64,000 nt of DNA, from assembly GCA_001899205.1 (NCBI GenBank), contig MKVL01000005.1, forward strand, positions 59,335-123,334, read 5' to 3'. This document shows positions 1 through 64,000 of this stretch, in pieces (positions within the stretch are counted from its first letter, which is position 1; each line of letters begins with the position of its first letter). The notes under the pieces are model-generated. The model had not been told where the DNA came from. It saw only the letters and a program-made list of their open reading frames with translations, and made no database searches. Source of the stretch: Mesorhizobium sp. 65-26. Its GTDB lineage: Bacteria > Pseudomonadota > Alphaproteobacteria > Rhizobiales > Rhizobiaceae. A program made the translations under genes and the position numbers.

Positions 1-24
1 GGCGGCAAGAACAATCTTCTTCAT
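1..24 (-). CDS. DUF680-type secreted peptide, 5' end only
   Basis: Only the first eight codons are in the window (MKKIVLAA on the minus strand). The start ATG is at 24-22, preceded by an AGGAG-type ribosome site. The N-terminus and the leader DNA resemble those of the complete DUF680 gene just upstream on the same strand (MKKIILTAAA), so this is most likely a tandem paralogue encoding another small exported peptide. The function of the family is unknown. The rest of the gene lies beyond the left edge. Confidence 0.6.
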
Positions 25-58
25 GTTAGTCACTCCTGAATTCTCAAAATCCCCGGAG

Positions 59-77
59 GCGGCGGGCAACCCGCCGC
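59..77 (-). terminator. GC hairpin between DUF680 genes
   Basis: An 8-bp perfect stem (GCGGCGGG / CCCGCCGC) with a CAA loop lies just after the stop codon of the 95-304 gene in its direction of transcription. A short T run (GGATTTT) follows some 13 bases further on. It probably serves as a weak intrinsic terminator or mRNA 3'-end stabiliser between the two DUF680 genes. Confidence 0.45.
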
Positions 78-94
78 TCGGAAATCGCATCGGC

Positions 95-304
95 TTAGTT
101 GTTGCCGAAGAGGTTACGGTCGGAACCCTGGACCACGGGGGCCTGGGTGGCCGGCGCCGACTTCTTGCTGATGGAAGCCGTGTAGGTGCTGTCGACCGAA
201 GCGGCCGGCTGGTTGGCACCGTTGGAACCGTAGTTGTCGCTACCAGCGAAGGCGCTGCCGGAAATGGCCAGAAGGGCGGCGGCAGTGAGAATGATCTTTT
301 TCAT
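95..304 (-). CDS. DUF680 family small secreted protein
   Basis: A 69-residue protein with a clear Sec signal peptide (MKKIILTAAALLAISGSAFA, cleavage after AFA). The mature part is about 48 residues, rich in Ser, Ala, Asn and Gly, and has no cysteine or catalytic motif. Sequence and length fit DUF680, a family of short periplasmic or exported proteins seen mainly in Mesorhizobium and relatives; no biochemical role is known. The start has a well placed GGAG site. The next gene downstream on the same strand, at the window edge, begins with an almost identical signal peptide, so these are tandem paralogues. The family assignment comes from recall of its signature, not a search. Confidence 0.8.
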   Translation of the reverse strand: MKKIILTAAALLAISGSAFAGSDNYGSNGANQPAASVDSTYTASISKKSAPATQAPVVQGSDRNLFGNN

Positions 305-852
305 TGTTGTTACTCCAGTATTTTATCCGTCCGTCTAGCGGCGTGTCTTGGAAGGAAATCGCGTCGTTCGGACAGCCCCGATGTGGGATAAGGGCTTCGC
401 CATTTCCAATCACGAAGATGTTCCACCTGGCCCATGAATCCGGCACTTGAAATTCCGGAGGCACCTTCCAATAGATATAATTTTTCTTTATTTATCATAC
501 GTTTAGCTTATCAAGATTGAACCTGTCTCCTGGCTTTCCGCGAGCCGGCGTTCACACCGTCCTGTACGCACTGTCAACAGAAACGAACCGTTCGGTTCGA
601 TTTTAGCAACAGCTAAAAATCAGACATTCCGCCATTAACCATTTCGAAGCGCCCGGAAATCGATTCGCGAGGGACAGACATGAGCCCGGCGTGGCCGTCA
701 CGCTTGTGCGCCGAAGCCCGAAGGCGAGACGGCCTGTGCGACCCATCGCAGAGATTATCACTGCGTGTCGGCTCGCATCGTGTCGCGCCCGTATCGAGAT
801 GATGTCGCTTTCATGCCGACGGCGCGGCCGCCATAGTGATTAGATTATCCCA
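305..852. other. Gene-free region between DUF680 gene and cobalamin riboswitch
   Basis: No convincing gene was found in these 550 bases. Short open frames here lack ribosome sites and credible protein sequence. Part of the stretch around 480-650 is AT-richer than its surroundings and should hold the DUF680 promoter (leftward). The rightward promoter for the riboswitch transcript should lie between about 650 and 850. A perfect 7-bp inverted repeat at 584-599 is listed separately. Confidence 0.6.
584..599. promoter_or_regulatory. Perfect palindrome, possible repressor operator
   Basis: CGAACCG-TT-CGGTTCG is a perfect inverted repeat with a 2-base centre, in an AT-richer stretch upstream of the DUF680 genes. 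Compact palindromes of this kind are typical of TetR-family operators, but no regulator gene is adjacent, so the assignment is inference. Confidence 0.3.
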
Positions 853-1030
853 TCTCAGGTGCCGTCTCGTGACGACGAGGCGGAGAATTGGGAAGCCGGT
901 CAAAATCCGGCGCTGCCCCCGCAACGGTGGTGGAGTAGGTCGCAACGGGAGACCACTGGGCGAAAGCCTGGGAAGGTGTCGTGACCGTCCGCAAGGACAA
1001 CTCCAGAGCCCGGAAACCAGCCAGAGATGT
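853..1030 (+). promoter_or_regulatory. Cobalamin (B12) riboswitch
   Basis: The conserved blocks of the adenosylcobalamin aptamer are visible in order: GGGAAGCCGGT near 890, the GCTGCCCCCGCAACGGT B12-box-like core at 912-928, GGCGAAAGCCTGGGAAGG at 959-976, and AGCCCGGAAACCAGCC at 1007-1022. The element ends about 120 bases before the Rieske oxygenase start and points at it. Known B12 riboswitches switch genes off when cobalamin is plentiful, usually cobalamin synthesis or uptake genes or B12-independent isozymes. Control of a betaine-demethylase-type oxygenase is an unusual target. The exact aptamer borders are approximate. Confidence 0.93.
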
Positions 1031-1127
1031 TTGAACCCGACTGATCGCGGTGGGCGGTCAAGAGGCGGATTGCGATGCGCGGCCGCAAGCCCGCACGCTC
1101 GATCCTTCCTCCATCACCACCAGTTCA

Positions 1128-1145
1128 GTCCTTGAAGACGAGGAC
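1128..1145 (+). promoter_or_regulatory. Hairpin covering the gbcA-like ribosome binding site
   Basis: GTCCTT (1128-1133) can pair with GAGGAC (1140-1145), including one G-U pair, across a six-base loop. The 3' arm contains AGGA, the best Shine-Dalgarno match for the ATG at 1151. Such a sequestering stem would suit translational control by the upstream cobalamin aptamer. No long U-tract terminator is evident between aptamer and gene. Pairing was found by eye only. Confidence 0.4.
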
Positions 1146-1150
1146 AGGAC

Positions 1151-2398
1151 ATGGATACGCGCAACGACATGCTGAAGCGGCTCAACAGCCGCAAGCAAGG
1201 TTTCTCGCTCGAGCAGCCCTTCTACACCGACCCGGACTATTTCAAGCTCGACATGGAGCTGATCTGGTATCGCGACTGGCTGTTCATCGGCCATGATTGC
1301 GAATTGCCGAAACCGGGCAGCTACATAACCGTTCAGATCGGCCACTATCCGGTGGTGATCGTTCGCGACCAGCAGGGCCAGATCAAGGCCTTCCACAATT
1401 CCTGCCGGCATCGTGGCAGCCGCGTCTGCACCGCGGAGAGGGGCACCACCGCCAAGCTGGTCTGCCCCTACCATCAATGGACCTACGAGCTGGACGGGCG
1501 ACTGCTGTTCGCCAGGCAGATGGCCGAAGGCTTCGACAAGGCCCAGTTCGGCCTGAAGCCCGTCGCCTGCGAGAGCGTCGGCGGCTACATCTTCATCTGC
1601 CTCGCCCAGCAGCCGGCCGATTTCGTGCCGATGCGCGCCATGATCGAGCCCTATCTGCTGCCGCATCGCCTTGCCGAAACGAAAGTCGCCTTCGAGAGCA
1701 CCATCATTGAGAAAGGCAACTGGAAGCTCGTCTGGGAAAACAACCGCGAATGCTACCATTGCGCCGGCAACCATCCGGAGCTTTGCAAGACATTTCCCGA
1801 GGCTCCCACAGTCACCGGGGTCAACGGCGCCGAGAGCGACCCGGAGATGCTGGAACACTGGGCGCGCTGTGAGGCGGCGGGCCTGCCGAGCAAGTTCCGC
1901 ATCGACCCCGCCGGCCAGTATCGCGCCACGCGCGCGCCGCTTTTACGCGACGCCGTCAGCTACACGATGAGCGGCAGGCGCGCGGTGAAAAAGAACCTGT
2001 CCGACAGCGTGTCGACCGACCGTATCGGCACGCTGCTGCTCTATCACTACCCGACGACCTGGAACCATGTGCTGGGCGACCATGCCGTGACCTTCCGCGT
2101 GCTGCCGATCAGCGCCACGGAGACAGCCGTCACCACCAAGTGGCTGGTCCACAAGGACGCGGTCGAGGGTGTCGACTACGACCTCGCGGAACTCACCCAT
2201 GTCTGGACCGAGACCAACGACCAGGACCGTCGCATCGTCGAGGAGAACGCCTTCGGTATCACCTCGCCGGCCTATGAGCCGGGGCCTTATTCGGAACTGC
2301 ACGAGGGTGGCGTCATCCAGTTCGTCGAGTGGTACGCGGATTTCATCGCGCCTCGGCTTGCCGAAGGCGGTCGCCCGCCGCTGCGCAGCGTCGCGTGA
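1151..2398 (+). CDS. gbcA: Rieske oxygenase alpha subunit, glycine-betaine/stachydrine demethylase type
   Basis: A 415-residue Rieske non-haem iron oxygenase. The [2Fe-2S] ligands are C85-x-H87 and C105-x2-H108 (SCRHRGSRVC, CPYHQW). The mononuclear iron site is in ECYHCAGNHPEL (H203, H208), with a later acidic ligand expected. Length and motifs match GbcA (glycine betaine to dimethylglycine plus formaldehyde) and the stachydrine demethylase Stc2, which are hard to separate by eye. The following gene is the matching ferredoxin-reductase subunit. Expression is predicted to be repressed by cobalamin through the riboswitch upstream. A gamma-butyrobetaine/carnitine-to-betaine operon at 24.7-31.4 kb would supply glycine betaine, which favours the GbcA reading. 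Confidence 0.85.
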   Translation: MDTRNDMLKRLNSRKQGFSLEQPFYTDPDYFKLDMELIWYRDWLFIGHDCELPKPGSYITVQIGHYPVVIVRDQQGQIKAFHNSCRHRGSRVCTAERGTTAKLVCPYHQWTYELDGRLLFARQMAEGFDKAQFGLKPVACESVGGYIFICLAQQPADFVPMRAMIEPYLLPHRLAETKVAFESTIIEKGNWKLVWENNRECYHCAGNHPELCKTFPEAPTVTGVNGAESDPEMLEHWARCEAAGLPSKFRIDPAGQYRATRAPLLRDAVSYTMSGRRAVKKNLSDSVSTDRIGTLLLYHYPTTWNHVLGDHAVTFRVLPISATETAVTTKWLVHKDAVEGVDYDLAELTHVWTETNDQDRRIVEENAFGITSPAYEPGPYSELHEGGVIQFVEWYADFIAPRLAEGGRPPLRSVA

Positions 2399-2417
2399 GG
2401 TCCGGGAGATGAATGCG

Positions 2418-3511
2418 ATGACCGACGCTGGCCTCTACCGCCATCTCGACCAGATGGCGCCCTGGAACGACCGCCTCCAGGTCCTGGAGGTGGTCGGCGT
2501 TTTCGACGAGGCGCCGCAGGTGAAGACCTTCACCTTTCGGTCCGACAACCAGACCTGGTTCCGCTACCGGCCGGGTCAGTCGTGACCCTGGAGCTGCCCA
2601 CCGCCGACGGGCCGCTGATGCGCACCTACACGCTGTCCTCGTCGCCTTCGCGCCCGTTTTCGATCGCCGTCACGGTCAAGGCGCAGCCCGGCAGCATCGG
2701 CACCCAGTGGATGTTCGACAACCTGAAGCCGGGGGCGCATGTGAAGGCCTACGGGCCGGCCGGCGACTTCTCGCTGCACGGCCATCCGGCGGCCAAGTAC
2801 CTGTTCATCTCGGCTGGCTCCGGCGTGACTCCGATGATGTCGATGCTGCGCTGGCTGAACGATTGCGCGCCCTGGACCGATGTCGGCTTCGTCAACTGCG
2901 CGCGGCGCGCGGAAGAGATCATATTCCGCAAGGAACTCGAACTGCTCGGCAGCCGCATGCCCGGCCTGTCGCTGGGCTTCATGATCGAGGAGCGGTCGAG
3001 CCGCGAGGGCTGGTTCGGTCATATGGGCCGGATCGACGCCATCCGCCTGCCGCTGCTCGCGCCCGACTTCCGCGAGCGCGAGATCTTCTGCTGCGGCCCC
3101 GATCCTTTCATGCGGGCGGTGCGCGGCATGCTGGAGGCGGGCGGCTTCGACATGGCCCATTACCATCAGGAGAGCTTTGCCGCCCCTGTCGTGGAAGAGA
3201 TCCCGGCGCCTTTCGCGTCGCCCGGCGACGCCGGGACGCCGGCCGAGGTTGCGACCCCGATCCGCTTCGCGCTCTCCGAAGTCGAGGCGCAATGTGTGAC
3301 CGGACAGACCGTGCTGCAGACGGCCCGCGCGTCCGGCGTGCGCATACCCGCGGCTTGCGAATTCGGGCTGTGCGGCACGTGCAAGGTCAGGAAGATCGCC
3401 GGAGAGGTCGAGATGAACCACAATGGCGGCATACTCGATCACGAGATCGACGACGGCTTCATCCTCGCCTGCTGTTCGAAGCCGCTTTCGCCGCTCGAAA
3501 TCGAGGCCTGA
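2418..3511 (+). pseudogene. gbcB: GbcB-like ferredoxin reductase, interrupted by a frameshift
   Basis: The frame starting at 2418 (or 2409) gives a reductase N-terminus ending FRYRPGQS and a stop at 2583-2585. The next frame resumes at once with VTLELPTADGPLMRTYTLSS and continues through an FAD/NAD-binding reductase module to a C-terminal plant-type [2Fe-2S] domain (CEFGLCGTCKV) ending at 3511. Family members read PGQ-x-VTLEL without a break, so one base is missing at about 2578-2582 (CAGTCGTGACC instead of CAGTNCGTGACC). The repaired product would be about 364-367 residues, the normal size. In GbcAB-type enzymes this subunit passes NADH electrons to the oxygenase. No slippery sequence suggests programmed shifting. 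It may be a real mutation or a sequencing error. Confidence 0.85.
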
Positions 3512-3672
3512 TCGCCACCGCCGACCGAACTGACCCCGAAAATGGTCAACGGCCGCGCAACGGCGGTTGCCTTGCCAAGGAAGAACCGAGTGTTTACAGG
3601 CGTTGTCTGGGGTGCGGCGACAGCAATGGCCGGTGGCTGCCGGCGACAATTGCGGAGCGGGGACCAGGAACA

Positions 3673-4104
3673 ATGCGCCAAAGCGATGTCTACGCGATTG
3701 CGAGCAAGGACATAGTCTTTGAATCGTTCGATGGCGAGGCCGTCGTTCTTGACCTCGCCACCGGCAAATATTTCGGTTTCACCGATACCGGCAGTTGCCT
3801 CTGGGAAGCTCTCTCCTCTGGTGTTTCGCCGGAAGACCTCGTTGGCGCGGCAACCCGCTCGGGACAGGTGAGCGCAGCCGACCTTGATGCCTTCGTGGCA
3901 AGGCTGCTTGAATTCGGTCTTCTCGCCCCGGCAGCCGGGCAAGCGGCGCAACCGCTGTCGCAGTCCCTTGTCGCACAGCTCGCCAATGCCGCCGAACCCG
4001 CGCAGGTCGACATCCATGACGACCTCGCCGATCTCATCCTGGTCGATCCGATCCACGAGGTCGAGGAGCCGCAGGGCTGGCCGGCGGTGAAGCAGGCCTC
4101 CTGA
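3673..4104 (+). CDS. PqqD-family (RRE-like) protein
   Basis: A 143-residue protein. Its first 80 or so residues show the PqqD/RRE fold pattern (VVLDLATGKYFGFTDTGSCLWEAL, then a helical half). The C-terminal 50 residues are acidic and unlike PqqD. In PQQ, lasso-peptide and other RiPP systems such domains bind a leader peptide and present it to a modifying enzyme. No pqqA/C/E genes are nearby. Instead the next gene is an HPr-kinase-like ATPase, a pairing known from orphan HprK-PqqD-nucleotidyltransferase loci of unknown purpose. The start was chosen at ATG 3673, which follows a GGGGACCAGGA ribosome site and begins the recognisable domain. Confidence 0.75.
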   Translation: MRQSDVYAIASKDIVFESFDGEAVVLDLATGKYFGFTDTGSCLWEALSSGVSPEDLVGAATRSGQVSAADLDAFVARLLEFGLLAPAAGQAAQPLSQSLVAQLANAAEPAQVDIHDDLADLILVDPIHEVEEPQGWPAVKQAS

Positions 4105-4144
4105 CCCGGCCGCTCGACATAGAGGCTGGCAGGCGCAGGTCCGC

Positions 4145-5191
4145 ATGAGACGTGTCACGCTCGAAACCTTGCCCGACTATGCGCGCCTGCTGTTGGCCGA
4201 AGCCGAGGGCGCCGCACTGCGCTACAAGGCAATCCGGAAAGTCCACCTGCCCGGCCTGGAACTGACGGCGCATCTCGATACCGGCGCCCTCGCCGACGCC
4301 ATGACACATGCCTATGTCCCGGCGCCCGAGGACAAACAGGCGAGCGCCGCCTGCCGCATCTTCGTTTCGCATCCCGGCATTGGCGATGTCGCGGCGCCGG
4401 CCACCTTCGTCGGGCCCTACACACATCACGGTTTCGCGAACAGGCTGGCCGAGGCCGGCTTGCGGGGAAGCTATTTCCACGATCTTGATTTCTGGCAGAT
4501 CTACGACCCGAAGCGCCGCGTCGGCGCGCAGGTGATGACGGTCGCCGACAGCTTTCCGCCGTGGGAGCCGGGCGCGCCGTTGCGCGCCTTCCTGCACTGG
4601 GAGTATGCCGCGCGCGGCATGCGGCTGGCGCATGCCGGGACGCTCGGCCTCTCAGGCAAGGGCATCCTGCTCGCGGGCGCCGGCGGCGCCGGCAAGTCCG
4701 GCACGGTGGTCGCGGGTCTCCTCCACGGCCTCGACAGTGTCGGCGACGACTATGTGCTGGTCGACACCGCGGACAAAGTCACCGCACGCCCGCTCTTTGC
4801 CACGCTCAAGCAGGACCCCAGGGGATTCGAACGGCTCGGGTTGGGCCACAGGCTCGACCCGGCGCGGCCGCTGAACTGGCAAGGCAAGCACCAGTTTCAC
4901 CTTGCCGACGTCGCCGCGCGGCGAACGCCTGCGAGTCTGGACATAATTGCGTTGATGGTGCCACATATCAGCGGGAACGAGGCAAGCTCCATCATGTCCA
5001 TGCCGCGCAAGGATGCGATGATCGCCTTGGCGCCGTCGGGCATCGCCCAGATGCCCGGCGAGCGGGAAAGCGGTTTCCGCTTCTTCAGCGAACTGACGCG
5101 CCTGTTGCCATGCTACCGGCTCTCACTGGGAACGCGTCCAGAGGAAATCGCCGAGACGATATCGGCCTTCCTGGCGCGGAGCCGGGCATGA
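4145..5191 (+). CDS. HPr-kinase-like P-loop protein (HprK-related kinase)
   Basis: A 348-residue protein with an HPr-kinase-like C-terminal ATPase domain. The Walker A loop is GAGGAGKSG (K184), followed by SVGDDYVLVD (about residues 198-207), the usual HprK-type acidic segment. The N-terminal 150 residues resemble no domain I can name. It is not classical HPrK/P: the HprK signature and a PTS operon are absent. Related kinases accompany PqqD-like proteins and nucleotidyltransferases, and in some lasso-peptide clusters they phosphorylate the peptide. Its stop overlaps the next start (ATGA at 5188-5191), so translation is coupled to the glycosyltransferases. The substrate is unknown. Confidence 0.75.
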   Translation: MRRVTLETLPDYARLLLAEAEGAALRYKAIRKVHLPGLELTAHLDTGALADAMTHAYVPAPEDKQASAACRIFVSHPGIGDVAAPATFVGPYTHHGFANRLAEAGLRGSYFHDLDFWQIYDPKRRVGAQVMTVADSFPPWEPGAPLRAFLHWEYAARGMRLAHAGTLGLSGKGILLAGAGGAGKSGTVVAGLLHGLDSVGDDYVLVDTADKVTARPLFATLKQDPRGFERLGLGHRLDPARPLNWQGKHQFHLADVAARRTPASLDIIALMVPHISGNEASSIMSMPRKDAMIALAPSGIAQMPGERESGFRFFSELTRLLPCYRLSLGTRPEEIAETISAFLARSRA

Positions 5192-5976
5192 AGCTCAGCG
5201 TTATCATGCCGGTCTATAATCGCGCGCCCTTGGTTGGCGCGGCCCTTCGCTCGCTGCTTCGGCAGCAGGACGAAGCCGATCTCGACATCATCGTCATCGA
5301 CGACGGCTCCAGCGATGGCTCCGCGGATGTGGTGCGAGAATTTGGGCGGCAGACATCCCGCATTCGCCTGTTCCAGCAGCCCAACGGCGGCGTGGCGCGG
5401 GCGCGCAATGCCGGGCTGGGGCAGTTGCTGCCGCAGACGGAACTGGTCTCATACCTGGATTCGGACGACATCTCGCCTGCAGGGCGCTTCAAGACCGACC
5501 TCGGCCTCTTCGACACCAACGCAGGTCTCGAACTCGCCTATTCCAGGATGAAGCAGGTCGAGACGATGGACGACGAAGCGCTGCAGCCCGCCGCCGGAAG
5601 CCGCTACCGGGTGGTGCGCGGGATTTCGATGTCGGCAGGCATATTCAGCCGTGGCCTCGTCCAGCGGACCGGCCCTTTCGACGAGACGTTCCGGCAGGCC
5701 GAGGATACCGACTACCTGCTGCGTGTCTTCGAAACCAGCCCACGCCATGTGCTGCCCGACACCATAGCCGTCTATTACCGGCAACACCCCGGAAACATCA
5801 CACGGCAATCGGAAACCGCGCTGCGCGAACATCTGCGCGCGCTGCACAAATCGATGCGCAGGCGCAGGCACGACCCGTCCCTGCGCGACGTGCAGGGGAT
5901 CTTCGAGATCGTTGACGAGAGCCGGTGGGATGGGCCAAAGCTCGCCAGGGAAGATCGAGCAGGGCCCATCGCATGA
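5188..5976 (+). CDS. Glycosyltransferase family 2, copy 1
   Basis: A 262-residue GT-A glycosyltransferase. It begins MKLSVIMPVYNRAP, has the nucleotide-binding IVIDDGSSDGS segment near residue 42, the DxD-like YLDSDD around residue 90, and the acceptor-side EDTDYLLRVFE near 175. It transfers a sugar from a nucleotide donor to an unknown acceptor in the cytoplasm. The start ATG overlaps the HprK-like stop by four bases. The next gene is a near duplicate over its whole length, pointing to tandem duplication. The last 20 or so residues are the main part without a counterpart in the second copy. Confidence 0.85.
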   Translation: MKLSVIMPVYNRAPLVGAALRSLLRQQDEADLDIIVIDDGSSDGSADVVREFGRQTSRIRLFQQPNGGVARARNAGLGQLLPQTELVSYLDSDDISPAGRFKTDLGLFDTNAGLELAYSRMKQVETMDDEALQPAAGSRYRVVRGISMSAGIFSRGLVQRTGPFDETFRQAEDTDYLLRVFETSPRHVLPDTIAVYYRQHPGNITRQSETALREHLRALHKSMRRRRHDPSLRDVQGIFEIVDESRWDGPKLAREDRAGPIA

Positions 5977-6725
5977 AGCTCAGCGTCATCATGCCGGTCT
6001 ATAACAGGGAGGGCTTCGTGGGCTCGGCCCTGCGCTCGCTCCTGCGGCAACAGGATGAAGCCGATCTCGACATCATCGTCATCGACGACGGCTCCAGCGA
6101 CGGTTCCGTGGCTGTGGTGCGGGAACTCGAACGGCAGACACCCTGCATCCGCCTGTTCCAGCAGGCCAATGGCGGAGTAACGCGCGCGCGCAATGCCGGG
6201 CTGAAGCAATTGCTGCCGCAGACGGAACTGGTGTCCTTCCTGGATTCGGACGATATCTCCCCCGCCGGCCGCTTCCGGGAGGATCTTGCCTGCTTCGACG
6301 CCGATCCGGATCTCGAGCTCACCTATTCGAGGATGATGCTGGTCGACCGCATCGACGAAGACGCCCTGGCTCCGGCCGCCGACAGCAATTCGATCACGGT
6401 TCGCGGCATCCACCTGTCGGCAGGCATCTTCAGGCGCGGCCTGGTCGAGAGGATCGGAGCTTTCGACGAGGACTTCCTCCAGGCCGAAGACACCGACTAC
6501 CTGTTGCGCGTCTTCGAAAGCAGGCCCCGATACGTCATGCCCGACACGGTATCGCTCTATTACAGGCGCCATCCCGGCAACATGACGAAGGAAGCCGACG
6601 TGCCCTTCCGCGAGTTCATGCGCGCGGTCCACAAATCGATAAAACGACGCAAATCCAACCCCTCGCTCGCCAGGATCGAAGGTATCTTCGACCTCAAGGA
6701 CCTGGCCGGCTGGCGCTTCATGTGA
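5973..6725 (+). CDS. Glycosyltransferase family 2, copy 2
   Basis: A 250-residue GT2 enzyme, very similar to copy 1 from the first residue (MKLSVIMPVYNRE) through IVIDDGSSDGS, FLDSDDISPAGRF and QAEDTDYLLRVFE. DNA similarity is also obvious, for example in the first 120 bases. The ATG is set inside the stop of copy 1 (ATGA overlap at 5973-5976). In-frame codons before 5973 exist but lie inside the upstream gene, so the coupled start is preferred. Retention of both copies suggests two distinct acceptor or sugar specificities, or a recent duplication. Confidence 0.85.
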   Translation: MKLSVIMPVYNREGFVGSALRSLLRQQDEADLDIIVIDDGSSDGSVAVVRELERQTPCIRLFQQANGGVTRARNAGLKQLLPQTELVSFLDSDDISPAGRFREDLACFDADPDLELTYSRMMLVDRIDEDALAPAADSNSITVRGIHLSAGIFRRGLVERIGAFDEDFLQAEDTDYLLRVFESRPRYVMPDTVSLYYRRHPGNMTKEADVPFREFMRAVHKSIKRRKSNPSLARIEGIFDLKDLAGWRFM

Positions 6726-7402
6726 ACATGTCGAATTACGGTGTCGTGATACCGGCCTTCAACGCGGCCGCCACCATTGTCGAAACGCTGCGGTCGGTCC
6801 TGGAGCAGACGGTCGCCGCCGAGGACATCCTCGTGGTCGACGATGGCTCGACCGACGATACTGCCGCGCTGGTGCTGGCCATGGGCGGCCGCGTGCGGTT
6901 GCTGCGCCAGGACAATGCCGGGCCGGGCAAGGCGAGCACGACGGGGATCACGGCGCTGTCGACGCCGCTGGTGGCGACGCTCGATTCCGACGACCTCTGG
7001 TTGCCGCACAAGATCGAGCGCCAGCTTGTCCATCTCGACCGTTCGCCTCAAAGCGCCGGCGTGTTCGGCCATATCAGGAATTTCCGAGACAACCGGCCCG
7101 ACGAGCTGACGGGCGCCGCCGTTCCCGGCTGGTCGCGCTCGACGATGATGTTCCGCAGAGAGATGCTGGAGGCGGTCGGCCCCATCCTCGATCCGCCGGG
7201 CAGACGCGGCGAGATGATCGACTGGATAGCCCGGGCGCGCGAAGCCGGCTTCAGGCTCGACATGATCGACGAGGTGCTGGCGCTGCGCCGTATCCGGCCG
7301 GGCAGCCTGTCCTACGGCCGCGACCCGGCACGCGACCGGGGTTATCTGGAGGTTGCCCGGCTGGCGCTGAAGCGCCGGGCGGGCAAGGCGGGACGCGATT
7401 GA
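6722..7402 (+). CDS. Glycosyltransferase family 2, third gene
   Basis: A 226-residue GT2 protein, more distant from the two preceding copies. It shows GVVIPAFNAAATIVETLRSV at the N-terminus, the DDGSTDDT donor-binding motif near residue 40, and LDSDDLW as DxD region near 87. It appears shorter in the acceptor-binding half than copies 1 and 2. The GTG at 6722 overlaps the preceding stop; an ATG at 6728 is an alternative start. It belongs to the same co-translated unit and its stop overlaps the start of the nucleotidyltransferase. Confidence 0.8.
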   Translation: MNMSNYGVVIPAFNAAATIVETLRSVLEQTVAAEDILVVDDGSTDDTAALVLAMGGRVRLLRQDNAGPGKASTTGITALSTPLVATLDSDDLWLPHKIERQLVHLDRSPQSAGVFGHIRNFRDNRPDELTGAAVPGWSRSTMMFRREMLEAVGPILDPPGRRGEMIDWIARAREAGFRLDMIDEVLALRRIRPGSLSYGRDPARDRGYLEVARLALKRRAGKAGRD

Positions 7403-8874
7403 TGGCGCAGACGACGCGCCGCATCGGCCGACGCTTTCCCGACTATGGCTGGGCCTGGCCAACAGGCCAACTCGACCAGTTGCTGAAGGCGGCGCTGCTG
7501 CCCGACGAGGCGGCGGCCTGCCGATACGCGGCGCGCTGGCTGGACGAGAACGACATCGATGCAGCCGATTTCCGCGAGCACCGGCTGCTGGCGGCGATTT
7601 CCGATCGCTTCGGCAGGAAGCTTGCCGACAGGGCCGCCTATCCGCGCCTCGTCGGTCTGCAGAAGATGCTCTGGACAAAGTCGCGCATGGCCATGCGCGA
7701 GGCCGAGCCGGTGCTGCAGGCGATGGCGGATGGCGGCATCCCGGTGATGCTGATCAAGGGGGCCAGCCGCGTCGCCCTCAACGCGGCGGCACAGCGCGGG
7801 CGCGTCGCGCACGACATCGACATACTGGTGCGGCCACGCGACATGGTCGGCGCCTTCGACATACTGCGCGACAGCGATTGGCGCATCGCCACCGGCGTCA
7901 GCCCGCAATATCTGCGCACCCGGCTCGACTCGCTGCGGTCGATGAACTTCTTCAAGGGCAGTTTCGGCGACATCGACCTTCACCAGTTCGGCTATGACGG
8001 CTCGCAGTCGAGCACGGAGGACGACGCGGCGATCTGGGATCGCGTCCAGGCGGCTCAGTTCAGCGGCGTGAGCGTGCTCATCCCCTCGCCCGCCGACCGG
8101 ATCGCGCTCGCCATCGCGCATGGCGGCCTCGACGCGCACACGCACAGCGACTGGCTGGTCGACTGCGCGGTGACGATCCAGCAGGACGAGGTCGACTGGG
8201 AGGTGTTTCTCGACATCTGCGCCAGGCGGCGCATCGCCCCGGCGGCAGCGGTGGCGCTTTCCTATCTTTCGATGGAGACGGGCACGCCGGTGCCGGCAAT
8301 GCCGCTGGCCCGTGTGGTCGAGATGGCGGACAGGATGGGCCTGTCGCGCTGGTCCTCGCTGCTGCAGGCGAAGCCGCGCACGGATTTCGGCAAGCTGGTC
8401 TGGCTGTCGCGCGGCGTCGCCAAGCAGTTGCGGCTCAAGCGCAAGAAGGGCCGCCTGCGGCAAGCCGTGCCCGATGTCATCTGGCGCGGCAGGCCCGTGC
8501 GCAGCGATGCTAGGACGACGACAGCGCTCCCCGCCCTGTCCCAGCCCATACCCTGCCCGGATTTCGGCGGCGACATGACCCTCGACGTGACGGTGCGGAT
8601 CGACGCGCCACCGGTGCGCCGGCGCATCGAGATGGAACTCAACCTCGGAGACCGGCACATAGCCCGGCTGCGCTCCACCGTGCTCAGCCGGGCCGGTGGG
8701 CTGAAGGTGCTCCGCTTCCATGGCCGGCTGATACTGGAAGAACAGAACGAGCCGCTGCGGCTCGAAGCAAGGCCCTCGCGCCAGTTCCGCGAATGGAACG
8801 ATCCGGGGATCGTGGCCACCTATGGCGCGCTGCCCTTCCAGCTCCTGTCGGCGGTGTTTTCGCCGGCGTCCTGA
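7402..8874 (+). CDS. Nucleotidyltransferase family protein (NTP_transf_5 type)
   Basis: A 490-residue protein of the uncharacterised nucleotidyltransferase group often found with HprK-like and PqqD-like genes. The pol-beta-type pocket is visible as MLIKG (about 117-120) followed by AHDIDILVRPRD (D138, D140 as metal ligands). Residues 150-370 are mainly helical. The last 110 residues (from about DVTVRIDAPPVRR) look like a separate beta-rich domain. It would transfer a nucleotide or nucleotide-sugar group to protein, peptide or glycan; the target is unknown. The ATG at 7402 overlaps the preceding stop (TGATG). It is the last gene of the operon and is followed by a terminator hairpin. Confidence 0.75.
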   Translation: MAQTTRRIGRRFPDYGWAWPTGQLDQLLKAALLPDEAAACRYAARWLDENDIDAADFREHRLLAAISDRFGRKLADRAAYPRLVGLQKMLWTKSRMAMREAEPVLQAMADGGIPVMLIKGASRVALNAAAQRGRVAHDIDILVRPRDMVGAFDILRDSDWRIATGVSPQYLRTRLDSLRSMNFFKGSFGDIDLHQFGYDGSQSSTEDDAAIWDRVQAAQFSGVSVLIPSPADRIALAIAHGGLDAHTHSDWLVDCAVTIQQDEVDWEVFLDICARRRIAPAAAVALSYLSMETGTPVPAMPLARVVEMADRMGLSRWSSLLQAKPRTDFGKLVWLSRGVAKQLRLKRKKGRLRQAVPDVIWRGRPVRSDARTTTALPALSQPIPCPDFGGDMTLDVTVRIDAPPVRRRIEMELNLGDRHIARLRSTVLSRAGGLKVLRFHGRLILEEQNEPLRLEARPSRQFREWNDPGIVATYGALPFQLLSAVFSPAS

Positions 8875-8904
8875 GACAGGCAGAACATATCACCTGGCAG
8901 TGTC

Positions 8905-8935
8905 GAAACGGCCCGGGCGGGCCGCTTCGGTTTTC
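8905..8935. terminator. Terminator hairpin between convergent genes
   Basis: CGGCCCG (8909-8915) pairs with CGGGCCG (8918-8924), and GAA/TTC pairs extend it across one mismatch; GGTTTT follows on the plus strand. The hairpin lies between the convergent nucleotidyltransferase and degP genes and could stop transcription from the left operon. Confidence 0.5.
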
Positions 8936-8945
8936 AGGATACCAC

Positions 8946-10475
8946 TCAGCCGTTGGCGAACGGCACGGCGACATAGATCTGCGCCTCGCCACGATCGACA
9001 AGCAGAAGCACTGACTTCTTGCCGGCCTTCTCGGCCTGGGCGATCGCCTGGCTGACCTGCCTGGCGCTCTTCACCGGCGACTGGTTGACGGCAACGATGA
9101 CATCGCCGGCCTGGATGCCGGAAGCGGAGGCTGCCTTGTCGGGATTGACGCTGGCAACCAGCGCGCCGTGCTCGCTCGACGGCAGGTTGAGCTGCTCGCG
9201 AACGTCGGGGGTGATGTCCATGAGGCCGAGGCCGATCGCCGGCGAACGCAGGTTCTGCGCGGACCCGTCGGAGTTGTCGTCGAGAGCGGCCGTCTTCACG
9301 TCGTCGGCGTTGCTGCCGACATCGACCGACACCTCCACCTTCTTGCCATCGCGCCAGGCATCGAGCGTGGCCTTGGCGCCGGGCGAGACGTCTGCGACGG
9401 CGCGTGACAGGTCCTTGGGATCCTTGATCTCGTGGCCGGCGAAGCTGGTGATGACGTCGCCCGTCTGAACGCCCGCCATGGCGGCGGGAGACCCCTTGTT
9501 GACCTCGGACACCAGCGCGCCATTGGCCTGGTCAAGGCCGATCGCGCTTGCCACGTCTGCCGTGACCGGCTGGATCTGAACGCCGAGATAGCCGTACTGG
9601 ATCGAACCATCCTTCATCAGCTTGGCGACGACGTTCTGAGCCTGATCGGAGGGGATGGCGAAGCCGACGCCAACGCTGCCGCCATTGGGCGAATAGATGG
9701 CGGTGTTGATGCCGACGACGTTGCCGTCCACGTCGACCAGCGGGCCGCCGGAATTGCCGTGGTTGATGGGGGCGTCGATCTGGATGAAATCATCGAACGG
9801 ACCGCTGTGCAGGTCGCGGCCGCGCGCCGAGACGATGCCGGCGGTGACGGTCGTGCCGATGCCGAAGGGATTGCCGATCGCCAGCACCTGGTCGCCCGGC
9901 ATCAGCTTGTCGGAGTCACCCCACTTCACGGTCGGCAGAGGCTTGTCGACCTTGATCTTCAGCACGGCGAGATCGTTCTTGGCGTCGCGACCGACAAGCT
10001 TGGCCGGCACCTCGGTGCCGTCATCGAGCGTGACCTTGATCGAGCTCGCGCCGTCGATGACGTGGTTGTTGGTGACGATGGTGCCGTCCGGATCGACGAT
10101 GAAGCCGGAGCCGAGAGCCTCGGCGCGCTGCGACTGCTGGGGCGGCGTCCGCGGGCCAGGCATGCCCTGGTCGCCGAAGAACTGGCGGAAATACTGGTCG
10201 AACGGCGAATTGCCGTTGAAAGGCATGCCCTCGTTCGACGCCTGGGGCTGCGCCTTCATGACGGAGGTGACAGTCACCACCGCCGGCTTGTCGGCCGCCA
10301 CGATCGGAGCGAACGAGCCGTGCGGGGCGACGACGCCCGGAACGGGGGTCATGGTTGTCGTCGCGGCTAGGGCATGGTCGGCCCTGACCACCGAATAGGC
10401 GACGGGGCTGATGACCAGCGCGGCGCCCAGCAACGCGGCGACGCGATGTCTGCGGAGAATATCAAGGGATGACAT
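8946..10475 (-). CDS. degP: DegP/HtrA periplasmic serine protease with two PDZ domains
   Basis: A 509-residue Do-like protease of the cell envelope. A signal anchor or Sec peptide occupies the first 38 or so residues. The trypsin-like domain has H138 (NNHVID), D168 (KNDLAVLK) and S242 (GNSGGPL), the complete triad. Two PDZ domains follow (about 285-375 and 410-505). Between signal and protease lies a Met/Pro/Gln-rich linker (about 75-118) of the LoopA type. It degrades or refolds misfolded envelope proteins. It is transcribed alone, with its own upstream region at 10476-10700. Confidence 0.95.
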   Translation of the reverse strand: MSSLDILRRHRVAALLGAALVISPVAYSVVRADHALAATTTMTPVPGVVAPHGSFAPIVAADKPAVVTVTSVMKAQPQASNEGMPFNGNSPFDQYFRQFFGDQGMPGPRTPPQQSQRAEALGSGFIVDPDGTIVTNNHVIDGASSIKVTLDDGTEVPAKLVGRDAKNDLAVLKIKVDKPLPTVKWGDSDKLMPGDQVLAIGNPFGIGTTVTAGIVSARGRDLHSGPFDDFIQIDAPINHGNSGGPLVDVDGNVVGINTAIYSPNGGSVGVGFAIPSDQAQNVVAKLMKDGSIQYGYLGVQIQPVTADVASAIGLDQANGALVSEVNKGSPAAMAGVQTGDVITSFAGHEIKDPKDLSRAVADVSPGAKATLDAWRDGKKVEVSVDVGSNADDVKTAALDDNSDGSAQNLRSPAIGLGLMDITPDVREQLNLPSSEHGALVASVNPDKAASASGIQAGDVIVAVNQSPVKSARQVSQAIAQAEKAGKKSVLLLVDRGEAQIYVAVPFANG

Positions 10476-10810
10476 GGTCGTTGTCCGTGCGAGGAAATTG
10501 GTCCGACACCGTGGCGCGTCCCGGGTCGGACCGCCTATTCGGCGCGTCGAGGGTCGGGTTGCCGCTCTCGCTTCTTTCGGCAGCCGAACAAGTCGACAGA
10601 ACCGAATCTAGGGCTCGGATGGGCACAATTTAGACTTTTCGGGCATGTTACGAAGATTTAATCCTCAGCGCCCGGCGCGTCATGCCGTCTTTCTGGCGTT
10701 ACTGCCATGCCGAGGCGGGATGCTTTTGGGTGATCTCCGACATCCCGCCCCGTGTGCTTGATGTGACCGCGTCCGTGCAAGGCCAGGTGCGTCACCCGAC
10801 CGAAAAATGC
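10476..10810. other. Intergenic region upstream of degP and downstream of the MFS gene
   Basis: These 335 bases hold no credible gene. The degP promoter should be in the half nearer 10476; the relatively AT-rich stretch around 10610-10665 is the likeliest promoter area. No strong palindrome or repeat was recognised. Confidence 0.5.
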
Positions 10811-12058
10811 TTAGGACATCTGCTCTTGCGCCTCGGCACGGCCGGCCCTGCGCGCCACCAGCCAGCCGAGCAGCGCGGCAGCCAGAAGGACCACGGACGC
10901 GATCAGGAAGGACAGGCCCGGGAAGGGCGTCGCCAGGCGATCGCCGATGGAAAAGGCGTAGACCGAGCCGAAGAACAGCGGCGAGGCCACGCCCGCGATG
11001 CTGGCCACGCTCATGGTCGCGCCCTGCAACTGGCCCTGCTCGGATTCCGAGACGTGCTGGGTCATCAGCGACTGCAGTGTCGGCATGGCGAGGCCCCACA
11101 AAGCGTTCGGGATCATGGCCAGCGTGAAGATAAGCCCGGTCGGCGCCAGGCCCATCAGGGCGATGCCGGCCGCGCCGCCGAACAGGCCGAGAACCATGGT
11201 CGTCCGGTCGCCGAGGCGCTTGGTTACGCGCCCGACCAGAAGCCCCTGCACGATCATGTCGAGCACGCCGACCAGCGCCAGCAGCACGCCGACTTCCCAG
11301 GCATGCCAGTTGTAGCGGTAGGCGGCATAGAGCACGAACACCGCCGAAAAGACGTGATGCGAGAAATGCAGCAGGAAGGTGACCAGCGCGAGGCCCGAGA
11401 GCTCCGGGTGCGAGCGCAGCAGCATCATGGCGCCGAAGGGATTGGCGCGGCGCCAGGAGAACGCCATGCGCTTTTCCGGCACGAGCGATTCCGGCAGGAC
11501 CAGCAGGCCGTAGAGGAAAGCGATGCCGCTCATGCCCGCGGCCACCCAGAAAGGCGCGCGCGGCGAAATCTCGCCGAGGAAGCCGCCAAGCAGCGGACCG
11601 GCGACGAAGCCGGCGCTGAAGGCGGCGCCGATCATGCCATAGGCCTTGGCGCGCCCTTCCGGCGGCGTGATGTCGGCCATGTAGGCAAACACGGTGGTGA
11701 AGCTGGACGAGGTGATGCCGGCGATGATGCGGCCGAGCGCCAGCCACCAGAGATTCGGCGCCAGCGCCATCAGGATGTAGTCGGCCGACAGCCCGACGGT
11801 CGAGAGCAGGATGACCGGCCGGCGGCCGTATTTGTCCGACACCGAACCGATGATCGGCGAGGCGACGAACTGCATGCCCGCCCACAGCGCCACGAAGACG
11901 CCGTTGATCCAGCCGGCGCTGGCGTTCGATCCCGCATACTCCTCGATCAGCGACGGCAGCACCGGAATGATGATGCCCATCGCCACGATGTCGAGCACCG
12001 CGGTGACGAAGATGAAGGCGATGGCCGCCTGGCGTTTGGAGCCGGACAGGATTGACAT
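10811..12058 (-). CDS. MFS transporter, TetA-like (TCR/Tet family)
   Basis: A 415-residue, 12-helix inner-membrane antiporter. The motif A loop between helices 2 and 3 is GSVSDKYGRRPVIL, and the TetA-type motif C region around GFVAGPLLGG is present in helix 5. The N-terminal part (AVLDIVAMGIIIPVLPSLI) is typical of the tetracycline-resistance-protein group. It probably exports a drug or small metabolite in exchange for protons. Chromosomal rhizobial homologues are common and are not by themselves evidence of tetracycline resistance. No TetR-type repressor gene is adjacent. Confidence 0.85.
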   Translation of the reverse strand: MSILSGSKRQAAIAFIFVTAVLDIVAMGIIIPVLPSLIEEYAGSNASAGWINGVFVALWAGMQFVASPIIGSVSDKYGRRPVILLSTVGLSADYILMALAPNLWWLALGRIIAGITSSSFTTVFAYMADITPPEGRAKAYGMIGAAFSAGFVAGPLLGGFLGEISPRAPFWVAAGMSGIAFLYGLLVLPESLVPEKRMAFSWRRANPFGAMMLLRSHPELSGLALVTFLLHFSHHVFSAVFVLYAAYRYNWHAWEVGVLLALVGVLDMIVQGLLVGRVTKRLGDRTTMVLGLFGGAAGIALMGLAPTGLIFTLAMIPNALWGLAMPTLQSLMTQHVSESEQGQLQGATMSVASIAGVASPLFFGSVYAFSIGDRLATPFPGLSFLIASVVLLAAALLGWLVARRAGRAEAQEQMS

Positions 12059-12263
12059 GGGCGCACTCGTCGGGCGCCGACATCCCAGCGGATGCGCAAG
12101 TCGCCTTCGGTTGTCGGGTTGCGGGAGCGGCGCTTATAACGGCAGCGCGCGGCAATGACCATGGCCCGGCGCCGTCTTTGCCGACCGCTCCTGACATTTC
12201 CCTGGCAACTGGGCCGTCCCGTGCCAGAACCACCGGTGATGACGGTGGCCGTGCAACCGGCGG

Positions 12264-12983
12264 TCAGGCCGCTTCGGTGCCACGCAGGTATGCGGCAGCG
12301 ATCTCACGCATGCGCGGGCCGTCGAAAGCCGGCCCATGCCCGCCGTGCCCGGAGCGCACCGGCAGGTCGAGGAGACGCCGCATCGTCGCGCGATAGGCGC
12401 CGCGATCGGAATCCGGCAGGTCGTCGATCAGTCCGTCGTCGTAGATCGCGTCGCCGGAAAAGAACAGGCCATCCCGTTCGTCGAACAGGGCGATCGAGTC
12501 GGGCGAATGGCCCGGCAGGTGCAGGACGCGGAACTGCCGGTCGCCGAGATCGACCACATCGCCTTCGTCGAGCGTCCTGGTGAGCGGCGCCGGCGGGATG
12601 CGGTAGTCCATGGCCCGCCAGCCGGGCGCCGGCAATTGCGAGACGGCGCCTTCGAGATCGTGGAACATGTAGGCGTAGGTGACAGCGTCATCCATGGTTT
12701 CGAACTGCGCGGCGCTGTGGCGCGGCCCGGCGCGCAACGCGAACTCGTGCAGCGAGCCGACATGGTCGAGATGGATGTGCGTGGCGACGACGATCAGCGG
12801 CTTTCCCGCCGGCGTATCGATCTCCGGCGCCAGCGGCCGGATGCCCATGCCGGTATCGACCAGAAGGTCGGCGTCGCGCCCCCTGAGATGCCAGATGTTG
12901 GCGCGGACATAGCCGTGCACGAAGGGCTCCGTCAGCATCGTCAGGTCCTTGTCGACGACGCTCTTGCTGAACCAGGCGACCAT
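12264..12983 (-). CDS. MBL-fold metallo-hydrolase
   Basis: A 239-residue metallo-beta-lactamase-fold protein. The metal site is THIHLDHVG (H69, H71, D73, H74); further ligands are expected in the GHSPDS and SGDAIYDDG segments. It most likely hydrolyses a thioester, lactone or phosphodiester; the substrate cannot be told. It starts 16 bases after the PPi-dependent phosphofructokinase gene on the same strand, so the two are probably co-transcribed. Confidence 0.85.
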   Translation of the reverse strand: MVAWFSKSVVDKDLTMLTEPFVHGYVRANIWHLRGRDADLLVDTGMGIRPLAPEIDTPAGKPLIVVATHIHLDHVGSLHEFALRAGPRHSAAQFETMDDAVTYAYMFHDLEGAVSQLPAPGWRAMDYRIPPAPLTRTLDEGDVVDLGDRQFRVLHLPGHSPDSIALFDERDGLFFSGDAIYDDGLIDDLPDSDRGAYRATMRRLLDLPVRSGHGGHGPAFDGPRMREIAAAYLRGTEAA

Positions 12984-12999
12984 CAGTGCGGAACCGGCA

Positions 13000-14166
13000 T
13001 CAGACGAATGGCTTCCCGACCTTGTATTTCGCCGGCACCAGCCGCCTGAGATAGGCCATGCCGGCCTCGGACAACTGATTGGCGCCGGGCTTGAGGAAAT
13101 CGTCCGGCATGTGGCGCGTCTTGCCGGCCACGGCCTCGAGCGGAACCTTCCTCAAGACGGTCTTTCCGCCGTCATACTGCAAGGCGACCGAGCCGCCGCC
13201 CTGTTCGGCGACCGTCACGGCGAAGGCGCCGGCATCGAAGGCCTCCCTGGCGTCGACGGCGCTGATGGCGCCGACATTGCCGCGCGGCATGTAGCCCAGC
13301 GCATCGACGCGCGCCCGCTTGCCGGGCAGGCCGTCGGCCAGGGCGTGTTCGAGCGCCGCCGGCAGGTCGCTGCCCGAGAGCTTGACGTTGCCATGCTGGT
13401 CGCGCTCCAGCTTCTCGGGTGGAATCAGGCTTTCGACGAGGGCCCTGCCATCGGCCGTGCTGACGCCCTCCGAAACCGCCACGACGCAGCGCTTGTGGCG
13501 GTCGAGCGTGGAGCGAACGTCGTCGATGAAGGCTGACACCGAGAACGGCCGCTCCGGCACATAGACCAGATGGGGCCCGCTGTCGGGATCGAGCTGCCAG
13601 GCGGCGGCCGCGGCGGTGAGGAATCCGGCGTGACGGCCCATGACGATGCCGACATAGATGCCCGGCAGCGCGCGGAAATCGAGATCGACCGACAGGAAGG
13701 CTCCGGCGACGAACTCGGCCGCGGACATGAAGCCCGGCGTGTGGTCGTTCTCCTGGAGGTCGTTGTCGATGGTCTTGGGAGCATGCACGAAGGCGATGCT
13801 GCCGCCGGAGGCATCGGTCAGGATCTGCTGCGTGCCCGACGTATCGTTGCCGCCGATGTAGATGAAAGCGTCGGCGCCGGCTTTCTTGAGGCCGGCGAGA
13901 ATGACCTCGCAATAGGCGGCGTCGGGCTTGTCGCGCGTCGACCCCAGCGCGGCGCTCGGCGTGCCGGCGATCAGCCGCAACTGCTCTTCCGGCACGGCGG
14001 AGAGGTCGGCATAGTTGCCGTCTCGGATGCCGCGCACGCCGTGGAGCGATCCCAGCACCCTGGCGCCGGGATGTCGCTTGCGGATTTCCAGCGTCGCGCC
14101 GACCACTGTCTGGTTGATGACGGCGGTGGGGCCGCCGCCCTGAGCGATCACGAAGGTTCCGGACAT
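13000..14166 (-). CDS. pfp: 6-phosphofructokinase, pyrophosphate-dependent type
   Basis: A 388-residue phosphofructokinase A-family protein. The N-terminal loop is FVIAQGGGPTAVINQT. GGND (105-108) has the Asp that marks the PPi-using type in place of the Gly of ATP enzymes (GGDGS), and PKTIDND (130-136) carries the lysine linked to PPi use. It interconverts fructose 6-phosphate and fructose 1,6-bisphosphate, reversibly if PPi-dependent. Many rhizobia lack ATP-PFK and have this type. It leads a two-gene unit with the MBL-fold hydrolase. Confidence 0.88.
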   Translation of the reverse strand: MSGTFVIAQGGGPTAVINQTVVGATLEIRKRHPGARVLGSLHGVRGIRDGNYADLSAVPEEQLRLIAGTPSAALGSTRDKPDAAYCEVILAGLKKAGADAFIYIGGNDTSGTQQILTDASGGSIAFVHAPKTIDNDLQENDHTPGFMSAAEFVAGAFLSVDLDFRALPGIYVGIVMGRHAGFLTAAAAAWQLDPDSGPHLVYVPERPFSVSAFIDDVRSTLDRHKRCVVAVSEGVSTADGRALVESLIPPEKLERDQHGNVKLSGSDLPAALEHALADGLPGKRARVDALGYMPRGNVGAISAVDAREAFDAGAFAVTVAEQGGGSVALQYDGGKTVLRKVPLEAVAGKTRHMPDDFLKPGANQLSEAGMAYLRRLVPAKYKVGKPFV

Positions 14167-14269
14167 CGGAGGTTCTCCCGCAGGTGGACTCGCGGCTTCA
14201 GGTCGGACAGACCTGAAATCATCGGTTCCAGGAGAGTGTCGATCAGTCCGGCCCGTCAGGTCAATCGAT

Positions 14270-15031
14270 TTAAACGACCACGACCGGGTTCTTTTTCGAC
14301 ACGCGGCTGTAGAGGTCGATGATGTCCTGGTTGATCAGGCGCACGCAGCCGGAGGAGACGGCCTGGCCGATGCTCCACCATTCCGGCGAACCATGGATGC
14401 GGTAGCCCGTGTCCCTGCCGTTCTGGAAGATGTAGAGGGCGCGCGCGCCCAGCGGATTGGTGAGGCCGCCCGGCTGGCCGCCCTTCCACTGCACCAGTTC
14501 CGGCTTGCGAACGATCATTTCCGGCGGCGGCGTCCAGGTCGGCCACTCGCGTCCGTACTGGATGTTGGCGCGACCCGACCAGCGGAAACCGTCCTTGCCG
14601 ATGCCGACGCCATAGCGGATCGCATCGCCGCCCGGCTGCACCAGATAGAGTTTGCGCTCGTTGAGGTGGACGACGATGGTGCCGGGCGCCTCTCCGGTCG
14701 GGTCGACGACGATCTGGCGGCGGAATTCCGGCTTGACCTTGAGATAGGGCACCGCCGGCAGGTTGAAGCCACCATCGGTCAGCGAGGCATACATCACATC
14801 GGGACTGGTGATGTTCTTGTCGACGCTGATGCTCGGCCGCATCGGCGGCACCGAGCCGGTCGTCGTGTTGTCGAGCTCCAGCGCCGGCATGCCGTCGGTG
14901 GTCGAGCAGCCGGCAATGCCCAGAAGAGCGAATGCGCTTGCCCCGGAAAGAACGGCACGACGGGAGAGACGATGTTCGGTTTCGACGGCCTCGCCATATG
15001 ACGGCGCCGGACCTTGCGGCAGATCACGCAT
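14270..15031 (-). CDS. L,D-transpeptidase (YkuD), lipoprotein
   Basis: A 253-residue protein from the ATG at 15031; longer in-frame starts would precede a signal sequence and are less likely. The N-terminus has SRRAVLSGASAFALLGIAGC: a twin-arginine-like signal and a lipobox with Cys42. The YkuD domain (about 115-253) has the HG-x-SxGCVR catalytic block (H214, C229). It forms 3-3 peptidoglycan cross-links or anchors proteins to the wall from the periplasmic face. It is a single gene. Confidence 0.88.
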   Translation of the reverse strand: MRDLPQGPAPSYGEAVETEHRLSRRAVLSGASAFALLGIAGCSTTDGMPALELDNTTTGSVPPMRPSISVDKNITSPDVMYASLTDGGFNLPAVPYLKVKPEFRRQIVVDPTGEAPGTIVVHLNERKLYLVQPGGDAIRYGVGIGKDGFRWSGRANIQYGREWPTWTPPPEMIVRKPELVQWKGGQPGGLTNPLGARALYIFQNGRDTGYRIHGSPEWWSIGQAVSSGCVRLINQDIIDLYSRVSKKNPVVVV

Positions 15032-15261
15032 ATACCCAACCCTACGCTGTCGGCGGGAACATGCTCCGGCCGGATGAAGGGCATTTTCGGCAATCATGGT
15101 TGATAAAGGGTGAAAGCCTTGCATTGACTGGCTTTCCGCGCGTCGTTGCCGCGTCCGCAAGAGACTGGCGGACCGCTCGGCTGGTTTTCGCGGGCCTGCA
15201 AGCCGCGAAGCGGTCACAATCGCAGGGCCATGCCGGGAGCCTGCTGACGAACGGCGAGACC

Positions 15262-15387
15262 ATGATGTCGAAGACGATCAAACAGGACATAGCGCTGGTG
15301 GCGGGAGCCTTGCTCGTCAGCCTGATCGTGCTCGGCGCCGACCTCAACCTGACCGATCTGGCGGGCGCGTTTTTCGGCGCCCGCTGA
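15262..15387 (+). CDS. Small single-helix membrane protein
   Basis: A 41-residue product (MMSKTIKQDI then a hydrophobic helix ALVAGALLVSLIVLGADL, ending GAFFGAR). One transmembrane segment is likely, with no other motif. A weak GGCGAG ribosome site precedes the double ATG (15262/15265). Short membrane peptides like this are common in Mesorhizobium, but I know no function. It could be a chance open frame. Confidence 0.45.
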   Translation: MMSKTIKQDIALVAGALLVSLIVLGADLNLTDLAGAFFGAR

Positions 15388-15571
15388 CGCAGCGGCTTCG
15401 CCGGCCGGCGCACGGCAGCGGTTCCCGCATCGCCCCGAACTTCACGTCGCCTGGCCCAGAAGGCCCGGGAAACACCGGGATTCGGCACGGCACGCAAAAT
15501 TTCGTCGCCCCCCTTTACATCCCGACCGGCCCAAGGATTTATCCTCTTCTTTGCGCTCAAGGGAGACAAGC

Positions 15572-16195
15572 ATGTCCTTCGAAAACTGGGCCGCCTTCGC
15601 CGCCGCCTCGACGATCCTCCTGATCATCCCCGGCCCGACCATCCTGCTGGTCGTTTCCTACGCACTGGGCCAGGGCTGGCGCACGGCGCTGCCGATGGCC
15701 GCTGGCGTGGCGCTGGGCGACTTCACGGCGATGACGCTTTCCATGCTCGGCATCGGCGCGCTGCTGGCCGCCTCGGCGACGGTGTTCACCATGCTGAAGC
15801 TGATCGGCGCAGGCTATCTGATCTATCTCGGCATAAAGCTGTTCCGCGCCGGCGGCACGCTCAACGCCGAGCCGCGTACCGACGCCACCTCGGCCGCCAG
15901 GATGGGCGCGCATGCCTGGCTGGTCACCGCGCTCAATCCGAAGAGCATCACCTTCTTCGTCGCCTTCCTGCCGCAGTTCCTCGACAGGCATGGCGACTTC
16001 TGGACCCAGATGCTGATCTTCGAGACCACCTTCCTGACGCTGGCCTTCCTCAACGCGCTTGGCTACGCGCTGGTGGCGTCGCGCGCGCGCAGCGTCGTGC
16101 GCAACCCGCGAGCCATCCGCGTCTTCAACCGCACCGGCGGCACGCTGCTGGTGGGCGCCGGTATCGCCACAGTGGCGATGCGGTCCGCGAACTAG
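15572..16195 (+). CDS. LysE family translocator
   Basis: A 207-residue inner-membrane exporter of the LysE/RhtB family. The family signature SFENWAAFAAASTILLIIPGPTIL is at the N-terminus, the amphipathic G-x-G-x2-T-x3 region follows, and about six hydrophobic segments can be seen. It exports amino acids or homoserine-lactone-type molecules driven by the proton gradient; the substrate is unknown. A strong GGGAG site (15561) supports the start at 15572 rather than 15551. The TPR-protein gene begins 10 bases after its stop. Confidence 0.88.
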   Translation: MSFENWAAFAAASTILLIIPGPTILLVVSYALGQGWRTALPMAAGVALGDFTAMTLSMLGIGALLAASATVFTMLKLIGAGYLIYLGIKLFRAGGTLNAEPRTDATSAARMGAHAWLVTALNPKSITFFVAFLPQFLDRHGDFWTQMLIFETTFLTLAFLNALGYALVASRARSVVRNPRAIRVFNRTGGTLLVGAGIATVAMRSAN

Positions 16196-16205
16196 GCGGG
16201 CCGAC

Positions 16206-17510
16206 ATGCGTTTTTCGGGAGCGACCGACGGCGGACTGGAATCCTATCGCCACGCGCTCCACGAACTCCAGTGCTTCATCGGCGATCCGGTCGGCTCCGT
16301 CGATCGCGCGATCGCCGCCGATCCCGGTTTCGTCATGGCGCATGTGCTGAAGGGCTACCTGTTCGGCCTAGCGACCGAGCGCGAGGCGATGGCGGTCGCG
16401 CGCTCATGTCATGAGGCCGCGCTGCCATTGGGCGGGACGGCGGCTGAACAGGCGCATGTGGCGGCGCTCGGGCATCTCGCCTCCGGGCGCTGGCACGAAG
16501 CCTCGCGCGTCCTCGAGGACATCACCATCGACAACCCGCTCGACGCGCTGGCGCTTCAGGCGGGCCATCAGATCGACTTCTTCACCGGCAATGCCCGCAT
16601 GCTGCGCGACCGCATCGGCCGCGCCTTGCCGGCATGGCAGGCCGGCATGCCGGGGCACCATGCCATTCTCGGCATGCAGGCCTTCGGGCTGGAGGAAACC
16701 GGCGACTACGCGCGTGCGGAGAAATTCGGCCGCCAGGCGGTCGAGATAGAAGCACGCGACGGCTGGGCCCAGCATGCTGTCGCCCATGTCATGGAAATGC
16801 AGTGCCGGCAAAGGGATGGCATTGCCTGGATGCGCGCCAACCCGGAGGCCTGGACAAGGGAAAGCTTCCTCAAGATCCACAATTGGTGGCATCTGGCGCT
16901 GTTCCACTACGATCTGGGCGAGATCGACGAGGTGCTGTCGCTCTATGACGGGCCTATCTACGGCGCGCGCTCCGCGCTTTCGCTCAACATGGTCGACGCC
17001 TCGGCGATCCTGTGGCGGCTCCATCTTGGCGGCATCGATGTCGGTGACCGCTGGCAGGCTCTCGCCGCCAACTGGACGCCCAAGGCCGGCGCCGGCAACT
17101 ACGCCTTCAATGACGTCCATGCCATGATGGCCTTCGTCGGTGCCGGGCTCGACCGGCCGGCCCGGACCCTGCTCGAAACGCAGAACGAAACCATGCGAGG
17201 CGATGACGACAACGCCGCTTTCACACGCGATGTCGGCCACCCGCTGACGCTGGCGATCAAGGCGTTCGGCGAGGGAGACTATTCGGACGTCGTGCGCCGG
17301 ATCCGCCCGATCCTTGCGATCGCGCACCGCTTCGGCGGCAGCCACGCCCAACGCGATGTGATCGACCTGACCCTGATCGAAGCGGCCCTGCGCGCGGGCG
17401 ATGCGGCGCTCGCGGCCGCGCTGACGGCGGAGCGCGCCCTGGCGCGGCCGGGCAGTCCACTCTCCGGTTTGTTGTCGCGCCGGGCGGCCATGCTCGCCCC
17501 CGCGAATTGA
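16206..17510 (+). CDS. TPR-repeat protein, TTC38-like
   Basis: A 434-residue soluble helical protein built of degenerate TPR units, for example FVMAHVLKGYLFGLATEREAM, GYARAEKFGRQAVEIEARDGW-like and HNWWHLALFHYDLGEIDEVL. It resembles the tetratricopeptide repeat 38 family, whose bacterial members have no assigned activity. There is no signal peptide. It sits ten bases downstream of the LysE-type exporter, likely in one transcript, but a functional link is only inference. Confidence 0.75.
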   Translation: MRFSGATDGGLESYRHALHELQCFIGDPVGSVDRAIAADPGFVMAHVLKGYLFGLATEREAMAVARSCHEAALPLGGTAAEQAHVAALGHLASGRWHEASRVLEDITIDNPLDALALQAGHQIDFFTGNARMLRDRIGRALPAWQAGMPGHHAILGMQAFGLEETGDYARAEKFGRQAVEIEARDGWAQHAVAHVMEMQCRQRDGIAWMRANPEAWTRESFLKIHNWWHLALFHYDLGEIDEVLSLYDGPIYGARSALSLNMVDASAILWRLHLGGIDVGDRWQALAANWTPKAGAGNYAFNDVHAMMAFVGAGLDRPARTLLETQNETMRGDDDNAAFTRDVGHPLTLAIKAFGEGDYSDVVRRIRPILAIAHRFGGSHAQRDVIDLTLIEAALRAGDAALAAALTAERALARPGSPLSGLLSRRAAMLAPAN

Positions 17511-17549
17511 CCCCGGTCGGAACTTGCACTAGAAACTGGTCTCGCCAGA

Positions 17550-17570
17550 TTTTTTCGAGACTCGAAAAAA
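17550..17570. promoter_or_regulatory. 21-bp perfect palindrome upstream of xylB, probable operator
   Basis: Arms TTTTTTCGAG and CTCGAAAAAA flank a single central A. The site ends 22 bases before the xylB ATG and just before its GGAGG ribosome site at 17581. It is AT-rich with a CGAG core, as expected of a dimeric sugar-repressor site (LacI or ROK type). As an RNA hairpin it would be A-U dominated and lacks a terminal T tract, so an operator is more likely than a terminator. Confidence 0.6.
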
Positions 17571-17592
17571 ATAAGGCTTGGGAGGTAACAGC

Positions 17593-19047
<1,455 letters not shown>

Positions 19048-19088
19048 ATGGGCTTGAGGCACCTCGTAATCGCATGAGCGGGCGCGAG

Positions 19089-19250
19089 GCACCCCCCTCT
19101 GCCCTGCCGGGCATCTCCCCCGCAAGGGGGGAGATCAGCAGCTCCGGCGCAGCCGCATTATTTTCAACGCTGGCGATTGACGAAGGTCCGCGTGACGGCC
19201 GATCTCCCCCCTTGCGGGGGAGATGGCCGGCAGGCCAGAGGGGGGTGTCC
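19089..19250. repeat. Intergenic palindromic repeat, RIME-like (type A copy 1)
   Basis: Two inverted end modules (GCACCCCCCTCTGCCCTGCC... and ...CCAGAGGGGGGTG) each contain an inner hairpin, CTCCCCCGCAAGGGGGGAG and its counterpart CTCCCCCCTTGCGGGGGAG. About 65 bases of unrelated DNA lie between the hairpins. It falls just after the xylB stop. The same design recurs at 31464-31627. It resembles the rhizobial intergenic mosaic elements (RIME); the name is by resemblance. Confidence 0.85.
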
Positions 19251-19274
19251 CGCACCGCCCCTCCGCAATTGGCT

Positions 19275-19637
19275 TCACTGCGCCGGCACCTTGTCCAAAA
19301 ACCCGGTGACGCTCTTCAGGCGGCCATTCTCGATGACGCCGATGTCCGTGCCCTCGATCACCGACTCCGTACCCTCGGGCCCGAGGTTCCAGGAGAAGCG
19401 GATCGTGTCGGCAAAGCCGTCCGGCACACCCTTCAGCGAAAAACGGAAGCCGGCGAAACGCTGCTGCACGCCGTCGATCAGGGCGGCCACGCCGTCGTGG
19501 CCGTCGCCCTGCATGATCGGATCGCGATAGCTGACGTCACTGGTGAAAGCGGCGTCGAGCAGGGCCGAGCGGCGGGCCGCGTCGCGCTCGTTCCAGGCGG
19601 CGATGTAGTTCCGGGCGATGGTGTTCAGGTCGGTCAT
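19275..19637 (-). CDS. NTF2/SnoaL-like protein
   Basis: A 120-residue cone-fold protein (TIARNYIAAWNERDAARRSALLDAAF at the N-terminus is typical of SnoaL-like ketosteroid-isomerase-fold proteins). No signal peptide and no clearly assignable catalytic residues. The ATG at 19637 follows an AAGGA site with proper spacing; an ATG at 19646 is an alternative. It opposes xylB and xylA and has no evident metabolic link to them. Confidence 0.75.
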   Translation of the reverse strand: MTDLNTIARNYIAAWNERDAARRSALLDAAFTSDVSYRDPIMQGDGHDGVAALIDGVQQRFAGFRFSLKGVPDGFADTIRFSWNLGPEGTESVIEGTDIGVIENGRLKSVTGFLDKVPAQ

Positions 19638-19748
19638 GGTCTTCATCCTTCGTTGGATCGTTTCGACATGACCCTTTTGGCCGCATGAAAGAGTGAAACC
19701 AATTACGCCCGAGGTAATCGGGGCGGACTGTTCGAGAGGAAGGAAACC

Positions 19749-21074
19749 ATGAGCAGCGGATTTTTCGGCGACATCCAGAAGATCAAGTACGAAGGGCCGG
19801 ATTCGACCAATCCGCTGGCCTACCGGTTCTACAACCCGGACGAGGTCGTGGCCGGCAAGCGGCTCGAGGACCACCTGCGCTTCGCCGTCGCCTACTGGCA
19901 CTCCTTCGCCTGGCCGGGCGGCGACCCGTTCGGCGGCCAGACCTTCGACCGACCCTGGTTCCCCAAGGCGGGCGGCATCGACACGATGGAGTTGGCCAAG
20001 CTCAAGGCCGATGTTGCCTTCGAGATGTTTTCGCTGCTGGGCGCGCCATATTTCTGCTTCCACGACGCCGATGTCCGTCCGGAGGGCAAGGATTTCTCCG
20101 AAAGCGCCGCGCGCCTCGACGAGATCGCCGACTATTTTGCCGACAAGATGAAAAAGACCGGCGTGAAACTGCTGTGGGGCACGGCCAACCTCTTCTCGCA
20201 CCGTCGCTTCATGGCGGGCGCCGCCACCAATCCCGATCCGGACGTGTTCGCCTACGCCGCCGCAACAGTGAAGAGCTGTATCGACGTGACGAAGCGGCTG
20301 AAGGGCGAGAATTATGTGCTGTGGGGCGGACGCGAGGGCTATGAGACGCTGCTCAACACCGACCTTGCGCGCGAGCAGGAGCAGGCAGGCCGCTTCCTCA
20401 ACCTCGTCGTCGACTACAAGCACAAGATCGGCTTCAAGGGCACGATCCTGATCGAGCCGAAGCCGCAGGAACCGACCAAGCACCAGTATGACTACGACGT
20501 CGCCACGGTGTACGGCTTCCTCAAGCGCTTCGGGCTGGAGAAGGAAGTGAAGGTCAACATCGAGCAAGGCCATGCGATCCTCGCCGGCCATTCCTTCGAG
20601 CATGAGTTGGCCTTGGCGAACGCGCTGGGCATCTTCGGTTCTATCGACATGAACCGCAACGACTACCAGTCGGGCTGGGACACCGACCAGTTCCCCAACA
20701 ACGTGCCGGAAATGGCCTTGGCCTATTACCAAGTGCTGCAAGGCGGCGGCTTCAAGACCGGCGGTACCAATTTCGACGCCAAGCTCAGGCGCCAGTCGCT
20801 CGACCCGGAAGATCTCCTGATCGGTCATATCGGCGGCATGGACGCCTGCGCGCGCGGCCTCAAGGCGGCGGCAAAAATGATCGAGGACAAGGCGCTGTCC
20901 GGACCGCTCGCCGAACGCTACGCCGGCTGGACCACGGCCGAAGGCAAGGCGATGCTGTCGGGCAAGCGCACGCTGGAGGACATTGCCGAGCGCGTCGTGA
21001 AGAAGAAGATCGAGCCGCAGCCACGCTCGGGCCGACAGGAACTGCTGGAGAATATCGTCAACCGCTACGTCTGA
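19749..21074 (+). CDS. xylA: Xylose isomerase
   Basis: A 441-residue class II xylose isomerase converting D-xylose to D-xylulose. Recognisable blocks include [23 protein letters not shown] (active-site His/Phe/Trp), [21 protein letters not shown], metal-binding [17 protein letters not shown] and [30 protein letters not shown] ribosome site precedes the ATG. xylB lies 0.7 kb upstream on the same strand. No XylR or ABC xylose transporter genes are in the window. A short ATTAC-N7-GTAAT dyad at 19702-19718 lies in its promoter region. Confidence 0.97.
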
Positions 21075-21172
21075 GGACGATCTCCTTCTGGACAGAAACC
21101 CGCCGCGCGTGGCCGAAGCCACGCCGGCAGTGCTCTGCTATCTCTCCCGCCTCGCGGACGGGAGAGATGGGA

Positions 21173-21664
21173 ATGGCAGAACGCCACATAGAGCTGCGCG
21201 CCGCGCAGGCGAGCGACGTCGCGGCCTTGAAACAGGTGCTTCGCGACACGTTCGAGGGCACCTGGCTGCCGCATATCACTCCGGCTTCGGCACGGCGCTA
21301 TGCGGAGCAGGATATCGGCAACCGCTACGTCGACCGGAGCTGGCAGGGTTTCGTCGTGGCCGAGGTCGATGGCGAGGTTGCCGGGCTGCTGCACAGGCGC
21401 GGCGATTTCATCGAGGCACTGCACGTGCGGGCAAGCCACCAGGGCTGGGGCATCGGGCGGCGGCTGCTTTCGCACGCAGAACAGGCAATGGCGGCTGAAG
21501 GTTTCGCCCAGGCCAGGCTGGAAACCGATACGTTCAACGTGCCCGCCCAGACGCTCTACAAGGCTGTCGGCTATGTCGAGAAGGACCGCTATCCCGATGA
21601 CGAATGGGACAGCGGCTTCACCACGATTCTGTTCGAAAAGAAGTTCGGTGGGCCTATGTCCTGA
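21173..21664 (+). CDS. GNAT family N-acetyltransferase
   Basis: A 163-residue GNAT protein. The acetyl-CoA motif is RASHQGWGIGRRLLSHAEQ (Q/R-x2-G-x-G/A), followed by ARLETDTFNVPAQTLYKAVGYVEK, typical of RimI-like enzymes. The substrate is not predictable. ATG 21173 is preferred over 21167, because a GGGAGAG site lies at proper distance from the second ATG only. It follows xylA by about 100 bases on the same strand. Confidence 0.85.
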   Translation: MAERHIELRAAQASDVAALKQVLRDTFEGTWLPHITPASARRYAEQDIGNRYVDRSWQGFVVAEVDGEVAGLLHRRGDFIEALHVRASHQGWGIGRRLLSHAEQAMAAEGFAQARLETDTFNVPAQTLYKAVGYVEKDRYPDDEWDSGFTTILFEKKFGGPMS

Positions 21665-21826
21665 GCGCTCGCCACACCCGAAAAAGCATCCTCGCGCGCG
21701 CCCTCGGACGAGACAAGTTTTTGCCCCTACCGGCCCCTCAATGGCCTCGCTCCTGCCTTCAAACAGCCGTCACGTATCTCGTATAGTGTGCGGCGTGGCG
21801 AGAAAGGAAGAAGGAGGCGAACCGAT

Positions 21827-22036
21827 ATGCAGCAAGAGCGCGAAATCGACGCCCTGCTCTCGCCTGGCGAGACCGGATCGATCATCGACCGGCTGATGGC
21901 GCTGCCATATTCGAAGGATGGCGCGCGGCAGATGAACGAATGGGATCGTGCGGTGGCCAGCCGTTTCGAAGCGCATCTCGCCCGGCAGATGCGCTCCCAG
22001 ATCGACGGCGCCGGCGAGCAGCAGACCGCGGCCTAA
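21827..22036 (+). CDS. Conserved small hypothetical protein
   Basis: A 69-residue, charged, helical protein (MQQEREIDALLSPGETGSIIDRL...). It has an excellent AAGGAGG ribosome site at 21811-21817. No motif I recognise and no signal or membrane segment. Its stop is four bases before the displaced 3' end of the GlxA-type regulator gene at 22040, which marks the left border of the nuclease islet, so this gene is ancestral chromosome rather than part of the islet. Confidence 0.65.
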   Translation: MQQEREIDALLSPGETGSIIDRLMALPYSKDGARQMNEWDRAVASRFEAHLARQMRSQIDGAGEQQTAA

Positions 22037-22039
22037 GCA

Positions 22040-22119
22040 TTATCCCCGGCGAAGCCTGACCGGGGCTTCGCCGAAAGCTCTCGAAAACGCTCTGGAAAAA
22101 GCCGCAGCGGACGAGAATC
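22040..22119 (-). pseudogene. Displaced 3' end of GlxA-type regulator gene (left repeat of islet)
   Basis: On the minus strand this stretch reads in frame as the last 25 or so residues of the AraC/GlxA regulator, ending FGEAPVRLRRG and a TAA stop at 22042-22040. Bases 22047-22119 match 23683-23755 at 68 of 73 positions, and the internal differences are silent in the protein. This is the end the regulator gene probably had before the 1.6-kb islet was inserted. It now lacks a start. Confidence 0.75.
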
Positions 22120-22152
22120 TGCGAGTATCGATCAAGAGGCGTGTTGGACCAC

Positions 22153-23574
22153 CTAAATCGAGCTGCCAAGCAACTTCTCAAGATTAGCTGCACCCTCTAA
22201 GAAGAATGAATTTAGGGCTTCACGAACAGAAGCCGGAGTCTCGTGGATGTACGAGTGCACTCCTAGCTCCAGGAAGAAGAAGCCTGGTCCACTATAAACT
22301 GCCCTGTCATCTTCTCCCGGCACAAATACCTCGCCCCGTTTCAACATGATGTGCCGATCAACCATCTGCGGGAATGCCGAAAGCGCTCGCTTCACAGCCG
22401 AAAAATCGTCTGATTTGAATACGATAAGTGCGGAGAACATCACGTCAGGATTTATCCCGAAGTCCTTTATCGGCTTCGACAAATCGTCAGACGACGCCAA
22501 ATCCGACAGATAATCTATCGCGCTGTTCTGCGATCTGATTACTTTCATCGACGGCATTTTAGAGAAAACTGAAATAAGCTTTTCGAACGCTCCATCTCTT
22601 CCGGCAGAAACGACTTTTCCGTCCCTCTTGATCACATGTTTGCGCTCCCAACCCCATTCTCGTGTCCACTCGTCACCTGACTTAACTCGCCGATCGCCGA
22701 CAAGAAAGCTCCCCATGTAAGGCACGTAGTAGTCATAGTGATCCTTGTCGTAATGATCACTCGCTGTTAAATACATTACCTTCCTTACGTCAAATCCATA
22801 TATCTGCCCATCATCAAGAGCCCACCCATCGCCCAAAGATTTTTCAATATCTTTCGATGAGTATTCAGTTTCTTCTCTATTCGGAAACATATAATCTATA
22901 TAATATATATATTCATTTGATTTGTCGTTGTACCATATTGCTCGAATTCGCAAAAAATGATTATCTTTCAGTTTTATGGATTCCATTTCTTCAATTCGTC
23001 GCTCGATCGAACCGAAATGCATCCTGGCGGAAGAACCAATCCTATTCGATAAGCCAAAATGGTATCCCTTATAGTTGGCGACAAATCTGTTCGGCTCTGT
23101 CGTATTGCTTATGTTCCAGGAACTCTCAGCGGCTGACACAGGCATAAAGCGCTGAGCTATCGCCCAATTCTGTGGCGTCGACAGTAACCTTTCGACGTGA
23201 GTCGCATCCCAATAACCGGTCCGAAGTTCCGGTGTGCTCAATGCTTCCAGGCGGCCGATGAGGGCGGAAGAAACAGACGTGGAAGATATCAGGCAATATC
23301 CCGATGCCGAATGCTGCTTGCAGCTATCCAGTATGCTATCAATATCGTTGACACCCACGGCTCGGCCGGAGTTTGCAAAGTGCTTGCACTGGATCAACCA
23401 CTTCGTGGTAACTTTTCCGAAAATCGACCCAGAATCCTCATGGCATATGAGATCGCGACCACCGTCTGGCCCCACTCCAGACCATGTGACGTGATACCCG
23501 AGAGTGAACAAAATCTCTCTAATCAATAATTCAAACAGGATTCCGTCTTTCGGAAGCTCCTGAAAATTCAGCAC
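22153..23574 (-). CDS. Mrr-like restriction-endonuclease-fold protein in a low-GC islet
   Basis: A 473-residue protein with an N-terminal Mrr_cat-type nuclease domain. FELLIREILFTLGYHV is followed by GPDGGRDLI (D41) and KWLIQCKH (Q62, K64), the PD-(D/E)xK core. Residues 150-473 contain several Tyr/Asp-rich segments and no domain I can name; they may sense a ligand or invader. The GTG at 23574 has an AGGAG site nine bases upstream; an in-frame TTG at 23634 lacks one. GC is near 45 percent against over 60 for neighbours, so the gene is acquired. Its isolation between 73-bp repeats suggests a single-gene defence (anti-phage or anti-plasmid) cargo. Defence function is inference. Confidence 0.7.
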   Translation of the reverse strand: MLNFQELPKDGILFELLIREILFTLGYHVTWSGVGPDGGRDLICHEDSGSIFGKVTTKWLIQCKHFANSGRAVGVNDIDSILDSCKQHSASGYCLISSTSVSSALIGRLEALSTPELRTGYWDATHVERLLSTPQNWAIAQRFMPVSAAESSWNISNTTEPNRFVANYKGYHFGLSNRIGSSARMHFGSIERRIEEMESIKLKDNHFLRIRAIWYNDKSNEYIYYIDYMFPNREETEYSSKDIEKSLGDGWALDDGQIYGFDVRKVMYLTASDHYDKDHYDYYVPYMGSFLVGDRRVKSGDEWTREWGWERKHVIKRDGKVVSAGRDGAFEKLISVFSKMPSMKVIRSQNSAIDYLSDLASSDDLSKPIKDFGINPDVMFSALIVFKSDDFSAVKRALSAFPQMVDRHIMLKRGEVFVPGEDDRAVYSGPGFFFLELGVHSYIHETPASVREALNSFFLEGAANLEKLLGSSI

Positions 23575-23675
23575 TGTTATTTCTCCTATCCAAAACGAGA
23601 CTCGGAATTTTACTTGCGATGGGCAAATCGGCAACTACGTCTTAGCAAATCAATCGCTGAGACACTCAGGGGAGA

Positions 23676-24656
23676 CTAACTTCGGCGAAGCCTGACCGGC
23701 GCTTCGCCGAAAGCTCTCGAAAACGCTCTTGAGAACGCCGCTGCGGACGAGAATCCGGTTCGCCCGGCAATGTCGGCCATCGCCACCTTGGTGTCGACGA
23801 CGAGCCGCCGCGCCGCGCTGAGGCGGAGCCTGAGATAATAGGCGCCGGGCGTCTCGCCGATCGATTTGCGAAAAATGCTCTCCAGCGTCCGCGCCGTCAC
23901 CCCGGCGCGCTTGGCCACCGCGTCGATGGTGAGCGGCTGGTCGACATGCGCCTCCATCAGCCGAATCGCCTGCGCCAGGCGCGGGTCGTAGCCATCGAGC
24001 CGGCCGAGCGAGACCAGCGGCTGGGCGTCGGTGGCCGAGCGCGCCTGGTCGTAGATGAACACGCTCGCCACATCGAGCGCGATCGCCATGCCGAGCCGGG
24101 TGCGCACGAGATGCAGCATCAGGTCGAAGGTCGGCGAGGCGCCGCCCGTGGTGAAGACGGGACCATCGATGACATAACGGTCCGGCCGCACGTCGACGCC
24201 CGGAAAGGCGGCGGAAAAGTCCTCCATGTCCTCCCAGTGGGTGGTGGCGCTGCGACCTTCCAGAAGGCCGGCGCGCGCCACCAGCCAGGTGCCGGCCTCG
24301 ACGCCGCCGCAGGCGCGCGCCGCACGCGCCGCCCTGCGCAGGCCGGCCAGCAGCGCCGAGGTCGTATAATTCTGCGTGCCGAAGCCGGCGACGACGACCA
24401 GCATGTCGGTCGGCTCGGCGGCGTCGAAGCGGCCGCTGACCGCCACCGGCAGGCCGCAGGTGGTGACCGGCGCCTCCCCCGTCACCGAGACCAGCTTGAA
24501 GTCGAACAGCGTCTCGCCGCAGATGCGATTGGCCGCGCGCAACGGGTCGACGGCGGAGGCCACGCACATGATGGACGACCCCGAGAACACCAGGAACGTC
24601 ACCCTGAGCCTTTCACGCTCGGCGCGAAAGATACTGGGCTTTTCGCTTTTGATCAT
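23676..24656 (-). CDS. GlxA/CdhR-type AraC-family regulator
   Basis: A 326-residue regulator. The N-terminal DJ-1/PfpI-like domain (about 15-195) includes the GFGTQNY segment. The C-terminal AraC DNA-binding domain (about 215-320) has two helix-turn-helix units (IDAVAKRAGVTARTLESIF and MADIAGRTGFSSAAAFSRAF). It is divergent from the BKACE gene with 79 bases between. In pseudomonads CdhR of this type activates carnitine catabolism, so it is the likely carnitine-responsive activator of the 24.7-31.4 kb operon. The start is at ATG 24656. Its last 25 or so codons come from a second allele delivered with the adjacent nuclease islet. Confidence 0.82.
   Translation of the reverse strand: MIKSEKPSIFRAERERLRVTFLVFSGSSIMCVASAVDPLRAANRICGETLFDFKLVSVTGEAPVTTCGLPVAVSGRFDAAEPTDMLVVVAGFGTQNYTTSALLAGLRRAARAARACGGVEAGTWLVARAGLLEGRSATTHWEDMEDFSAAFPGVDVRPDRYVIDGPVFTTGGASPTFDLMLHLVRTRLGMAIALDVASVFIYDQARSATDAQPLVSLGRLDGYDPRLAQAIRLMEAHVDQPLTIDAVAKRAGVTARTLESIFRKSIGETPGAYYLRLRLSAARRLVVDTKVAMADIAGRTGFSSAAAFSRAFSRAFGEAPVRLRRS
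23683..23755 (-). repeat. Right 73-bp direct repeat of the nuclease islet (inside regulator 3' end)
   Basis: Matches 22047-22119 at 68 of 73 bases in the same orientation. It encodes the present C-terminus of the GlxA-type regulator (FGEAPVRLRRS, stop TAG). The pair brackets 22120-23682, which contains only the nuclease gene. This is the arrangement left when an element integrates in a gene 3' end and supplies a replacement end. Confidence 0.8.
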
Positions 24657-24735
24657 GACATCTTCGTAAAACGCAAAACAGTTTCCGGCAAGTCGCGCGA
24701 TGCTGGCATCCTGTTTCGATTGGGAGGAGAAAACG

Positions 24736-25653
24736 ATGCCGCTTGCGATGAACCGCGAGGTCTTCATTACCTGTGCCGTGACCGGTTCCGGCGGCACGCA
24801 GGATCGCAGCCCGCACGTGCCGCGCTCGCCCAAGCAGATCGCCGAATCGGCGATCGACGCCGCCAAGGCCGGCGCCGCGATCGTCCATTGCCATGTGCGC
24901 GACCCCGAGACCGGCAAGCCGCGCCGCGACGTCCATCTCTACCGCGAAGTGACCGAGCGCATCCGCGACGCCAATGTCGACGTGGTGCTGAACCTCACCG
25001 CCGGCATGGGCGGCGACATGGTGTTCGGTTCGCCGGAAGCGCCGCTGCCGCTCAACGAGAAGGGCACCGACATGGGCGGCGCCACCAACCGCATGGAGCA
25101 TGTGCGCCAGTGCCTGCCCGAGATCTGCACGCTCGATTGCGGCACGATGAACTTCGCCGAGGCCGACTACGTCATGACCAACACGCCCGGCATGCTGCGC
25201 GCGATGGGCGGCATGATGACGGCGCTGGGCGTCAAGCCTGAGATCGAGGCCTTCGACACCGGGCATTTGTGGTTCGCAAAGCAGCTCGTCGAGGAGAAGG
25301 TGCTCAATCCCGACGCGCTGGTGCAGCTTTGCATGGGCGTGCCGTGGGGCGCGCCGGACGACCTCAACACCTTCATGGCCATGGTCAACAACGTGCCGTC
25401 GACCTGGAACTGGTCGGCTTTCTCGATCGGCCGCAACCAGATGGCCTATGCCGCGGCCGCGGTTCTGGCCGGCGGCAACGTCCGCGTCGGCCTGGAAGAC
25501 AATCTATGGCTGGACAAGGGCGTGCTGGCGACCAACGCGCAGCTCGTCGAGCGCGCGGCAAGCATCGTCACCAATCTCGGCGCGCGGGTGCTCGGGCCCG
25601 AGGAAGTGCGCAAGAAGCTCAATCTCACCAAGCGGGCGCCGATAGCAGCATAA
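24736..25653 (+). CDS. BKACE enzyme, dehydrocarnitine cleavage type
   Basis: A 305-residue beta-keto acid cleavage enzyme (DUF849). The zinc-binding VHCHVRD (H51, H53) and the later VGLEDNLW segment with the catalytic-site Glu are present. BKACE enzymes condense a beta-keto acid with acetyl-CoA. In carnitine catabolism the reaction is 3-dehydrocarnitine + acetyl-CoA to betainyl-CoA + acetoacetate. That substrate is inferred from the carnitine dehydrogenase and CaiD-like genes in the same operon and the CdhR-like regulator next to it. GGAGGAG precedes ATG 24736. Confidence 0.85.
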   Translation: MPLAMNREVFITCAVTGSGGTQDRSPHVPRSPKQIAESAIDAAKAGAAIVHCHVRDPETGKPRRDVHLYREVTERIRDANVDVVLNLTAGMGGDMVFGSPEAPLPLNEKGTDMGGATNRMEHVRQCLPEICTLDCGTMNFAEADYVMTNTPGMLRAMGGMMTALGVKPEIEAFDTGHLWFAKQLVEEKVLNPDALVQLCMGVPWGAPDDLNTFMAMVNNVPSTWNWSAFSIGRNQMAYAAAAVLAGGNVRVGLEDNLWLDKGVLATNAQLVERAASIVTNLGARVLGPEEVRKKLNLTKRAPIAA

Positions 25654-25673
25654 TCCGATCGCGGGAGGCAGGC

Positions 25674-26303
25674 ATGACAACCGTCAAGTTCACCGCGATG
25701 AAGGACGGCGACCGGGAAGACTATGAATTCCTGACCGTCCACGAAATCGACTATGCCGCGAAGACGGGCGACCGGCTGCTCGACGCGCTGGTGCATCTCG
25801 ACGAGGGCCTTTCCGGCTACAAGATCAGCCGGCTCGGCCACTCGCTCCAGTCGGCGACGCGCGCCTGGAAGGACGGCGCCGACACCGACTGGATCGTCTG
25901 CGCCCTGCTGCACGACATCGGCGACATATACGCGCCATACAACCATGACGAATATGCCGCCACGATCCTGAAGCCCTTCGTGCGCGAGCAATGCACCTGG
26001 GTGGTGGAGAAACACGGCGACTTCCAGCGCCTCTATTACGCGCATCACCTCGGCGGCAACCGGCACGCACGCGAGCGCTTCGCCGGCCACCTCTATTTCG
26101 ACGATTGCGACCAGTTCTGCGAGCGCTGGGACCAGTCGAGCTTCGACCCCGACTACGAGACCCTGCCGATCGCGTTCTTCCGGCCGCTGGTTCTCGAAGT
26201 CTTCGCGCGCAAGGCCTATGACCCCGCCGTCATCCGCGCCGGCGAGCGCGTGCCCCTCACCGATCAAGAGACAGCCAGGACAAGAACCGGAGCTTCGGCA
26301 TGA
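25674..26303 (+). CDS. HD-domain protein of the PhnZ/TmpB-like (mixed-valence di-iron) type
   Basis: A 209-residue HD-fold protein. Metal ligands appear in the order H56 (GHSLQSA), H80-D81 (LLHDIGD), H91, H114 and D153 or D158, i.e. the H-HD-H-H-D pattern of di-iron HD oxygenases (PhnZ, TmpB, inositol oxygenase). Tyr49 sits where PhnZ has its gating Tyr. TmpB hydroxylates a trimethylammonium phosphonate, which makes a quaternary-amine substrate attractive here. A plain phosphohydrolase remains possible. GGGAGG precedes the ATG, and its stop overlaps the carnitine dehydrogenase start by four bases, so both proteins are made together. Its step in the pathway is unknown. Confidence 0.75.
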   Translation: MTTVKFTAMKDGDREDYEFLTVHEIDYAAKTGDRLLDALVHLDEGLSGYKISRLGHSLQSATRAWKDGADTDWIVCALLHDIGDIYAPYNHDEYAATILKPFVREQCTWVVEKHGDFQRLYYAHHLGGNRHARERFAGHLYFDDCDQFCERWDQSSFDPDYETLPIAFFRPLVLEVFARKAYDPAVIRAGERVPLTDQETARTRTGASA

Positions 26304-27418
26304 GCATCATCAACAAGGCAGCCGCCATCGGCGGCGGTGTCATCGGCGCCGGCTGGGTCGCGCGCCTCCTGCTCAACGGCATCGACGTGTCGATCTTCGA
26401 CCCGGACCCCGAAGCGTCGCGCAAGGTCAGCGAAGTGATGAAGGGCGCGCGCCGCGCCTATAAGCAGATGCTGCCCGGCGGCCTGCCCAAGGAAGGCAAG
26501 CTCACCTTCGCCAAGACGATCGCCGAGGCAGTGGCGGACGCCGACTTCATCCAGGAAAGCGTGCCGGAGCGGCTCGACCTCAAGCACAAGGTGCTGGCCG
26601 AGATCGACGCGCACGCGCCGGCCAATGCCATTGTCGGCTCGTCGACCTCCGGCATCAAGCCGACCGACATGCAGGTGGCGATGAAGAAGCATCCGGAACG
26701 GCTCGTCGTCGGCCATCCGTTCAACCCGGTCTACCTCCTGCCGCTGGTCGAGATTGTCGGCGGTGAGCAGACGTTCCCGGAGGCCATCGAGGTCGCCAAG
26801 GAGATCTACGCCTCGATCGGCATGAAGCCGGTGGCCATCCGCAAGGAGATCGAGGCCTTCGTCGGCGACCGCCTGCTGGAGGCCGCGTGGCGCGAGGCGT
26901 TGTGGCTGATCAAGGACGGCATCTGCACGGTCGAGGAACTCGACGACATCATGCGCTACGGTTTCGGCCTGCGCTGGGCGCAGATGGGCATGTTCCAGGT
27001 CTATCGCGTCGCCGGCGGCGAGGCCGGCATGCGCCACTTCATGGCGCAGTTCGGGCCCTGCCTGAAATGGCCATGGACCAAGCTGATGGACGTGCCGGAA
27101 TTCAACGACGAGCTGGTCGACCTGATCGCCACCCAGTCGGACGACCAGGCGAATGGCCTGTCGATCCGCGAGCTGGAGCGCATCCGCGACGACAATCTGG
27201 TCGCCATCATGGATGCGCTGTCGAAGCAGAACAAGGGCAAGGGCTGGGGCGCCGGCGCGCTGCACAAGGACTATACGAAGCAGCTCGCCAAGCTCGCGGC
27301 GAAGAAGCCCGTTGCTTCCAAGGCTGCCGAGAAAGCCAAGGCCAGCAAGCCGGTGAAGAAGGCCGAGAAGCCGGCAAAGGCCGGCAAGGCGAAAAAGAGC
27401 GGCAAGAAGAAGGGCTGA
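26300..27418 (+). CDS. lcdH: L-carnitine dehydrogenase with Lys/Ala-rich C-terminal tail
   Basis: A 372-residue 3-hydroxyacyl-CoA-dehydrogenase-fold enzyme. The Rossmann loop is GGGVIGAGW (11-19), and RLVVGHPFNPVYLLPLVEIVGG (about 134-155) is characteristic of carnitine dehydrogenases, which oxidise L-carnitine to 3-dehydrocarnitine with NAD+. Some rhizobial orthologues carry a fused C-terminal thioesterase. Here the enzyme core ends near residue 325 and is followed by about 46 residues rich in Lys, Ala and Pro (SKAAEKAKASKPVKK...) resembling a histone-H1-like tail. A fourth-base ATGA overlap couples it to the HD gene. The acyl-CoA dehydrogenase starts three bases after its stop. Confidence 0.85.
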   Translation: MSIINKAAAIGGGVIGAGWVARLLLNGIDVSIFDPDPEASRKVSEVMKGARRAYKQMLPGGLPKEGKLTFAKTIAEAVADADFIQESVPERLDLKHKVLAEIDAHAPANAIVGSSTSGIKPTDMQVAMKKHPERLVVGHPFNPVYLLPLVEIVGGEQTFPEAIEVAKEIYASIGMKPVAIRKEIEAFVGDRLLEAAWREALWLIKDGICTVEELDDIMRYGFGLRWAQMGMFQVYRVAGGEAGMRHFMAQFGPCLKWPWTKLMDVPEFNDELVDLIATQSDDQANGLSIRELERIRDDNLVAIMDALSKQNKGKGWGAGALHKDYTKQLAKLAAKKPVASKAAEKAKASKPVKKAEKPAKAGKAKKSGKKKG

Positions 27419-27421
27419 GGC

Positions 27422-28585
27422 ATGGATTTCGGTCTTTCGGAAGAACAGAAGCTCATCGTCGAGACGACGCGCGCCTTCGTCGAGAACGAGCTTTACCCGC
27501 ATGAGCTGGAGGTGGAGCGCACCGGCGTGCTGCGCCACGAGCTGATCAAGGAGATCCAGGCCAAGGCTATCGAGGCCGGGCTCTACGCCGCCAACATGCC
27601 GGCCGACGTCGGCGGCGCGGGCCTCGATACGGTGAGCTGGCTGCTCTACGAGAAGGAACTCGGCCGCGCCAATTACGCGCTGCACTGGACCTGCGTGGCG
27701 CGCCCCTCCAACATCCTGCTGGCGGGAACGCCGGAGCAGCGCGAGAAATACCTCTTCCCCTGCATCCGCGGGGAGAAATGGGACTGCCTGGCGATGACCG
27801 AGCCCGGTGCCGGTTCCGACCTGCGCGGCATGAAGGCGACCGCCGTGCAGGACGGCTCGGACTGGGTGCTCAACGGCACCAAGCATTTCATCAGCCATGC
27901 CGATATCGCCGACTTCGCCATCGTCTTCATGGCCTCCGGCGAAGAGGATTCGCCGCGCGGCAAGCGCAAGAAGATCACCGCCTTCTTCGTCGACAAGGGC
28001 ACCAAGGGCTTTTCCGTGCGCGACGGCTACCGCAACGTCTCGCATCGCGGCTACACCAACTCGATCCTCGAGTTCGACGACTGCCGCCTGCCCGCGAGCC
28101 AGGTGCTCGGCGAAGTGCACAAGGGCTTCGACGTCGCCAATTCCTGGCTGGGCGCGACGCGCCTGCAGGTCGGCGCCACCTGCCTCGGCCGTGCCGAGCG
28201 GGCGCTCTCGCATGCCATCGAATATGCCGCGCAGCGCCAGCAGTTCGGTCAGCAGATCGGCAAGTTCCAGGGCGTCTCCTTCAAGCTCGCCGACATGGCG
28301 ACCGAACTGAAGGCGGCGGACCTGATGGTGTTCGAAGCCGGCTGGAAGTACGATCAGGGCACCGTCACCGACCAGGACATGGCGATGGCCAAACTGAAGG
28401 CAACCGAGATGCTGGCCTTCATCGCCGACGAGGCGATCCAGATCCATGGCGGCATGGGGCTGATGGACGACCTGCCGCTGGAGCGCATCTGGCGCGATGC
28501 CCGCGTCGAGCGCATCTGGGAAGGTACGTCCGAAATCCAGCGCCACATCATTTCGCGGGCATTGCTGCGCCCCTTCGGAGCCTGA
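27422..28585 (+). CDS. Acyl-CoA dehydrogenase, likely gamma-butyrobetainyl-CoA dehydrogenase
   Basis: A 387-residue FAD acyl-CoA dehydrogenase. MTEPGAGSDLRGMK is the FAD/substrate-binding signature; AIEYAAQRQQFGQQIGKFQGV and RIWEGTSEIQRHIISRALL contain the C-terminal helices and catalytic-region Glu. In this operon it is best read as oxidising gamma-butyrobetainyl-CoA to crotonobetainyl-CoA, before hydration by the CaiD-like enzyme. Specificity cannot be read from sequence alone. An electron-transferring flavoprotein would be its acceptor; no etf genes are in the window. Confidence 0.85.
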   Translation: MDFGLSEEQKLIVETTRAFVENELYPHELEVERTGVLRHELIKEIQAKAIEAGLYAANMPADVGGAGLDTVSWLLYEKELGRANYALHWTCVARPSNILLAGTPEQREKYLFPCIRGEKWDCLAMTEPGAGSDLRGMKATAVQDGSDWVLNGTKHFISHADIADFAIVFMASGEEDSPRGKRKKITAFFVDKGTKGFSVRDGYRNVSHRGYTNSILEFDDCRLPASQVLGEVHKGFDVANSWLGATRLQVGATCLGRAERALSHAIEYAAQRQQFGQQIGKFQGVSFKLADMATELKAADLMVFEAGWKYDQGTVTDQDMAMAKLKATEMLAFIADEAIQIHGGMGLMDDLPLERIWRDARVERIWEGTSEIQRHIISRALLRPFGA

Positions 28586-28588
28586 TGC

Positions 28589-30667
28589 ATGCATAAATTG
28601 GAGCGTCTTCTGCGGCCCAAGTCGATCGCCGTCTTTGGCGGGGTGCAGGCCGCCGCCGTCGTGGCGCAGTCGATCAAGATGGGCTTTGCCGGCGAGATCT
28701 GGCCGGTGCATCCGACGAAGGACGAGGTTGCCGGCCGCAAGGCCTACCGATCCGTCGCAGACCTGCCCGGCGCGCCGGACGCGGCCTTCGTCGGCGTCAA
28801 CCGGCATCTCACCATCGAGGTCATCAAGGCGCTGGCCGAGCGTGGTGCGGGCGGCGCCGTGTGCTTCGCCGCCGGCTTCCTCGAGACCGAGGCCTATGAC
28901 GAGGATGGCGAGCGCCTGCAGGCCGAACTGGTGGCGGCCGCCGGCCAGATGCCGATCATCGGTCCGAACTGCTACGGCCTGATCAACTATGCCGACGGCG
29001 TGCTGCTTTGGCCCGACCAGCATGGCGGCATCCGGTTGGGCGACGACGGCAAGGGCGTCGCCATCATCACCCAGTCGTCCAACATCGCCATCAACATGAC
29101 GATGCAGAAGCGCGGTCTGCCGATCGCCTACATCATGACGGCCGGCAACCAGGCGCAGACCGGGCTTTCCGAAATGGCGCTCGGCCTGATCGAGGACGAC
29201 CGCGTGACCGCGCTCGGCCTGCACATCGAGGCCTTCGATTCGGTCGCGGGCTTCGAAAGGCTGGCGGCACGCGCCCGCGAATTGAAGAAGCCGGTCATCG
29301 CCATGAAGGTCGGCCGCTCCGAGCAGGCCAGGCAGGCGACTGTCTCGCACACCGCCTCGCTCGCCGGCTCGGACGCCGCCTCAGGCGCCTTCCTGAAGCG
29401 GCTCGGCATCGCGCGCATCGATTCCATCCCGGCCTTCATCGAGACGCTGAAGCTGCTGCACATCACCGGGCCGCTGCCCGGCTACACCCTGTCTTCGATG
29501 AGCTGCTCCGGCGGCGAAGCTTCCGTCATGGCCGACAGCGCAGAAGGCCGGCTGGTGCGGTTCCCACGGTTGACCGATCAGCACCGCGTCCATGTCAAAT
29601 CGACGCTGGGACCGCTGGTGGCGGTCGCCAATCCGCTCGACTACCACACCTTCATCTGGAACAACGAGCCGGCCATGACGGCCACCTTCACCGCCATGGT
29701 GTCGGGCGGCTTCGACCTCAACATGCTGGTGCTCGACTTCCCGCGTCCCGATCGATGCTCGGTCACCGACTGGTGGGCGACGCTGCGCGCCTTCGAATCG
29801 GCGCTGAAGAGCAACAAGGCGAAGGGCGCCATCGTCTCCTCGCTGCCGGAGAACCTGCCCGAGGAGTACACCGCCGAGCTGATGGCGCGGGGCATGGTGC
29901 CGTTGTTCGGCATCTCGGAAGCCATGGACGCCGCCCAGGCGGCCGCCTTCATCGGCTGGGCCTGGCGCGAACCGCAGGCGCAGCCGGTCGACACAACGGC
30001 CGCCGGAGCGGCGGACGGCGAGCACACGACGCCGAACGAGGCCGACGCCAAGGAAAGGCTGATCAAGGCCGGCCTGCCGGTGCCGAAGGGCGAACGCGCA
30101 GGCAACGCGGTGGAGGCGGTGATTTCCTCCATGGCGCTCGGCTTTCCCGTGGCGCTCAAGGCACTTGGCGTCACCCACAAGTCGGAAGTGGGCGCGGTGC
30201 GGCTCAATCTCAGGGACGCCGAATCCGTCAGCACGGCGGCGCATGACCTGCAGCCGCTCGGCACCGGGCTCTATGTCGAGCGCATGGTGCGCGACGGCGT
30301 CGCCGAACTGATCGTCGGCTTCACCCGCGACCCGATGTTCGGGGCCGTGATGACGCTCGGCACCGGCGGCGTGCTGGTCGAACTGCTGCGCGACAGCGTC
30401 ACGCTGATGCTGCCCGCGACGCGCGACGACATCGAGGCGGCGTTGCGCGGCCTGCGGCTCTATCCCCTGCTGGAAGGCTATCGCGGCCGGCCGAAGGCGG
30501 ACGTGAAGGCGGCCATCGACGCCATATCGGGCATTGCCGACTTCGTGCAGAAGAATGCCGGCGAGATCGAAGAACTCGACATCAACCCGCTGATCGTCTG
30601 CGCCGAGGGCAAGGGTGCCTGGATCGCGGACGCCCTGCTGGTGCTTGGAGAAAAGAAGAATGGCTGA
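28589..30667 (+). CDS. ADP-forming acyl-CoA synthetase (acetate-CoA ligase family), likely butyrobetaine activating
   Basis: A 692-residue fused synthetase: CoA-binding domain (about 1-130, IAVFGGVQ), succinyl-CoA-ligase-like domains with the phospho-His region VSHTASLAGSDA (about 255-265), and a C-terminal ATP-grasp domain (from about 480; GFPVALKALGVTHKSEVGAV and ELDINPLIV). It makes acyl-CoA with ATP to ADP. Classical carnitine loci use the AMP-forming CaiC or the CoA-transferase CaiB instead; neither is present, so this enzyme is the candidate for activating gamma-butyrobetaine or carnitine. It overlaps the next start by eight bases. Confidence 0.85.
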   Translation: MHKLERLLRPKSIAVFGGVQAAAVVAQSIKMGFAGEIWPVHPTKDEVAGRKAYRSVADLPGAPDAAFVGVNRHLTIEVIKALAERGAGGAVCFAAGFLETEAYDEDGERLQAELVAAAGQMPIIGPNCYGLINYADGVLLWPDQHGGIRLGDDGKGVAIITQSSNIAINMTMQKRGLPIAYIMTAGNQAQTGLSEMALGLIEDDRVTALGLHIEAFDSVAGFERLAARARELKKPVIAMKVGRSEQARQATVSHTASLAGSDAASGAFLKRLGIARIDSIPAFIETLKLLHITGPLPGYTLSSMSCSGGEASVMADSAEGRLVRFPRLTDQHRVHVKSTLGPLVAVANPLDYHTFIWNNEPAMTATFTAMVSGGFDLNMLVLDFPRPDRCSVTDWWATLRAFESALKSNKAKGAIVSSLPENLPEEYTAELMARGMVPLFGISEAMDAAQAAAFIGWAWREPQAQPVDTTAAGAADGEHTTPNEADAKERLIKAGLPVPKGERAGNAVEAVISSMALGFPVALKALGVTHKSEVGAVRLNLRDAESVSTAAHDLQPLGTGLYVERMVRDGVAELIVGFTRDPMFGAVMTLGTGGVLVELLRDSVTLMLPATRDDIEAALRGLRLYPLLEGYRGRPKADVKAAIDAISGIADFVQKNAGEIEELDINPLIVCAEGKGAWIADALLVLGEKKNG

Positions 30668-31442
30668 CGTCATAACCACCCGCCGCGAAGGCGCCATCCT
30701 CGAAGTCACGCTCGACCGGCCGAAGGCCAACGCCATCGACCTCGAGACCTCGCGGCTGATGGGCGAAACCTTCAAGGCGTTCCGCGACGATCCGGAATTG
30801 CGCGTCGCCATCGTCAAGACTGCCGGCGACAAGTTCTTCAGCGCCGGCTGGGACCTGAAGGCGGCGGCCGGCGGCGATGCCGTCGACGGCGACTACGGCG
30901 TCGGCGGCTTTGCCGGCCTGCAGGAGCTGCGCGACCTCAACAAGCCGGTCATCGCCTGCGTCAACGGCATGGCCGTGGGCGGCGGCTTCGAGCTGGCGCT
31001 GTCCTGTGACCTCATCTACGCATCGGACCATTCCTCCTTCGCGCTGCCCGAGATCCGTGCCGGCACGCTGGCCGACGCCGCGACCATCAAGCTGCCGAAG
31101 CGCATCCCCTACCATGTCGCCATGGACCTCCTGCTCACCGGCCGCTGGATGGACGTCGCGGAAGCGCATCGCTGGGGCCTGGTCAACGAGGTCCTGCCCA
31201 AGGAGAAGCTCGAGGACCGCGTCTGGGAGATCGCCCGCCTGCTCGCCAGCGGCCCGCCGCTGGTGTTCGCCGCGATAAAGGAGACGGCGCGTGTCGCGGA
31301 AGCACTGCCCTTCCAGGAAGCGATGAACAAGGTGACCCTGCGCCAGCTGCCGACCGTCGACATCCTCTACGGTTCCGAGGACAACATGGAAGGCTTCCGC
31401 GCCTTCGCTGAGAAGCGCGACCCGGTGTGGAAGGGAAAGTGA
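30660..31442 (+). CDS. caiD: CaiD-like crotonobetainyl-CoA hydratase
   Basis: A 260-residue crotonase-fold enzyme, strikingly close to E. coli CaiD in remembered segments: GAILEVTLDRPKANAID, KFFSAGWDLKAAA, NGMAVGGGFELALSCD and the C-terminal FAEKRDPVWKGK. CaiD hydrates crotonobetainyl-CoA to L-carnitinyl-CoA. The start ATG at 30660 overlaps the synthetase 3' end. It is the last gene of the tightly packed operon and is followed directly by a palindromic repeat element. Confidence 0.88.
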   Translation: MADVITTRREGAILEVTLDRPKANAIDLETSRLMGETFKAFRDDPELRVAIVKTAGDKFFSAGWDLKAAAGGDAVDGDYGVGGFAGLQELRDLNKPVIACVNGMAVGGGFELALSCDLIYASDHSSFALPEIRAGTLADAATIKLPKRIPYHVAMDLLLTGRWMDVAEAHRWGLVNEVLPKEKLEDRVWEIARLLASGPPLVFAAIKETARVAEALPFQEAMNKVTLRQLPTVDILYGSEDNMEGFRAFAEKRDPVWKGK

Positions 31443-31463
31443 CCTGCTGAGATGACAGTGCCA

Positions 31464-31627
31464 GGCACCCCCCTCTGCCCTGCCGGGCATCTCCCCCGCA
31501 AGGGGGGAGATCGGATATCGCGAAGGCTTTCGCCAATCTCCAACGCTGCAAGAACGGCGCCGAGTCCGATGCTGCCAATCTCCCCCCTTGCGGGGGAGAT
31601 GTCCGGCAGGACAGAGGGGGGTGCCCA
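31464..31627. repeat. Intergenic palindromic repeat, RIME-like (type A copy 2)
   Basis: Same layout as the 19089-19250 element: GCACCCCCCTCTGCCCTGCC at one end, inverted at the other (GGACAGAGGGGGGTGC), each with an inner CTCCCCCGCAAGGGGGGAG-type hairpin, and about 70 bases of unrelated centre. It lies between the caiD-like stop and the esterase start and could terminate or stabilise the operon mRNA. Confidence 0.85.
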
Positions 31628-31657
31628 GGCTCAACCTTGCAAGTCGGTCCGGCCAGC

Positions 31658-32599
31658 ATGACCGACTACAAAACCCTCATCGACGCCGAGACCTGGGCCT
31701 TCATCGAGAAGACCAACTCCTACTACCCGCCCGACACGATCGACTACACGATCACGCAGCAGCGCGAGATCTATGATCGCATGTGCCGCGAGTTCTTTGC
31801 CGGCTATCCGCGGGGCGTGACCGCGGAAACGAGTGCCATCGCGGCATCCGGACACAGCATCCCGATCCGCATCTATCGCAACGCGACGCCGAACAGGGCC
31901 GCGATGGTGCTTTATGTCCATGGCGGCGGCTTCATCCTGGGCGGGCTGGACAGCCATGACGATGTCTGCGCCGAGCTCTGCGCCCGCACCGGCTTCGAAG
32001 TGGTCTCAGTCGATTACCGGCTGGCGCCGGAGCACCTGCACCCGGCCGCGTTCGACGACGCGCTCAGCGCCTTCGAATGGGCCGCGCAGACCTATGATTG
32101 CCCTGTCGTGCTTTGCGGTGACAGCGCCGGCGGCAATCTGTGCGCCGCAGTCGCCCATGCGACGCGCGGCCATGCCCGCAGGCCGATCGGCCAGGTCCTG
32201 ATCTATCCCGGCCTGGGCGGCGACCGTTCGAAAGGCTCCTACGTGACGCATGCCGAGGCGCCGATGCTGACCATGCGCGACCTCGAATTCTACAAGCACA
32301 TCCGCACCGGCGGCGCGGACCGGACCGGTGACGTCACGCTTTCTCCGCTCGCCGATGCCGATTTCGCCAACCTGCCGCCGACCGTTCTGATCACAGCCGA
32401 ATGCGATCCGCTGTCTTCCGACGGCGAAGCCTATCGCGACCGGGTCGTCGCGGCGGATGGACGGGCCTGGTGGCATGAGGAACCGGGGCTGGTGCACGGC
32501 TATCTCAGGGCGCGCAACATGGTTGGCCGCGCCCGCGCCAGCTTCAGCCGTATCGTCGATGCCGTCTCTACGCTCGGACGCGGCGACTGGACCTGGTAG
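31658..32599 (+). CDS. Alpha/beta hydrolase, hormone-sensitive-lipase type
   Basis: A 313-residue HSL-family esterase. The oxyanion-hole motif is VHGGGFILGG, the nucleophile is in GDSAGGNL, and the acid and His are expected around ECDPLSSDGEAY and GLVHGY. It cleaves short-chain esters. Beside carnitine genes, an O-acylcarnitine esterase role (as for HocS in Pseudomonas) is a reasonable guess. Hydrolysis of a betaine CoA thioester is a weaker one. The start ATG at 31658 follows the repeat element, so it may be expressed separately. Confidence 0.8.
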   Translation: MTDYKTLIDAETWAFIEKTNSYYPPDTIDYTITQQREIYDRMCREFFAGYPRGVTAETSAIAASGHSIPIRIYRNATPNRAAMVLYVHGGGFILGGLDSHDDVCAELCARTGFEVVSVDYRLAPEHLHPAAFDDALSAFEWAAQTYDCPVVLCGDSAGGNLCAAVAHATRGHARRPIGQVLIYPGLGGDRSKGSYVTHAEAPMLTMRDLEFYKHIRTGGADRTGDVTLSPLADADFANLPPTVLITAECDPLSSDGEAYRDRVVAADGRAWWHEEPGLVHGYLRARNMVGRARASFSRIVDAVSTLGRGDWTW

Positions 32600-32612
32600 G
32601 GTCAAGCGGCCC

Positions 32613-33947
32613 CTACAGGACGATGCGGAAGCAGGCGCCGCCCCTGGGCGCGTCGGCGACAGAGACATGGCCGCCGTGCCGGGCGACGATCTCGCGCACG
32701 AGATTGAGCCCCAGGCCGGCGCCGCGATCGCGCGGCTGCAAGCGATGGAACGGCTCGAAGATACGCTCGCGCTCTTCCTGCGGAATTCCCGGTCCCTCGT
32801 CGGTCACTTCGATTACCCTGTCGACGGCGACGCGCACGAGGATCGCGCCGCGCTGGCCGCCATGCTCGATGGCGTTCTGCACCAGATTGACCACGGCACG
32901 CTCGAGCGCGCCCGGGTCGCCGGCGACAATGACGCTGCGCTGCTCGGCCTCGAAGGACAGTTCGTAGCCATCGGCGATGGCAAGCGGCGCGAGATCGGCC
33001 GCCACCTGGCGACACAAGGGCACCAGGTCGATGGAGGCGAAAGCGGTGCGGGCATGGTCCAGCCTCTGCAAATCCAGCATCTGCTCGGCCAGACCGGCGA
33101 TCCGCCCGGCATCGGCAAGCAGGCGATTGCGCAACGCACCGTCGGCCATGGTCTCCAGCCGTGTCTGGAGGATTGCGATGGGCGTGCGCAGTTCATGCGC
33201 GGCGTCGAGCATGAAACGCTGCTGGCGCTCATAGCCTTCATCCAACCGGTGCAAGGCGCCGTTCACGGCCTGCACCAGGGGCTGCACCTCGGCAGGCACG
33301 CCTGCCTCCGGCAGCCTGTCGCCACGACGGTCGATATCGATCGCCCTGGCGCGTTGCGCGACCATCGACAGGCTGGCGAGGGAACGACCGACGATCCACG
33401 GTATGGATACGACCGTGATCAGCACCAGAACGATGACAAACGGGATCATCAGCAGGTTCGACAGAACCAGCACGACATAGGCGATGCTGAACATGCGTCC
33501 GCCCGCCAGTATGTTGAACTCTCCCGCCGGGCCGGAGGCGCGGCGCACCACCGCGGCCAGCGAGTAAGGCGGCACGGCGTCGCGGATATCGGCAAACGCC
33601 ACCTTGTCGAGGTTGGCGCCGAACGCCCGGTAGATTTCCGGCACCGGCCCATGGCTTATCATGTTGCCGTGTTCGTCCCGCGCCACGAACCACAAATCGG
33701 GGACGGATTGCCGCAACTCCGCCACCTCCTCGGTCTCATCGAATTTGAGGCTGCCGTCTGGATTGCGGGCAATCGCCCGGGCCGCGATCTCCGCCACCTG
33801 CGGATCGACGACGACCCCGCCGAGGCCCGCATTGACGATAAAGGCAAGGAGCAACACGGCGGCGAGCAGCAGGACGCCAATCTGACAGGCGAGCAGTTGA
33901 ATGATGAGGGTTCGCCGCAGCGAGCTCCTGCGCAGCCACATCAACAT
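32613..33947 (-). CDS. Sensor histidine kinase
   Basis: A 444-residue membrane histidine kinase. One helix at about 13-38, a periplasmic domain of about 110 residues, a second helix at about 155-185, HAMP, then DHp with the phospho-His in DAAHELRTPIA (H251). The HATPase domain has the N box VVNLVQNAIEHGG, G1 DEGPGIP and G2 GAGLGLNLV. It overlaps the response-regulator gene by seven bases, forming a two-component pair. The stimulus is unknown. The divergent repeat-rich lipoprotein is the likeliest target. Confidence 0.9.
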   Translation of the reverse strand: MLMWLRRSSLRRTLIIQLLACQIGVLLLAAVLLLAFIVNAGLGGVVVDPQVAEIAARAIARNPDGSLKFDETEEVAELRQSVPDLWFVARDEHGNMISHGPVPEIYRAFGANLDKVAFADIRDAVPPYSLAAVVRRASGPAGEFNILAGGRMFSIAYVVLVLSNLLMIPFVIVLVLITVVSIPWIVGRSLASLSMVAQRARAIDIDRRGDRLPEAGVPAEVQPLVQAVNGALHRLDEGYERQQRFMLDAAHELRTPIAILQTRLETMADGALRNRLLADAGRIAGLAEQMLDLQRLDHARTAFASIDLVPLCRQVAADLAPLAIADGYELSFEAEQRSVIVAGDPGALERAVVNLVQNAIEHGGQRGAILVRVAVDRVIEVTDEGPGIPQEERERIFEPFHRLQPRDRGAGLGLNLVREIVARHGGHVSVADAPRGGACFRIVL

Positions 33948-34615
33948 GCCGGTCTCATGAGATAGCCGACGCCGCGCATGCTATGGATCGTTACCCCGGC
34001 GTCCGTTTCCACGAGCTTCCGGCGAAGTCGCGAGACGTGGGAATCGAGCGCGTTCGACTGTATCTCGTCGTCGAAATTGTAGACGGCCTCCTCCAGCGCC
34101 GAGCGCAGCACCGTGCGGCCCTGACGTCGGACAAGCGCCTCCAGGACGAGCAGTTCGCGTCGCGGCAGTTCCAGCGGTTTGCCATTCACGAACACTTCGC
34201 GGCTGTCGAGGCTGAACTCGAGCGCGCCGATGCGGACGACGAGCGCGTTCATCGTGGGAGGGCGTCGAAGCAGCGCCCGCACGCGGGCCAGCAATTCCTC
34301 GACGGCGAAGGGCTTGGCCAGATAGTCGTCGGCGCCCCTGTCGAGCCCGTGCACGCGGTCGGCGACGGTTCCTTGCGCGGTGAGCACGATGACCGGCGTC
34401 TTCGAGCCGATCGAACGCAGGTGGAGAATGAGCGATAGACCGTCGCCGTCCGGAAGCTGGCGGTCCAGCACGATGACGTCATGGACGTTGTCGCGCGCCG
34501 CATCCTCGGCGATGGCGAGCGTCGCCGCATGGTCGACGATGATGTCGTAGCGCGACAGGGCCGCAGTCAGCGCATCGGCCATTTGCGGTTCGTCCTCGAC
34601 CAGAAGCAGACGCAT
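33941..34615 (-). CDS. OmpR/PhoB-family response regulator
   Basis: A 224-residue regulator. The receiver domain (1-115) has the acidic pair in LLLVEDEPQ, phospho-acceptor D51 (VIVLDRQLPDGDG) and the Lys in FAVEELL-linked AKPF. A winged-helix DNA-binding domain follows (about 125-222). ATG 34615 begins the receiver; an upstream in-frame start would add seven residues. It is co-transcribed with the kinase. Direct repeats of ATGCAG 11 and 9 bases apart lie upstream at 34719-34744 and may be its own binding site. Confidence 0.9.
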   Translation of the reverse strand: MRLLLVEDEPQMADALTAALSRYDIIVDHAATLAIAEDAARDNVHDVIVLDRQLPDGDGLSLILHLRSIGSKTPVIVLTAQGTVADRVHGLDRGADDYLAKPFAVEELLARVRALLRRPPTMNALVVRIGALEFSLDSREVFVNGKPLELPRRELLVLEALVRRQGRTVLRSALEEAVYNFDDEIQSNALDSHVSRLRRKLVETDAGVTIHSMRGVGYLMRPAC

Positions 34616-34717
34616 TGTCGAATCCCCGTGTTTCAACCGGACATCTCCCGCCAGACCATTGCGGGAGCATTACGGCCAGGCACCCCTTCATGAAAGCGAC
34701 GGAGCCTATCCACACGT

Positions 34718-34744
34718 AATGCAGCCGCAATGCAGCGCATGCAG
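34718..34744. promoter_or_regulatory. ATGCAG direct repeats, candidate response-regulator site
   Basis: AATGCAG occurs at 34718 and again at 34729, 11 bases apart, and CATGCAG at 34738. Tandem repeats at about 11-base spacing are the usual layout of OmpR/PhoB-type sites. They lie between the divergent response-regulator and lipoprotein genes, so they could control both. Confidence 0.4.
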
Positions 34745-34783
34745 ACAAGCGCAAGGGAGCCTCACAGCGAGGAATTCGCAGAC

Positions 34784-35236
34784 ATGACCAGGCTTGGCAG
34801 CGCTTTGGCGCTCATCCTTTGCGCCGCGACGCTCAGCGCGTGTGTCGACACCGACGACTACCGCGATCGCCCTTGGCGCGCTCGCCATTGGCGTGACCAT
34901 GGCCGAGACGGACCATGGCGACCGGATCGTCCCTGGCGTCCCGATGGGCCATGGCGGCCGGATAGGCCGGATCGTCCCGACCGACCGGACAGGCCGGATA
35001 GACCCGGCCGTCCGGACAGGCCAAGCCGTCCGGACAGACCTGACCGTCCGGGATGGCCGGATGGGCCGCGACCGCGCGATCCCGATTGCCGTGGCGGGCC
35101 GGCGACGACGCCATCGCCCGATTGCATCGACCGCTCCGAACCCCGCCCGAGCGGACCGGACTGCCTTGGCGGTCCCGCGACCACACCATCGCCCGATTGC
35201 ATCGAACCCCGCCGCCCGCGCCGGCTGCCTTCATGA
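34784..35236 (+). CDS. Repeat-rich (RPD)n lipoprotein
   Basis: A 150-residue protein. A lipoprotein signal (ALALILCAATLSAC, lipobox LSAC) is followed by a Trp/Arg/His segment, then RPWRPDGPWRPD units passing into about a dozen RPD/RPG triplets (about residues 45-95). Next come two copies of a GGPATTPSPDCI block spaced by about 20 residues (about 104-140). The low-complexity part should be extended and highly charged, suited to spanning periplasm or binding anionic polymers. ATG 34784 is chosen because it starts the signal. The neighbouring divergent two-component system suggests regulated expression. No known family is recognised. Confidence 0.7.
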   Translation: MTRLGSALALILCAATLSACVDTDDYRDRPWRARHWRDHGRDGPWRPDRPWRPDGPWRPDRPDRPDRPDRPDRPGRPDRPSRPDRPDRPGWPDGPRPRDPDCRGGPATTPSPDCIDRSEPRPSGPDCLGGPATTPSPDCIEPRRPRRLPS

Positions 35237-35349
35237 TCTGGGCCTCGCGGCGCGGGTCAGCCGACCACTGATCCCGACCGCCCCCGCGATCGGCAACCAA
35301 CCCGTTCCGGCCGCGCCTCCAGCCGGAACGATCGGCCGGCTTCGAGAGA

Positions 35350-36012
35350 TCAATCCCCTGCCGGCAGCGTATAGGCCAGCGCCAGGATTTTTGCCGTCAC
35401 GCTGAAGCGAACGCTCGACTTGACACCGTGCGACGTGACGGCCTCGCCCGCTTCGAGATCGACGGCGATGTCCTCAAAGCCGAGCACGTGGCCATCGAGC
35501 GGAAACGACGCCTTGTAGGCAGCTTCCTTGACCGCGAACAGAATGCGGCCGGCGATGCCGGGATCGAATCCGCCGACGCGATCCCTCGGCGTCATCACCA
35601 GATCCCGAAGGCCGTCGGGCAACGGCGAGGCGGGCTCGATATCGACGCCGACGCTTCCGACCGCGCCGGATCGCGCGGCAACGGCCACGGCCATCTCTTC
35701 GTCATGCGCGATGGAACCGGCGATACCCTCCGGCCAGATGGGATTTCCCAGGAGGCCCCGCGCTACGGCCATATCGGCGCATTGCAGTCGTTGCAGCAAC
35801 TCATGCGCAATCTGGCGGCCCGCCCCGCTGGCACTGCGCGCCCGGCTTTCGCGCGTGAGGATGGAGGCGCTTTCCGCCGGCAGGAAATGTCGTTCGTCGT
35901 CGGCACGGATGACGCGGCAGCCAGCGATAAGGCCCGGGGGCGCCAGGGCGGCCAATGCGCGCTCGACCGCCTTCTCGATCTCCGGCGATGCCCCGTCCGG
36001 TCGCGTGCTCAA
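35350..36012 (-). CDS. 4'-phosphopantetheinyl transferase (EntD/Sfp type)
   Basis: A 220-residue PPTase. The signature blocks are VGVDIEP (Mg-binding Asp, Glu), an acidic/basic middle, and FAVKEAAYKASFP (the WxxKEAxxK-type motif); SIAHDEEMAVA is the EntD-like N-terminal motif. It moves phosphopantetheine from CoA to a carrier-protein serine. It is the third gene of an operon whose first gene encodes a carrier domain (NRPS at 36481-40551), so that T domain is the expected target. One base separates it from the acetyltransferase gene. Confidence 0.9.
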   Translation of the reverse strand: MSTRPDGASPEIEKAVERALAALAPPGLIAGCRVIRADDERHFLPAESASILTRESRARSASGAGRQIAHELLQRLQCADMAVARGLLGNPIWPEGIAGSIAHDEEMAVAVAARSGAVGSVGVDIEPASPLPDGLRDLVMTPRDRVGGFDPGIAGRILFAVKEAAYKASFPLDGHVLGFEDIAVDLEAGEAVTSHGVKSSVRFSVTAKILALAYTLPAGD

Positions 36013-36013
36013 C

Positions 36014-36480
36014 TCATCCGCCCAATTCGAGCATCGCGATCATCTCGCCATCCTCGTCCAACCCGTTCTCGACGAAGCCGAAGCTGGCGTAAAGCCGGCG
36101 CGCGGCGGCGTTCTCGGGTTCATAGCAAATCGAAACGTGGCGCGTGCGGGCGAGGCCGGCGATCTCTTCCAGCACCCTAGAGACCGCGGCCCGGCCGAAA
36201 CCCCTGCCCTGTTCGCGACGGTCGATCATGAAGCGATAGATGATCGCCTCGTCCTCGTCCTCGGGCACGCTGTACATCAGAAAGCCGACGACGCGCCCGT
36301 CCGCGACAACGGCCCGGGCGATGGCCTCGTTGTCGTGGCGGGCCTCGGCCAGCGACTCGGCGTTGGAGGCGACGAACCCCTGCTGCTCCGGCAACAGTTC
36401 GAGCGCCAGGATCGCCGCCCGATTGCCCTTGCCGACGGGCTCCAGCGTGACCGACGGAGCACCAGCGCCGGCAGGGCTGC

Positions 36481-36484
<4 letters not shown>
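36014..36484 (-). CDS. GNAT family N-acetyltransferase
   Basis: A 156-residue GNAT enzyme. The acetyl-CoA binding motif is DRREQGRGFGRAAVSRVLEEI, followed by CYEPENAAARRLYASFGFVENG, resembling SpeG/diamine-acetyltransferase-like proteins. Its start overlaps the NRPS stop by three bases, so it is co-translated. In this operon it might acetylate a basic amino acid, polyamine or the polymer product for self-protection; this is inference. Confidence 0.85.
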
Positions 36485-40551
<4,067 letters not shown>

Positions 40552-40828
40552 TGGGGACCCCGCGAGTTCGTGTTCGCTCGCACTATGCCGCGTTTTGCGA
40601 AAAGACAATAAGCTGGTGATGTTGGGCCAGTTGATATGCCTTTGCGGCCAATTTGAGATGTTGCGGCCATCGGGACAGGTCATCCGGCTGGATTGTGGCG
40701 GCGACGGCGTGATTGCATGCCTATGCGACATATATAAAACAGCCCGAAACCTGATCTCGAATTCCTACGCGATCCGCGACTAACTGGTCGCGGCTCCGCG
40801 TCGAGCCGGAACGACAGGCTGATTTTCG

Positions 40829-41143
40829 ATGAACATGAGATCCCATTCCGTCTGGCTGGGCGCGAAAGCCGGCCGGTCCCTGCCGATCGAATATTTCGTC
40901 CTTGTCGAGCCGAAGGCACATGGCGACATCATCGGGCAACTGGCAGGCCAGCCGATCCATGACATGGTGGTCGACGCAAGCGGCTCCCGGTATCACTTCG
41001 TCGGCGTTGCGCCGCGCGATGGTCGCGGCCGCTTCGATGTTGAGGCTTTGCGCAAGGGCGAATGGATCGTCCAGCCGGGGCTCGTCTACGCCGCCGACCT
41101 GCCTTCCAAGCCATCCGGATCAGCCCGCCGCGACCGCTTCTGA
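40829..41143 (+). CDS. Conserved hypothetical protein
   Basis: A 104-residue soluble protein (start ATG 40829; 40835 is an alternative). The sequence looks protein-like (RSLPIEYFVLVEPKAHGDI, then GSRYHFVGVAPRDGRGRFD) but I recognise no family. It is divergent from the NRPS gene and convergent with dapA, whose 3' end it overlaps by 24 bases. Function unknown. Confidence 0.55.
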   Translation: MNMRSHSVWLGAKAGRSLPIEYFVLVEPKAHGDIIGQLAGQPIHDMVVDASGSRYHFVGVAPRDGRGRFDVEALRKGEWIVQPGLVYAADLPSKPSGSARRDRF

Positions 41144-42055
41144 GGGCACCGTTTCGCAAGCTCCGCCGCCCAGTTCGGACATGGCCCGCCGAACGGCCTG
41201 CGCCGTCGACGCAAGAGCCGGCGTCAACGGCAATCTGACATCGGGGCTGAGCCCGAGGGCAAGGTGCAAGGCATATTTGACCGCGACTGGGTTGGTCTCC
41301 AGTTCCAGCGCGGCGATCAACGGCCGCAGGCGCTGATGGACTGCCCGGGCAGAATGCGGATCATCCCGCCTGCAGGCGTCGTGCATCTCCACACACAGCC
41401 TCGGGGCGACATTGGCGACCACCGATATGGTGCCGCGCCCGCCCATCGTATTGAAGCCGAAGCATGTCGCGTCATGACCGGACAGCCATATGAAACGCCG
41501 CCTCAGCACGGCCGGAACGGACGAGAACCTGCCGAGGTCGCCGGTGGCGTCCTTGATGCCGACTATGGCCGGGATCCGCGCGAGGCGCTCGATCGTTTCC
41601 GGCGCGAGATCGACGCCGGTCCGCGCCGGAACGTTGTAGACGATGATCGGAATGTCGACCTCGGCCGCCACGGCTTCGAAATGGCGGAAGATGCCCTCCT
41701 GGCTGGGCCGGCTGTAATACGGCGTCACGACCAGCACGGCGTCGGCGCCCAGCGCCTCGGCGGCGGACGAAAAAGCGACCGTCGTCTTCGTGTCGTTGGT
41801 GCCGGTGCCGACCACCACGGGAATCCCGCCGTCGGCTTTACCGACGCAGAGCGCGATGATGTCCAGTCGTTCTTCCCAGGACAGGGTCGGCGCCTCACCC
41901 GTGGTTCCGCAGGCGACCAGCCCGTCGACCCCCTGCCCGATCTGCCAGTCCACCAGCATCGCCAGTTGCTCCAGATCGACCTTGCCGTTCCTGAAGGGCG
42001 TGACCAGCGCGGTCATCGCGCCGCCGAGCCTCGACCTTGTCTGTTCGGGTGTCAT
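41120..42055 (-). CDS. dapA: 4-hydroxy-tetrahydrodipicolinate synthase (DapA-like)
   Basis: A 311-residue NAL/DapA aldolase. CGTTGEAPTLS carries the paired Thr, IIVYNVPARTG the catalytic Tyr140 and Arg, and IVGIKDATGD the Schiff-base Lys168. All DapA hallmarks are present, so the lysine-pathway reaction (pyruvate + aspartate semialdehyde) is likely; other NAL enzymes cannot be excluded. ATG 42055 has AAGGAG eight bases upstream. It sits next to the poly-lysine-synthetase-like NRPS on the same strand and could feed its amino-acid supply. Whether another dapA exists elsewhere cannot be seen. Confidence 0.88.
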   Translation of the reverse strand: MTPEQTRSRLGGAMTALVTPFRNGKVDLEQLAMLVDWQIGQGVDGLVACGTTGEAPTLSWEERLDIIALCVGKADGGIPVVVGTGTNDTKTTVAFSSAAEALGADAVLVVTPYYSRPSQEGIFRHFEAVAAEVDIPIIVYNVPARTGVDLAPETIERLARIPAIVGIKDATGDLGRFSSVPAVLRRRFIWLSGHDATCFGFNTMGGRGTISVVANVAPRLCVEMHDACRRDDPHSARAVHQRLRPLIAALELETNPVAVKYALHLALGLSPDVRLPLTPALASTAQAVRRAMSELGGGACETVPSEAVAAG

Positions 42056-42422
42056 GGATTTCTCCTTGGCATTTTCCATGGTGTTCGAGGCGGGAGGACA
42101 GCAACGCCGACAGGACCGCCGCCGGCAGGTCTCCATGTTCACTGCTGGATCTCCTCGCGCCGCGCTCCGTTCGAAGGATGCAACGCCAGCGACCGCCTGC
42201 CTTGCCGGCCCATGCCACCGACAAGCCGGGCGCGGCGTGGGCGGCAAGCAGCAGTGTCGCGTCGAGCATGGCGCCGGCTTCGACAAGGCGGCCAAAGCGG
42301 CGGCCTTGCGCCGATGCCTTGTCGAGCGCGAGGCTCGACGCGGCCTGCCATAGCTGGTGTTCGAGCAGCCTGCTCACGTCTTTCAGGCGATCGAGCAGGT
42401 CCGCGATATCGGGATCGTCCAT
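41895..42422 (-). CDS. Possible hypothetical protein overlapping the dapA start
   Basis: A 175-codon frame. The first 85 residues (MDDPDIADLLDRLKDVSRLL... RRFGRLVEAGAMLDATLLLAAH) look like a genuine helical protein, but the frame runs about 160 bases into dapA, and the last part reads as dapA out of frame. It may be a real gene with a decayed or shifted 3' end. Only a weak GGAG lies upstream. No family recognised. Confidence 0.35.
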   Translation of the reverse strand: MDDPDIADLLDRLKDVSRLLEHQLWQAASSLALDKASAQGRRFGRLVEAGAMLDATLLLAAHAAPGLSVAWAGKAGGRWRCILRTERGARRSSSEHGDLPAAVLSALLSSRLEHHGKCQGEIHDTRTDKVEARRRDDRAGHALQERQGRSGATGDAGGLADRAGGRRAGRLRNHG

Positions 42423-42464
42423 GATCCAAACCGCTCCATGAGAGAAGGAAGCGGATGCGAACCG

Positions 42465-42680
42465 TCAGCCGAACAGGGACAGCCTGACGCTCGGCGGGGC
42501 AAAGCGGATCGCCCCCGCCCGATGGTCGCTTTCCATCGCGGCAAAACGCACCGCGGCATTCCTGTCGGCGAAGACGCCACCGGTCAGCCCCTGTTCATCG
42601 CGGGCGATCCAGTGGCCGTCGCCGTCGCGTCCGACCACGAACCGGTGCGGGACGTCGGCGGAAGCATGAAGGTTGGACAT
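42465..42680 (-). CDS. Small hypothetical protein
   Basis: A 71-residue protein starting MSNLHASADVPHRFVVGRDG with a strong AAGGAG ribosome site seven bases before the ATG. The middle (GHWIARDEQGLTGGVFADRNAAVRFA) resembles short DUF2188-like proteins that occur singly in rhizobia. No signal or membrane segment. Function unknown. Confidence 0.6.
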   Translation of the reverse strand: MSNLHASADVPHRFVVGRDGDGHWIARDEQGLTGGVFADRNAAVRFAAMESDHRAGAIRFAPPSVRLSLFG

Positions 42681-42705
42681 CGTCTTCTCCTTGGCTCGCA
42701 AGCAA

Positions 42706-42891
42706 TCAGGAAACCAGGGCCGCGATAGCCGCCGCGCCGAGCAGCGCGCCTGCAACCAGAAGCCACCAGACGGGCGTAAAGGGCTTGATTGGCCGGGTCG
42801 GCCGGCGCCTGTCGTTGGCCGGGCGCCGATCAAGCCGCGACACCGGCATCGAGCGATGGCTGGGCATGTCGAGCCCGTCTGAGAGGAACAT
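42706..42891 (-). CDS. Small membrane protein
   Basis: A 61-residue protein (start ATG 42891; 42867 is an alternative). It has an Arg/Pro-rich N-terminal half and one C-terminal helix (PVWWLLVAGALLGAAAIAALVS) ending in the stop. It is probably a tail-anchored inner-membrane peptide. It ends 25 bases before the preceding small gene on the same strand and could be co-transcribed with it. Function unknown. Confidence 0.5.
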   Translation of the reverse strand: MFLSDGLDMPSHRSMPVSRLDRRPANDRRRPTRPIKPFTPVWWLLVAGALLGAAAIAALVS

Positions 42892-43092
42892 TGCAGACTT
42901 CCTTCTATCCGGAACGGTCGCCGGGCCGGCGACCGCTTCACAGCGGACCGGAGGAGTGCCCCCGAAGCCGCCATGACCGGGAAGATAAAAGCCCCCGCAT
43001 TTGTATTCGAGGCGGCGTGGCATCCAAAAATATAGGAAAGTCATATGTTTATCTCGCGCGCGTATAAACGCGCGCGGCACCAAGGGCGCAGG

Positions 43093-44751
43093 TCACGCCA
43101 GGGCGCCAGCCGCCGCCCGGCCGGCGCCGCGGCCGGAAAAGATGCAGCCGCCGAGGAAGGTGCCCTCGAGCGCCGCGTAGCCATGCACGCCACCGCCGCC
43201 GAAGCCGGCCACCTCGCCGACGGCGTATAGGCCCGGCACCGGCTGCCCCCCGGCATCGAGCACGCGGCTGTCGAGGTCGGTCTGCAGGCCGCCCAGCGTC
43301 TTGCGGGTGAGGATGTTGAGGCGCACGGCGATCAGCGGCCCGTTTGCCGGGTCGAGTATCCTGTGTGGCCTGGCGGTGCGGATCAGCCTGTCGCCGAGAT
43401 AGGCGCGGGCGCCGCGCAGCGCCGTGATCTGAGCGTCCTTGGAAAACGGATTGTCGAGCTGCATGTCGCGGGCACGGATCTCGCGCTCGACCTGGGCGAG
43501 ATCGAGCAAAGGCTCGCCGCCGGCAAGCGCGTTCATGCGCGCCACCAGCGTCGCAAGGTCGGCCTCGACAATGAAATCCTCGCCCTTTTCCATGAAGGCC
43601 TTCACCGGGCCTGGAATGCCCGATGTCGCGCGGCCCAGCACCTGCCGCCAGCTTTTTCCGGTGAGGTCCGGGTTTTGCTCCGAGCCCGACAGCGCGAACT
43701 CCTTGCGGATGATCTTCTGCGTCAGGATGAACCAGGAATGGTCGAAGCCCGTGGCCATGATGTGGCTGAGCGTGGCGAGCGTATCAAAGCCGGGATAGAG
43801 CGGCACCGGCAGGCGTTTTCCGCGCGCGTCGAGCCAGACGGAGGACGGCCCGGGCAGGATGCGGATCGCGTGGTCCGTCCAGATCGGCGCCCAGTTCCTG
43901 ATGCCTTCGACATAGTGCCACATGCGGTCGCGGTTGATGATCGACCCACCGGCCGCCTCCGTGATCGCCAGCATGCGGCCGTCGACATGGTCGGGCACGC
44001 CGGTGATCATGCGCTTCGGCGGCGCGCCCAATCGTTGCGGCCAGTTCCTGCGCACCAGCTCGTGGTTGGCACCAATGCCGCCGGAGGCGACGATCACCGC
44101 TTGAGCGTGCAATTCGAAATCGCCGACGACTTCGCGCGCGCTCTTGCGGCCGCGCTCGACCACGCTCGCTTCCAGCACCTCGCCGCGCACGCCGGTGACG
44201 GCGTTTCCGGTGCGGATGAGCTCGCTGACCCGATGGCGGAACCTGAACTGGACGAGGCCGCGTTTCCGCGCCTCACGCACCCGCAGGACGAAAGGTTCGA
44301 GCACGCCGGGGCCGGTGCCCCAGGTGATGTGGAAACGCGGCACCGAATTGCCGTGGCCGGTGGCGTTGCCGCCGCCGCGCTCGGCCCAGCCGACCACGGG
44401 AAAGAATTTCAGACCTCGCTCGATCAGCCAGGCTCGCTTCTCGCCGGCGGCGAAATCGACATAGGCTTCGGCCCATTTGCGCGGCCAGAAATCCTCCGGT
44501 CGATCGAAGGCGGCCGTGCCCATCCAGTCTTCGAGCGCAAGATCGTGGGAATCGCGGATGCGCATGCGCCGCTGTTCCGGCGAATCGACCAGGAAAAGCC
44601 CGCCGAACGACCAGAAGGCCTGGCCACCCAGCGACTGTTCCGGCTCCTGGTCGACGATGATGACCTTCCTGCCGGCCGCGGCCAGTTCCGCCGCGGCGAC
44701 GAGGCCGGCCAGTCCGGCGCCGACAATGATCACGTCCGCGTCGTCAGCCAT
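43093..44751 (-). CDS. FAD-binding dehydrogenase (KstD/fumarate-reductase-like)
   Basis: A 552-residue flavoprotein. The N-terminal dinucleotide fold is DVIIVGAGLAGLVAAAELAAAGRKVIIVDQE, and the C-terminal FAD signature is VPGLYAVGEVAGFGGGGVHGYAALEGTFLGGCIFSGR, as in ketosteroid-dehydrogenase/fumarate-reductase-like proteins. The substrate is unknown. It is on the same strand as the Gfo/Idh/MocA gene 66 bases upstream, so the two may form a unit. Confidence 0.88.
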   Translation of the reverse strand: MADDADVIIVGAGLAGLVAAAELAAAGRKVIIVDQEPEQSLGGQAFWSFGGLFLVDSPEQRRMRIRDSHDLALEDWMGTAAFDRPEDFWPRKWAEAYVDFAAGEKRAWLIERGLKFFPVVGWAERGGGNATGHGNSVPRFHITWGTGPGVLEPFVLRVREARKRGLVQFRFRHRVSELIRTGNAVTGVRGEVLEASVVERGRKSAREVVGDFELHAQAVIVASGGIGANHELVRRNWPQRLGAPPKRMITGVPDHVDGRMLAITEAAGGSIINRDRMWHYVEGIRNWAPIWTDHAIRILPGPSSVWLDARGKRLPVPLYPGFDTLATLSHIMATGFDHSWFILTQKIIRKEFALSGSEQNPDLTGKSWRQVLGRATSGIPGPVKAFMEKGEDFIVEADLATLVARMNALAGGEPLLDLAQVEREIRARDMQLDNPFSKDAQITALRGARAYLGDRLIRTARPHRILDPANGPLIAVRLNILTRKTLGGLQTDLDSRVLDAGGQPVPGLYAVGEVAGFGGGGVHGYAALEGTFLGGCIFSGRGAGRAAAGALA

Positions 44752-44817
44752 CGCTCCCTACTTGCCTTGAGCGCGATCTTGTCCAAACCAGCCCCACCGT
44801 TCGGGATCGAGGCCAGG

Positions 44818-45804
44818 CTAGACGGTTTCCCAGCCTTCCTTGTTGCCCGCGCGGAAGACGGCGTCGATGACCTTCTGGTTGAGGATCGACTCCTCCAGCG
44901 TGAAGACGCGCTCCTTGCCGCCGTGCGCCGCCCTGGCGAAGGTCTCGACCTCCAGCCGGTACTGCTGCGTGCCGGGGAAACGGAACACCTGCGCCTCGGT
45001 GTGGTTCTGATTGTGCAGTTCGATGCGGTGGTGATCGTAGAGCCCGGCATTGAACGGCGAAAAAACCTCGATGAAGCCCTTCTCGCCGTGGAACACCATC
45101 ACCTGCCGCGCCGCCATCTGCGTCGAGAGGTAGAACGACAGTTCGAAGTCGCCGAAATCGGCGCGCACCGAGGAATAGATGTCCGTGCCGAAGGTCTTGT
45201 CGCGCTCGATCGTCGCCTGCACGCGCAGCGGCTCCTTGCCGGTCGAAAAGCGCGTCGACACCGTCGGGTAGACGCCGATGTCGGGCAATGCGCCGCCGCC
45301 GAGGTCGAGCTGGTTGCGCATGTTCCTGGGGTCGACATTGTAGTAGGAGAACGCGCCCTGCACATGGCGCAGCCGGCCGATGGCGCCGCTGGCGATGAGG
45401 TCGCGCACCTTGATCCATTGCGGATGGTAGATGACCATGAAGGCTTCGCAGACCAGCACCTTCTTCTGGTCGCGCAGCTTGATCAGCGGGGCAATGTCCT
45501 TGGCGTCGAGCGCCAGCGGTTTCTCGACCAGAACGTGCTTGCCCGCCTCGATCGCCTTCGCCGCCCATTCGACATGCTGCGAGGTCGGCAGCGGGATGTA
45601 GACGCCGTCGACCTCCTTGGAGGCGAGCAGTTCTTCGTAGGAGCCGAAGGCGTGCGGCGCGCCGAAGCGGTCGGCCAGCGCGCGGGCCTTCGCAAGATCG
45701 CGGCTGGCGATCGCCGACAGCACGCCGTTCTCCGCCTCAACGATCGCCGGCAACAGATGCTCGCGGCCGATCTTGGCCGTCGACAGAACACCCCATCGGA
45801 ACAT
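44818..45804 (-). CDS. Gfo/Idh/MocA family oxidoreductase
   Basis: A 328-residue NAD(P)-dependent oxidoreductase. The Rossmann N-terminus is [19 protein letters not shown], the EKP motif is [12 protein letters not shown], and the C-terminal Gfo/Idh domain includes [15 protein letters not shown]. It probably acts on a sugar, inositol or diol such as in D-xylose-dehydrogenase-like relatives; the substrate is unknown. ATG 45804 has a GGGAG site. An adjacent in-frame GTG is one codon upstream. Confidence 0.88.
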
Positions 45805-45879
45805 CACGCTTCTCCCTGTCGGTTTACAGGCGACGAGGTTTGCCTGAAATCCCGGGAAAAGCCAATGCGGGAGGCAGCG

Positions 45880-46112
45880 CGCCCTTCCTCGCCCCACGCA
45901 GTGGGGAGAGGTGGCCCGGCGAAGCCGGGACGGAGAGGGGCCTTCGTAGAGAGCCAGCCTTGATCACTTCATGGTTGCGCGGGCTCACGCATGCCCGTCT
46001 CAGCTTCGCTCTTGAACAACTCTGCCGTCGCGGAGGGTGTCCCCCCGCTCCGTCTCGGGCTTCGCCCGAGCCACCTCTCCCCCGGCTTTGTCGGGGAGAG
46101 GAAAGGCGCTGT
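45880..46112. repeat. Intergenic palindromic repeat (type B)
   Basis: The 310 bases between the Gfo/Idh and yceI genes are mostly a composite inverted element. The left module contains CCCCACGCAGTGGGG, GAGAGGTGGC and CCGGCGAAGCCGG hairpins; the right module has CGGGCTTCGCCCG, GCCACCTCTCCCC and CCCCCGGCTTTGTCGGGG. The modules are in opposite orientation around about 90 bases of other DNA. The design matches type A elements but the sequence differs. Confidence 0.75.
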
Positions 46113-46114
46113 GC

Positions 46115-46690
46115 CTAACCTCGCCTGCCCATCAACGTCATGTCGAAATTGACGACGTTCGAGTAAAGCGGCGTGCCGACATCCATGCCGTAGCGCGACC
46201 TCAACACCTTGCCGGTGACGTGGAACTTGATGGTTCCACCCTTCAGTCCGTCGAGCTCGGCGCTGAACTTTTCCGGAAACGTCCTGCCGCGCGCCGTCAG
46301 CCGCCCGGTGACGAGCGCCGTCGTGTCGCCCGTGCGCGTCACGCTGGTCGAGCGGAACTGGATCTCCGGATTGTTGGTCGCGTCGAACACCGCGTCGGAG
46401 CGCAGGAAAGCGTCTATGCGGCCCTGCCCGGTGCCGACGCTCTCGGGATAGATGGTGAGGTCGACCTTCGAGCGCCCGACATCGCCATTATCGATGCGGA
46501 TCGTGCCCTTGAAGCGGCCGAAGGTGCCGTCGAAGCCGCCGCCGCCGGCTTTGCCTATGGTGAAGCGGATCGAGGAACCCGAGGGGTTGATCGTGTAGCT
46601 GCCGGCGGCGTCGCTCAGCGCCACCGCCGCCGCGGCGGGCACGGCAAGGCATGCGGCAAAAGCCGCCAATCCGAGAATTCGCGCATGCAT
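46115..46690 (-). CDS. yceI: YceI family periplasmic protein
   Basis: A 191-residue protein with a Sec signal (LGLAAFAACLAVPAAAA). It has the YceI lipocalin-like beta-barrel pattern: SSIRFTIGKAGGGGFDGTFGRFKGTI, ... VDLTIYPESVGTG, ... FRSTSVTRTGDTTALVTGRLTARGRT. YceI proteins bind isoprenoid-type lipids in the periplasm. The cytochrome b561 gene precedes it by 42 bases on the same strand, a common rhizobial pair. Confidence 0.9.
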   Translation of the reverse strand: MHARILGLAAFAACLAVPAAAAVALSDAAGSYTINPSGSSIRFTIGKAGGGGFDGTFGRFKGTIRIDNGDVGRSKVDLTIYPESVGTGQGRIDAFLRSDAVFDATNNPEIQFRSTSVTRTGDTTALVTGRLTARGRTFPEKFSAELDGLKGGTIKFHVTGKVLRSRYGMDVGTPLYSNVVNFDMTLMGRRG

Positions 46691-46732
46691 GGGTTTTTCC
46701 TTCCGGAGATGCGCATCTGCTGCGTTCTCGCC

Positions 46733-47326
46733 TCATGAACGAATGGAACGTCCGTTCTCTTCCCCGCCTGACGAAGGCGTGATCATGCGGGCCAGCACCG
46801 TGTCGCGCAGCAGGAAATGGTGCCGCAGCGCCGCAGCGACGTGCACCGCGACGAGGGCAATGCCGGCATAGGCGAGATACCAGTGCGCGGCGATCCAGAA
46901 GCTCTCCGATGCGTCGGATACGGCCAGGGGCAGGTTCGGCATCACGAAGAGGTCGAATGGCATGGTGGGGATTTCCAGCGTCGAGACCGAGACCAGTGCC
47001 CAGCCAGACAGCGGCAAGGCGATCTGCAAGGCATAGAGCGCGAAATGCGCCAGCGGCGCTGTCCTTCGTTCCAGCGCTCCGACCGAAGCCGGCAACGCCG
47101 GCGCCGCATTGCCGAGCCGCCAGGCGATGCGCAGGATGACCAGGCCAAGCAGCAGGAAGCCGAAGGATTTGTGCAGCTGGATCAGTTCGAAGGAGGTCCG
47201 CTGGCTGGCAGTCCGCACCATGACGAACCCCAGTGCGAACTGACCGATGAAGACGATGCCGATCAACCAGTGAAGGATGATCATCGCCCAGCCATAGCGG
47301 GTCGGGGTGTTGGTGAGGGATCGCAT
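46733..47326 (-). CDS. Cytochrome b561
   Basis: A 197-residue inner-membrane di-haem cytochrome with four helices. Haem histidines are expected in YGWAMIILHWLIG, IQLHKSFGFLLL, and WIAAHWYLAYAGIALVAVHVAAALRHH. It moves electrons between quinones and periplasmic acceptors. ATG 47326 starts the b561 homology; a longer in-frame start upstream adds an unlikely Arg-rich stretch. Probably co-transcribed with yceI. Confidence 0.9.
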   Translation of the reverse strand: MRSLTNTPTRYGWAMIILHWLIGIVFIGQFALGFVMVRTASQRTSFELIQLHKSFGFLLLGLVILRIAWRLGNAAPALPASVGALERRTAPLAHFALYALQIALPLSGWALVSVSTLEIPTMPFDLFVMPNLPLAVSDASESFWIAAHWYLAYAGIALVAVHVAAALRHHFLLRDTVLARMITPSSGGEENGRSIRS

Positions 47327-47370
47327 GATTGCAAAACGCCTGCGGCGGCGCCTTTCTTCCATAAGGCTGG

Positions 47371-47548
47371 GCCGCCCCTCATTGCCCTGCCGGGCATTTC
47401 TCCCCGTATAGGGACGGGGAGAAAGACGCCATCATCGACGATTCCGCCAATCGCCAGCATTGCAGGAGAAGCGGTGAGGTCGCGGCCAGTTCCTTCTCCC
47501 CGTCACTATACGGGGAGAAGATGCCGGTAGGCAGATGAGGGGCGGCGT
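47371..47548. repeat. Intergenic palindromic repeat (type A variant)
   Basis: GCCGCCCCTCATTGCCCTGCC at the left is matched by an inverted GGTAGGCAGATGAGGGGCGGC at the right. Inner modules are CTCCCCGTATAGGGACGGGGAG and its counterpart CTCCCCGTCACTATACGGGGAG. It is built like the 19.1 and 31.5 kb elements with diverged sequence. It lies between the convergent-side ends of the cytochrome b561 promoter region and the LysR gene 3' end. Confidence 0.8.
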
Positions 47549-47598
47549 CCGCGTTCGACGGCTTCCATCAACGTCGAGACGGTGGCCCTATTGAAGGC

Positions 47599-48498
47599 CT
47601 AGGCGCCCTGCCCACTCACCTTGAAGAAATCGACGAAGGCCCTGAGCGCCGGCCGCATTTGCCTGCGGCTTGGATAGTAGACGTAGAATCCCTCGAAGGA
47701 CGGGCACCAGTCCTCCAGCACGCGGACCAACCGCCCGTCGGCCAGCGGCACGCGCACATAGTCCTCGAAGACGAAGGCGAGACCGGCGCCGTCGACGGCC
47801 GCCTGGGCGATGAGATGATCCTCGTCCAGGATCAAAGGTCCCTCGACCGCCATCTCGATTTCCTCGCCGCCTTTCTCGAACTCCCAGCGATAGAGTATGC
47901 CGCTGGAAAAGCGGAAGCGGATGCAGCGGTGGTTCGCGAGGTCTCGCGGATGGCGCGGCCTCGGCATGGTTTCGAAATAACGCGGCGCGGCGACCAGGGC
48001 GCCGCGCATGTCCGGCCCGATGCGCACGGCGATCATGTCGCGCTGCAGGCTTTCGCCAAGGCGCACGCCGGCATCGAAGCCGCCCTCGACCACGTCGGTG
48101 AAGCGATCCTCGATGACGATCTCCAGCACGATGTCGGGATAGGCCGATGCGAAGGCGCCGAGACGCGGCGTCAGCACCAGATGCGCAGCCGTGCGCGGCA
48201 CGCTGAGCCGCAGATTGCCGGCCGGCCGGTCGCGCGCCTCGACCGCCGTTTCCAGCGCCAGATCGATCTCCGAGAGCGCCGGCCTCAGCCGCTCCAGGAG
48301 TTGCGCGCCTTCCTCGGTCGGCGCGACGCTGCGCGTGCTGCGCGCAAGCAGTCGCACGCCGAGCCGGGCCTCAAGGCTCGATACGGCGTGGCTGACGGCC
48401 GACGGGGCAAGGCCGAGCTCGCGCGCGGCGCCGCGGAAGCTGGCGCATTGCGCGACGGTGGCGAGCACCGCGAGCTGCGAGAGATGGGCGCGATTCAT
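47599..48498 (-). CDS. LysR-family transcriptional regulator
   Basis: A 299-residue LTTR. The N-terminal helix-turn-helix is SQLAVLATVAQCASFRGAARELGLAPSAVSHAVSSLEARLG, and the effector-binding domain spans about 90-295. It is divergent from the aldo/keto reductase gene with 96 bases between and probably controls it. An inverted repeat TGTTCGAT/ATCGAACA lies in the shared region. Confidence 0.9.
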   Translation of the reverse strand: MNRAHLSQLAVLATVAQCASFRGAARELGLAPSAVSHAVSSLEARLGVRLLARSTRSVAPTEEGAQLLERLRPALSEIDLALETAVEARDRPAGNLRLSVPRTAAHLVLTPRLGAFASAYPDIVLEIVIEDRFTDVVEGGFDAGVRLGESLQRDMIAVRIGPDMRGALVAAPRYFETMPRPRHPRDLANHRCIRFRFSSGILYRWEFEKGGEEIEMAVEGPLILDEDHLIAQAAVDGAGLAFVFEDYVRVPLADGRLVRVLEDWCPSFEGFYVYYPSRRQMRPALRAFVDFFKVSGQGA

Positions 48499-48548
48499 TG
48501 TTCGATTTTATAGAGCAAGCCGTGCGAAAGAGATATGATTATCGAACA
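48499..48548. promoter_or_regulatory. Spaced inverted repeat in LysR/AKR intergenic region
   Basis: TGTTCGAT (48499-48506) and ATCGAACA (48541-48548) are perfect inverted copies separated by 34 bases, and they occupy the divergent promoter region. They could be two regulator half-sites bound by a LysR tetramer. Spacing is wider than a single LTTR dyad. Confidence 0.4.
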
Positions 48549-48594
48549 TTATGCCCGGCGCTATCTCATCCTCACCGCAACAAGGAGATGCGCC

Positions 48595-49590
<996 letters not shown>

Positions 49591-49604
49591 GGCAGCGTCC
49601 TCAT

Positions 49605-49742
49605 CCTCCCCCTTGTGGGGAGGGTCGGCGCGCAGTCGAAGTGAAGCGGAGGCTGCGTGACGGGGTGGGGGTGGCGCCCTACGAGAACCCCCACCCCGCT
49701 CCGCTTCGCGGATCGACCCTCCCCACAAGGGGGAGGGTGATC
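49605..49742. repeat. Intergenic palindromic repeat (type C)
   Basis: Left arm CATCCTCCCCCTTGTGGGGA and right arm CCTCCCCACAAGGGGGAGGG are inverted copies at the ends. Inner GTGACGGGGTGGGGGTGGC.../...CCCCCACCCCGCTCCG blocks form a second inverted pair. The whole element folds into one long hairpin. It separates the convergent aldo/keto reductase and nucleotidyltransferase genes and touches the stop of the latter. Confidence 0.8.
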
Positions 49743-50367
49743 ACCACGGCACCACACTAATCTCCGGCCAATACTCCCTGGCACGTCTGCCCTTCGCCTC
49801 ATGCGTGTGCTGGTTATCAAGCGCCCGGTTCGGCGTGATGCGGAACGAAAAAATGTCGTCGAGCCCGAATGGCGCCACCAGCTCGAGCGCTCCACCTTCG
49901 TCGAAGCGCACCCCGACCGCATGCGTCCTCGAGGCGAAATAGCTCACCGACTCGCTCGCGCTCGTATAGCGCGGGCACTCCCTGCCGAACTTGACCGGAT
50001 ACCACAGGTGCACCCGCGCCTGGTTGCGGACCTCGACCGGCAGCGGCAGCCCCTCGAAATGCCCGGCCGCGCGACGGATGACCACGTCCTCGGCCTCCCA
50101 GGAGAGGTCGGCATCGTCGAAATAGAAGAGGTCGACATCCTTGATGCCGAAGCCCGGCGGCCTATCGGTCAGATGGTTCCAGATGCTGTTGTAGAGGGCG
50201 CCGGAAACCACCAGCCAGTCAGGCAGCGCAAGCGCGCGCACCCGCGCCAGCGTTTCGGCGAGCAGCGGGTCCGCCTCGACGATGGCCAGGAAGACCGCGC
50301 GTTGCTCCTCGAAGGGGAGGCCGGAATAGCGAAGATGGCGCATCGCCCTTTGAAGGCGATTCGCCAT
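49741..50367 (-). CDS. Nucleotidyltransferase family protein (DUF925/NTP_transf_6 type)
   Basis: A 208-residue protein of the DUF925 nucleotidyltransferase-like group. SGALYNSIWNHLTDRPPGFGIKDVDLFYFD holds the GS/DxD-type pocket (D-V-D). Substrate and role are unknown. It lies ten bases after the pheT stop on the same strand and may be a passenger of the phe operon. The C-terminal codons abut the type C repeat. Confidence 0.85.
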   Translation of the reverse strand: MANRLQRAMRHLRYSGLPFEEQRAVFLAIVEADPLLAETLARVRALALPDWLVVSGALYNSIWNHLTDRPPGFGIKDVDLFYFDDADLSWEAEDVVIRRAAGHFEGLPLPVEVRNQARVHLWYPVKFGRECPRYTSASESVSYFASRTHAVGVRFDEGGALELVAPFGLDDIFSFRITPNRALDNQHTHEAKGRRAREYWPEISVVPW

Positions 50368-50377
50368 CGCTCCGCAA

Positions 50378-52786
50378 TTAAGCCCGCAGCACGCCGCCCG
50401 TCTGCTTGCTGACGTTATCGACGATGCGCTTCGCCAGCGCTTCGAAATCCTCGTCGGTCAGCGTCTTCTCGACCGGCTGGATCGCGACCTCGATGGCGAT
50501 CGACTTCTTGGCCGCACCAAGCGAGGCGCCCTCGAAGACGTCGAACACCGAGACGCCGGTGACCAGCTTCTTGTCGGCGGCAAGCGCCGCGCGCACCAGC
50601 GTGCCCGCCTCGACCGCCTTGTCGACGACGAAGGCGAAGTCGCGCTTCACGGCCTGGAAAGGCGACAGCTCCAGCTTCGGCTTGGTGCGCGTCGGCTTGG
50701 CCTTCGGCTCGGGAATCGCGTCGACATACACCTCGAAGCCGCAGATCGGCCCGGAAGCGTCGAGCGTCTCCAGCGTTCTCGGATGGAACTCGCCGAAGAT
50801 GCCGAGAACGGTCTTCGGCCCGAGTTTGATGGTGCCGGAGCGGCCGGGATGATACCAGGACGGGCCGCCCGCCTCGATCTGCAGCCGGTCGACCGGCGCG
50901 CCGCAGGCTTCCAGCGCGGCGATGGCATCGGCCTTGGCGTCGAAGACGCCGACCGGACCGGCATTGCCGGCCCAGTTGCGGCCGGAACCGTCGAGTTTGG
51001 CCGTTCCACGGCGAACGCCGGCGGCGACGCGCCGCTGTTGGTCGGCGCCGTCGCCCTCATAGGTGCCGGAGACTTCGAACAGCGCAACGTCGCCTATGCC
51101 CTTGTCGGCATTGCGCTGAGCGGCCGCGATCAGGCCCGGCAGCAGCGACGGCCGCATGTCGGACATGTCCGCGGCGATCGGGTTGGCGAGCTTGAGCACG
51201 GTCTGGCCGCCGCCGAAAAGTTCGGCGTGCTTGGCCGGAATGAACGACCAGGTGACGGCCTCCATCATGCCGCGCACGGCAAGCGCGCGCTTGGCCGCGC
51301 GGGTGCGCACCTGCAGAACCGTCAGGATCCTGCCGTTGACCGCGTCATGCGCGCCGAGCGGCTGCGGGGCGATGTTGTCGACGCCATGGATGCGCATGAC
51401 CTCCTCGACCAGGTCGGCCTTGCCGTCGACATCCGGCCGCCAAGAGGGAACCTTCACCTTGATGACGTCGCCCGATCCCTGCGGCTCGAAGCCGAGACGG
51501 GTGAGGATGTCGAGGCTCTCCGCCCGGGGCACTTCGATGCCGGTCAGCCGCTTCACTTCCGACAGCGGGAAGGCAATGATCTTCTGGATATGGCCGGCAT
51601 AGCCCGCTACTTCCATTTCCGTCGGCGCGCCGCCGCAGAATTCGAGCACCAGCTTGGTCGCGAGCTCGATGCCCGGCACCATGAATTCGGGATCGACGCC
51701 ACGCTCGAAGCGGTAGCGCGCATCGGTGATGATGCCCAAGGCGCGGCCGGTGCGGGCAGTGGTGATCGGGTCCCACAGCGCCGATTCGATCAGCACGTCG
51801 GTGGTGTTCTCGTCGCAGCCGGAATGCTCGCCGCCCATGATGCCGGCGATCGATTCGACGCCATTGTCATCCGCGATCACGCACATCTCGGGCGTCAGCG
51901 TGTATTCGCGACCGTCGAGCGCCATCACCTTCTCGCCATCCCTGGCGCGGCGCACGGTGAGGTTGCCGGCGACCTTGGCGGCGTCGAAGACATGCAGCGG
52001 CCGGCCACGGTCGAAGGTGACGTAGTTGGTGATGTCGACCAGCGCGCTGATCGGGCGCAGGCCGATGGCGATCAGCCGCTGCTGCAGCCATTTCGGCGAC
52101 GGGCCGTTCTTGACGCCCCTCACCAGCGTCAGCGCGAAGCCGGGGCAGAGGTCCGGCGCCTCGATCTTGACCTTGACCGGGCAGAGGCCTTCGCCGGCAT
52201 GCGGCATGATCCCGCCACCGGTCAGGCGGCCGAGGCCGCTCGCGGCCAGATCGCGCGCGATGCCGTAGACGCTGGTCGCGTCCGGCCGGTTCGGCGTCAG
52301 GTTGATCTCGATGACCGGGTCGTCGAGATGCGCATAGGCGGCGAAGCTGGTGCCGACCGGCGCATCCTGCGGCAGGTCGATGATGCCGTTATGCTCGTCG
52401 GAGATCTCCAGCTCGCGCTCCGAGCACATCATGCCATGGCTCTCGACGCCGCGGATCTTGCCGACCGAAAGCGTCACGTCGATGCCGGGCACATAGGTGC
52501 CGGGCGCGGCGAAGGCGCCGACGAGGCCGGCGCGGGCGTTCGGCGCGCCGCACACCACCTGCACCGGCGGCTTGCCGTCGCCGGTGTCGACAGTCAGCAC
52601 CCGCAGCCGGTCGGCGTCGGGATGCTGGACCGCCGTCAGGACTTTCGCGATGACGAAGGGCTTCAGGCCCGACTTGTCGTCGACATGCTCGACTTCGAGG
52701 CCGATCGACGTCAGCCGCTCGACGATCTCGTTGAGCGAGGCGTCGGTCTCGAGATGGTCCTTGAGCCAGGAGAGGGTGAATTTCAT
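50378..52786 (-). CDS. pheT: Phenylalanine-tRNA ligase beta subunit
   Basis: An 802-residue PheRS beta chain. The N-terminal tRNA-binding OB domain ([30 protein letters not shown], then [20 protein letters not shown]), B3/4 editing domain, B5, and C-terminal anticodon-binding fold ([12 protein letters not shown]-like) appear in order, with normal length. With PheS it charges tRNA-Phe. Its ATG overlaps the stop of an ASCH-domain gene that separates it from pheS, which is unusual. Confidence 0.97.
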
Positions 52787-53433
52787 GGGGTCACTCGTTT
52801 CGTGTGGTTGCGGTCGAGCACTTCCATCAGTTGGAATCGTTCACAGACCAAAATCATATCGGGCGAATAACCGCCATTGCGGGCGAAATAGGCCTCGTGT
52901 GCCTCGCGCCAGTAGCCGTAAGAAAGATCGCCTTCGCCCTCAGCGCGCGCGAAGTCGGCATCGACCTCGTCGAAGCGCTTCAGTTCGACCGAGACCGTCT
53001 CGATAACCGCCGCTCGACGGCCCTGGCCGTCGAGCACCACGTCTTGCCGGCCGACCGCCGGCACCGGCTCCCGGTCGCCAAAGTCGCGTAGCGCGCCACA
53101 GGTCGCGGTCTTACGGCCTGCCAGGACCAGTGCGAGCAACTCGTCCGCCAGTTCAGGACTGTCGCCAAAGGTGAAGGTGACGGCCGGATCGGCTATCCGC
53201 CGCCCGAATGCCCAGACGCTCGGAGTGATCTCGCCGAACAGAAGCAACTCGCCATTCGCATTTCGGTAGACATTGAGGGTCTTGGTCTCGTTCGGATAGA
53301 GCGGGTCGGCGAAAGTCAACGCTCGCGGCTCCTGGCTCCGGGGAACGATATTGCCCCGAAGTTCGGTCGTCGGCTCGCCAATACCCCAGTCGATCTGGAA
53401 CCGGCCAAGCGGCGTATCCTCTACCGTCCGCAT
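52783..53433 (-). CDS. ASCH-domain protein inserted between pheS and pheT
   Basis: A 216-residue protein. The C-terminal half (about 95-205) is an ASCH domain: [61 protein letters not shown] and [14 protein letters not shown] folds resemble PUA and bind RNA or modified nucleosides; one group hydrolyses N4-acetylcytidine. The first 85 residues form an extra domain I cannot name ([21 protein letters not shown]). It starts two bases after pheS and overlaps the pheT start by four, so it is co-translated with the synthetase subunits. A tRNA-related function is an attractive inference. Confidence 0.8.
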
Positions 53434-53435
53434 CG

Positions 53436-54533
53436 TCAGTTGCTCAGGCCCCCGAACAGCGTCGGCATGTCGAGCGGGCGGAAGCCATAATGCGACAGCC
53501 AGCGCACATCGGCGTCGAAGAAGGCGCGCAGGTCCGGCATGCCGTATTTCAGCATGGCGATACGGTCGATGCCCATGCCCCAGGCAAAACCCTGATATTC
53601 GTCCGGATCGAGGCCACCGGCGCGCAGCACGTTGGGATGCACCATGCCGCAGCCGAGGATCTCCATCCAGTCGGAGCCTTCACCGAAGCGCACCTCGCCC
53701 GGCCGCGAACGGTCGCACTGTATGTCGACCTCGAGGCTCGGCTCGGTGAACGGGAAAAAGGACGGGCGGAAGCGCATCTTCACGCTCGGCACCTCGAAGA
53801 AGGCCTTGCAGAACTCCTCCAGCACCCACTTCATGTTGGCGACATTAGCCGACTTGTCGATCACCAGGCCCTCGACCTGATGGAACATCGGCGAATGCGT
53901 TGCGTCCGAATCCTGCCGGTAGGTCTTGCCGGGGATGACGATGCGGATCGGCGGCTTCTGCCGCTCCATGGTGCGGATCTGCACGGGCGAGGTGTGCGTG
54001 CGCAGCAGCTTGCGCTCGCCCTTCTCGTCCGGCTGGAAGAAGAAGGTATCGTGCATCTCGCGCGCCGGGTGCCCCTCGGGGAAGTTCAGCGCGGTGAAAT
54101 TGTAATAGTCGGTCTCTACGTCGGGGCCCTCGGCGATGGCGAAGCCGAGGTCGCCGAAGATCGCGGCGATCTCGTCGATGACCTGGCTGATCGGATGGAT
54201 GCGGCCGCGCTCGGCCGGCGACTGGCGAACAGGCAAGGTGACATCGACCGTCTCGGCGGCGAGGCGGGCGGCGATCGCCAGATCCTTCAGTTCGGCCTTG
54301 CGTGCGGCCAGCGCCTCGGTGACCCGGTTCTTGAGGCCATTGATCACCGGGCCCTTGACCTGGCGTTCCTCGGCGCTCATGCCGCCCAGCGTCTTGAGCA
54401 GTTCCGAAACCGAGCCCTTCTTGCCCATCGCCGAGACGCGCACCGCCTCGATGGCGGCTTCGTCGGCGGCCGCGGCGATGTCGGCAAGCAGCGAGGCTTC
54501 CAGGGTTTCAAGATTTCCAGCGGTGGCGTTCAC
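53436..54533 (-). CDS. pheS: Phenylalanine-tRNA ligase alpha subunit
   Basis: A 365-residue class II synthetase subunit. Motif 2 region ([15 protein letters not shown], and [20 protein letters not shown]) and motif 3 ([22 protein letters not shown]) are clear, with an N-terminal coiled coil. GTG 54533 is chosen: it has GAGAGAG upstream and gives the usual length. The longer in-frame ATG at 54599 would start inside the rplT terminator region. Confidence 0.95.
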
Positions 54534-54597
54534 GGCGAAACTCTCTCGGGTGGGGCAACCGGCGCCACGCGGCGCGGTACCGTCTTGGTTACATGGC

Positions 54598-54635
54598 ATA
54601 AGAAAAACCCGCGCCAGCCCTGCCAGCGCGGGTTT
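54598..54635 (-). terminator. Intrinsic terminator after rplT
   Basis: In the leftward direction AAACCCGCGC pairs perfectly with GCGCGGGTTT around an 11-base loop (arms at 54626-54635 and 54605-54614), followed by TTTTTCTT. It lies between rplT and pheS, 70 bases before the pheS GTG. There is no room for a Phe-rich leader peptide, so an ordinary rplT terminator is likelier than pheST attenuation. Confidence 0.85.
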
Positions 54636-54672
54636 CCCAAATCAAGTATTGAAGTGCTTGGGAAGGCGCTGG

Positions 54673-55074
54673 TTAGGCTACAGCGCTCTCAAAAGCGTTC
54701 GGCGTGGTGTTCTTCAGGTATTCGAGCGCGACCTTGGCCTTGGCCACCAGCGCGGCGAAAGCCTGCGGCTCGTGGATGGCCATGTCGGACAGGACCTTGC
54801 GGTCGATCTCGATGCCGGCCTTGTTGAGTCCGTCGATGAAGCGGCCATAGGTCAGGCCATGCTCGTGCACCGCCGCGTTGATGCGCTGGATCCACAGCGC
54901 GCGGAACGAGCGCTTGCGGTTCTTGCGGTCGCGGTAGGCGTACTGAAGCGACTTCTCGACCGCCTGCTTGGCGATGCGAATGGTGTTCTTGCGACGGCCG
55001 TAGAAGCCCTTGGCGGCCTTCAGGACCTTCTTGTGCTTGGCGTGTGCGGTGACGCCTCTCTTTACACGTGCCAT
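54673..55074 (-). CDS. rplT: 50S ribosomal protein L20
   Basis: A 133-residue L20: [34 protein letters not shown] at the N-terminus, [28 protein letters not shown] in the globular domain. It binds 23S rRNA early in 50S assembly and may repress its own operon. It follows rpmI by 91 bases and is followed by a strong terminator. Confidence 0.97.
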
Positions 55075-55165
55075 GTCATGATCTCCTTAAAAGCAATTCC
55101 AGGAAAAGTGTTCAGCGGTTTCCGTTGGGAATTGCGTAAAAACAAACGCTGTCCGGACCGAATGC

Positions 55166-55369
55166 TCAGAGGCCGTTCGGCAGAAAATTCTTGATGACCT
55201 TCTTGCCGTCCGGTTCAGCCAGAACCATCGTGCCGCGGGCATCGCGAATGAACTTGTTGGACCGCTTGATCATGCCATGGCGCTTGCCGGCGGCGGCCGA
55301 CAGCACCTTGCCTGTAGCAGTGATTTTGAACCGCTTCTTGGCGGCCGACTTGGTCTTCATCTTGGGCAT
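55166..55369 (-). CDS. rpmI: 50S ribosomal protein L35
   Basis: A 67-residue basic protein starting [21 protein letters not shown], typical L35. ATG 55369 has an AGGAAGC site and gives the standard length; a longer in-frame frame upstream is not coding. It precedes rplT in the conserved infC-rpmI-rplT order, but 320 bases separate it from infC. Confidence 0.95.
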
Positions 55370-55442
55370 TTTGCTTCCTTTCATGGGGCCCACGATCGGG
55401 CCATTGTTCGCTCCGGGCCGACCAAAGCCCGAAAAGCAAATG

Positions 55443-55474
55443 AAACCGCCACGGCATGCCCTGCCGGGCGGTTT
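55443..55474 (-). terminator. Strong hairpin between infC and rpmI
   Basis: AAACCGCC-A-CGGCA-TGCCC-TGCCG-GGCGGTTT (plus strand) folds into a 13-bp stem with one bulge and a 5-base loop. In the leftward direction it is followed by CATTTGCTTTT, a weak T-rich tract. It occupies the middle of the 320-base infC-rpmI spacer, where no gene was found, and may be a terminator or an L20/L35-responsive leader structure. Confidence 0.55.
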
Positions 55475-55689
55475 TCTTGAACGGCGGTCCCTATACGGCA
55501 AACCGGCGGCGCGCGCAACACCTCACCGCGTGCGACGCTCTGTCCCTCGGTCTCATGGGAAATGCGGTCCGGATGGCCGAGGTCCGGTTCGGGCTGAACC
55601 GCATGAAACAGGCGAGCGCGGATCGCTCCCACCTGACGGACCATGTCGGCGCGAAGCTGAGGGCCGCGCCGGCATGATTCACAGGACCA

Positions 55690-56226
55690 TCAGCGCGGCG
55701 CGAGCACCATCATCATCTGACGGCCTTCGAGCTTCGGTTCGGCCTCGACCTTGGCGATCAGCGCCACTTCCTCGCGCACCTTGTTCAAAAGCTGCATGCC
55801 GAGTTCCATATGCGCCATCTCGCGACCGCGGAAGCGCAGCGTCAGCTTGACCTTGTCGCCTTCCTCGAAGAAGCGCCGGACGGCCTTCATCTTGGTTTCG
55901 TAGTCATGGCTGTCGATGTTCGGGCGCATCTTGATCTCCTTGATCTCGATGACCTTCTGGTTCTTGCGCGCCTCGGCCGCCTTCTTCTGGTTGGCGTACT
56001 TCAACTTGCCGAGATCGAGGATCTTGACGACGGGCGGCTGCGCGTTGGGCGATATCTCGACGAGATCGAGCCCTGCTTCTTCGGCGAGCAACAATGCGTC
56101 GTTGATGGAAACGTCGCCGCGATTCTGGCCTTCGGCGTCGATGAGCTGGACCCGGGGGACCCGGATGTCACGGTTGGAGCGCGGGCCGTCCTTCGTTGGC
56201 GCCGCGGCTTTGAAAGGTCTGCGAAT
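55690..56226 (-). CDS. infC: Translation initiation factor IF-3, AUU start
   Basis: A 178-residue IF-3. The N-domain ([29 protein letters not shown]... [19 protein letters not shown]), Lys-rich linker ([22 protein letters not shown]) and C-domain to MMMVLAPR are complete. No ATG, GTG or TTG start gives the full N-domain. The ATT at 56226-56224 does, and lies nine bases after AAGGAG. AUU initiation of infC is known in E. coli, where IF-3 rejects its own start codon to autoregulate. An ATG-only search would begin at an internal TTG and lose 44 residues. Confidence 0.93.
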
Positions 56227-56436
56227 GGTCGTGGTCTCCTTGAGACGTTTCGTTCAGGGTTCTTCAGTTCGGGACTGCGGACACGCCAATTTGGGGAGCG
56301 CGCGGCGGGAGTCAATAGCACAGCATTCACAGGAAATCACCTGATCGCCGCACTGTGCCAAGCAAAGAAAGATCGGCAGTCCTTTTCGCCGGCCCACCCG
56401 CCGTGCCAAAAGGACCGGCACCACAAGGAACAAGCC

Positions 56437-57216
56437 ATGACCGCCTCCCCTCCGGTTTTCCTGGATGTCGACGGTACGAACATCGCCGTCAGGCACGCGG
56501 CGGGCCGCGCGCCCGGCGTCGTCTGGCTTGGCGGGTACAAATCCGACATGCTGGGCACCAAGGCCGAGACGCTGGCCGCATGGACGGCAGCGGAAGGCCG
56601 CGCCTTCCTGCGTCACGACTATTCCGGCCATGGCGAGTCGGGCGGCGCCTTCGTCGACGGCACCATCTCCAGATGGCTCACACAGAGTCTGGCGGTCTTC
56701 CGCCGTTACACCGAAGGCCGGCAGGTCCTCGTCGGCTCGTCGATGGGCGCCTGGATCGCGCTGCGCATGACGCAGGAACTGCGCAAGGCGGGCGAGGACC
56801 GCGTCGCCGGCCTCGTCCTGCTGGCGCCGGCACCCGACTTCACCGCCGAACTGGTCGAACCGTCGTTGAACGACCGGCAGAAGCACGACCTGACGGAGAA
56901 GGGCTTTTTCGAGGAGCCGTCCGATTATCCGAACGAACCTTACATCTACACCAGGGCGCTGATCGAGGATGGCCGCGCCAATCTCGTCATGACAGGTCCG
57001 ATCGACACCCATTGCCCGGTGCATGTGCTGCAGGGTCTCGCTGATCCGGACGTGCCGGCAAGCCATGCGCTGAAGCTCACCGCGCTGATGCCGGCGGACG
57101 ACGTGACGCTTTCACTGATACCCGACGGAGACCACCGCCTGTCCCGGCCGCAGGATCTGGAGATGCTGGTGCACGCGGTCGACGCGATGACCCAGAGAAC
57201 ATCAGCGAGGGGCTGA
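56437..57216 (+). CDS. Alpha/beta hydrolase (ABHD10-like)
   Basis: A 259-residue serine hydrolase. VVWLGGYKSDMLGTKAE is the oxyanion side, VLVGSSMGAWIALR the nucleophile elbow, and PDGDHRLSRPQDLE the catalytic His. It resembles mitochondrial ABHD10-type thioesterases/deacylases. A weak GGAAC site precedes ATG 56437. The BenE-type transporter starts six bases after its stop, so the pair is likely co-transcribed. Confidence 0.85.
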   Translation: MTASPPVFLDVDGTNIAVRHAAGRAPGVVWLGGYKSDMLGTKAETLAAWTAAEGRAFLRHDYSGHGESGGAFVDGTISRWLTQSLAVFRRYTEGRQVLVGSSMGAWIALRMTQELRKAGEDRVAGLVLLAPAPDFTAELVEPSLNDRQKHDLTEKGFFEEPSDYPNEPYIYTRALIEDGRANLVMTGPIDTHCPVHVLQGLADPDVPASHALKLTALMPADDVTLSLIPDGDHRLSRPQDLEMLVHAVDAMTQRTSARG

Positions 57217-57221
57217 TCGAC

Positions 57222-58364
57222 ATGCGCATATCCATCCCCGTCTCGGCCTTCGTCGCGGCGATCGTCGGCTTCGGCGGCACGCTCGCCATCGTCATTGCCG
57301 CCGCCAAGGCCGTCGGCGCGACACAGATCGAAACGGCAAGCTGGGTCACGGCGATCTGCCTCGCCATGGCAGCGGAAAGCCTGTGGTTGTCGTGGCGCAC
57401 GAAAATGCCCGTGATCACGGCCTGGTCGACGCCCGGCGTCGCGCTGATCGCCGCTTCGAGCGGCTTTTCCATGCCGGAGGCCGTCGGCGCCTTCATCGTC
57501 ACGGCCGTGCTGCTGATCGCCACCGGCCTGTTCGGGCCACTGACGCGGCTGATCGCCCGCATCCCGTCGTCGGTCGCATCGGGCATGCTGGCGGGTATCG
57601 TCGTCACCTTCGCCATCAATGCCGCCAAGGCCGTGCCCACCGATCCCTGGCTGATCCTGCCGCTGATCGTCGCCTTCTTCGTGATCCGCCTGTTCAATCC
57701 GGCGCTGTCGGTGCTCGCCGTGCTGATCGGCGGCGGGGCGGCGGCCTTCCTGACGGGCCGCGTCGGTGGCCTGCCGACGCCGGAGCTCTCGACGCTGACC
57801 CTGGTCGCGCCGAGCTTCACGGCCGCCTCGATCATCGGGCTCGCGCTGCCGCTCTATCTCGTCACCATGGCTTCGCAGAACCTGTCCGGCCTCGCCGTGC
57901 TGCGCGCCGCCGGCTACCATCCGGAGCCCGGGCCGCTGATCGGCGTCACCGGCCTGTTCTCGCTGCTGTCGGCGCCGTTCGGCGCTTCGACCACCAATCT
58001 CGCGGCGATCTCGGCGGCGATCTGTACCGGCCCCGATGTCGATCCCGATCCCGCCCAGCGTTGGAAGACCGGCCCGTTCTACGCGCTCGCCTATCTCGTC
58101 TTCGCGCTCTTCGGCGCCTCGCTGGTCGCGCTCTTCGCCGTTCTGCCGCAGAGCCTGATCGTGCTGGTGGCCGGCCTGGCGCTGATGGCGCCGCTGGCCA
58201 ACGCGCTCTCGATCGCGCTCAAGGACGAGGCCGAGCGCATGCCCGCCACAGTCACCTTCGCGGTCACGGCATCGGGCCTGACGCTGTTCGGCGTGGGGGC
58301 CGCATTCTGGGGCCTGATCGCCGGGCTGGCGGTGCTTTTCCTGGAAAAACTCAAAAAAACATAG
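57222..58364 (+). CDS. BenE family benzoate/H+ symporter
   Basis: A 380-residue, about 11-helix membrane protein of the BenE family. MPVITAWSTPGVALIAASSG and SAPFGASTTNLAAISAAICTGPDV are family hallmarks. BenE members are linked to benzoate uptake, but no aromatic-degradation genes are in the window, so the substrate is uncertain. It starts six bases after the hydrolase gene. Confidence 0.88.
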   Translation: MRISIPVSAFVAAIVGFGGTLAIVIAAAKAVGATQIETASWVTAICLAMAAESLWLSWRTKMPVITAWSTPGVALIAASSGFSMPEAVGAFIVTAVLLIATGLFGPLTRLIARIPSSVASGMLAGIVVTFAINAAKAVPTDPWLILPLIVAFFVIRLFNPALSVLAVLIGGGAAAFLTGRVGGLPTPELSTLTLVAPSFTAASIIGLALPLYLVTMASQNLSGLAVLRAAGYHPEPGPLIGVTGLFSLLSAPFGASTTNLAAISAAICTGPDVDPDPAQRWKTGPFYALAYLVFALFGASLVALFAVLPQSLIVLVAGLALMAPLANALSIALKDEAERMPATVTFAVTASGLTLFGVGAAFWGLIAGLAVLFLEKLKKT

Positions 58365-58481
58365 GCTGCTCAGGCCGTTGTCCGATTTCGGCCGTTCTCG
58401 TCTTGAACCGCCCTTTTTGCGTTCCCATTTCGATTCCATGCAGCCGAATGGCTGTCTCTCCAACCGAAGGAATGGGAGCAT

Positions 58482-58952
58482 ATGAACACTTCCGCATTGA
58501 TCCGCCCGGCCTGGACGCCGGCTACCATTGCGTTGATGGTCATCGGCTTCATGGTGTTCTGGCCACTAGGCTTCGCCATGCTTGCCTACATCATCTGGGG
58601 TGACCGGCTCGACGGGTTCAAGCGCGACGTCAATCGCGCCACCGATGGCATCTTCGCCGGTTGCCGGCGCGGCGCCGACAAGGCCACCCGCTGGGGCAAC
58701 AGCTCGTCGCGCACCGGCAACGTGGCTTTCGACGACTGGCGCGAAAAGGAACTGGAGCGTCTCAACGAAGAGCGTCGCAAGCTCGACGAGATGCTGACCG
58801 AGTTCGACGATTACGCCCGCGAGCTGCGTCGCGCCAAGGACCAGGACGAGTTCGATCGCTTCATGGCGAACCGCAACAAGTCGACCGCCCCGACCACGAC
58901 CGGCACGACCACGCCGAAGCGCGGCAAGGGTACGAACCTGCTTGACGACTGA
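58482..58952 (+). CDS. DUF2852 membrane protein
   Basis: A 156-residue protein. One N-terminal helix (PATIALMVIGFMVFWPLGFAMLAYIIWG) is followed by a cytoplasmic charged part with a coiled-coil (REKELERLNEERRKLDEMLTEFDDYARELRRAKD) and a Thr/Lys tail. This is the DUF2852 layout, confined to alphaproteobacteria, with no known function. GGAATGGGAG precedes the ATG. A strong terminator follows about 70 bases downstream. Confidence 0.85.
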   Translation: MNTSALIRPAWTPATIALMVIGFMVFWPLGFAMLAYIIWGDRLDGFKRDVNRATDGIFAGCRRGADKATRWGNSSSRTGNVAFDDWREKELERLNEERRKLDEMLTEFDDYARELRRAKDQDEFDRFMANRNKSTAPTTTGTTTPKRGKGTNLLDD

Positions 58953-59020
58953 GGCCAGGCCGATGCGCCCGGGAATCGAAACCGGTTTTCGGGAATTATC
59001 GTAGTCCCGGCTCGAAAAAG

Positions 59021-59052
59021 CGGCGTCGCGTGAGCGGCGCCGTTTCTTTTTT
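59021..59052 (+). terminator. Intrinsic terminator after DUF2852 gene
   Basis: CGGCGTCGC pairs with GCGGCGCCG (nine pairs, one G-U) around a GTGA tetraloop, preceded by AAAAAG and followed by TTTCTTTTTT. A textbook rho-independent terminator for the rightward transcript. Confidence 0.88.
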
Positions 59053-59090
59053 GTTCTACTCCCCACACTCGAATCACGTATCGTCCCGCC

Positions 59091-59849
59091 ATGACCATCG
59101 GCTTCTTTCGGAACCTGACCAAACCCAAGCCCGCGCCCGTCGAGGAGCGCGAGCACGTGGTTGCCGGCCGCTCGCTGCCGCTCAAGATCGTGGAGAACGA
59201 TCGCGCGCGGCGGCTGACGCTGCGCATCGATTCCGGCGGCCGCGGTTTGCGTGTCACCGTGCCGCCCGGCCTGCGTCGGGGTGAGGTCGAGAAATTCCTC
59301 GATCGCCACCAGGAATGGCTGGAGCAGCGGCTGGCGAAGGTGCCCAGCCGGCCGCAGGTTCGGCCGGGCATCAAGATACCGGTGCGCGGTGTGCCGCATC
59401 GCATCGTCCACGAGCCGTCGAAGCGCGGTACGGTCACCCTGTCGCGGGACGAGCGCGGGCCGCTGCTCGTCGTGCATGGCGATCGCGTGCATCTGCCGCG
59501 CCGCATCGCCGACTTCCTCAAGCGCGAAGCCAAGCAGGAGATCGAAAAACTGGTGGTGAAGCACACCGAGGCGATCGGCAAGCGCGCCAAGGCGATCCGC
59601 TACAAGGATACGACGAGTCGCTGGGGGTCCTGCACCTCCGACGGCAACCTGTCCTTCTCCTGGCGCATCATGATGGCGCCGGCGCCGGTCATCAACTACC
59701 TCGTGGCGCATGAGGTGGCGCATCTCAAGGAGATGAACCACGGGCCTAAATTCTGGAAACTGTGCGAGGAACTCTGTCCCGACACTGAGCGCTGCAAGGC
59801 CTGGCTGAAGCGCAACGGCAGCGCGCTGCAGGCGATCGTGTTCGAGTAG
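59091..59849 (+). CDS. YgjP-like M48-type metallopeptidase (DUF45)
   Basis: A 252-residue soluble protein. The N-terminal beta-rich half (LTLRIDSGGRGLRVTVPPGL) is followed by TTSRWGSCTSDGNLSFSWRIMMAP and the zinc motif VAHEVAHLKEMNHGPKFW (H207, E208, H211, with H217 as third ligand). The family (YgjP/UTP pyrophosphatase-related DUF45) has poorly defined substrates. It starts 39 bases after the upstream terminator, so it has its own promoter or relies on readthrough. Confidence 0.88.
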   Translation: MTIGFFRNLTKPKPAPVEEREHVVAGRSLPLKIVENDRARRLTLRIDSGGRGLRVTVPPGLRRGEVEKFLDRHQEWLEQRLAKVPSRPQVRPGIKIPVRGVPHRIVHEPSKRGTVTLSRDERGPLLVVHGDRVHLPRRIADFLKREAKQEIEKLVVKHTEAIGKRAKAIRYKDTTSRWGSCTSDGNLSFSWRIMMAPAPVINYLVAHEVAHLKEMNHGPKFWKLCEELCPDTERCKAWLKRNGSALQAIVFE

Positions 59850-60441
59850 GCCGGATAGATTTGAGCAAGTGCTCGCCTCCAAGTACTCCGTATCGCCGTT
59901 ATTTTCCCGTTAGGGTTGCTCGCTTCCATTTGTTCGGGAAATCCAGTCGCCGATCATTTTAGTGCCGGTGGATTTATATTTAGAAGAGCTTTACTCGCCG
60001 GCGACAGGGCGGTTTTACCTTCCCGGTTTTACACATCACGACGCAGGATCACACACGACCGGCGAAGCGACCAGGGCGTCTCGCATAGCTCGGCGAGATC
60101 GTGCAGCCCAAGTCCAGAAAAGCAGCTTATAGGGCTAGGCAGCGCTCATGCCGCCGCGTTGGAACAGCGCTGCATGACACATCTCTCGTATGTGCCGCCG
60201 ACGAAAAGCAACCTTTGGTTGCGACCAACCCACACCAACGGCCAAGCTGTCCATGACAATCCACGCATTGAAATCGGCCATTCACAGCAAAATCAAGAAA
60301 ATGTGTAGTTATATGTAAGAATTGCGACGGGGATTCTTCTTGATATTACAGCTGCCCATATCTTAGCTGCCCGCATGGTTGGCTCGACGTGGGGCTCCAA
60401 CTTTTCCCTGTTAGGATTTGCGAAATTTGACCGTTTCGTCC
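59850..60441. other. Long AT-richer gap upstream of the capsule export genes
   Basis: These 590 bases contain no gene I can support. GC falls below that of the left neighbours, particularly from 60290 to 60420 (AAAATCAAGAAAATGTGTAG, TTGATATTAC). A short repeat AGCTGCCC occurs at about 60350 and 60366. The promoter of the wza-like operon should be here. No JUMPstart/ops element was found by eye. Confidence 0.5.
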
Positions 60442-61572
60442 ATGTTGCCCCAGCGACCCCTTACGCTAGTGCTTGTCGCGTGCATGGCCTCGGCCCTATG
60501 CGCCTGCTCCCTGTCACCGGGCATGCGTTTCCAGGCGGACAAGCCTGTGGATTCAAACAATCCGCAGTCCATACCAAATGTTCAGCAGATCACGCCGGAA
60601 CTTGTTCACGCGCAACAGGCCGCGTTCATCGCCAAGAACGGCAGTGTCAGGCAATTGTTAGGCAGCCCCCGGCCCTACAGAATAGGCCCGGGCGACGTGC
60701 TGTCGATCATCGCGTGGGATCATCCGGAGCTGGTGGTGCCCAACCTCACCTACACAACAGGCGCCACGGGGGGAACCGGGACGGGCATGGCTTCACAGTC
60801 CATCCCGGGGTTCGTGGTCGGCGATAATGGCGATATCCAATATCCCTATGTAGGCGATGTGCAGGCAAAAGGACTGACTCCCGCCGAACTTCAGGCGATA
60901 CTGAAGAAGAAGCTCGCCTCTTATCTCGCGAATGCCCAGATAACAGTCAGCGTCGCCGGCTACCTCAGCAAGCGCGTTTTCATGGAAGGCCAACTCGCCC
61001 AGCCCGGCGTTCGACCCATCACAAATGTCCCGATGTCGCTGGCTGAAGCAATTGGCGAGTCCGGCGGGGTGACATCCGGCGTGGGCGACACCAGCCGGAT
61101 ACAATTGCTGCGCGGCAACAGGTCATACCAAATCGATCTGCCCGCACTTGCAAGAGAGAATATCGACGCTTCGAAAATAATGCTCATGAACCATGACATC
61201 GTGCGCGTCCCGCCGCAGGCGTACAATCAGGTCATAGTCGCGGGCGAGGTGGGACATCCGATGCAGGTTCCGCTTCATGATGGACGCCTCACGCTCAACG
61301 AAGCGCTTGGAGCAGCAGCCGGCGTGAACCCACAGAGTTCCGAACCCGCGGCCATCTATGTGATCCGCGCGACGTCCGACCCGGCAAGGCCAGATGTGTT
61401 CAAGCTGGATAGTTCGTCACCAGTCGGCCTCGCACTGGCCGAGCACTTCGAACTGCAGCCCAAGGACGTGATCTATGTCGACTCGACGGGACTGGCGCGC
61501 TGGAGCCGCGTCATGAACCTCTTTGCTTCGACTATCGTGACTGCGGCCCAAGGGCGCACGGTGGCGCAATGA
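60442..61572 (+). CDS. wza: Wza-like polysaccharide export lipoprotein (OPX)
   Basis: A 376-residue outer-membrane polysaccharide export protein. A lipoprotein signal (VLVACMASALCAC) is followed by the Poly_export domain (YRIGPGDVLSIIAWDHPEL), then SLBB domains (VSVAGYLSKRVFMEGQLAQPG and VIVAGEVGHPMQVPLHDGRLTLNEALG), and a C-terminal amphipathic helix (SRVMNLFASTIVTAAQG). It forms the outer-membrane channel for capsule or EPS. ATG 60442 is chosen for the signal; TTG 60418 is an alternative. Confidence 0.9.
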   Translation: MLPQRPLTLVLVACMASALCACSLSPGMRFQADKPVDSNNPQSIPNVQQITPELVHAQQAAFIAKNGSVRQLLGSPRPYRIGPGDVLSIIAWDHPELVVPNLTYTTGATGGTGTGMASQSIPGFVVGDNGDIQYPYVGDVQAKGLTPAELQAILKKKLASYLANAQITVSVAGYLSKRVFMEGQLAQPGVRPITNVPMSLAEAIGESGGVTSGVGDTSRIQLLRGNRSYQIDLPALARENIDASKIMLMNHDIVRVPPQAYNQVIVAGEVGHPMQVPLHDGRLTLNEALGAAAGVNPQSSEPAAIYVIRATSDPARPDVFKLDSSSPVGLALAEHFELQPKDVIYVDSTGLARWSRVMNLFASTIVTAAQGRTVAQ

Positions 61573-61629
61573 CGACAGACTCTGCTTCTTCCGTCCAAGC
61601 GGATGGATAAATCGAGAGTTATCGGAACC

Positions 61630-62067
61630 ATGTTCAAAAATATCTTGGTCGTTTGCGTCGGCAATATCTGTCGAAGCCCCACCGCCGAATACCTCTTTCG
61701 ACGACATCTGTCGCATCCGGGGATATTGGTGGGGAGCGCTGGCCTTTCGGCCATGCGCGATCACCCGATCGACGAGACGGCGGCCCTTGTCATGGAAGAG
61801 CGCGGGATGGACGGCTCACCTCATCGCGCCCGTCAGGTCAGCCCTGAATTGCTGCGAGAGTCGGACCTCATCCTGGTCATGGAGCAGAAGCAGATCGAGG
61901 TTTTGACGAGATTCGCCCCAGAGACCCGCGGCAAGATATTCCTGCTCGGCAAGTGGTTGGAGTCGCAGAATATTCCCGACCCTTATCGACAGCAACGCCC
62001 GGCGTTCGAGCATGTCTATGACCTGATCGACCGCAGCGTTCGCAGTTGGTTGCCTTACCTGCAATAG
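61630..62067 (+). CDS. wzb: Wzb-like low-molecular-weight tyrosine phosphatase
   Basis: A 145-residue LMW-PTP. The P-loop is VCVGNICRSPTAEY (Cys, Arg) and the general acid is in IPDPYRQQ. Length fits Wzb, which dephosphorylates the Wzc kinase during capsule export. ATG 61630 begins the domain; 61603 would add nine residues. It lies between wza- and wzc-like genes in the enterobacterial order. Confidence 0.9.
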   Translation: MFKNILVVCVGNICRSPTAEYLFRRHLSHPGILVGSAGLSAMRDHPIDETAALVMEERGMDGSPHRARQVSPELLRESDLILVMEQKQIEVLTRFAPETRGKIFLLGKWLESQNIPDPYRQQRPAFEHVYDLIDRSVRSWLPYLQ

Positions 62068-62098
62068 CCGATCCGACCCACCGATAAAGACGACCTCC

Positions 62099-64000
62099 AT
62101 GACCGTGGCGCAAAACACACCTCCTCTTGAAGACGAAGTCGACTTCAAGGCCCTGATTGGCATCGTGATCGACAATAAGTGGCTGATCTTGGTGGTAACG
62201 GCTGCGTTCTTTGCGTTCAGCACGGCCTATGTCCTTTTGGCCACGCCCATCTACCAGGCCACCGCATTGGTGCAGGTCGAGCAGAAAGTGCCTGACCTGC
62301 CGGGCCTGAGCGCACTCAGCCAAACGCTAGGGGCTTCCAACTCGCAGGCTACCACCGAGATTGCGATCATCACCTCACGGTCGGTGATCGGACAGGCAGT
62401 GGACAATCTCAACCTGAATGTCACTGTGGAGCCGCATCGTTTTCCGTTGATCGGCGACTTCATGGCCCGCCGCTCTTTGCGAGCCGCGCAAGACAATCCG
62501 AAATTCGTGGCGGCCGCACAGTTTGGGATTAGCTCCGACGATTGGGGCGGCTCAGCACTGGACATATCCCAATTTGACGTGCCCCGGAGTTTGATGGGGC
62601 AACGCCTTACCCTGATTGCCGACGAGCATCATGCATATAGCCTGCTTGATCCTGACAGCAACATTCTGTTGCAAGGCCTGGTGGGAGAGACGGCCAAGGG
62701 CCATGGTGTCACCTTGCAGGTGAAAACGCTCACAGCAAATCCGGGGATGCGGTTCGATGTGACGCGCAATTCGGACCTGCTCACCATCAGCCAGCTTCAG
62801 CACGACATCCACGCCAGCGAACAAGGCAAGGATTCAGGCATTATCGAACTAACCTACGACAATGCCGACCCGTCCCGCGCGTCGAGCATACTCGACCAGA
62901 TTGCCCAGGCGTACGTTCGCCAGAATGTGGATCAGAACGCGGCGCAGGCCGCCAACAGCCTGGAGTTCGTGAAAGGCCAGTTGCCACTGATGCGAGAGAA
63001 ATTGGAAAGGGCCCAGGATGCGCTCAACACATTTCAGATGAAGGTCCGGTCGGTGGACATTTCCCTGCAAACCAAGGGGCTTCTCGATCAGATCGTGGCC
63101 GTCGAAGACAGTATCCAGCAATTGGATCTACAGAAGGCAAGCGTCGAGAGCCGATACACCAAAGACCATCCGGCCTATCAAGTCCTGACACAGCAGATCC
63201 ATCAGTTGCAGGGGCAAAAAGATGACCTGGAAAAGCAGGTGGACAATCTGCCTGATACGCAGCGTGATCTGCTACGCCTCACCGAGGACGTCCAGGTCAG
63301 CAACGTCACATATACCAGCCTGCTGCAAGAAGGTCAGCAGCTCGAAATCGCGCGCGCAGGCAAGGTGGGCAATGTCCGCATTGTGGACAAGGCGGCGGTG
63401 GACATCACAACTCCAGTCAGCCCGAAAAAATCAGCCGTGGTCGGGTCCAGTACCTTTGTCGGCGCGTTTCTTGCCGGCGTTTTCATTTTCCTGCGTCAGA
63501 AACTCAAACGCGGCATAGAGGACCCCGCAGAGATCGAGCAGTTGGGCCTCCCTGTATACGCCTCGATCCCACTCAGCGATAAGGAACAGGATCCTCTGCT
63601 TGCCCCAAAGAGTCGCAATGGGGATGGCGAGTTGCACTTGCTCGCGCTAAGCGCGCCGGGCGACCTGACTATCGAGTCTTTGCGTAGCCTGCGCACCAGC
63701 CTACATTTTGCCCGGCTGGAGGCTAAGAACAATATTCTGATGATCTGCGGCTCCAGTCCCAGAGCAGGCAAGACCTTCGTGTCGGCAAACCTGGCAGCCA
63801 TAGTCGCCCAGACCGGAAAACGTGTCCTGCTGATCGATGCGGACATGCGAAAGGGGACCGTGCATCGCATGATGGGTGCTCGCGTGGAAAACGGGCTTTC
63901 CGAACTGATCGCCGGACAGATCGATTTGGAAACCGCGATCCGTAGTATAGATCAACAGGAACAGCTCCACTTCATCAGCCGTGGCAATCCGCCTCCCAAT
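62099..64000 (+). CDS. wzc: Wzc-like tyrosine autokinase/chain-length regulator, 3' end missing
   Basis: The first 634 codons are in the window. The Wzz domain begins near residue 14 (VDFKALIGIVIDNKWLILVV is the first helix). A long periplasmic coiled-coil with the GNVR-type region and a second helix (about 444-465) follow. The cytoplasmic BY-kinase domain has Walker A SSPRAGKT (K558) and Walker A' LLIDADMRKG. It drives capsule or EPS polymerisation and export with Wza and is the substrate of Wzb. The frame is open to the window edge, so the Tyr-rich tail is not seen. Confidence 0.92.
   Translation, partial: MTVAQNTPPLEDEVDFKALIGIVIDNKWLILVVTAAFFAFSTAYVLLATPIYQATALVQVEQKVPDLPGLSALSQTLGASNSQATTEIAIITSRSVIGQAVDNLNLNVTVEPHRFPLIGDFMARRSLRAAQDNPKFVAAAQFGISSDDWGGSALDISQFDVPRSLMGQRLTLIADEHHAYSLLDPDSNILLQGLVGETAKGHGVTLQVKTLTANPGMRFDVTRNSDLLTISQLQHDIHASEQGKDSGIIELTYDNADPSRASSILDQIAQAYVRQNVDQNAAQAANSLEFVKGQLPLMREKLERAQDALNTFQMKVRSVDISLQTKGLLDQIVAVEDSIQQLDLQKASVESRYTKDHPAYQVLTQQIHQLQGQKDDLEKQVDNLPDTQRDLLRLTEDVQVSNVTYTSLLQEGQQLEIARAGKVGNVRIVDKAAVDITTPVSPKKSAVVGSSTFVGAFLAGVFIFLRQKLKRGIEDPAEIEQLGLPVYASIPLSDKEQDPLLAPKSRNGDGELHLLALSAPGDLTIESLRSLRTSLHFARLEAKNNILMICGSSPRAGKTFVSANLAAIVAQTGKRVLLIDADMRKGTVHRMMGARVENGLSELIAGQIDLETAIRSIDQQEQLHFISRGNPPPN

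Follow-up and report, generated by a model that had tools for sequence, protein, structure and literature searches.

How did a restriction-type nuclease gene come to lie between two copies of the same regulator gene end, with the regulator itself unbroken? The question is raised by a small islet in the genome of Mesorhizobium sp. 65-26, within the window, which is the whole stretch of 64,000 nucleotides that was analyzed. The features of the locus are collected in Table 1.

Table 1. Features of the islet and its borders, in window positions
Feature	Position	Strand	Description
82-aa ORF	21788..22036	+	No Pfam family; borders glxA in relatives; odd ancestry in own genome
Left repeat (LC)	22047..22119	-	73-bp glxA tail remnant; encodes ...FSSAAAFSRAFSRAFGEAPVRLRR, then G and its own TAA
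Islet between repeats	22120..23682		1,563 bp, 46.7% GC
GTCCAAC	22143..22149	-	Three bases past the nuclease stop; similar to an attC R'' box but lacking an exact R' partner; perhaps chance
Nuclease gene	22153..23574	-	473 aa, GTG start, GGAG upstream; N-terminal Mrr-type PD-(D/E)XK domain, then HFX_CASS1-like central domain
glxA-type regulator	23676..24656	-	DJ-1/PfpI and AraC-type HTH; odd ancestry in at least the last 200 bp
Right repeat (RC)	23683..23755	-	Present glxA 3' end, then S and TAG

A foreign islet beside a duplicated glxA end

The first-pass annotation had described a low-GC islet with a single Mrr-like gene between 73-bp repeats, and this description is borne out. The only gene of the islet is that of the nuclease (Mrr_cat, 37.8 bits), and the GC content of the islet is 46.7% versus 64.6% for the window. 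Among stretches of islet size, the one beginning at 22101 is lowest in GC (47.0%), and the next lowest away from the islet has 56.6%. By open reading frames and Pfam, the islet is without integrase, relaxase, and transfer genes, and the window contains no tRNA genes. A search for the islet DNA in a set with one genome per species, with up to two candidates scored per genome, found it in 1 of 144 genomes, its own, and in 0 of the 143 others. The islet is a real foreign single-gene insertion, unique among the sampled species, beside a duplicated regulator end. An assembly artefact might be suspected in a draft genome of 42 contigs, but this is extremely improbable given the shortness of the repeat, the position of the locus inside a 351-kb contig, and a complete islet gene with homologues elsewhere.

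The flanking regulator is of the GlxA type by its Pfam domains, HTH_18 and DJ-1_PfpI. The inner edge of RC lies at 23755, the end given in the first-pass annotation, and glxA itself reaches about 24656. LC and RC form a direct repeat of 73 bp with 68 of 73 positions identical (93%). All five differences are silent and fall on third codon positions of the minus-strand glxA frame (P = 0.0028 under random placement), so both copies look as if they had evolved as coding DNA and fit two alleles that diverged while coding. Both encode the peptide FSSAAAFSRAFSRAFGEAPVRLRR, followed in frame by TAA in the left copy and TAG in the right copy, which agrees with the earlier description of two glxA C termini with silent internal differences only, the left one keeping its own stop codon. 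The single residue by which the tails differ, G (left) versus S (right), stands directly before the stop codon and just outside the repeat. A perfect 9-bp inverted repeat (CGGCGAAGC / GCTTCGCCG) starts each repeat copy, inside the coding end of glxA (22047-22073 and 23683-23709).

These silent differences bear on how the repeat arose. Insertion with long target duplication has been proposed by the Kobayashi group for restriction-modification genes (PMC3031569); here, a single insertion of the nuclease would have doubled 73 bp of target. The islet resembles such insertions in that a single restriction-type gene lies between long direct repeats. That mechanism predicts copies that start identical, the released one then drifting freely, whereas five of five changes are silent and in third position, and both LC and RC differ from the genus majority. 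By this indirect test the two copies do not appear to stem from one target copy; they are distinct coding alleles, and the islet, unlike those insertions, has no methyltransferase. Around homologues of the nuclease, no repeats of at least 28 bp were found in four loci (L038, L039, L041, and L061), and a fifth (L037) has three short families. A long target duplication is improbable on this evidence.

The two tails are not equally ordinary for the genus. The LC C terminus (...RLRRG, then stop) is genus-typical, with an exact match in 52 of 65 related loci, and the RC C terminus (...RLRRS, then stop) occurs in 0 of 65. The last GlxA residue is G in 58 of these loci, A in 5, R in 2, and S in none, the loci (one per genome) being those fetched and not a random draw from the 145 relatives. 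Across 67 loci, a count that includes two genomes twice, LC is the closer allele in 41, RC in 11, and 15 are tied; in an earlier set of 47 loci the numbers were 29, 8, and 10. As a pointer to the native copy, these similarity counts are suggestive only.

The same site in relatives

A search for the repeat in 146 genomes of the genus, with no more than about six candidates scored in each, returned two matches in the own genome, one in each of 132 others, and none in 13. Had the left fragment belonged to a gene duplication unrelated to the islet, as the first-pass annotation allowed, a second match might have appeared among the 132 other matching genomes, and with about six candidates scored in each, none did. 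The region of the 82-aa ORF is present in 142 of the 146 genomes. The distance from this ORF to the glxA end was taken in the 131 relatives in which a single contig carries both anchors (from 132 repeat rows and 133 ORF rows, G157 being dropped because it had no ORF row). It is 150 bp or less in 87 of them, and these are empty sites with the uninterrupted regulator end that the first-pass annotation had proposed to look for in strains lacking the islet. In the remaining relatives it is 150 to 1,200 bp in 41 (159 bp in one, 793 to 1,081 bp in the others) and 1,453 to 1,563 bp in 3.

All 43 intervals of 793 to 1,563 bp were read. Each encodes a protein that matches the HAD-type hydrolase (by Pfam) of one of their number (L044), with a cupin gene beside it in 3 of the 43 (L043, L044, and L045). 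These are ordinary genes; each interval has one glxA tail, and a second tail or a nuclease was found in none of the 43. An interval from a genome without a repeat match (G011) gave the same outcome. The wider interval between the xylA-like gene and glxA (window 21074-23676) is variable across the genus, with a GNAT gene present or absent and HAD, HAD plus cupin, or neither, and it is evidently prone to exchange. In some relatives (e.g., L017, L028, L032, and L048) a short motif like TTTGGGCGACATGCAT recurs just downstream of glxA; it is absent here and looks like a dispersed intergenic repeat.

Small elements without an integrase are already known from the 3' ends of protein genes, so the islet is not new in this respect. 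CIMEs (cis-mobilizable elements) are described in PMC7563491 in composite islands of Streptococcus salivarius at the 3' ends of fda, rpsI, and rpmG, with rplL also named among the protein genes so used and sizes starting from 1.2 kb; PMC5704250 describes CIMEs as well. By analogy, an element could have entered the last 73 bp of glxA site specifically, its attP restoring the end of the gene, and a later deletion would have spared only the nuclease gene, leaving the repeats as attL and attR. The islet is like a CIME in being small, in carrying cargo only, with no integrase, relaxase, or transfer genes, and in having repeats that include the 3' end of a protein gene by its stop codon, with the gene intact and the old end retained. 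The 73-bp direct repeat can be taken as a candidate att only. This sequence of events would account for the twin tails in one step, and an integrase acting in trans could come from among the 14 Phage_integrase matches found elsewhere in the own genome. Elements would then be expected at the site in some relatives, but an ICE, an IME, or any integrase element between the 82-aa ORF and glxA was seen in 0 of 131. A similar att sequence was found in no plasmid or phage at an E value of 0.01, and its exact core is absent from the viral contigs. GlxA is not among the ICE and IME sites of Mesorhizobium named in the available part of a survey of them (PMC8627217). Also unlike a CIME, foreign ancestry seems to lie outside the repeats too (see below) and to continue into glxA. 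We regard descent from such an element as the main rival to the origin proposed below, possible but short of probable. An 11-kb contig of the own genome has a row of three reading frames of the tyrosine recombinase type (G000:C2:6272-8710).

Ancestry of the pieces

To follow ancestry along the locus, we asked whether the similarity of each genome to all others in one stretch follows its similarity in the 5' part of glxA, using the own genome and 61 relatives drawn from the 65 fetched loci; the stretches are short (73 to 300 bp) and the sliding windows overlap. In relatives this is usually the case: over all rows, including the two own rows, the mean correlation was 0.31 in the tail, 0.61 in the 300 bp that follow, and 0.29 in the 82-aa ORF. 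The own genome departs from this pattern. Its LC tail had a correlation of -0.39 and its 82-aa ORF one of -0.27, values that 0 of 61 relatives reached, and its RC tail had one of -0.29, with 2 of 61 as low. These two (L008 and L058) indicate that the signal is not unique to the own genome. The next 300 bp of glxA (23756-24055) gave 0.17, and again 2 of 61 relatives were as low.

In the sliding test, the stretches 23683-23808, 23733-23858, and 23783-23908 were each matched by 1 of 61 relatives. The stretch 23833-23958 was ordinary (31 of 61 as low), those over 23883-24158 were low to middling again (9, 6, 8, and 5 of 61), and from 24083-24208 on values were ordinary (24 and 23 as low). The odd stretch thus extends to about 23900 at the least and possibly to 24150, and its right breakpoint is blurred. 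Because the odd signal runs across 23683-23908, the tract is longer than the repeat. In a comparison that includes two genomes twice, identity in the xylA-like gene correlated at 0.62 with glxA 24357-24656 and, on 10 loci, at 0.74 and 0.79 with the right flank. Thus the left-hand xylA-like gene, the glxA 5' part, and the right-hand genes vary together and go with the backbone. By a moderate signal, a tract made up of the 82-aa ORF, both tails, and some 200 bp or more at the 3' end of glxA seems to depart from this backbone and to have been exchanged; the odd ancestry of the tract is supported by one statistical test.

The first-pass annotation had an imported end replacing the native one, with the old end left behind. 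This reading is supported in part: LC is the ordinary end of the genus (52 of 65) and RC is not (0 of 65), but LC is not simply the old end of the backbone, since its ancestry is as odd as that of RC (-0.39 versus -0.29). The likeness drawn to integrative elements at tRNA 3' ends fares less well. Ancestry that is odd beyond the repeat, to about 23900 and perhaps 24150, fits homologous flanks better, a route that the first-pass annotation had named as an alternative and that also suits the odd ancestry of the 82-aa ORF. Integration of the tRNA-like kind is possible and less likely than exchange through homologous flanks.

Proposed origin of the islet

We give about an even chance to the following origin: a foreign restriction-type nuclease insertion that arrived inside a homologous-recombination tract, its twin tails being the product of a two-joint addition. 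The tract would extend from the left of the 82-aa ORF, across the islet, and into glxA, where it would take in about 200 bp (perhaps 470 bp) at the 3' end. Within it, a segment made up of a glxA 3' end and the nuclease would have been added beside a glxA with its own end, one joint forming via homology in glxA and the other, nonhomologous, 73 bp before the stop codon of the other copy. The outcome would be an intact glxA whose last codon is new, beside a noncoding remnant of the old tail. The data show the twin tails, the empty sites, and the foreign cargo; we infer the two-joint mechanism and its place in the order of events, and the event may predate the transfer and have occurred in a donor lineage.

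Exchange through homologous flanks would explain why there is no integrase, why the tract exceeds the repeat in length, and why the interval varies in gene content. Speaking against the recombination tract is that LC has a genus-typical C terminus, as a native end would. The donor arrangement, glxA followed by the nuclease, was found in no relative (none of the 143 other genomes, one per species, gave a match to the islet DNA), and a literature search on homology-facilitated recombination found nothing relevant.

The nuclease joins an Mrr-type domain to an HFX_CASS1-like domain

The nuclease matches Pfam Mrr_cat (PF04471) with an E value of 2.3e-9 and 37.8 bits, above the cut-off of 21. Mrr-type endonucleases have the catalytic motif D...QxK, and the expected positions are occupied in the window protein by conserved acidic residues and a lysine. 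D38, D42, C64, and K65 are invariant across the seven aligned sequences; residue 63 is Q in the window protein and S in a homologue (L061). AspBHI and MspJI were among the Foldseek matches of the structure model (E values of 8e-5 to 3.5e-4), and these matches probably fall on the nuclease domain. The protein is like the Mrr-type and MspJI/AspBHI modification-dependent enzymes (PDB 4f0p and 4oc8) in its PD-(D/E)XK-type domain and in the lack of a methyltransferase in the islet, and it differs from them in its partner domain.

That partner is a central domain (about residues 208 to 292; profile positions 210 to 290 of 463) that resembles the integron cassette protein HFX_CASS1 (PDB 3fuy), with a profile E value of 3.9e-6, a Foldseek E value of 2.9e-5, and a TM-score by target length of 0.57 to 0.60. 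As the structure model is good in parts only (mean pLDDT of 69.9, pTM of 0.39), the sequence profile is the main support for the fold matches. Our literature search on HFX_CASS1 returned no paper on it. Pentatricopeptide-repeat matches in a single-sequence PDB search (best E value of 0.0056) were weak and were taken as chance. The islet protein falls in no NCBIfam family, and its PADLOC match is weak (PDC-S02, E value of 3.4e-5). The nuclease likely has a restriction-type role in defense and would cut incoming, perhaps modified, DNA.

Homologues and the integron link

A scan with six peptide patterns, which yields a sample of the family, named six homologues: four from Bacteroidota (L037, L038, L039, and L041), one from a Porticoccus MAG (L040), and one from Paenibacillus (L042). 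Close homologues occur in 3 of 145 other genomes of the genus, all partial. The order sample gave 1 of 396 others at an E value of 1e-10, with the N-terminal part only, and the phylum sample gave 2 of 397 at 1e-15, both partial. Partial homologues were also found in four plasmid records and one phage record, and none were found in the viral contigs.

Some family members sit in what look like integron cassettes. An exact R'/R'' pair of at least 8 bases bounds the gene in 3 of 9 other members, from Algibacter, Porticoccus, and a Bacteroidetes MAG (L039:1762-3368, L040:2764-3735, and L041:6756-10734). The control, 125 mechanical ORFs of at least 250 aa that were taken from five loci and the window and include some family genes, gave 3 of 125, or 2 of 124 once the neighboring cassette of L041 is set aside. 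Downstream of the L040 gene is an attC-like hairpin with R' paired to R'' (z = -2.2). The best fold downstream of the L041 gene leaves R' and R'' unpaired, its z of -2.6 coming from another hairpin. L041 adjoins a divergent tyrosine recombinase that is like integron integrases and XerA and falls under both curated cut-offs; its nuclease copy is split over two frames.

The islet is like these cassettes, and like HFX_CASS1, in encoding a homologous protein with the shared central domain. An integron integrase could have put such a cassette into a secondary site in the glxA end, and GTCCAAC three bases after the nuclease stop recalls the R'' box of attC, whose consensus is RYYYAAC. The islet, unlike the cassettes, has no exact R'/R'' pair and no attC-like fold (z = +1.07 and +1.40 on the two strands), its genome has no integron integrase above cut-off, and cassette insertion produces no 73-bp duplication. 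As an account of the present boundaries this is largely refuted and very improbable, though the gene may have an older origin in a cassette.

PADLOC scans of neighboring genes covered two homologues. Near L038 they found a type IV-like enzyme, a cytosine methylase, and a type II-like restriction enzyme, and near L061 a PDC-S06 protein and a CBASS phospholipase and cyclase. The L061 region (L061:1-13000, genome G093) has a shorter homologue clustered with genes for PDC-S06, an HSP90-like ATPase, a Tle1-like phospholipase-domain protein, and the CBASS phospholipase and cyclase.

A wider proposal would take the Mrr-type nuclease with its HFX_CASS1-type domain as an undescribed stand-alone defense family that travels largely as integron cassettes, of which one copy escaped here and spreads between chromosomes without a recombinase via homologous glxA ends. 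We put this forward as doubtful in its entirety.

What the locus offers is a clear small case in which a defense-type gene was added at the end of a core gene that stayed unbroken, with no recombinase in the islet. The islet is of a kind already known; the nuclease family and its integron link are the more interesting part. Here the domain of a solved cassette structure, HFX_CASS1, is joined to a restriction-type nuclease, which gives a lead to its function. Spread without a recombinase would be the broader claim, and it is one that can be tested in related strains.
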